From the IMG/VR virus record IMGVR_UViG_3300032311_000529, positions 1-27,050 of that record: DNA of 27,050 bases, one strand, 5' to 3'. This DNA comes from a virus. Position numbers and translations under genes: made by a program. The notes beneath the pieces are model-generated. The model was given only the letters and a program-made list of their open reading frames with translations. It was not told the origin of the DNA and searched no databases. This document shows, piece by piece, positions 1 through 27,050 of this stretch (position 1 is the first letter of the stretch; each line of letters begins with the position of its first letter).

Positions 1-171
1 ACGATAGGATTGGAGCTTAATACGTTAAAGACTCCTTTCTTTAAAATTGGATTGTATTCTCAGAGATATACGCTTGAAGATGGTTCTGTGGAAGATGAGA
101 TTGTTATAGGGTTGTTTTTTATTAATGTTGTTATGGTGTTTTGGAAAACAGTTGATGAAGAGGAAATTTGA
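1..171 (+). CDS. C-terminal fragment of an unrecognised upstream protein
   Basis: An open frame runs in from the left edge with no stop and ends at a TGA at 169-171, leaving 56 residues. The visible part has a mixed beginning (TIGLELNTLKTPFFKIGLYS) and then a strongly hydrophobic stretch at fragment residues 36-49 (IVIGLFFINVVMVF), followed by an acidic tail (DEEEI). That could be a membrane segment or a buried strand pair; too little is present to choose. It is separated from the next gene by 74 nt that hold a promoter, so it probably belongs to an earlier transcription unit. I do not recognise the family. Confidence 0.6.
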   Translation, partial: TIGLELNTLKTPFFKIGLYSQRYTLEDGSVEDEIVIGLFFINVVMVFWKTVDEEEI

Positions 172-203
172 GCATAATATAGCATTAGATAATTTAATTG
201 TAT

Positions 204-233
204 TTGACAATAGATAATATACACCTATCTTTG
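204..233 (+). promoter_or_regulatory. Bacteroidota-type promoter for the structural operon
   Basis: TTG at 204-206 (within TTTGAC) is followed by a 19-nt spacer and TATCTTTG at 226-233, an exact match to TAnnTTTG. This is the -33/-7 promoter form known for Bacteroides-group sigma factors. The expected transcription start is near 239-240, giving a leader of only about six bases before the ATG at 246. No Shine-Dalgarno sequence is present. It is placed to drive the packaging and head genes downstream. Confidence 0.78.
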
Positions 234-245
234 TGTTAATTAAAT

Positions 246-605
246 ATGGAAACGAATAGAAAAATAATAGGTCAAAGGCTAAAACGTTCATTAGCAGATA
301 GTTATGTTATAGCTGAGAAATATTATACATTCTTGTCTATAGTGAATAATTTGAATTTGACAGAGAGGGAGATTCAATTGGTGGCTTTTACAGCTATTAA
401 GGGAAACATCTCCTATGCTAACAATAGGCAGGAGTTTTGTGATAAGTATAAAAGTTCAGAAGCTACAATATATAATATAATAAGCAAGCTTAAGAAAATA
501 GGTGTTTTAGTTAAGGATGGGAATAAGGTGAAGGTCAATCCTGTTATTTCCCTGGATTTTGAAAGCAATCTTGTGTTAGAAATAAAGCTGAATCATGAAC
601 ATTGA
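246..605 (+). CDS. Small winged-helix DNA-binding protein (putative regulator)
   Basis: 119 residues. The middle and C-terminal parts read as a helix-turn-helix followed by a wing: LTEREIQLVAFTAI (residues 38-51), then EFCDKYKSSEATIYNIISKL (residues 63-82) as the probable recognition helix region, and GVLVKDGNKVKVNP as a beta hairpin. This pattern is typical of winged-helix transcriptional or replication regulators; the target is unknown. It is the first gene after the promoter at 204-233 and the ATG lies just past the predicted transcription start, which fixes the start well. Its end overlaps the HU/IHF-like gene by 11 nt. As the first gene of the late operon it could regulate that operon, but this is inference from position. 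Confidence 0.6.
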   Translation: METNRKIIGQRLKRSLADSYVIAEKYYTFLSIVNNLNLTEREIQLVAFTAIKGNISYANNRQEFCDKYKSSEATIYNIISKLKKIGVLVKDGNKVKVNPVISLDFESNLVLEIKLNHEH

Positions 606-1017
606 CAGTAAGCCAAAGAGCATGTCTATGAAGGATTTCCTGATTAGGGTGCAGGCAGTGAAGATGATGAAGAGTGAGAAGACGATTGAGGCTGTGGTTA
701 ATCACCAGTTTCAGTCTACAAATTTGGCAATGAGGACAAATAATAGTGTAGAGCTTTCTGGATTTGGGAAGTTTTTCTTTAATGGTAAGAAAGCCAAAAA
801 GAAATTAGATAGCCTTTATGACAGAAAGGTGTATATTGAGGAAGCTCTCAAAGATGAGCTTCTCACAGAACAACGAAGAAAGAGATATGATACAATGTTA
901 CAGAATGTTATATTGGACATCGAATTCTTAAAATCAAAAACTAATGAATTTCAGTCAAATTTACGAGGGATGGAAGAACAAGTTGATTCCAGCCTCGGAC
1001 ATGAAGAAACAGATTGA
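595..1017 (+). CDS. HU/IHF-family-like DNA-binding protein
   Basis: 140 residues. Residues 28-63 carry the HU/IHF pattern: a helical segment (EKTIEAVVNHQFQSTNLAMR) and then VELSGFGKFFFNGKKAKKK, where GFGKF (56-60) is the classic turn before the DNA-binding arm and the lysine cluster (65-70) is where the arm should begin. HU/IHF proteins bend DNA; IHF-like genes near the terminase are known from crAss-like phages. Unlike a cellular HU (about 90 residues), this one continues into a charged helical, probably coiled-coil, C-terminus (residues 72-130). It overlaps the next gene by 74 nt in another frame. A role in packaging-site recognition or genome condensation is likely but not shown. Confidence 0.65.
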   Translation: MNIDSKPKSMSMKDFLIRVQAVKMMKSEKTIEAVVNHQFQSTNLAMRTNNSVELSGFGKFFFNGKKAKKKLDSLYDRKVYIEEALKDELLTEQRRKRYDTMLQNVILDIEFLKSKTNEFQSNLRGMEEQVDSSLGHEETD

Positions 1018-1264
1018 GGAAGTTAGCAGGGAGAGATTGAATGTGTGTAGTAGATGTCCTCATCAGTCTGAGAATAGGAAAGCTAATGATAAGAGGTTTA
1101 GGACAGTGAGACCAGATGTACATTGCACAAGTTGTGGATGTACGCTGTCTGCTAAAACAGCTTGTTTGTCCTGTAGTTGTCCTGAAGGATTCTGGACAGA
1201 GGTGCTGTCAGAAGATGATGCTGAACAATTAAAGAATGATGTCGATGGAAAACATGAAGATTAG
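944..1264 (+). CDS. Small Cys-rich zinc-ribbon-like protein
   Basis: 106 residues with three cysteine clusters: CSRCPH (C35, C38, H40), HCTSCGC (H60, C61, C64, C66) and CLSCSC (C74, C77, C79). Spacing fits one or two structural zinc sites. The N-terminus (residues 1-34) is helical and charged, the C-terminus acidic. The start lies 74 nt inside the upstream gene; no later in-frame ATG would keep the conserved-looking N-terminal helix except residue 20, so the long form is preferred. Zinc ribbons in phage operons often bind nucleic acid or host polymerase; no such role is shown here. It ends with a TAG stop, evidence against recoding of TAG. Confidence 0.6.
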   Translation: MNFSQIYEGWKNKLIPASDMKKQIEEVSRERLNVCSRCPHQSENRKANDKRFRTVRPDVHCTSCGCTLSAKTACLSCSCPEGFWTEVLSEDDAEQLKNDVDGKHED

Positions 1265-1481
1265 AAAGATTGATCTTGAGACGTTAATAGATGTTCTTAC
1301 AGATATATATAATAAAGGAGTGGACTATGTAGACATTATTGGTATTTATGGAGATGAGCAAGATTCCCTTGCTGTGTCTTTCTCCAAAGAATATATGTCA
1401 GAAGAACACGTTAACAATTTTGATAATATTGATTCAGACGATGGAAACTTGTCTGACGAAGATTTAAACCAACTATTATGA
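1254..1481 (+). CDS. Small acidic unknown protein
   Basis: 75 residues from the ATG at 1254, which gives a natural beginning (MKIRKIDLETLIDVLTDIYN). In-frame ATGs at 1236, 1239 and 1245 would add up to six residues and lengthen the overlap with the upstream gene; 1254 leaves an 11-nt overlap. The first half predicts a strand, helix, strand arrangement (DYVDIIGIYGDEQDSLAVSF), the second half is a very acidic tail (DNIDSDDGNLSDEDL). I do not recognise a family with certainty. Its stop overlaps the next ATG (ATGA type), implying coupled translation. Confidence 0.6.
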   Translation: MKIRKIDLETLIDVLTDIYNKGVDYVDIIGIYGDEQDSLAVSFSKEYMSEEHVNNFDNIDSDDGNLSDEDLNQLL

Positions 1482-1660
1482 ACCCAGCAGTAGAAGCATG
1501 GATTGTTATTGAGAAACTTGGAGCATTGGTAGCAACGCCTGGAGTTTCAGAGGATGTAAAGGTGTCAGCTAACGAGCAGATTAAAAAGCTCATTGATGAT
1601 GTCATATCTCCAAGCCTGTCAAAGCTTTCAGCAACGTCAGCAGGACTGTTAATTAGATGA
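1478..1660 (+). CDS. Small unknown protein
   Basis: 60 residues, starting inside the stop of the preceding gene (4-nt overlap) and ending 3 nt before the next. The sequence is small-residue-rich and mostly helical (AVEAWIVIEKLGALVATPGV, then DVKVSANEQIKKLIDDVI). There is no signal peptide or clear membrane segment. The tight overlap on both sides and coding-like composition support a real gene. No function can be assigned from sequence. Confidence 0.5.
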   Translation: MNPAVEAWIVIEKLGALVATPGVSEDVKVSANEQIKKLIDDVISPSLSKLSATSAGLLIR

Positions 1661-1663
1661 TCG

Positions 1664-1948
1664 ATGAGTAGGAAAACCAGTTATTACAACCAGGCAATAC
1701 ATATATTGCAAGATTTACATAAATCCTATCCAGAATATAACATGGGTAGACATATTGCTACAGCTCTAGATGGGTATGGGGATGTGTGGGGATTGTCAGA
1801 CAAGGAATTGACATTTCTGTTAGGTAAATATAAAACAAGGCTCGATCTTGATATTCCACACCTAATAGATGGTGATATAGATGAGATTATGAGGGGAGGA
1901 ATGGATCTTGACAGTTTATTTAAAGACGAAGATAATGGCGACTATTAA
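1664..1948 (+). CDS. Small helical unknown protein
   Basis: 94 residues beginning MSRKTSYYNQAIHILQDLHK. The N-terminal two thirds look like a compact helical domain containing NMGRHIATALDGYGDVWGLS (residues 26-45) and ELTFLLGKYKTRLDLDIP; the C-terminus is acidic (IDEIMRGGMDLDSLFKDEDN). Its position just ahead of the terminase genes and its charge pattern fit a small packaging-associated or regulatory protein, but there is no diagnostic motif. The end overlaps the next gene by 14 nt. Confidence 0.55.
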   Translation: MSRKTSYYNQAIHILQDLHKSYPEYNMGRHIATALDGYGDVWGLSDKELTFLLGKYKTRLDLDIPHLIDGDIDEIMRGGMDLDSLFKDEDNGDY

Positions 1949-2267
1949 GAAAACTACATACATTAATACAGAGCTTGAATGGGCTGAAGAGCAACTCAAG
2001 AGTTGGAGGGCATATGTTGATGCCAATCCTCTCCATGAGTTGAAGGACAGAATTGAGTGGAAACCTACAGCCAAAGGAGGAATGCTCCCTATGGTCATAG
2101 CATCTATAGAAGCTCAAGGTAAGTTTGTTCAGGAAACAATGAAGAACTATCTCGCATTGGTTGAAGTGGTGGACAAGCTTAGGAAGATGGAAGAAGCTAA
2201 GGTGGAAGTGAGAGGAAAGGGTGAATTAGGGTCTATGGCTGAAGAGTTTTTGAAAAATAGGAAATGA
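1935..2267 (+). CDS. Helical protein upstream of terminase; weak candidate for small terminase subunit
   Basis: 110 residues from the ATG at 1935 (MATIKKTTYINTELEWAEEQ). An upstream ATG at 1908 would add nine residues and overlap the previous gene by 41 nt, so 1935 is preferred. The protein is mainly helical: a first helix pair (residues 12-45), the segment IEWKPTAKGGMLPMVIASIE, and a long charged helix at 65-105. It ends in a 4-nt overlap with the large terminase start. Small terminase subunits are short, helical, highly divergent and lie exactly here, but no helix-turn-helix is obvious, so this is a positional suggestion only. Confidence 0.55.
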   Translation: MATIKKTTYINTELEWAEEQLKSWRAYVDANPLHELKDRIEWKPTAKGGMLPMVIASIEAQGKFVQETMKNYLALVEVVDKLRKMEEAKVEVRGKGELGSMAEEFLKNRK

Positions 2268-4297
2268 GTGGATTGATAAAATCTATAGATTATAAAGACT
2301 GGTTTATTAATCAGCCACGTATTCCTGACAGAGAGAGTGAGGAATATTCGGCATTCTTTAATTTCCACAAGGATTTGTGCTTAAATGGATCTATGATGGA
2401 TGGGGTTTACATAAACCCTTTTTTGTATTGGCATCTGAACTTCTGGAATACAGAAGTGGATATTATAGATGAGCGTGGACGTATTTCTCAGAAGTATGCC
2501 AATCCCTATCTACGTGATAATGAGTGGGTTATAACAAATGAGATAGATAGGGCACAGAACGAAAAGAAAGGACTGGTTATTCTAGGAATCAGGCGTTTGG
2601 CTAAATCAGTTATTGAAAGCTCATACATTGCTTGGGGAGCTACGTTTGATGAGAACAGTCAGAACATTATTGCTGGATTGAATGCTCCAGATATAAAGCT
2701 GATTACAGATAAGATTGATAAAGGACTTAACTTCCTTCCAGAAGCTTGGAGATGGCAGAGAATTGAGGACAATTGGAAGAATCAAGTGAGTCTTGGAATT
2801 AAAACTAAGGGAGGAGAACGTATACCGTTCTCTCAAATTCTCATTCGTAACTTGGATGAAGGTAATAATGAAGAAGCAATTGCAGGTACAAAACCACGTA
2901 AACTAATTATAGATGAGATTGGTAAAGGAAGTTTCCTCAGAGGATTTCAGGCAGCTGTGCCAGGTTTTACAACACCATTTGGATGGGGTTGTTCTCCTAT
3001 CCTTACAGGTACAGGTGGTGATATGAAGAGATTCATGGATGCAAAGAGCTTAATGTTCGATGTAGACAATTTTAACTTCCTTACATATAATAATGAAAAA
3101 GATGACAAGAGAGTGCACGGGTTGTTCATTTCTTATAAATATAGGATGGAAGCCAAAGAGCCAACAACCCTTGGTGCGTTCCTTGACCAACCAGTTGATA
3201 GCGATCTACACAAGATATCTATGCTGGTCAGCAACGAGGACAAGGCTAAAGAAATAACTACAACCAACCTAGAGCGTCTAAAGAAAGCTGGAGATAGGGT
3301 GGCCTATCTAAAGGAGAAGATGTACTACCCCATGGAAGTGGATGACATATTCTTGAATGAGGACACTAATATATTTGATATTGAGGCAGCTAAGCGTCAG
3401 AAAACCAGACTGTTAAACCAAGAACGTACAGGAACACCTATTATTCTATTCTCTGATGGAGAGAAGATTGGGCATAATTTCACAGACAAAATGCCAATCA
3501 GCAATTTCCCTCTAAAGAATAGCGACATGAAGGATGCTCCTGTAGTTGTGTATGAATTTCCTATATCCAATCCTCCTTATGGATTGTATGTAGCAGGTGT
3601 CGATCCCTACAGACAGGGACAATCAGCATATAGCTCCTCCTTAGGAGCAGTTTATGTTTATAAACGAATGCATGATTTAACAGGAGAGAAGTATCAAGAC
3701 ATGTTTGTAGCTTCGTATGTAGCACGTCCTGATAAGAAAGATACATGGGAAGAACAGGCTAGACTTTTGATTAAATTCTACAATGCCAGAACGCTTTGTG
3801 AGAACGATGACATCTCATTCATAGAATATATGAAAGCTAAGGGGGATGGGCATTATTTAGAGAAACAACCACAGTGGTTGATGGAAATTGTACCAAACAC
3901 CACTGTAAAGAGAGAATATGGAATTCATCGTTCGTCTCAGAAAATAATTGACTATCTTCACAATTGTTTGAAGAAATATACAGAAGAAGTGGTTATGATT
4001 GAGAAGGATAAACAAGGAAATCTAATCAGAGAGGTGACAGGAGTGAGTAAGATATTTGATCCTGTTCTCTTAGAAGAAATAATACAATACAACGATCAGG
4101 GTAACTTTGACCGTATTGTAGCAGCAGAACTAGCCATTGCTCAGGCACTGAAGATGGATCCTATAATGGGTAAGATTGGAGGTTCTGGAGATGATAGAGT
4201 GGCAGCATTATTTGCAAAAAAACACACTGAGAGTAAGTTGTTCAATACTTCCTCATCAGGACTATTTGGAACTAAACAACGTAAACTTTTTACATAA
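2264..4297 (+). CDS. terL: Terminase large subunit (packaging ATPase and nuclease)
   Basis: 677 residues, normal to slightly long for the family. N-terminal ATPase: a Walker A variant GIRRLAKS (residues 108-115, K114), Walker B KLIIDEIG (213-220, D217 and E218), then the coupling motif LTGTGG (248-252). C-terminal RNase H-like nuclease: GVDPYRQG (D447), LCENDD (E513) and NFDRIVAAELA (D616) as the probable metal-binding acids. It docks on the portal, pumps DNA into the prohead and cuts the concatemer. Walker A lacks the usual GKT/S glycine, as in many phage terminases. The gene overlaps the upstream gene by 4 nt and the portal gene by 1 nt. Confidence 0.93.
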   Translation: MSGLIKSIDYKDWFINQPRIPDRESEEYSAFFNFHKDLCLNGSMMDGVYINPFLYWHLNFWNTEVDIIDERGRISQKYANPYLRDNEWVITNEIDRAQNEKKGLVILGIRRLAKSVIESSYIAWGATFDENSQNIIAGLNAPDIKLITDKIDKGLNFLPEAWRWQRIEDNWKNQVSLGIKTKGGERIPFSQILIRNLDEGNNEEAIAGTKPRKLIIDEIGKGSFLRGFQAAVPGFTTPFGWGCSPILTGTGGDMKRFMDAKSLMFDVDNFNFLTYNNEKDDKRVHGLFISYKYRMEAKEPTTLGAFLDQPVDSDLHKISMLVSNEDKAKEITTTNLERLKKAGDRVAYLKEKMYYPMEVDDIFLNEDTNIFDIEAAKRQKTRLLNQERTGTPIILFSDGEKIGHNFTDKMPISNFPLKNSDMKDAPVVVYEFPISNPPYGLYVAGVDPYRQGQSAYSSSLGAVYVYKRMHDLTGEKYQDMFVASYVARPDKKDTWEEQARLLIKFYNARTLCENDDISFIEYMKAKGDGHYLEKQPQWLMEIVPNTTVKREYGIHRSSQKIIDYLHNCLKKYTEEVVMIEKDKQGNLIREVTGVSKIFDPVLLEEIIQYNDQGNFDRIVAAELAIAQALKMDPIMGKIGGSGDDRVAALFAKKHTESKLFNTSSSGLFGTKQRKLFT

Positions 4298-6882
4298 TGG
4301 CAATAATTAGATATACAAAGGACGCAACTATTAGGTATGCCTACCTTAATATATTTCCTGATCAGTTTAAAACTGAGAAGGAAAAGAGAGATGAAAGCTG
4401 GATTAAGAACACGATGGACTACTTTGCTAACAGAGCTTATGCTGAGTATGTAAAGAATAGAGATACATTTGTTAAGAACTACGACCTTGTGAAGGGAATT
4501 CTTCGCATGGAAGACTTTTACCAAGAGCCAGAGGTGAGGAGTTTTACAGAAACACTTACAAGAAATCTTGATCTCCCTGCTTATGTAAAACATTATTCCA
4601 TCATCACTACACCAATTAATGAACTTGTTGGTGAGATATCTAAGCGTCCTGATGCATTCAGGATTAAAGCATTTGATGACGATAGCCAGTCTGAAGAACT
4701 TGAATATAAAACAGGCATTCTCCAAGAATATGTAATAAACCAGGCAAGACAAAAGATTATGGAAAAAGTTGCCATGTCTGGGGAAGAAATTGAAGATGAG
4801 CAGCTTCAACAAATGACAATGGATGAGGTGAAAGATGAACTTGACTCTTACACTTCTGTTGCAGAAAAATGGGCTAATCACATCCTCACTTGCCAAAAAG
4901 CTGACTTCAATCTCAAAGAAAAGTCAGAAGATGCATTTAGGGATATGCTTATTTCAGCCAGGGAGTTCTATCACATCTATGAGGACAACTCAAAGGTGGG
5001 ATATAACATCGAAGTGGCTAACCCAAAGAATACGTGGTTCCTCACTACACCTGATAGGAAGTATATTTCTGATCCTACAGGTAGGGCACAAGGTGCGTAT
5101 GCTGCTGGTACAGTGCAAGTTATGGAACTCTCTGAGATAATTGAGGCTATTCCAGACTTAACTAAAGATGAGATAGACCATCTGAGAAGCTCTCTCCAAG
5201 ACTATGGATTGATTAACGTTCGTGAGTCTAACTTGGGTAATTCTAACGTTGCTCCTGGTATTGATTCTGTAACATACGATACATACGATCCTCTCGTTCT
5301 TCAGACAAGAATGATGATTGAGTCTGAGATGAAAGAAAACAATGATGGTCTAAGAGACTTCTTAGGACTAACATCTAATGTCAGCTCATTTGGATATAAA
5401 TATGTAGTTGTAAGATGCTATTGGATTTCTAAGAGAAAGATTGGTAAACTCATCTATCTAGATGAAATGGGTAATGAACAATCTGTTCTTGTAGATGAAA
5501 ACTATAAAAGCAAGACTATTCCTACAGAACAATCTTTGGAATGGGGATGGATTAATGAGTGGTATCAAGGAACTAAAATTGGTCCAGACATCTACCACAT
5601 CAAACCTTATAAGCTTTTAAATTATTGCCCCATTATAGGAATAACCTATGAGGTTAAGAATACAGAAGCTAGGTCATTGGTTGATTTGATGAAACCTTTC
5701 CAAGTGTTGTATAATGTTTGTATGAACCAGCTTTATAAACTTCTTGAGAAGGAAGTGGGTAAGGTTTATTTGACATCTATTAGACACGTACCAGTTCCTA
5801 AAGATGGAGATGCACAAGATGCTCTTGACGTTTGGGAAATGGAAGCTAGGAACAGAGGTGTGGTGTTCATTGACGATTCTCCAGAGAACCTCAAGAGTCC
5901 ATCAAGCTTCAACCAATTTAGAGATATTGACCTTACACGTACGCAGGAGATTCAATCTCGTTATCAACTTGCTATGCAGTTGAAGACTGAGTGTTGGGAA
6001 CTTGTAGGTATGTCTAGACAAAGAATGGGATCTATTTCAGCCAGTGAGTCTGCTACAGGTACAAATGCTGCACTTGCACAGAGCTATTCTCAAACAGAAC
6101 CTCTTTTTGTAGCACATGAATATGTTTTGATGCAATTGTATCAAGCAATCATTGATGCATCATTATATGTAGAAAGTAAAAAGCCTCAGTCCACGTTATC
6201 ATACATCACTTCTGAAGGAGAATCTGCATTTGTATCAGTGAATGGTACAGACCTCAGATTCCGTGACCTTAAAGTGTTTGCTACAAATCGTCCTGAGGAC
6301 AAGCAGATGTTTGAAGAGATTAGAGGACTCTCTCAAGCTGTTATACAGAACGGAGGATCTCTCCACGATGTAATAGAGCTCTATTCTACCAACTCAATAA
6401 GAGGAATGAAGAAAGTGTTCAAGACATTGAAAGAAAGACAGGAACAGCTCCAGGATCAACAAATGCAACAGCAACAGCAACAAATGGAACAACAGCAACA
6501 AATTGCTGAAGCTCAATTGCAACAAGCTCAAGTTCAAAATGAACAGAAGCTTGCAAATGAAAACTACCAAAAAGAACTTGATAGGATTAATAAGAAAGAG
6601 ATTGCCATCATCCAAGCCACAGGATTTGGTAGAGTGGAGAGTGAAGATCTTAATCAAAATACAGTTCCAGACGTTCTTGAGATGAGTAGGTTTGCAAGTG
6701 AAGAAGCCAAAGCTGCAAAAGACTATCAACTTAAAATGTCTGATATTCAGAACAAGAATAGACTTGCTGCTGAGAAGCTTCAGCTTGAAAGAGAGAAGCT
6801 ACAGATTTCTAGAGAGAATCAAGCAAACGATTTAGCAATTGCTAAAGAGAACGCCAAAGGAAGAGCTAAAAAATCTAAATAA
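4297..6882 (+). CDS. Portal protein
   Basis: 861 residues directly after the large terminase, the standard portal position. Length and the segment around residues 575-605 (RQRMGSISASESATGTNAAL, then the QSYSQTEPLF type pattern) fit the long portals of crAss-like podoviruses. The C-terminal 150 residues are a Gln-rich, charged coiled coil: Q-runs at about residues 715-745 and then repeated Lys/Glu helices to the basic end (GRAKKSK). This may form the barrel or a DNA-contacting tail. The portal is the dodecameric ring at one capsid vertex through which DNA enters and leaves. The CAA/CAG-rich DNA at about 6440-6540 is simply this Gln-rich coding part. Confidence 0.88.
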   Translation: MAIIRYTKDATIRYAYLNIFPDQFKTEKEKRDESWIKNTMDYFANRAYAEYVKNRDTFVKNYDLVKGILRMEDFYQEPEVRSFTETLTRNLDLPAYVKHYSIITTPINELVGEISKRPDAFRIKAFDDDSQSEELEYKTGILQEYVINQARQKIMEKVAMSGEEIEDEQLQQMTMDEVKDELDSYTSVAEKWANHILTCQKADFNLKEKSEDAFRDMLISAREFYHIYEDNSKVGYNIEVANPKNTWFLTTPDRKYISDPTGRAQGAYAAGTVQVMELSEIIEAIPDLTKDEIDHLRSSLQDYGLINVRESNLGNSNVAPGIDSVTYDTYDPLVLQTRMMIESEMKENNDGLRDFLGLTSNVSSFGYKYVVVRCYWISKRKIGKLIYLDEMGNEQSVLVDENYKSKTIPTEQSLEWGWINEWYQGTKIGPDIYHIKPYKLLNYCPIIGITYEVKNTEARSLVDLMKPFQVLYNVCMNQLYKLLEKEVGKVYLTSIRHVPVPKDGDAQDALDVWEMEARNRGVVFIDDSPENLKSPSSFNQFRDIDLTRTQEIQSRYQLAMQLKTECWELVGMSRQRMGSISASESATGTNAALAQSYSQTEPLFVAHEYVLMQLYQAIIDASLYVESKKPQSTLSYITSEGESAFVSVNGTDLRFRDLKVFATNRPEDKQMFEEIRGLSQAVIQNGGSLHDVIELYSTNSIRGMKKVFKTLKERQEQLQDQQMQQQQQQMEQQQQIAEAQLQQAQVQNEQKLANENYQKELDRINKKEIAIIQATGFGRVESEDLNQNTVPDVLEMSRFASEEAKAAKDYQLKMSDIQNKNRLAAEKLQLEREKLQISRENQANDLAIAKENAKGRAKKSK

Positions 6883-7088
6883 TGCTAGAATTTCGTAACC
6901 CCATCCCTGTTGTTGTAGAAAATGATAAGGATGGGTATGCAATTTATGTAACAAACGGTGGAAGTTTTGAGAATGATGTGTGGTGCGTAGTGCTATGTGA
7001 TGGAGGAGAAGTGAGACATTATCTATCAAATCAAATAAGAATGTACGCTAACGCTACACTTAATATTAAAAAATTACATAATGTTTGA
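6882..7088 (+). CDS. Small conserved-looking beta-rich unknown protein
   Basis: 68 residues beginning MLEFRNPIPVVVENDKDGYA. It predicts alternating strands with a central GGSFENDVWCVVLCDGGEVR segment, consistent with a small beta barrel of the SH3 type. It overlaps the portal stop by 1 nt and the SPFH gene start by 8 nt, so it is translated with the head genes. Position between portal and scaffold suggests a head-assembly accessory role, but I see no catalytic motif. Confidence 0.6.
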   Translation: MLEFRNPIPVVVENDKDGYAIYVTNGGSFENDVWCVVLCDGGEVRHYLSNQIRMYANATLNIKKLHNV

Positions 7089-7611
7089 TAGACTTATAGA
7101 CGTAATTACAGAATGGTGGGCATATTTTATGCCTGCTATTATTATTCCTAATTATGAAGAAGCAGTTCTTCTTAGGAATGGTAAGTTTATAAAAGTGTTA
7201 GGACCAGGGTTCCACGTGAAACTTCCAATATTTGACGAAGTGATAAGTCATCATGTTGTTGTTACAACATTGAGTCTTCCTGCTCAATCATTATATACAA
7301 AAGACAAACAGAACATTGTTGTCAAAGGAGTGGTTAAATACAAGATAGCAGACGTGAAGATTTTCCTACTTGAGGTGTTTGATGCACAAGATGCATTGGC
7401 TGACATGACACAAAGCATAATTAAAAACATCATCATCACCACATCCATAGAAGAATGTTTAGATTTAGAATTAGATAACATTCTTACAAAGAAAGTTAGG
7501 GTGGAAGCAAGGAAGTGGGGAGTTGAAATTCAACAAGTTACGCTAACAGACATTGCTCCAATACGCAGTTATAGGATAATAAACGACTCAGTTTTAAACA
7601 ATTTAGATTAG
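7081..7611 (+). CDS. SPFH/Band 7 (stomatin/prohibitin-like) protein
   Basis: 176 residues. Residues 9-24 (ITEWWAYFMPAIIIPN) are hydrophobic and aromatic and could anchor the protein in a membrane. They are followed by the SPFH core: EEAVLLRNGKFIKVLGPGFH (residues 26-45) and VKLPIFDEV, then LYTKDKQNIVVKGVVKYKIA (71-90), a helical segment around EVFDAQDALADMTQSIIKNI, and EARKWGVEIQQVTLTDIAP (142-160). The last is the usual R-x-x-WG-[IV]-x-[IV]-x-x-[IV] ending. Cellular members (HflK/HflC, stomatins, prohibitins) form membrane rings that steer proteases such as FtsH. This one lacks their long C-terminal coiled coil. It occupies the slot between portal and scaffold where many phages keep a prohead protease. 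Function in this phage is unknown. Confidence 0.85.
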   Translation: MFDRLIDVITEWWAYFMPAIIIPNYEEAVLLRNGKFIKVLGPGFHVKLPIFDEVISHHVVVTTLSLPAQSLYTKDKQNIVVKGVVKYKIADVKIFLLEVFDAQDALADMTQSIIKNIIITTSIEECLDLELDNILTKKVRVEARKWGVEIQQVTLTDIAPIRSYRIINDSVLNNLD

Positions 7612-7731
7612 AGTAAATTACACTAATGCTATATTATCTGCAAAATTAGGCAGTTACATGTTCCTTCTCTTTGCTAATAAATTCACATTACATATTTTTA
7701 CATTACAAACCAATTTTTAAAAGAACTACAT
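7612..7731 (+). promoter_or_regulatory. 120-nt leader before the scaffold gene, with weak promoter candidate
   Basis: This AT-rich gap has no ORF. TCTCTTTG at 7666-7673 differs from the Bacteroidota -7 box TAnnTTTG at one base, but no TTG lies at the right distance upstream, so it is a weak candidate. The last bases (AAACCAA at 7707-7713 and TTAAAAGAACTACAT at 7717-7731) closely match the leader in front of 10716. The A-rich, Shine-Dalgarno-free form is expected for efficient initiation in Bacteroidota. Confidence 0.35.
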
Positions 7732-8961
7732 ATGGCCGATAATCAAGAACTTTCTCAATTTGGGAACTTTAGTATTGAAGATACTATGAATATGGGAATG
7801 GGTAGCTCAGAACTTCTGAACGATCTTATGTCTCCTGAAACAGCATCTAGTTCACCTGATGATGTTACAGTTATTAAAGACGAACCCCCTGCTCCTAAGA
7901 AAGCTGCTAAAGCTCCAGAAACTCCTAAAGAAGAAGAAGCTCCTGCAAAAGAAGATTCATCCAAATCAATCCAAGACTTTCTTCTTGGTGATGAGGAAGA
8001 AGAAGATGGTGATGATGCACCTGCAAAACCTGTAGCTAAAGAAACTAAGGAAGTTGAAAATGAGGAAGAAGAACCAGAAACATCACAGTTTACAGCTCTA
8101 TCAAATGACCTGTTTAAATTGGGAGTGTTTAACAAGGATGAAGATGAAGAAGATGTTGCTATTACATCTCCTGAAGAATTCCTTGAAAGGTTCAACCTAG
8201 AAAAGAAAAAAGGTGCAATAGACATCGTAGAAAATTTCATAGGTCAATTTGGAGAAGACTACAAACAAGCATTCGATGCAATATTTGTTAAAGGAGTTGA
8301 TCCAAAAGAATATTTCGGCACATATAATAACATTCAAAGTTTCGCTGAACTTGATTTGACTCAAGAAGGAAATCAAGTGGCTGTATTGAAACAAGCTTTA
8401 GCTGATCAAGGATTTGATCCTGAAGATGTTGAAACAGAAGTTGAGAGACTTAAGAATTACGGAGATCTTGAATCAGTTGCAGCTAAACACCACAAAGTGT
8501 TGGTTAAAAAAGAAGCAGCTAAGTTGGCTCAAATGGAGCAACAAAGAGAACAAGAACTCCAAAAACAACAAGCCTTTAAACAGCAATACGTAAATAACGT
8601 ACAGTCTGTTCTACAAGATAAACTTAAAGCTAAGGAATTTGATGGCATCCCCCTCAATCCAAAATTGGCTAACGAACTACAAGATTTCCTTTTGGTTGAC
8701 AGATATCAAACCTCTTCAGGCGAAAAGCTTACAGAGTTTGATAGGCAAATTTTGGAATTGAAGAGACCAGAAAACCACGCACTTAAAGTGAAGATGGGGC
8801 TGCTTATGAAAATTCTAGAAACAGATCCAACACTATCAACCATTCAAAAGAGGGGAATCAGTAAAAAGTCAGATGACCTATTTAGTGAAGTGGCAAGACA
8901 AACGTCTAAATCGTCCATTAAATCTAACAAGTCATCTACTCCCACCTCTTGGTTTCAATAA
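7732..8961 (+). CDS. Putative capsid scaffolding protein
   Basis: 409 residues immediately before the major capsid gene. Residues 1-125 are low-complexity: Ser/Thr-rich, then Pro/Ala/Lys/Glu-rich (PPAPKKAAKAPETPKEEEAP) and strongly acidic (DEEEEDGDDAP). Residues 130-390 are predicted almost wholly helical, with coiled-coil character around KKEAAKLAQMEQQREQELQK. The end is basic and Ser-rich (SSIKSNKSSTPTSWFQ). Disordered acidic start, long helices, a short basic C-terminal capsid-binding tail and this gene position are what scaffolding proteins show. No protease motif was found in it, so the scaffold may leave the shell intact or be cut by a host enzyme. Identification is by architecture and place, not by a sequence signature. 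Confidence 0.65.
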   Translation: MADNQELSQFGNFSIEDTMNMGMGSSELLNDLMSPETASSSPDDVTVIKDEPPAPKKAAKAPETPKEEEAPAKEDSSKSIQDFLLGDEEEEDGDDAPAKPVAKETKEVENEEEEPETSQFTALSNDLFKLGVFNKDEDEEDVAITSPEEFLERFNLEKKKGAIDIVENFIGQFGEDYKQAFDAIFVKGVDPKEYFGTYNNIQSFAELDLTQEGNQVAVLKQALADQGFDPEDVETEVERLKNYGDLESVAAKHHKVLVKKEAAKLAQMEQQREQELQKQQAFKQQYVNNVQSVLQDKLKAKEFDGIPLNPKLANELQDFLLVDRYQTSSGEKLTEFDRQILELKRPENHALKVKMGLLMKILETDPTLSTIQKRGISKKSDDLFSEVARQTSKSSIKSNKSSTPTSWFQ

Positions 8962-8986
8962 TTACTAAAAAATAAAAGAACACAAA

Positions 8987-10540
8987 ATGGCAATTCAAAC
9001 AATCCCAGGTTTAACTGGATTTACGTATGCTCGTGTTGCTTCGATGGATAAGCGTGCTGTAGGTAAGCTTACAGATGCCAACCACCTTGAAAGCTTCCAC
9101 AGCACAGAGCCTGCTGATTATGATAAAAAGATCATCAGCCTCTACACTCAAAGTTCATTGTACAGCAATGACTTCTTGGACATGATTAACAAGTCCACTC
9201 CTTATTACATTGACAACAATAGTGATGCATGGAAGTGGCAGGTACAAGTTCCTTACAAGTTTCCAAAGATCATCGATGTTCCTTTGGCTACTGAAGCACT
9301 TGTTAAGCCTGGTATTGATGGTCAAGAGTTCCAATTGGTAATTGACACAAATGAGTTCTCTAAGAACGCAATTGTTTCTGTAGGTACTCGTCAGTATGGT
9401 CCTAGGTTCTACGTTGTTAAAGATCCAGTTCCTTGGAACATGGGCTACCTTTACACCTTCACCTTGGTAAGTGACAATCCTACAGTTGATTTCGTAAGCT
9501 CTCAGTTCCTCGCTATTGGTGTTGAGCTTGAGCTGGTTGACGCTGCAATTGGTGAGTTTGATCAAGACTTGCTTGGTCTTCCTCGTCTTGGTGAGCAAAT
9601 CACTATGTTTGAATCTCTTGGTTCTGCATATGGTTATGAGCACAAGATCACTGAGTGGGCTGATGACAAGATGATGGTTGATGCTTCTGGCAAACCTTTG
9701 GACATCCTGGTTTACGCTCCACAGCGTAGGAACCAACTTCCTTTGACTAGGAATGATGTTAAATGGGAACCATTCATTGAGTTCTGGATGCGTAAGTCTA
9801 TGCTTGAGTTGAAAGTTAAGCGTATGATTTGGAGCAAGCCTGGTACTGTTAAAACAAATGGTTCTAAGCAAGAATTGAAGCGTACCTCTGCTGGTGTTTA
9901 CCACAGGATGCGTAACAATGGTAACTTGGTACAATACAATCGTGGTGAATTCACTGCAAACCTTATCCGTTCAGTTTTTGGTGATCTGTTCTATCGCAGG
10001 GTGGATGTTAAAGACCGTAGGGTTAAAATGTATACAAACGAAGCTGGTTTCGATGTATTCCAGCAAGCTCTTAAGACAGATGCTTTGAATTCTGGCTTGA
10101 CTTTCATGGCTGATTCTGGTAACAGGTATCTCCAAGGTGAAGGACAGCACATCACTTACAACTTTGCATTCGATGCAATGGTTACTCGTGAGACTGGTCG
10201 TGTTGAACTGATTCACTTGAAGGAACTTGATCTTCCACAATCTAACCTTGAATTTGGTCAGAACAAGAAATCTACTCCTGTATTCATGGTGTTCGATGTA
10301 TCTCCAATGAGCGATGGTTCAATGGTAAACAACATCCGTGAAGTAAGGATGAAAGGTGCACCTTCAATGACTTGGGGTTATATCGATGGTACTCGTCATC
10401 ACTTGGGCTTTGCTAAGTCTCAGGGTATGTCAAGTGCTAACAAGTTCCCTGGTTATGAAATCTGGATGAAAGACCGTTGTGATGTATTCATTGAAGACTT
10501 GTCTCGTACAGTTTTGATTGAAGAGATTCCACAATTCTAA
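8987..10540 (+). CDS. Major capsid protein (HK97 fold expected)
   Basis: 517 residues starting MAIQTIPGLTGFTYARVASM. Position after the scaffold candidate, length, absence of low-complexity parts and a codon usage unlike the flanking genes (CGT dominates for Arg while AGA looks rare; many GGT, GTT and AAC codons) point to the most highly expressed structural gene. The N-terminal part (FHSTEPADYDKKIISLYTQS) resembles the N-arm of crAss-like capsid proteins; the C-terminal third (VMVFDVSPMSDGSM and MKDRCDVFIEDLSRTVLIEE) would belong to the P- and A-domains. The leader AAAAGAACACAAA just before the ATG is A-rich with no Shine-Dalgarno sequence. It is followed by a highly folded non-coding region. 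Confidence 0.85.
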   Translation: MAIQTIPGLTGFTYARVASMDKRAVGKLTDANHLESFHSTEPADYDKKIISLYTQSSLYSNDFLDMINKSTPYYIDNNSDAWKWQVQVPYKFPKIIDVPLATEALVKPGIDGQEFQLVIDTNEFSKNAIVSVGTRQYGPRFYVVKDPVPWNMGYLYTFTLVSDNPTVDFVSSQFLAIGVELELVDAAIGEFDQDLLGLPRLGEQITMFESLGSAYGYEHKITEWADDKMMVDASGKPLDILVYAPQRRNQLPLTRNDVKWEPFIEFWMRKSMLELKVKRMIWSKPGTVKTNGSKQELKRTSAGVYHRMRNNGNLVQYNRGEFTANLIRSVFGDLFYRRVDVKDRRVKMYTNEAGFDVFQQALKTDALNSGLTFMADSGNRYLQGEGQHITYNFAFDAMVTRETGRVELIHLKELDLPQSNLEFGQNKKSTPVFMVFDVSPMSDGSMVNNIREVRMKGAPSMTWGYIDGTRHHLGFAKSQGMSSANKFPGYEIWMKDRCDVFIEDLSRTVLIEEIPQF

Positions 10541-10549
10541 GGATCCCCT

Positions 10550-10568
10550 CCAAGGATAGTATCCTTGG
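10550..10568 (+). terminator. Perfect 9-bp inverted repeat just after the capsid gene
   Basis: CCAAGGATA and TATCCTTGG flank a single G, 9 nt downstream of the capsid stop codon. As RNA it folds to a short stable hairpin (the inner pairs must open to make the loop). No T-run follows, so it is more likely an mRNA 3' end protector, a processing signal or a DNA-binding site than a full terminator. Confidence 0.5.
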
Positions 10569-10579
10569 ACAATTATACC

Positions 10580-10624
10580 GAGAAGAGATTGCCCCCCCAC
10601 GTTCCCTGTGGGGGTGCTCTTCTC
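10580..10624 (+). terminator. Large GC-rich hairpin, possible attenuator
   Basis: An outer stem GAGAAGAG (10580-10587) pairs with CTCTTCTC (10617-10624). Inside, CCCCCAC (10594-10600) pairs with GTGGGGG (10608-10614) around a 7-nt loop. This is the strongest fold in the AT-rich window. No U-tract follows (the next bases are AACCTACAG), so simple rho-independent termination is unlikely; pausing, partial termination or mRNA 3' stabilisation for the capsid message are the likely roles. Confidence 0.6.
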
Positions 10625-10630
10625 AACCTA

Positions 10631-10686
10631 CAGAGTGTTGGATTGGGGTGTCTCCCATTCGCTACTCCTTCAGTGGAACCACTCTG
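10631..10686 (+). ncRNA. Branched stem-loop element upstream of gene 10716
   Basis: CAGAGTG (10631-10637) pairs with CACTCTG (10680-10686). It encloses GATTGGG (10641-10647) against CCCATTC (10654-10660) with one T-T mismatch and a 6-nt loop, and a competing small hairpin AGTG-GAAC-CACT (10672-10683). This is a candidate structured 5' leader for the gene at 10716 or part of a longer structured RNA covering 10550-10686. It is not a tRNA: no T-loop or acceptor stem pattern fits. Confidence 0.4.
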
Positions 10687-10715
10687 CAACTTAAAACCAA
10701 GTTAAAAAACTACAT

Positions 10716-11681
10716 ATGGGCAAAATTGGAAAAATCTCTACATTAAAAAAAGAGTATAACAGCGCACAACTTCAGACAATGCAAGGCGGTCTTGCACAAA
10801 AAGGTATGACAAGGATTCCTGGTACAGGAGTTTTTAAATATCCTTACAAGGAACTTGATGGTCAATATAGGACAGGACTTAATCCTGAAGCTTCTTATAT
10901 TCGTAGAATTCAAGATCCTACTGAAAGAGAACTAGAAGTTGATCGTGTAACAGCTCTTAAGGCTAAACTTGAAGGAGCTTTGAATCTTGACCTTGGTCCT
11001 CGTTCTCAGTTTTGGAACAGTGGATTGTCACATTCACAACATGATGAACTTCATGTTCAAGCAGTTAAACTTCTTGATGGTGACAATTACTACGATCTTG
11101 ATCAACCTCTCCAAGAACTAGCGTTCTCATGGCTCAGAGTCCATCCTACAATTGCAAGCTCTTATCAAGCTTGGGAACGTGGTGAATATCCTGCTGACAT
11201 ACAGTTTTATGTTGTAGATGATGAAATAGAAAATGCAATCGTCTTTAAGAAAAAGCAAATCATTAACAAAGCAATTGCCAAATTTGATGGAATGACTCCT
11301 GAGAAGAAGCGTAAAGTTGCTCGTTTGTTAGGCTTGCCTGTTACAGACAACACTAAAGAAGAAGTTGTATACAACCTTGTTGATAATATCATTAAAGAGA
11401 CAGAATTCAAAACAGGTAAATTCCAAGGTCTTTCTACAGTTGAAGTGTTCAACCGCTTTGCTGACATGAAAGAAAATTTGCTCCATATTAAAGATCTTGT
11501 TAGACAAGCAATTAGTCATTCTATATATAGGGTTAAACCTAATGGACGAATTTACGAAGGGGAATACGAAGTGGCAATTGATGATGAAGATTTAGTAAAA
11601 TTCCTTGCTGATGAAGATAATCAAGATGAGCTACTCACTCTTGAGCAAAAATTAAAAACTAAGAAACTAGCATCTGTATGA
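10716..11681 (+). CDS. Putative head-associated virion protein, function unknown
   Basis: 321 residues, the first gene after the capsid gene. It is mostly helical. The segment from about residue 95 to 160 (GPRSQFWNSGLSHSQHDELH, then LQELAFSWLRVHPTIASSYQ) looks like a conserved core. Residues 193-228 (MTPEKKRKVARLLGLPVTDN and what follows) resemble a SAP/LEM-type two-helix DNA-binding motif, which I offer as a weak similarity. The C-terminus is acidic and charged. The leader TTAAAAAACTACAT just before the ATG is nearly identical to that of the scaffold gene. It overlaps the next gene by 4 nt (ATGA), so the two products are probably made in step. It could be a capsid-interior or connector protein. 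Confidence 0.6.
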   Translation: MGKIGKISTLKKEYNSAQLQTMQGGLAQKGMTRIPGTGVFKYPYKELDGQYRTGLNPEASYIRRIQDPTERELEVDRVTALKAKLEGALNLDLGPRSQFWNSGLSHSQHDELHVQAVKLLDGDNYYDLDQPLQELAFSWLRVHPTIASSYQAWERGEYPADIQFYVVDDEIENAIVFKKKQIINKAIAKFDGMTPEKKRKVARLLGLPVTDNTKEEVVYNLVDNIIKETEFKTGKFQGLSTVEVFNRFADMKENLLHIKDLVRQAISHSIYRVKPNGRIYEGEYEVAIDDEDLVKFLADEDNQDELLTLEQKLKTKKLASV

Positions 11682-12409
11682 TACCTGTAGATAGTTTATT
11701 GTATAAAATTGATCAGAAACTAAATAAACTATCGACTAACGAACATCAACAGATTCAGCTTGAAGATAAAATCTTAGCCTTGAATGAGGCTCAGATAAAG
11801 TTGATAAAGCAAAAGGTTGATGGATTTAGTGTAGTGAGTGGTCTAGGAATGGATTCTTTTAAGAAACGTTACGAAGACCTTCAGAGTTTGGTAGTAAATT
11901 ATGCTCATCAGCCTCTGAATCTAACTCTAAAGAACACACAGCTAAATCAGTGGTTCGCATATCTACATGAGCTAGATCCCAAGTATATGTTCTACATTGA
12001 TAGTTATATACTTGCTGATAAAGGAAGGTGTAAGGATAGAACAATATGGATCAATAGAGATCTTGCAAAACATGGTGACTTGTCACTTCTTTTGAACAAC
12101 GATCACTACAAACCATCTTTCGAATATCAAGAAACGTTTAATTTTATATCATCTGACGAGATATCTATATTCACAGATGGTACGTTTACACCAAGTAAAA
12201 TCTACATATCATACATGCGCTATCCTGTTTATATCAATAAAGAAGGATATGTAATGTTAGATGGACAAGATTCGTACGACCAAGATTGTGAACTAGAAAC
12301 CTATCTCGAAGATGAACTTCTAGATTTGACAGTTCAAAACCTTGCAATGTACACTGAAAATGCATCTGCTGTGCAAAGTGCACAGTATAGGATACAAACA
12401 AATGAATAG
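11678..12409 (+). CDS. Putative ring/head-tail connector protein
   Basis: 243 residues beginning MIPVDSLLYKIDQKLNKLST. Residues 1-60 are helical with coiled-coil character (QIQLEDKILALNEAQIKLIK). The remainder is mixed alpha/beta with the segment KIYISYMRYPVYINKEGYVM (about residues 177-196) followed by acidic DSYDQDCELETYLEDELLDL and a final helix. A long helix pack plus a short beta insertion and a C-terminal helix is the general plan of podovirus adaptor/ring proteins that stack under the portal. It is translationally coupled to the upstream gene. The ring role is inferred from size, order and fold pattern. It ends with TAG. Confidence 0.5.
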   Translation: MIPVDSLLYKIDQKLNKLSTNEHQQIQLEDKILALNEAQIKLIKQKVDGFSVVSGLGMDSFKKRYEDLQSLVVNYAHQPLNLTLKNTQLNQWFAYLHELDPKYMFYIDSYILADKGRCKDRTIWINRDLAKHGDLSLLLNNDHYKPSFEYQETFNFISSDEISIFTDGTFTPSKIYISYMRYPVYINKEGYVMLDGQDSYDQDCELETYLEDELLDLTVQNLAMYTENASAVQSAQYRIQTNE

Positions 12410-12437
12410 TTTTTCATTACAATTTAAATAAAACAAA

Positions 12438-13562
12438 ATGGCAGATTTTTCTCTAACTACGCTCTTCGTGGTTCCTGTTGGCTCAACAATAGCCAATAGT
12501 GGTTCTACGCAAGACTTGACCCCTGGAAAAGTGGGTTTTTTCAAAGCTGATTACACTGTTGCCACTGCTGGTAACATTGCTGCAGCTCCTTATTTTTATG
12601 TAGCTCAAGGTAGGACTAACACCTATCTCCAAGGTTCCAAGCGTTCTGACAAGATCAAAGGATGTCCTAGTGGATCTGGTTGTAACTCTAATATCACTGA
12701 GTGGTATAGAGTTAACGGTTGCCCTACTCCTCAAGTTCAGATCACTGAAGTTGATAACTGGAATGTAAAGTGTGGTGATGTTGTTACTATCACTCTTCGT
12801 GCTCATTCTTCTTATGTTGACACCTTGTATTTCAATGGTTTCACTCGTAGCATTACAGTTGTAGCTCCTTGTTGTGAGTGTGGTGGTAATCCTTGTACTG
12901 AAGTTGATTACACAGCTTTGGTTAATCAAATCATTGCTAAGTTTGAAGCTGAAGCTCCTGGTAACAACCCTGACAACATTAGCTTTAACACTTTCTATTT
13001 ATTCACTCAGCCTAGTCCTGGTGTTCTTAGAATTACAGCAAAGCCCTTGACTAGATATGGTCAGCCTTGTGATGTTGCAGCGTTCCCTTTTGAATATGAC
13101 AGATTGTACTTCCGTACGTTTGTTTATTCTGGTCCTGCTACCACTGCTGACTTTATTGTTGCTGATGCTTGTAACATTGTTGCTGATGCTACAGTTGTTC
13201 AAACTTCTAACTATGCATCTGGTACTTCTGATGAAATCATTCAGTTGGAGAAGAACTACTACAGCTACCAAGCTGGTTACCTGAAGCATCTTTACAGGAT
13301 GGCTGGTTACAATCAAAACTTTGAATCTTGGGTTTCTGCAGGTACAACTTATGATACCTACTACATCAAGTTCAATACTTATGATAAATCAGTATATCAG
13401 TGGGGTGATTACATTCATGAAGATAGCATGGTGATCATTGCTGTTCCTCAAGGTTCTGCTGCTGCTGTATCAGTTAGCTCAATCCTTACAGCTGGTCTGG
13501 GTGCTCCTGAAGATAAGAGTGCTTGTTTGACTACTACCACTACAACCACTGCAGCTCCTTAG
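12438..13562 (+). CDS. Abundant virion structural protein with poly-Thr C-terminus
   Basis: 374 residues starting MADFSLTTLFVVPVGSTIAN. Predicted beta-rich. Cysteines are grouped: GCPSGSGC (C76, C82), C95, C112, and CCECGGNPC (C145-C153), which might bind metal or stay reduced in the host. A clear strand repeat is WNVKCGDVVTITLRAHSSYV. The protein ends in seven threonines then AAP (residues 365-374). Some CGT arginine use and GCT/GGT-rich coding resemble the capsid gene and suggest high expression. The next feature is a strong hairpin, so this gene may close a high-dosage segment. Candidates are an auxiliary capsid (decoration) protein or a main tail/fibre subunit; no family signature settles it. 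Confidence 0.6.
   Translation: MADFSLTTLFVVPVGSTIANSGSTQDLTPGKVGFFKADYTVATAGNIAAAPYFYVAQGRTNTYLQGSKRSDKIKGCPSGSGCNSNITEWYRVNGCPTPQVQITEVDNWNVKCGDVVTITLRAHSSYVDTLYFNGFTRSITVVAPCCECGGNPCTEVDYTALVNQIIAKFEAEAPGNNPDNISFNTFYLFTQPSPGVLRITAKPLTRYGQPCDVAAFPFEYDRLYFRTFVYSGPATTADFIVADACNIVADATVVQTSNYASGTSDEIIQLEKNYYSYQAGYLKHLYRMAGYNQNFESWVSAGTTYDTYYIKFNTYDKSVYQWGDYIHEDSMVIIAVPQGSAAAVSVSSILTAGLGAPEDKSACLTTTTTTTAAP
13530..13550 (+). repeat. ACN-codon repeat (poly-Thr) 1
   Basis: Seven consecutive ACN codons encode the Thr run at the end of the 374-residue protein; AAP and the stop follow. Similar tracts occur at 16028-16060, 25518-25550 and 26282-26302. Confidence 0.85.
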
Positions 13563-13587
13563 TAGAATAAAGCAAATCATATAACCT

Positions 13588-13629
13588 GTGCCTGAGGGTG
13601 AGAGAGGATATTCTCAAGTCCTCGGGCAC
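13588..13629 (+). terminator. Hairpin terminator or attenuator after gene 12438-13562
   Basis: GTGCCTGAGG (13588-13597) pairs with CCTCGGGCAC (13620-13629) as ten consecutive pairs including one G-U. Inner bases GAGA and TCTC can extend the fold. It is followed by ATTTATTTTAAATAAC, a T-rich but interrupted tract. This suits an intrinsic terminator of moderate strength. Because it lies here, the GTG start at 13598 cannot be the real start of the next gene. Confidence 0.65.
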
Positions 13630-13645
13630 ATTTATTTTAAATAAC

Positions 13646-14200
13646 ATGGCTAACGTATTAGATATATTAGTTATTGACACTCACAATGTTCTCACGCTAG
13701 GTATAGCTGATGCATCCGTGTATGACACTACACCAACATCACCAACAATTGAGATTACAGTTCCTGGTTTTCCTCCTGTATTACTTCCTTTTGTTCCAAA
13801 CGATTTTAACTTGTTCAATTCTACAACATTAGAACTTTCTGCTGTTGGTGAACCAACGCAACCTCTTCCTGATGGTATTTATTATTTGACATATTCAATT
13901 GCTCCTGCATTTACAAATTATGTCAATAAGACAATTATGCGTGTTGAACAGATACAGCAAAAGTTTGATGAGGCATTTATGAAACTTGACATGATGCAGT
14001 GTGATCTTGCAATTAAGCAACAATCAAGAGTTGAGCTTGATAGCATCTACTACTTCATACAAGGATCAATTGCAGCAGCAAATAATTGTGCTGTAGAGAC
14101 ATCTAATAAACTGTATATGCAAGCAAATAAAATGCTTGATAATTTTATAAGGAACAACTGTGGTTGTTCTGGAACTAACTATCTTGTTAATTTTAGATAA
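13646..14200 (+). CDS. Putative virion protein: beta domain plus helical stalk
   Basis: 184 residues from the ATG at 13646 (MANVLDILVIDTHNVLTLGI). A longer frame from a GTG at 13598 would encode its first 16 residues from the hairpin stem and is rejected. Residues 1-95 look like a beta sandwich of the fibronectin/Ig type (PTIEITVPGFPPVLLPFVPN and DGIYYLTYSI). Residues 96-170 are helical (KTIMRVEQIQQKFDEAFMKL), ending in NNCGCSGTNY. It begins a run of short Cys-containing, fibre-like genes. A role as a head-tail ring or fibre attachment protein is plausible from this two-part architecture and location; the family is not recognised. Confidence 0.55.
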   Translation: MANVLDILVIDTHNVLTLGIADASVYDTTPTSPTIEITVPGFPPVLLPFVPNDFNLFNSTTLELSAVGEPTQPLPDGIYYLTYSIAPAFTNYVNKTIMRVEQIQQKFDEAFMKLDMMQCDLAIKQQSRVELDSIYYFIQGSIAAANNCAVETSNKLYMQANKMLDNFIRNNCGCSGTNYLVNFR

Positions 14201-14209
14201 ATATATTTT

Positions 14210-14353
14210 ATGGCACAATGTAGAAATTGTGGAGCAAAATTTGGATGCGGCTGTCAGCTAATTAACGGTTTATGTGGAGCTTGTGATGCTGCAATTAAAA
14301 AAGGTATTAAAAAATTCAAAAATGCTATCTCCAAGATTAGTAAATTGTATTGA
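14210..14353 (+). CDS. 47-residue zinc-ribbon micro-protein
   Basis: A short frame from ATG 14210 to TGA 14353. It starts MAQCRNCGAKFGCGCQLING and carries C4, C7, C13, C15, C22 and C25: a CxxC, a CGC and a CGAC, spaced for one zinc site with spare cysteines. The last 20 residues are a basic amphipathic helix (AAIKKGIKKFKNAISKISKL). The order Cys ribbon then basic helix suggests nucleic-acid or membrane contact. It fills the gap between its neighbours, starts 9 nt after the previous stop and overlaps the next gene by 32 nt. Regular cysteine spacing and lack of rare interruptions argue that it is real despite the length. Confidence 0.65.
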   Translation: MAQCRNCGAKFGCGCQLINGLCGACDAAIKKGIKKFKNAISKISKLY

Positions 14354-14588
14354 TTGTACAACAGAACAAGCGCTTATTGCTGATATTGATTGTAGGTTAA
14401 CAGAGTTGGCTAACAATCAATACAACAACATTGTATTCATTCTCAATCTCCCTTTCCCTAGAACAGTGATTGGAGATCTTCTGAATTACAAAAGAATATT
14501 GGTAAGCAAACTTTGTAATCCAGAATATGCAGCTTGTTATACAGTTGCAATGATAGCTAGTAGAGTTAAACTTCTAATTCATAAATAA
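14322..14588 (+). CDS. Small helical unknown protein
   Basis: 88 residues from the ATG at 14322 (MLSPRLVNCIDCTTEQALIA). A start at 14274 is possible but would lie deeper within the zinc micro-protein gene and add a lysine-rich stretch read out of frame from it, so it is rejected. The product is helical with scattered cysteines (C9, C12, C23, C67, C73). Its N-terminal CIDC could bind metal with others. It ends 7 nt before the collar-domain gene, so the two are probably co-translated. It could be a chaperone or small baseplate component of the fibre, but nothing in the sequence proves that. Confidence 0.5.
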   Translation: MLSPRLVNCIDCTTEQALIADIDCRLTELANNQYNNIVFILNLPFPRTVIGDLLNYKRILVSKLCNPEYAACYTVAMIASRVKLLIHK

Positions 14589-14595
14589 TTATAAA

Positions 14596-15726
14596 ATGAG
14601 TTGTAATAATTGTTATAACGGTTGTGTAGAAACAACATCTGATAAATGTGTAAGATATACAGGAAGCGCTGTCGAAGAGTTATCTATAGAAACTGGTGAT
14701 AGTCTTTTTGTTGTTGAGCAAGCATTGATCGATGCTGTAGTTTCTTTTCTTGATGGAACAGGAATAGATATTACAATTGACCCAACAGCATATTGTGCTC
14801 TTGTAGTGGATTATCTACCTACATGTAAACCTATTTGTTCTCCTCCCACAGCTGTAGAGCTTTTCGAAGCTCTTGTAAAAGCTGCTTGTGATCTTCAAAC
14901 TCAAGTTGATGCAATTGATGCTACACTTGCTACATTGAATGCAGATTATACAATAGATTGTCTTACAGGCGTAACAGCTAGTTCTGACACACACGCTATT
15001 GTTCAAGCTATTATCAATAAACTTTGTGATCTTGGTGTAGACCTTGCAGCACTTGCTCTTGATGTAGATACAAATTACGTTAAGCTTTCTGATCTAGATG
15101 CTCTTATACAAGCCTATCTTGATAGCTCAGGATCATCATCAGAATATTATAACAAGATGGTTCCATACACAGCTGTAGAGTATTATGGAACACTTGCAAA
15201 CTTTGATGCTACAGGCGCAGGTCTTGGAGATTGGGTGAACATCTATTTATGTAATGGTCAGAATGGTACACCAGATAAACGCGGTAGGGTTCCTGTTGGA
15301 GCAATTCAACTTGTTCCTGGAGGTGCTCTGAATGCTGCAGTTAACCCTGCAACACCAGGTAATCCTAACTATGCTCTAGGAGATGTAGGTGGTGCTAACA
15401 CTATCACTCTTGATGCTACACAGATTCCTTCTCATACACACATTCCCACTGTCACAGACACTCACTATCACTTTGGATATTCAAATGTTGTAAACACTGT
15501 AGATGTTACTGTAAATGCTACAAGTTATGTTCCAAGGGCTCTTAATTTGGATCCTTCTTCTAATTTGGAATACACAATGAATTCTACACCAACACTCCCC
15601 ACTCTTGGAAGAAGTAGTGGAACTCAAGGAGCATTGTCTGTTAGCAACGGTAACACTGGTGGAGGATTGGCTCATGCTAACATTCAGCCTGTTCTTGCTT
15701 GTTACTATATTATGTACATCCCATAA
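14596..15726 (+). CDS. Tail/receptor-binding fibre protein with C-terminal collar domain
   Basis: 376 residues. N-terminal module (about 1-50) contains CVRYTGSAVEELSIETGDSL, similar in layout to the next gene and probably the virion anchor. Residues 85-185 are helical with Asp/Ala/Leu-rich heptads (ALALDVDTNYVKLSDLDALI), likely a trimeric shaft. The C-terminal 190 residues match a phage tail collar domain: GDWVNIYLCNGQNGTPDKRG (211-230), NYALGDVGGANTITLDATQI (258-277), HTH (280-282) and HYH (290-292), and the closing NIQPVLACYYIMYIP. Such domains end short tail fibres (T4 gp12 type), bind metal through His pairs and touch the receptor. This is the clearest host-recognition candidate in the window. 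Confidence 0.8.
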   Translation: MSCNNCYNGCVETTSDKCVRYTGSAVEELSIETGDSLFVVEQALIDAVVSFLDGTGIDITIDPTAYCALVVDYLPTCKPICSPPTAVELFEALVKAACDLQTQVDAIDATLATLNADYTIDCLTGVTASSDTHAIVQAIINKLCDLGVDLAALALDVDTNYVKLSDLDALIQAYLDSSGSSSEYYNKMVPYTAVEYYGTLANFDATGAGLGDWVNIYLCNGQNGTPDKRGRVPVGAIQLVPGGALNAAVNPATPGNPNYALGDVGGANTITLDATQIPSHTHIPTVTDTHYHFGYSNVVNTVDVTVNATSYVPRALNLDPSSNLEYTMNSTPTLPTLGRSSGTQGALSVSNGNTGGGLAHANIQPVLACYYIMYIP

Positions 15727-15736
15727 ACTTATTCAT

Positions 15737-16075
15737 ATGTCGTGTGTTCCTGGAATGCCTTGTTATGAGAATACAGTAACTGTGTACACTACATATCCTC
15801 CTGGATGTGGTCCTGTTACAACAATTGGTTCTGATCATATTATATACACAGGTCCAAATCTTCCTTGCTCAGGTGTTTCAAATAATGATTGTCTTACAAC
15901 TGCTCTTCAGAAAATAGACACTAAGATTTGTCCTGCACAACTTGTAGACACAATCCTCACTGTACTAGAAACTGATGCAGTTGCTCGTGCTAGATTTTGT
16001 GCAATTGTGAGCGATTGTAACATAATAACAACAACCACTACCACAAGTACAACAACTACACTACCTCCTGGATAA
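15737..16075 (+). CDS. Short anchor-module protein ending in poly-Thr hinge
   Basis: 112 residues from the ATG at 15737 (MSCVPGMPCYENTVTVYTTY). The frame is open back to 15605, but the upstream part lies inside the collar gene and reads as shadow sequence. Residues 37-61 (YTGPNLPCSGVSNNDCLTTA then LQKID) share the YTG, Asp-Cys/Ser-Leu and Gln-x-x-Asp spacing of the module in the previous gene. Residues 66-94 are helical. The C-terminus is six Thr, Ser, four Thr, then LPPG. It thus looks like an anchor and hinge with no display domain. It is the last gene before a rho-independent terminator. Confidence 0.6.
   Translation: MSCVPGMPCYENTVTVYTTYPPGCGPVTTIGSDHIIYTGPNLPCSGVSNNDCLTTALQKIDTKICPAQLVDTILTVLETDAVARARFCAIVSDCNIITTTTTTSTTTTLPPG
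16028..16060 (+). repeat. ACN-codon repeat (poly-Thr/Ser) 2
   Basis: Eleven codons, ten ACN and one AGT, encode the hinge of the 112-residue protein. LPPG and the stop follow. The same Thr-run then LPP order occurs at 26282-26311. Confidence 0.85.
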
Positions 16076-16102
16076 GTTCAACAACTTCTTGTTAACAATA
16101 TT

Positions 16103-16170
16103 AAAAAACCCTGTTTTGTTGGTTTTACAGGGTGGCCTCCCCTGCCCTTTCTAGGGTGGGGGTTTTTTAA
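16103..16170 (+). terminator. Rho-independent terminator of the first structural unit
   Basis: AAAAAACCC at 16103-16111 can pair with GGG plus TTTTTT at 16160-16168. Within it are CCCTG/CAGGG (16109-16113/16128-16132) and a GC-rich stem CCCC-TG-CCCT/AGGGTGGGG (16139-16148/16153-16161). The T-run at 16163-16168 follows the stem directly. It has the A-tract, GC stem and U-tract of a strong, possibly bidirectional, intrinsic terminator. It lies 27 nt after the stop at 16075. Confidence 0.85.
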
Positions 16171-16210
16171 TTATACCAGTTAACCAATATAACCATCCAC
16201 GTTAAAATAA

Positions 16211-16242
16211 TTTGGTATATTTCAAATTTGTTCCTACCTTTA
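16211..16242 (+). promoter_or_regulatory. Bacteroidota-type promoter for the second unit
   Basis: TTTG at 16211-16214, a 20-nt spacer, and TACCTTTA at 16235-16242, one base from TAnnTTTG. The likely start of transcription is near 16248-16250, leaving a leader of about 20 nt before the ATG at 16269. It sits just behind the terminator at 16103-16170, so position strongly supports it. TTAACCAA occurs twice around it (16180-16187 and 16250-16257), which may be a binding site or chance. Confidence 0.6.
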
Positions 16243-16268
16243 CCTCAATTTAACCAAAGTTTTTATAA

Positions 16269-17522
16269 ATGGCTGATAATCAATATCTTCTCAACCAGTT
16301 ACAACAATTATTGAGTTGGAAAAAGAGCAAGAAGTTTTATGCAGAAAAGCTTGGAATAGGAGAAGAAGAAGTAGAGAGTCTGCTTAGAGAAATTAAAGAG
16401 TCAAAAGAAGCTATTAGAACTGAAGCAGAAACATCTGATTATATTGGTCTTCTTGAAGATGTTGTGGTTAAATACGAAGAAGATATTGCTAGGGGTGTAG
16501 GAGAAGTGATTTTCAATTCTGCTGAAGAAATTAAATCTCTTGATGAGCTTATTGTAAAGTCAAAGATTGATACAGAGAAGTGGGAAATAACTAAATACGT
16601 TCAGAACTATTGGGGAAATAGTAAAACTCCTCATTGGCAAGTTAAAGCTTGGATGGCTAAGAAATCCACTGAGCAACTATTCCAAGACTCATTCATTGAG
16701 TTTCTCAAAGAATACCAACCCACATCTAAAGAAATACCAACTCCTAGACAAAACACTGAAAAGCCTTTAGCATCTTTAATTATCAATAAACAAGACTCTC
16801 ATCTAAATAAGTTTGACATAGATGGGAACAATAATATAAACAAAAGGTTCTCTAATATTCTACAGAAGGTGGAAGTTATTGTAGACCAAGCCAGTTTATC
16901 AAATCATGTAGACACAGTGTATTATATCATTGGGTCTGATGAATTTAATAGCGAGTTTACAGGAAATACAACTAAAGGAACCCCACAACAGAACATTCTC
17001 ACCTATCATGATTCTTTTGAGAAGATTTGTAATCATGAGGTGGAAATGATAAAAATGCTTCTTGAGAAAGCATTTAATGTAGATGTTATTTATGTAGCTG
17101 GAAATCATGATGAGTTTGTAGGATGGCATATGATCAATTGGTTAAATGCATATTTTAAGAGTAACTTAAGAGTTACATTTGATTGTTCTCCTAAATACAG
17201 AAAGTATATAAGTTATGGAGAAACAGCAATGATGTTTAATCATGGAGATGCTATGAAGCCTGCAAAGCTTGCTAGCATATTTCCAATAGAATATAGAGAA
17301 GAATGGTCAAACAACAAGAACTTCTATGTATTCACTGGAGACAAGCATCATGAAATAAGCATTGACTTTGGTGGAATTAAGTTTTATCAAATACCTGCCT
17401 TTTCAAATGCTAAGAGTTCTTGGGATGAGAAGAATGGTTACACAGGCTCAAGAGCTGAGGTTACAGGATTCCTTATAGACTTTGAACAAGGAATGACTAA
17501 CATATTCAAACAATATTTATAA
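16269..17522 (+). CDS. Calcineurin-like metallophosphoesterase with N-terminal helical domain
   Basis: 417 residues. Residues 12-45 (KKFYAEKLGIGEEEVESLLR included) look like a helix-turn-helix; residues 105-150 include WQVKAWMAKK. The C-terminal half carries the metallophosphoesterase motifs in order: DSH (D176, H178), GSDEFN (D224), GNHD (279-281), NHGD (H325) and GDKHH (H360, H361). All metal ligands appear present, so it should be active. Family members cleave phosphodiesters of nucleic acids, nucleotides or proteins. It is the first gene after its own promoter and overlaps the next by 1 nt. DNA processing at packaging, entry or repair is likelier than cell signalling because of the HTH-like part, but the substrate is unknown. 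Confidence 0.8.
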   Translation: MADNQYLLNQLQQLLSWKKSKKFYAEKLGIGEEEVESLLREIKESKEAIRTEAETSDYIGLLEDVVVKYEEDIARGVGEVIFNSAEEIKSLDELIVKSKIDTEKWEITKYVQNYWGNSKTPHWQVKAWMAKKSTEQLFQDSFIEFLKEYQPTSKEIPTPRQNTEKPLASLIINKQDSHLNKFDIDGNNNINKRFSNILQKVEVIVDQASLSNHVDTVYYIIGSDEFNSEFTGNTTKGTPQQNILTYHDSFEKICNHEVEMIKMLLEKAFNVDVIYVAGNHDEFVGWHMINWLNAYFKSNLRVTFDCSPKYRKYISYGETAMMFNHGDAMKPAKLASIFPIEYREEWSNNKNFYVFTGDKHHEISIDFGGIKFYQIPAFSNAKSSWDEKNGYTGSRAEVTGFLIDFEQGMTNIFKQYL

Positions 17523-18247
17523 TGTCAACTTTAAGAAAATTAGTTTCAGATGTACGTGGTATGCACAAGTTGCTTTCCACTGACTCTCTCATTACTGACA
17601 GAGTGATAGCATCTGAAGTTAAAAATAATTCACTTCTTCTTATCAAGAGAGAAACTAATCTCAGAAAGCTCTGGGCTACGGACACTCTTTTTACAACATT
17701 GCCATGTCTTGAAATGATACAAGTTCCTATTTCAGAATGTTGTGATTATGTAGATCCTTGTTCAGTTTCAAGAAGTAGGTATAAATTGCCTCGTATATCT
17801 GAAGGAAACTATCAATATATTATTCAGGGTGTTTATTCTATAAACGCAATGAGTGGTCAAGGAAAGAAACTCAAAGAGATTACAATCAATAGATATATAA
17901 ATCTCCTAAAGCTTCCCATCATCAAGAATGAAGAATACTATTGGATTCAGAATGGTTATCTATATGTAAATAATCAATATCTGAGAGCAATCAGAATATC
18001 TGCATTGTTTGAAACAGATGTTCCAAATGAGCTTCTCTATCCAGAATGTTGTTGCGGTGAGGACATTATTATAGAAGACTTCTGCAAGAACCCCCTTGAC
18101 AAACCATATGGTCTTCCTGGATATTTACAAACACAAGTGTTAGAGCTCACTACCAAAAAACTATTGTCTACTTATTTCTCAATTAAAACAGATCTTACAG
18201 ATGATGGTTTGGACGGACAAGCTCCAAACGTTAAACCAACTAGTTAA
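17522..18247 (+). CDS. Putative tail ring/adaptor protein
   Basis: 241 residues starting MSTLRKLVSDVRGMHKLLST. The N-terminal 60 residues are helical (LITDRVIASEVKNNSLLLIK), then a beta-rich middle (residues 95-165, YWIQNGYLYVNNQYLRAIRI) with two Cys groups: ECCDYVDPC (about residues 72-80) and ECCCGEDIIIEDFC (about 174-187). The C-terminal helix ELTTKKLLSTYFSI is followed by a Pro/Asp tail. Helical base, beta insertion and C-terminal helix recall podovirus adaptor and ring proteins. It overlaps the phosphoesterase stop and the GIY-YIG start by 1 nt each. The reading frame is intact, so the following endonuclease gene did not damage it. Confidence 0.5.
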   Translation: MSTLRKLVSDVRGMHKLLSTDSLITDRVIASEVKNNSLLLIKRETNLRKLWATDTLFTTLPCLEMIQVPISECCDYVDPCSVSRSRYKLPRISEGNYQYIIQGVYSINAMSGQGKKLKEITINRYINLLKLPIIKNEEYYWIQNGYLYVNNQYLRAIRISALFETDVPNELLYPECCCGEDIIIEDFCKNPLDKPYGLPGYLQTQVLELTTKKLLSTYFSIKTDLTDDGLDGQAPNVKPTS

Positions 18248-19014
18248 TGCATTACTTGTACAGACATATAAGACTTGATAAAAATGAACCATTCTATATT
18301 GGTATAGGAACAAAGCAACATAATAAAAATAACTCTTTTAAATCAGAATATAGAAGAGCTTTCTCTAAACAGAGAAAAGATTCAAAAATTTGGAACCTTA
18401 TATCAAATAAAACTGATTATTGTGTAGAAATATTAATGGATTCTGATAATTATGACTTTATTAAAAGTAAAGAAAAAGAATTTATAAAACTTTATGGAAG
18501 AATAAATAATAATACAGGATGTTTAGCAAATATGACAGATGGAGGAGATGGATCTGTAGGATATGTTCATAGCATAGAATCAATTGAAAAATTAAAAATT
18601 GCTAGAAAGACAAGAGGTTTTGTACATAGTTGTGAAATTTATCAATATGATTTACAAGGTAATTTTATTAAAAAGTGGGAATCTATTAAAAGTGCATCAG
18701 AATTTTGTAAAGTTCATATCACAACATTACATAAAGTGGTAAAGAATAACACAAATAATAATTACTGTAAAGGTTATTATTGGAAAAGTAATTTTGAAAA
18801 AACCATTACTCCAAAAGAGTATAAAATTGTAAATCGAAACGCTGTAATACAAATGATTTGTCCAGATACAAATCTTATATTAAAAGTTTTTAACTCAAAA
18901 AAAGAAGCTAGTGATTTTTTAGGAAAAAAGAAAATTAGCGGTTTTTTAAAAAAATGCATAGATAATAATAAAAAGGGACATGGATATTATTGGAAGGAGG
19001 TTAACCATGAGTAG
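18247..19014 (+). CDS. Free-standing GIY-YIG homing endonuclease
   Basis: 255 residues. N-terminal nuclease: YLYRHIRL (3-10) and FYIGIGTK (16-23) form a GIY-YIG variant; the catalytic arginine may be R35 or R36, and a glutamate at 76-78 (KEKEFIKLYGR) would bind metal; NNTGCLANMTDGGDGS closes the domain. HSIESIEKLKIARK (108-121) is a NUMOD3-like helix. Two NUMOD1-like repeats follow (about 131-180 and 200-250), each ending GYYWK. Such enzymes cut alleles lacking the gene and spread by repair. The gene is A-rich with many A-runs, unlike its neighbours, as expected for an intruder. It starts on the stop of 17522-18247 and overlaps the next gene by 8 nt. Confidence 0.85.
   Translation: MHYLYRHIRLDKNEPFYIGIGTKQHNKNNSFKSEYRRAFSKQRKDSKIWNLISNKTDYCVEILMDSDNYDFIKSKEKEFIKLYGRINNNTGCLANMTDGGDGSVGYVHSIESIEKLKIARKTRGFVHSCEIYQYDLQGNFIKKWESIKSASEFCKVHITTLHKVVKNNTNNNYCKGYYWKSNFEKTITPKEYKIVNRNAVIQMICPDTNLILKVFNSKKEASDFLGKKKISGFLKKCIDNNKKGHGYYWKEVNHE
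18994..19009 (+). promoter_or_regulatory. Shine-Dalgarno-like site before gene 19007
   Basis: AAGGAGG ends at 19000, six bases before the ATG at 19007. Every other start inspected here uses an A-rich leader without such a motif. The motif is also coding sequence for the last residues (KEV) of the GIY-YIG gene, so it may be chance or may have been brought by the endonuclease gene to keep the next gene translated. Confidence 0.35.
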
Positions 19015-19483
19015 AGTTCGGATTGATTGGAGGTCAGCAAGCAAAGAAAACTACAATAACTTCTGCAAGAAGCATCCAGAGATCAAACTAAGCTTTGATG
19101 ATTGGAAAGATATAATATACACATTTAACGAAGCATTTAGAAATTACATTCTTGAGACAGGAAATAGAGAAAAGCTTCCATATGGATTTGGAGAGTTCTC
19201 CATTGTAAAGAAGAAGAGAAGAAAGAAAAAAGGACTTAATGATGAGTTTATTAATCTTCCTGTAGATTGGCAAAGGACTAAACAGAAAGGAAAAATCATC
19301 TACAATTTCAACTACCACACAGAAGGATACTTTTTTGGATGGATGTGGTTTAAAGAAACAGTGAGAATTAAAGGTACAGACTTTTGGTATTTTAAACCAT
19401 CAAGAGTTACATCAAGAATGCTTGCACACTACATCAAGGCTGATGAAAAATATCAGCACATCTATAGAGAATGGCAAAAATAA
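19007..19483 (+). CDS. Basic virion/DNA-binding protein with HU/IHF-like signature
   Basis: 158 residues from the ATG at 19007 (MSRVRIDWRSASKENYNNFC). An earlier ATG at 18980 lies within the endonuclease gene and adds nine unrelated residues. Residues 30-67 (FDDWKDIIYTFNEAFRNYIL and then LPYGFGEFSIV) place a helix before GFGEF, resembling the HU/IHF helix and beta turn; a run of basic residues (KKKRRKKK, 68-75) follows. Then FNYHTEGYFFGWMWFKETVR (101-120) and a basic aromatic end. This could be a divergent DNA-bending or DNA-packing protein, or a small structural protein that only resembles one. It is boxed in by two homing endonuclease genes, which tend to target conserved genes, so it is probably essential. 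Confidence 0.55.
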   Translation: MSRVRIDWRSASKENYNNFCKKHPEIKLSFDDWKDIIYTFNEAFRNYILETGNREKLPYGFGEFSIVKKKRRKKKGLNDEFINLPVDWQRTKQKGKIIYNFNYHTEGYFFGWMWFKETVRIKGTDFWYFKPSRVTSRMLAHYIKADEKYQHIYREWQK

Positions 19484-19485
19484 AT

Positions 19486-20133
19486 ATGAAAGAAAAAATT
19501 AAATATACACCAGGAGAAAAATTTGGTAAACTTACCTTTATAGAAGAAGATTTTCACGAAAAAGAAATAACAGGGTTTCAAAAATATAGAAAAGCTGTTG
19601 TAGAATGTTTTTGTGGTAAAAAATTTATAACAAGGATCAGTGGATTAAGAAATGGTAAAGTTAAATCTTGTGGATGTATAAGAAAAGATAAATTATCAAA
19701 AAGAATAACAAGACACAACATGAGCACAAGCTCAGAATACGCCTCTTGGGAAGCTATGAAATCAAGGTGTTTAAATTCAAAAAATAGATTCTATTATAAT
19801 TATGGAGGAAGAGGTATAAAAGTTTGTGAAGAATGGTTAGATTTTAAAAATTTTATAAAAGATATGGGAAATAAACCCAATAAAAATTATTCAATTGAAA
19901 GAATAAATGTAAATGGTAATTATTGTCCTGAAAACTGTAAATGGTCTGATAGATATGAACAAGATAGAAATAGAAGAAATAGTGTTAAATTTTTTATAAA
20001 CGGAGAATATAAAATTTTAATGGATATAGCTAGAGAAAATAATTTACACCAACAGACAATAAAAAGCAGGTTATTAAAAGGGATGACAATTGAAGAAGCT
20101 ATTGATAAACAGTATAAATACACTAAAAAATGA
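19486..20133 (+). CDS. HNH homing endonuclease
   Basis: 215 residues from the ATG at 19486 (MKEKIKYTPGEKFGKLTFIE), 2 nt after the previous stop; an ATG at 19471 would add five residues. Residues 10-75 match the AP2/zinc-ribbon-like DNA-binding start of phage HNH enzymes: GEKFGKLTFIEE, then ECFCGKKFITRISGLRNGKV and KSCGC. The nuclease core runs from YASWEAMKSRCLNSKNRFYY through YGGRGIKVCEEWLDF to SIERINVNGNYCPENCKW. The C-terminal INGEYKILMDIARENNLHQQ resembles a NUMOD helix-turn-helix. The gene is very AT-rich. Its stop overlaps the start of the next structural gene by 4 nt, so it rides in the operon without its own signals. Confidence 0.85.
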   Translation: MKEKIKYTPGEKFGKLTFIEEDFHEKEITGFQKYRKAVVECFCGKKFITRISGLRNGKVKSCGCIRKDKLSKRITRHNMSTSSEYASWEAMKSRCLNSKNRFYYNYGGRGIKVCEEWLDFKNFIKDMGNKPNKNYSIERINVNGNYCPENCKWSDRYEQDRNRRNSVKFFINGEYKILMDIARENNLHQQTIKSRLLKGMTIEEAIDKQYKYTKK

Positions 20134-21062
20134 GTTATTATTATAAATACAACTTTGTGTCTCCTGAACCAATATATGCTATTGTGATGGAAGAATTGAA
20201 GTCATATATGGATACTGGTGCGGTAGACAGTTTGTTGTTTCCTACATACACAGATAAATGTCTTAGAAAACTTGGAAGATCATCATATCAAATTCAAGAA
20301 ACCTATCTTGATATTTGTGATTTTGAAGCAAGGCTCCCAGATAACTTTTATGCTGTAAGAGAAGCGTGGATGTGTACATCTGTAGATGCACGACCATATC
20401 AATCAGCAAACTCTTTTTATTCTCAAGCTGCATCAGAGACAACAATTCAAGTGAGTCCTGTTATATCTGGAGGAACTCCATGTACTAATGAAGGATGCAC
20501 AGATCCTGGTTGTGATGGTCACAGTTGCCTACCCTTGTTAATTCAAGCTGTCTATAAGACAAACAATGCAATTAATCGTTCTGTGCAAAGGCAATATCTA
20601 CTTAAACCAGGAAACATTTCTGTAAAAGCACATTGTTCTTTAGATTGTGCAAATCTTGGTAGCTCTGCTGCTGATAGCTTTGACATTAGAGATAATAAGT
20701 TTGTTACAAACTTTAGGAATGGTGTTGTTCATTTGGTATTCTATGCATACGAATATGACAATGTTGGCAATCAAATGATTCCAGATAACTATCGTATTAG
20801 AGAATTCATTGAAGCATTTATTAAATATAAAGTGTTTGAAACTCTGACAAATCAGATTAACGATGAGACATTTAACCAGATTCAACAGAAGATGGTTAAC
20901 TATAAACAACTTGCTGATGAAGCATTCATCATGGCTGATATTGAAATTAAGAAGCAAGATGTATATGCTAAGCAAAATAGAATAGTTCAAGATTTGAATA
21001 GGTTTAATAAGTACGAACTACCTAATAGAACTAACAGGTATGGTTGGAGAAGAAACGGATAA
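20130..21062 (+). CDS. Putative ring protein adjoining the nozzle gene
   Basis: 310 residues beginning MSYYYKYNFVSPEPIYAIVM. The N-terminal 75 residues are helical (ELKSYMDTGAVDSLLFPTYT). The middle is beta-rich and has an unusual Cys/His loop: C118, C123, C128, H131, C133 in GTPCTNEGCTDPGCDGHSCL, spaced as a possible zinc site. A long helical C-terminus (from about residue 225, YRIREFIEAFIKYKVFETLT) ends in a basic tail (RYGWRRNG). In the crAss-like phage phi-crAss001 the gene before the muzzle gene encodes a ring protein under the portal; the same order here supports that role. Identification is by order and architecture. Confidence 0.6.
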   Translation: MSYYYKYNFVSPEPIYAIVMEELKSYMDTGAVDSLLFPTYTDKCLRKLGRSSYQIQETYLDICDFEARLPDNFYAVREAWMCTSVDARPYQSANSFYSQAASETTIQVSPVISGGTPCTNEGCTDPGCDGHSCLPLLIQAVYKTNNAINRSVQRQYLLKPGNISVKAHCSLDCANLGSSAADSFDIRDNKFVTNFRNGVVHLVFYAYEYDNVGNQMIPDNYRIREFIEAFIKYKVFETLTNQINDETFNQIQQKMVNYKQLADEAFIMADIEIKKQDVYAKQNRIVQDLNRFNKYELPNRTNRYGWRRNG

Positions 21063-21077
21063 CTTATATAAATTACA

Positions 21078-24000
21078 ATGGCTGATCAACAACAATCAAA
21101 TATAATTCAGGAGAACAATGTTGCTCGAACTGGACTCAATATGGACCAAACGGTCAACCAAGTTGAGAAAGGTAAGCTTACGTATGCCCTGAATGCTGCT
21201 GTAGAAAACTTTGATGCTAGTTCTGTTAACTATCAGAATGAGCCAGGTAATGAACTATGTCTGAACTTTCCCCAAGAGTATCATTTAATTGGTACACACC
21301 ATATTGTTGAACAAGCCAAACATATATTCTTTCTCACCAATCCTAATACAGGAGCTTCTGAGATTGGGTATATGGATAATAACGATTGTGTTTATAAAAC
21401 ACTAATTAGCGCACCATGTCTCAATTTTAACATCAACCATCCAATCCATAAGTCTGTACACAAGATAACCAACTGCTCTACAGAAATATATTGGACAGAT
21501 GGATTTAATTCTAGGAGATATATTGATCTTGATAATCTGCCTTTTAAAATTCAACCAGGCACTGATGTTTGTGAAAATCAAACAACCAATGAAATAGATT
21601 GTAACAAACTAAACATTCAGCCAGACTTTAACATTCCTGAACTTGAGGTGGTGGAAGTTATTAATGGGGGAAATCTAATTGCAGGAACATATCAATTTGC
21701 CATCCAATATTGTGATGCTAATGGAGGCGCTTACACATCGTATTATTCTGTAACCAATCCTACACCAATTGCAAATCCTCAGTTCACCACTGCTGATTTT
21801 AACTATCCTGTAGGAAGATCTATTGTAGTGAACATTACTAATATAGATGCAACTGGCTACTATCAATATTACAATGTTGCAGTGATAAAAACTGTAAATT
21901 CAATTACATCTGTAGAACTTGTTGGAACATATTTTATAGATGATTCTATTAATCAAATAACCTACAGTGGTCAGAACGTAACACAGATTAGACTGACAAT
22001 TAATGATATATTTGAGAAGTTTCCTTATTATGAAATAGCTCAAGACTTAACAGCTGTACAAGATATTCTTGTTTGGGACAATCTTACATCTATAGATAGA
22101 ATAAACTATCAACAGATTGCTAATCAGATAAGTCTTAAATGGCAAACTTATAAACTCCCTGCAAATGAAGACTATGCAGATGAGTTAAATGCAACCAATC
22201 TCAGAGGTTATCTTAGGGATGAAGTGTATGCATTTGAAATTGTGTTCCTGCTTAGGAACGGTAAACAGACAGATGGTTTTCATATTCCTGGTAGAGAAAT
22301 ATCTTTCACTGAGCTTATTCAACCAGATGTTCCTAATACCAATGCTGATTTTATAGAAACTGGCACAAGTGCTCCTTATTGGAAAATATATAATACAGCT
22401 TCTGTAATTGGACCAGCTGTAGGAGATAATATTGGAAATGCTACACCATACCAATATGGTGAATTTGCATATTGGGAATCTACAGAAGTGTATCCATGTA
22501 ATGAGAATGTTTGGGGAACTCTTGCAAATCAACCTATCAGACATCATAAGTTTCCTGATGTTCTTGTAAGTCCTATATTTGAAAGTGGTACACCTACAAT
22601 CAACTTTGATGGTACATATGCAAATTTGAAAATGGAGAATGTTTCTGTCTATCCAATAGGGGTAAAGATAGACATTTCTCAAGTGAATGCATCTATAGTA
22701 ACATCTAGTCTTACACAAGATCAGAAAGATAGTATTGTTGGATTTAAAATAGTTAGAGGAAACAGAAGTACAAATTCATCAATTGTTGCAAAAGGAATTC
22801 TTAGAAACATTGGTGAGTATGAAAGAGAAGGGACTTCTTTTTATTTTCCTAACTATCCATATAATGATCTTAGAAAAGATCCATTCCTTCTTCAAGAGAA
22901 TAATGCATTTGATGCTGTATGTAGAGAATATCAAGTAACAGTCACTGCTTCTGGTGACCTTAATTATTACAGTTGTGATACAGGATTACTAGTGGTTGAT
23001 ACTGTTACACTTGGAGATGTTGTCAATATATGTTCTACAAGCTTTCCTACATTATCAAACTCTGCCACTGGTACAATCACTGCAACTAATTATGGTACAT
23101 ATAATTTATGTACAATTGCTGGTAATGCTGGAAATAGATTTTCCTATTTTCCACCAAATGCAGTTGAGCCTACAGTTATTTGGGTTCCTGGTAATTTATT
23201 TGCTGATAATTGTGATATTGTTAATTCAATAACAGAACCTATACAAATTGAAGGAAGTGGTAGATATAGAATCACTCTATTATCTGAAAGTATAGGAATT
23301 CTAAACTGTACAGTGAGTGTTGATCAATTAGACGCATTCACTACTAATAGGTCTCAATATAGATTTGTATTCAACTCTCCAGAAACTTCTTTTGGAAAAC
23401 CTTTTCTTGGTAATATATTGAAGTTAGAAAATGCAATATATGGTGCTGGAGCTGGTCATTTTGTACAAGTGACTAAGAATGCAACGTATAAGCTTATAAC
23501 AAAAGAAGCTCAAGAAGATGCATTAAAATCAAGTGAAAGAATTGCAAATATAACAAGTCCATTTAGCCCAAATGCAATGTTCACTGCATATCAGGCATAT
23601 CTACAGATTTATATAAACGGAATCACTAGAAGAAACTATGCTAGGTCATATAATTCAATAGCTAAATATAACTATTCATCACCCATAGAAAATAACTTAC
23701 AAGTTAAACAAAGAGAAATTGATATCACTCAATATCTTATTCCTGGTGTTCAAAATGTTGGTGATGATTTAAACATAAACAATTTTAACAGAGAGTCTTC
23801 TGTTTATGTTAAAACAATTGACACTAGAGATGGATTTGCTGTATCTAGTCTCCCCTATCCTAGTAATACACCAAGCTTACTTATTGGAGGAGTTACCCCT
23901 GCAATTGAAGATAAATCGAGGTATACTATTTCTGAAAGAGGGAATTGTCTTAAACCTGAGAATGAGTTTGACATATCTACAGTGACATATTATGCATCTA

Positions 24001-26039
24001 TAAAAAATATATTTAGAAACCAATGGGGTCAAATATATTCTTATGAAACAATTGATACAGGATTTCAAAATCTATCAATTGAGAATGCATCTGTTGGAAT
24101 AATTTTTGGAGGAGACACATTTATCAATAAGTTTTCTTTTAAAACTAAACTTCCATTCTTTATTGATAATAGAGTGGGGGCTCCTGATGATTCAGATATA
24201 TTTTATGATGAAATAGGTAATGTTGCCTATCCTAAATACTGGCACTCATCTAGATCTATTTTATTTGACTACACTACAACAGTAACATCTGGTAGTCCAG
24301 CATTACCTACAACAATGAATAATATTATCTCAATCAAGGCTCATAACTTTGATTGTCCTAATAGCCAAGTTGTAAATAATCCTGGAAGAACGTTCTATGA
24401 TGGAAGTTTTTATTTGTTTGCCTATGGTATTCCTACATTCTACTGTGAGTCGGCAGTGAATGTAGACCTTAGGCAAGCATTTAATAATAGAGAGGGTGAC
24501 TTCTACCCACACGTAAGTACAGGTATTCCTGATGCATGGTTACAAGAAAGCTTTGTAACTATTGCTCAAGATAATACATATTATTACAATGTAACTTACT
24601 CTAAACAGAACAAAGAGAACTTCTTCTCTCATCTTCCTATCAACTGGAGTGAGGAGGTGTGTTTGACAAACTATCCGTTTAGAGCAATCTATTCAGATAG
24701 ACAAGAGAGCTATGTTGACAACAACACAAACAATTGGCTCATCTACAGACCAATAGCATCATTTGACTTTCCACAGAACTACGGAAAACTTACATCTCTT
24801 GATGGTATTCAGAATAGAGCTGTACTTGCTAGATTTGAAAACAAGAGCTTGTTGTACAACACAATGTTGACAATTAATACAAGCAATCCTCAAGCCGCTT
24901 ATTTAGGAAATGATTCATTGTTCAGGAGTGCTCCTCCAATTGATTTTGCAGAAACAGACCTAGGATATGTAGGAAGTCAGAACAAAATGCTTCTAAAGAT
25001 ACCACAAGGACAAATAACTGTAGATGCTAAAAGAGGACAAGTGTTCTTGATAACAGGTAACCAAGCTATGGATTTAACAGCATTTGGTTCTGGAGTGAAC
25101 AGGTTCTTTACAGACCATTTGGCTTTTGAGATTCTTAGATATTTCCCCACTGTAAACACAGACAATCATTTCAATGGAGTTGGTTTACATGGTGTTTACG
25201 ATAGTAAGTATGATAGAGTGATCATCTCTAAACTAGATTATATTCCTCTGTCAAACAATATTAAATATGATGCTGCTCTACAGAAGTTCTATATAAATGA
25301 GCTTTTTGGTAACATCACTGTAAAAACATTTGTTGATCTCACTGATGTTACTTATTTTTGTAACAAGTCTTGGACACTGTCCTATAACGTAAATACACAA
25401 AGCTGGGTAAGTTTTCACAGTTACATTCCCAATTGGTATATCGCTGAGAACAACTTCTTCTATTCTGGATTAAATGACAGTTGTGATATTGAAGCAATTG
25501 CTGCTGAAGAAGTTCCAACAACTACAACAACTACATCATCCACTACAACATTCCTTTACGATTGTGCTCTTGAAGGAGAAATAGATGTTCCTAATTGTAA
25601 TCTTGCTGGAACTATTGTTCCTCTAGTAGAATTCACTGTAGGAGCTCCTTCAGGTGTATTTAGTTCTAATTGCCCGTCTAGCGTTATTGGTTGGTCAGTT
25701 GACACATGGTTTGAGGTTAATGGAACTATATATTCTTTTGGAACTACAGAGACATTTAATCTTCCACACGGAACAGTTATTACAATAAAATCTATAGTGG
25801 CTGATGATTACTATATTTACAACCCAGGAGCTAGTTTTGAATACTGTGCTAAACAGTATGAACCATATATTGACGCAACAATCAATGGTGTAACAACTAC
25901 ATATACAGATCAAATAATAACACAAGGACTTACAGAGGGAACAGGTACACCTAGTCCTGCAATAGTAACTTATACATTTATATTAACATATGGCAACACA
26001 TATGCTTTCACAGCTTATGTAACTGACGTAACTCCATAA
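21078..26039 (+). CDS. Tail nozzle/muzzle protein with poly-Thr-linked C-terminal extension
   Basis: 1653 residues starting MADQQQSNIIQENNVARTGL. The opening block (NEPGNELCLNFPQEYHLIGT, then IFFLTNPNTGASEIGYM) is the kind of strand repeat seen in the beta-propeller nozzle proteins of podoviruses (P22 gp10, T7 gp12) and in crAss-like muzzle proteins. About 1450 residues of mainly beta sequence follow, ending with the conserved-looking NKSWTLSYNVNTQSWVSFHS (about 1434-1453). Residues 1481-1491 are Thr/Ser only, and 1492-1653 form an extra beta-rich, probably Ig-like domain. The nozzle forms the distal tail tube through which DNA exits. The extension could be a surface-exposed adhesive domain. 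No frame break was seen. Confidence 0.75.
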   Translation: MADQQQSNIIQENNVARTGLNMDQTVNQVEKGKLTYALNAAVENFDASSVNYQNEPGNELCLNFPQEYHLIGTHHIVEQAKHIFFLTNPNTGASEIGYMDNNDCVYKTLISAPCLNFNINHPIHKSVHKITNCSTEIYWTDGFNSRRYIDLDNLPFKIQPGTDVCENQTTNEIDCNKLNIQPDFNIPELEVVEVINGGNLIAGTYQFAIQYCDANGGAYTSYYSVTNPTPIANPQFTTADFNYPVGRSIVVNITNIDATGYYQYYNVAVIKTVNSITSVELVGTYFIDDSINQITYSGQNVTQIRLTINDIFEKFPYYEIAQDLTAVQDILVWDNLTSIDRINYQQIANQISLKWQTYKLPANEDYADELNATNLRGYLRDEVYAFEIVFLLRNGKQTDGFHIPGREISFTELIQPDVPNTNADFIETGTSAPYWKIYNTASVIGPAVGDNIGNATPYQYGEFAYWESTEVYPCNENVWGTLANQPIRHHKFPDVLVSPIFESGTPTINFDGTYANLKMENVSVYPIGVKIDISQVNASIVTSSLTQDQKDSIVGFKIVRGNRSTNSSIVAKGILRNIGEYEREGTSFYFPNYPYNDLRKDPFLLQENNAFDAVCREYQVTVTASGDLNYYSCDTGLLVVDTVTLGDVVNICSTSFPTLSNSATGTITATNYGTYNLCTIAGNAGNRFSYFPPNAVEPTVIWVPGNLFADNCDIVNSITEPIQIEGSGRYRITLLSESIGILNCTVSVDQLDAFTTNRSQYRFVFNSPETSFGKPFLGNILKLENAIYGAGAGHFVQVTKNATYKLITKEAQEDALKSSERIANITSPFSPNAMFTAYQAYLQIYINGITRRNYARSYNSIAKYNYSSPIENNLQVKQREIDITQYLIPGVQNVGDDLNINNFNRESSVYVKTIDTRDGFAVSSLPYPSNTPSLLIGGVTPAIEDKSRYTISERGNCLKPENEFDISTVTYYASIKNIFRNQWGQIYSYETIDTGFQNLSIENASVGIIFGGDTFINKFSFKTKLPFFIDNRVGAPDDSDIFYDEIGNVAYPKYWHSSRSILFDYTTTVTSGSPALPTTMNNIISIKAHNFDCPNSQVVNNPGRTFYDGSFYLFAYGIPTFYCESAVNVDLRQAFNNREGDFYPHVSTGIPDAWLQESFVTIAQDNTYYYNVTYSKQNKENFFSHLPINWSEEVCLTNYPFRAIYSDRQESYVDNNTNNWLIYRPIASFDFPQNYGKLTSLDGIQNRAVLARFENKSLLYNTMLTINTSNPQAAYLGNDSLFRSAPPIDFAETDLGYVGSQNKMLLKIPQGQITVDAKRGQVFLITGNQAMDLTAFGSGVNRFFTDHLAFEILRYFPTVNTDNHFNGVGLHGVYDSKYDRVIISKLDYIPLSNNIKYDAALQKFYINELFGNITVKTFVDLTDVTYFCNKSWTLSYNVNTQSWVSFHSYIPNWYIAENNFFYSGLNDSCDIEAIAAEEVPTTTTTTSSTTTFLYDCALEGEIDVPNCNLAGTIVPLVEFTVGAPSGVFSSNCPSSVIGWSVDTWFEVNGTIYSFGTTETFNLPHGTVITIKSIVADDYYIYNPGASFEYCAKQYEPYIDATINGVTTTYTDQIITQGLTEGTGTPSPAIVTYTFILTYGNTYAFTAYVTDVTP
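25518..25550 (+). repeat. ACN-codon repeat (poly-Thr/Ser) 3
   Basis: Eleven codons (six Thr, two Ser, three Thr) join the nozzle core to its C-terminal extension at residues 1481-1491. Confidence 0.85.
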
Positions 26040-26050
26040 AATAAAATCAC

Positions 26051-26662
26051 ATGGCAATCTCAGCAACTATAACATTAACAACAGCAGGAGCAGATACAGG
26101 TCCTTTTAATTTGTATACAAATATAGATGGATTTGTAACTCCTTTTGAAACAGGTGTAGGTAAGGCAGCTCTAGAGGCTGGTTATTTGTCATCACTTATT
26201 CCTGATGGAACTACTACTGTTAGAGTTAAATCAACAAGTTTGTTTTGTAACAATTACATTGATTTATCACTACCAGCAATAACAACTACTACAACAACCA
26301 CTCTGCCTCCTGAAGATCTTGTTATTGTTATTCTTAATGCTAGACATGATCCAGCAGCATCTACATTCCCATCTCTACAATTTGCGTATTCAACAGATGG
26401 AGGAAGTTCATGGACTGCTACAGGAGCATCGTTCTCTGATACAACCTGCTCTCAAAGAGCAGTGATTACTATTCAAAGAAATGCTTCATTGGGTATAAAA
26501 ATTACAACAGCAGGAAATACAACAATTACATGGCAAAGTGCAAGAAGCACAACAGACTGTCCTGCTTTCGTAACTCCTTCTTGTACATTCCCTGCTCTTA
26601 CAAATTTGAATTCAAGAACATATTATTTCACCGTAAATGGTGATAACCAAGGAACCTGTTAA
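26051..26662 (+). CDS. Two-domain display/fibre protein with poly-Thr hinge
   Basis: 203 residues. Residues 1-76 (MAISATITLTTAGADTGPFN and on to NNYIDLSLPAI) form a small beta domain with a GADTGPFNLYTN pattern, probably a virion-anchoring module. Residues 78-84 are seven threonines followed by LPP. Residues 88-203 form a second beta domain with LQFAYSTDGGSSWTATGASF, reminiscent of Ig-like or carbohydrate-binding folds, with four cysteines. Likely a tail or fibre-tip protein contacting the host surface. It begins 11 nt after the nozzle stop, so it is probably assembled with the nozzle. The binding partner is unknown. Confidence 0.6.
   Translation: MAISATITLTTAGADTGPFNLYTNIDGFVTPFETGVGKAALEAGYLSSLIPDGTTTVRVKSTSLFCNNYIDLSLPAITTTTTTTLPPEDLVIVILNARHDPAASTFPSLQFAYSTDGGSSWTATGASFSDTTCSQRAVITIQRNASLGIKITTAGNTTITWQSARSTTDCPAFVTPSCTFPALTNLNSRTYYFTVNGDNQGTC
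26282..26302 (+). repeat. ACN-codon repeat (poly-Thr) 4
   Basis: Seven ACN codons, followed by CTG CCT CCT (LPP), join the two domains of the 203-residue protein. Confidence 0.85.
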
Positions 26663-26664
26663 CT

Positions 26665-27050
26665 ATGGCTAAGACAATCATCATAAAGTTAAAAAAGGCT
26701 GGTAGAAGAGTAACTATGTTTTCTATATCTGATGATAGAGGAAACATACTTGCTACAGATGTTCCTAAGAGCACTCTGATATCAGGGCTTGCTCTTAGTG
26801 TTGATGATTCTGTTAGAGTGATTGTTCTTACATCAACAGGAATTAATTGTTGTGGTAGTGTGTGGAATCTTCCTGTTACGACAATCACTAAACCTGAACT
26901 AGCAGCTATTAAGTTTCAAGAAGTTAACACAGCATCCATCTGGAAACATCTTGCTAATCCTGTAATATATAACACTTATTACGGATGCATCAGACCATAC
27001 ATTATTGAATATCCTTTTGCATATCAATACTATGATGAGATTTTACAGAA
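26665..27050 (+). CDS. Tail-associated protein, N-terminal part only
   Basis: An open frame from the ATG at 26665, 2 nt after the previous stop, runs off the right edge after 128 complete codons. It starts MAKTIIIKLKKAGRRVTMFS. Residues 1-75 look like a small beta domain (SDDRGNILATDVPKSTLISG, VDDSVRVIVLTS), similar in plan to the N-terminal module of the previous gene. From about residue 87 (FQEVNTASIWKHLANPVIYN, YGCIRPYIIEYPFAYQYYDE) the sequence recalls strand repeats of nozzle-type proteins. It is probably a further component of the tail tip. The C-terminus is outside the window. Confidence 0.6.
   Translation, partial: MAKTIIIKLKKAGRRVTMFSISDDRGNILATDVPKSTLISGLALSVDDSVRVIVLTSTGINCCGSVWNLPVTTITKPELAAIKFQEVNTASIWKHLANPVIYNTYYGCIRPYIIEYPFAYQYYDEILQ

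Follow-up and report, generated by a model that had tools for sequence, protein, structure and literature searches.

The window, the whole stretch of 27,050 nucleotides that we analyzed, comes from a viral record that is a 27-kb fragment. It carries a crassvirus-like late region with a P22-like portal, a crassvirus capsid protein and ring proteins 1 and 2. Crassvirales capsid and ring proteins scored above the cut-off (PF23898, PF25702 and PF24228), and among isolates, Leptolyngbya phage Lbo-JY46 has the best portal E-value. The interval between the portal and scaffold genes, which we refer to as the slot, is occupied in the window by a small gene for an SPFH (Band 7) protein. The features of the slot and its borders are the following:

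4297..6882, plus strand: portal protein (P22-like; PF16510, phrog_6547), left border of the cargo slot
6882..7088, plus strand: 68-aa ORF lying between portal and SPFH and sharing 8 bases with the SPFH start; no Pfam match
7081..7611, plus strand: mini-SPFH (Band 7) protein of 176 aa, without a coiled-coil tail; PF01145, stomatin-like fold, 67 homologues
7084..7128, plus strand: predicted amphipathic N-terminal helix (residues 2–16), possible membrane contact; model pLDDT about 60
7141..7569, plus strand: SPFH domain proper (Pfam residues 21–163), with an invariant TTxSLxxQSLYTxDxQN core in 67 homologues
7608..7637, plus strand: promoter-like element TTAGAGTAAA-N6-TAATGCTATATTAT where the SPFH gene ends; right slot border
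7732..8961, plus strand: scaffold-like acidic protein, right neighbour of SPFH; weak phrog_16294 match
8987..10540, plus strand: crassvirus major capsid protein (PF23898, E=4e-28), used as bait for the relatives in the slot survey

An earlier note on this DNA had placed an SPFH protein between portal and scaffold genes. The flanking genes agree, with the PF16510 portal on the left and the scaffold-like ORF followed by the PF23898 capsid gene on the right, but the 68-aa ORF intervenes on the portal side. At the portal/SPFH junction, this ORF is found only in a few close relatives (L001, L009, L010 and L011). The window also lacks a protease signature, as the note had stated: no peptidase family was matched among the Pfam-scanned ORFs and no HExxH motif was present in ORFs of at least 60 aa. 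A prohead protease in the window was rejected, as none was found among the scanned ORFs. Elsewhere in the window, a protein containing NUMOD1 and resembling homing endonucleases (18247–19011) and an ORF without a Pfam match (19471–20130) are encoded between two ring-protein genes, and a predicted DNA repair exonuclease (16269–17522; phrog_704, E=2e-45) lies inside the structural block.

A stomatin-like SPFH domain without an assembly tail

The ORF at 7081–7611 starts with ATG, stops with TAG and has the conserved Band 7 domain at residues 21–163 (PF01145, E=7.3e-26, 91.7 bits versus a cut-off of 23.6). A phmmer search of the PDB matched the protein to stomatin (E about 1e-13), QmcA (2e-10) and HflK (7e-5), and residues 3–164 align with human stomatin. 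We modeled the protein with AlphaFold2 using an alignment of 67 homologues. The model has a mean pLDDT of 72.5, with most of the core at 82–92 and lower confidence (about 45–67) in the N-terminal third and C-terminus. Its core can be superposed on the SPFH domains of stomatins (VIA-align Z 15.2–15.9), best on 3bk6 (Z 15.9, rmsd 2.1 Å over 105 residues), and Foldseek also matched the model to these domains (E 7e-12). The SPFH fold named in the earlier note is thus confirmed by family, sequence and structure searches alike, and its likeness is to the stomatin and slipin/QmcA group (SPFH1). The hydrophobic N-terminus of that description is amphipathic instead (hydrophobic moment 0.52). It forms no clear transmembrane helix and differs from the stomatin segment in not being strongly hydrophobic, with a best 19-residue Kyte-Doolittle mean of 1.31 versus 2.06.

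Cellular SPFH proteins use their coiled-coil and C-terminal parts to build cages. Unlike stomatin and slipin/QmcA, the window protein has neither part and ends at residue 176, directly past the domain, so that the assembly region of the SPFH ring-formers is absent. All 67 distinct full-length homologues fit the same 176 columns with a conserved C-terminus (length checked in 52/52), and the missing coiled coil is therefore a stable property of the mini-SPFH. The gene is also under purifying selection, with dN/dS values of about 0.05–0.09 between the window and seven relatives (NG86; synonymous sites are near saturation in the more distant pairs). Furthermore, SPFH1 distances track portal distances (Mantel r 0.52, p 0.001), a correlation consistent with a gene that has long been resident and was at times lost or replaced. 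A pattern scan of genome contigs for close cellular homologues found none that encodes a relative. A literature search, with incomplete journal coverage, returned nothing on point about SPFH proteins in crAss-like phages.

Cellular SPFH proteins work with proteases such as FtsH, which partners HflKC, and the NfeD-type proteases encoded in SPFH operons (PMC2636767). Of the close-similarity members of the prokaryotic SPFH1 subgroup, 229/353 lie in one operon with NfeD (PMC2636767). The window SPFH differs in having no NfeD-like gene beside it, its neighbours being the portal gene or 68-aa ORF and the scaffold gene. The 68-aa ORF was considered for the role of an NfeD-like partner and rejected: it matches no family, occurs at this place in only a few close relatives and has distant homologues elsewhere.

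Other phages also encode SPFH domains. Like the window, the crassvirus crAss001 has an SPFH protein (gp91, an SPFH-domain/band7-family protein), but it is 405 aa with a long tail, scores under the Pfam cut-off for Band 7 and is encoded near replication genes, outside the structural block (L164 1063–2280). Lbo-JY46 has a 260-aa SPFH protein with a lipoprotein-like N-terminus, also outside the structural block (L163 1429–2211). The prohibitin/band 7 proteins of Rhizobium and Agrobacterium phages and Escherichia phage Skarpretter share the domain but are about 284 aa (two inspected) and encoded near dUTPase and other DNA-metabolism genes. The closest viral structural match, A0A6J7WFI0 (BFVD; a 173-aa 'HflK' from an uncultured Caudovirales phage), has the mini size but is 28% identical to the window SPFH. 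We also identified a mini-SPFH of about 187 aa, annotated as prohibitin-like, in an unrelated GC-rich podovirus (MW202733; L328 3980–4543), encoded directly after the terminase large subunit gene. A match in MT835563 was left out, as the ORF calls gave no clear mini-SPFH ORF.

Exchange of genes between portal and scaffold

In the best 80 loci found via SPFH itself, the gene lay between portal and scaffold wherever both were visible, and its ATG overlapped or shortly followed the portal stop in loci without an inserted ORF. Loci picked through SPFH cannot show its absence, so we drew a second sample through the capsid protein. This sample contained the best 80 of more than 598 capsid-protein relatives, chosen regardless of SPFH, with capsid proteins 95–97% identical to that of the window, plus the near-identical L084. 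Both samples are best-80 lists and not random draws, their contigs may be incomplete, most homologues are metagenomic and the gene boundaries are our own ORF calls.

The portal–scaffold interval was complete in 64 of the capsid-picked relatives. The slot held an SPFH gene in 48/64 relatives and none in 16/64. SPFH1 accounted for 44 of the 64 slots and a second type, SPFH2 (175 aa, 26% identical to SPFH1), for 4. The slot was empty in eight relatives (8/64; interval of 141–144 bp, about 142), contained a 77–82-aa ORF (orfA) together with an 84-aa HEHFH (HExxH) protein in seven (7/64) and an unrelated 73-aa ORF in one (1/64). One SPFH carrier also had an endonuclease VII-like gene upstream of the slot SPFH. 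Mapped onto a tree built from 89 distinct portal proteins, slot content changed at least 10 times, and SPFH was absent from the window's nearest portal relative (L086). Five contigs of 91–114 kb without a slot SPFH had no Band 7 domain anywhere; relocation of the gene elsewhere in slot-empty genomes was thus rejected for these long contigs. The soluble HExxH gene was absent elsewhere in the 11 long SPFH-positive contigs tested.

With close relatives that lack it or carry replacements, the slot SPFH is dispensable, swappable cargo. The slot census and losses, the selection on the gene and the SPFH1–portal correlation together rule out two readings, that of an essential head gene and that of a recent passenger. 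The earlier note had equated absence from close relatives with a recent passenger; the gene is indeed absent from some of them, but it is long-resident and under purifying selection. The note's proposal that the position is usually held by a prohead protease failed, as none of the relatives examined has such a protease there. In crAss001, the interval is occupied by fibre, tailspike and lysis genes, without an annotated prohead protease. The portal and scaffold genes of Lbo-JY46 are adjacent with no gene between them, and where the capsid protein is near-identical to that of the window, the slot is empty or filled with SPFH or other cargo. The 84-aa HExxH protein found in 7/64 slots is itself optional cargo.

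The right border of the slot is less variable. The TTAGAGTAAA-N6-TAATGCTATATTAT element trails the slot in every slot state, with small variations. Nearly all loci extending as far as the portal/scaffold junction have its second half, TAATGCTATATTAT, there, and in Lbo-JY46 this half lies exactly between portal and scaffold (L083 22071–22083). The element is a possible phage promoter. A scan with SPFH-type promoter and terminator consensus sequences around the SPFH gene gave sites no more often than in shuffles. A second copy of TAATGCTATATTAT is on the minus strand of the window (174–187), near the left end of the block as in many loci. The slot is probably the tail of a terminase–portal transcription unit, the site where an insertion would do least harm.

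SPFH2 and the HExxH proteins

SPFH2 also has the Band 7 domain (Pfam E about 1e-14), and its nearest PDB relative is HflK. Two diverged mini-SPFHs, one nearest to stomatin and the other to HflK, fill one slot at 175–176 aa. We also identified SPFH2 outside the crAss-like clade, in 8 contigs with no crAss-like head genes in the available sequence. In the four small-phage contigs inspected in full, SPFH2 follows genes for tail-fibre-like proteins and for endolysin or other late products, and immediately upstream of it is a gene for a 134–139-aa HExxH protein. This protein has an N-terminal hydrophobic helix, an HE(L/F)xH motif and a downstream EE pair. Scans for the HExxH protein and for SPFH2, run separately, recovered the same 8 non-crAss contigs (8/8 paired).

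The membrane HExxH protein matches phrog_1365, a family of unannotated function, and has no significant Pfam match. Its model (pLDDT 88) has a helix at residues 2–26, the HExxH motif on a helix at 101–118 and E128/E129 on the next helix, a predicted geometry compatible with a gluzincin-like site. The PDB gave no convincing match to this fold, which is not proof of a new one. Judged by its motif, the protein is probably a membrane metalloprotease. HExxH-protein relatives are also found in many other phages. The pairing resembles the HflK/HflC–FtsH system, in which a zinc metalloprotease anchored in the membrane cooperates with SPFH proteins; SPFH2 has HflK as its nearest PDB relative and adjoins a membrane HExxH gene. 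However, the phage HExxH protein (about 134–158 aa) is too small for an AAA+ domain, and the phage SPFH has no cage-forming tail.

The orfA (77–82 aa) and HEHFH (84–86 aa) genes are a two-gene cargo unit common to crAss-like and unrelated small phages (L122 291–753, L143 4090–4552, L149 8085–8547 and L212 5769–6252). The HEHFH protein is about 72–83% identical between the two groups. In the crAss-like slot the pair alternates with SPFH, and in related-looking small phages it lies at a comparable position.

In the crAss-like clade, the phrog_1365 HExxH gene is far from the slot, near dUTPase, between a zinc-finger-like gene and a gene for an 86–100-aa protein. We counted its co-occurrence with SPFH in contigs that hold the dUTPase locus and were not chosen via HExxH. 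The HExxH gene was present in 15/19 SPFH-positive versus 0/5 SPFH-negative contigs (Fisher one-sided p about 0.003, uncorrected), and two further contigs with a portal, chosen via HExxH, were both SPFH-positive. When corrected for kinship, the association reduces to only 2–3 independent changes on the portal tree and is not significant; the co-occurrence was accordingly withdrawn as proof. The HExxH gene was also absent from all 5 tested contigs of the window's subclade (5/5). Three of these carry SPFH (L009, L040 and L042), and SPFH1 can therefore persist without the HExxH gene. The SPFH–protease link suggested in the earlier note gains indirect support from the HExxH gene next to SPFH2 in other phages and from the co-occurrence, but not from the window's own subclade.

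Possible roles of the mini-SPFH

Our tentative preference, at a probability of roughly 0.4, is for a mini-SPFH adaptor that is made late, binds the membrane and directs proteolysis there, its partner being a phage or a host protein according to lineage. The gene is a resident, swappable accessory gene (a 'moron'), probably at the 3′ end of the terminase–portal transcription unit, just before the promoter-like element. Its product is a minimal stomatin-like SPFH that keeps the membrane-proximal domain and lacks the cage-building coiled-coil and C-terminal parts. Presumably made late, together with the portal, the protein would most likely be attached to the cytoplasmic side of the inner membrane by its amphipathic N-terminal helix, where it could act as a scaffold or adaptor in membrane-associated proteolysis. 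The phage membrane HExxH protein may be its partner where present, and host SPFH/protease complexes may take that role elsewhere. We counted in favor of this adaptor the fold, the fixed length, the dN/dS values, the slot swapping, the existence of two mini-SPFHs, the SPFH2–HExxH pairing, the co-occurrence and the HExxH model. Counted against it were the association that is not significant after kinship correction, the window's subclade without HExxH, the HExxH relatives in many other phages, the HExxH model without a convincing PDB fold and the N-terminus that is not a clear transmembrane segment.

The main rival, which we hold to be doubtful, is that the truncated SPFH joins host rings of the stomatin/QmcA/HflKC type and poisons or caps them. 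Host FtsH or membrane microdomains would then be freed or blocked late in infection, and a phage protease partner would be unnecessary. An SPFH domain of cellular type that lacks the assembly tail is consistent with such mimicry, as is the retention of SPFH in lineages without a phage HExxH gene. Two SPFH types resembling different cellular subfamilies would also suit different host targets. Furthermore, phage lambda provides a precedent for interaction with the HflKC–FtsH system (PMC1838920; PMC3053222), with its CII protein degraded by FtsH in complex with HflKC (PMC1838920). However, other phages have the HExxH gene adjoining SPFH2, which points to a partner encoded by the phage.

It is unlikely that the phages have a two-component module entirely of their own, in which a minimal SPFH scaffold and a membrane mini HExxH metallopeptidase would represent a reduction of the HflKC–FtsH principle. 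Such a module would move as mobile cargo between unrelated phages and be exchanged at fixed slots with the soluble orfA–HExxH pair, which would have a related purpose. Superinfection exclusion or membrane protection is improbable as well. For this role, a late membrane organiser would stiffen the inner membrane or block entry or abortive-infection effectors. Fitness or exclusion genes are typically carried as optional, swappable cargo, and the unrelated podovirus also has its mini-SPFH, directly after a terminase gene.

A head-assembly factor, either the membrane platform of the earlier note or a chaperone in portal/procapsid formation, is now strongly weakened and very improbable. The portal–scaffold position, the frequent start–stop overlap with the portal gene and the SPFH in the slot of 48/64 relatives are what such a factor would have in its favor. 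On the other hand, 16/64 relatives with capsid proteins 95–97% identical have no slot SPFH, 8 of them with an empty slot, and the five long SPFH-less contigs have no Band 7 domain at all. A functionless passenger recently acquired from a host would match the absence of SPFH from L086 but is hardly credible for a gene with dN/dS far below 1, invariant length, broad presence and distances that correlate with those of the portal.

The clade's otherwise collinear morphogenesis block thus has a slot between portal and scaffold that repeatedly exchanges dispensable genes. This corrects an expectation, as a gene at the portal–scaffold position need not serve head assembly. The mini-SPFH is a naturally tailless SPFH protein, lacking the part that builds cages. 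Together with the small HExxH protein encoded beside its cousin, it would be a compact test system for SPFH-steered membrane proteolysis.
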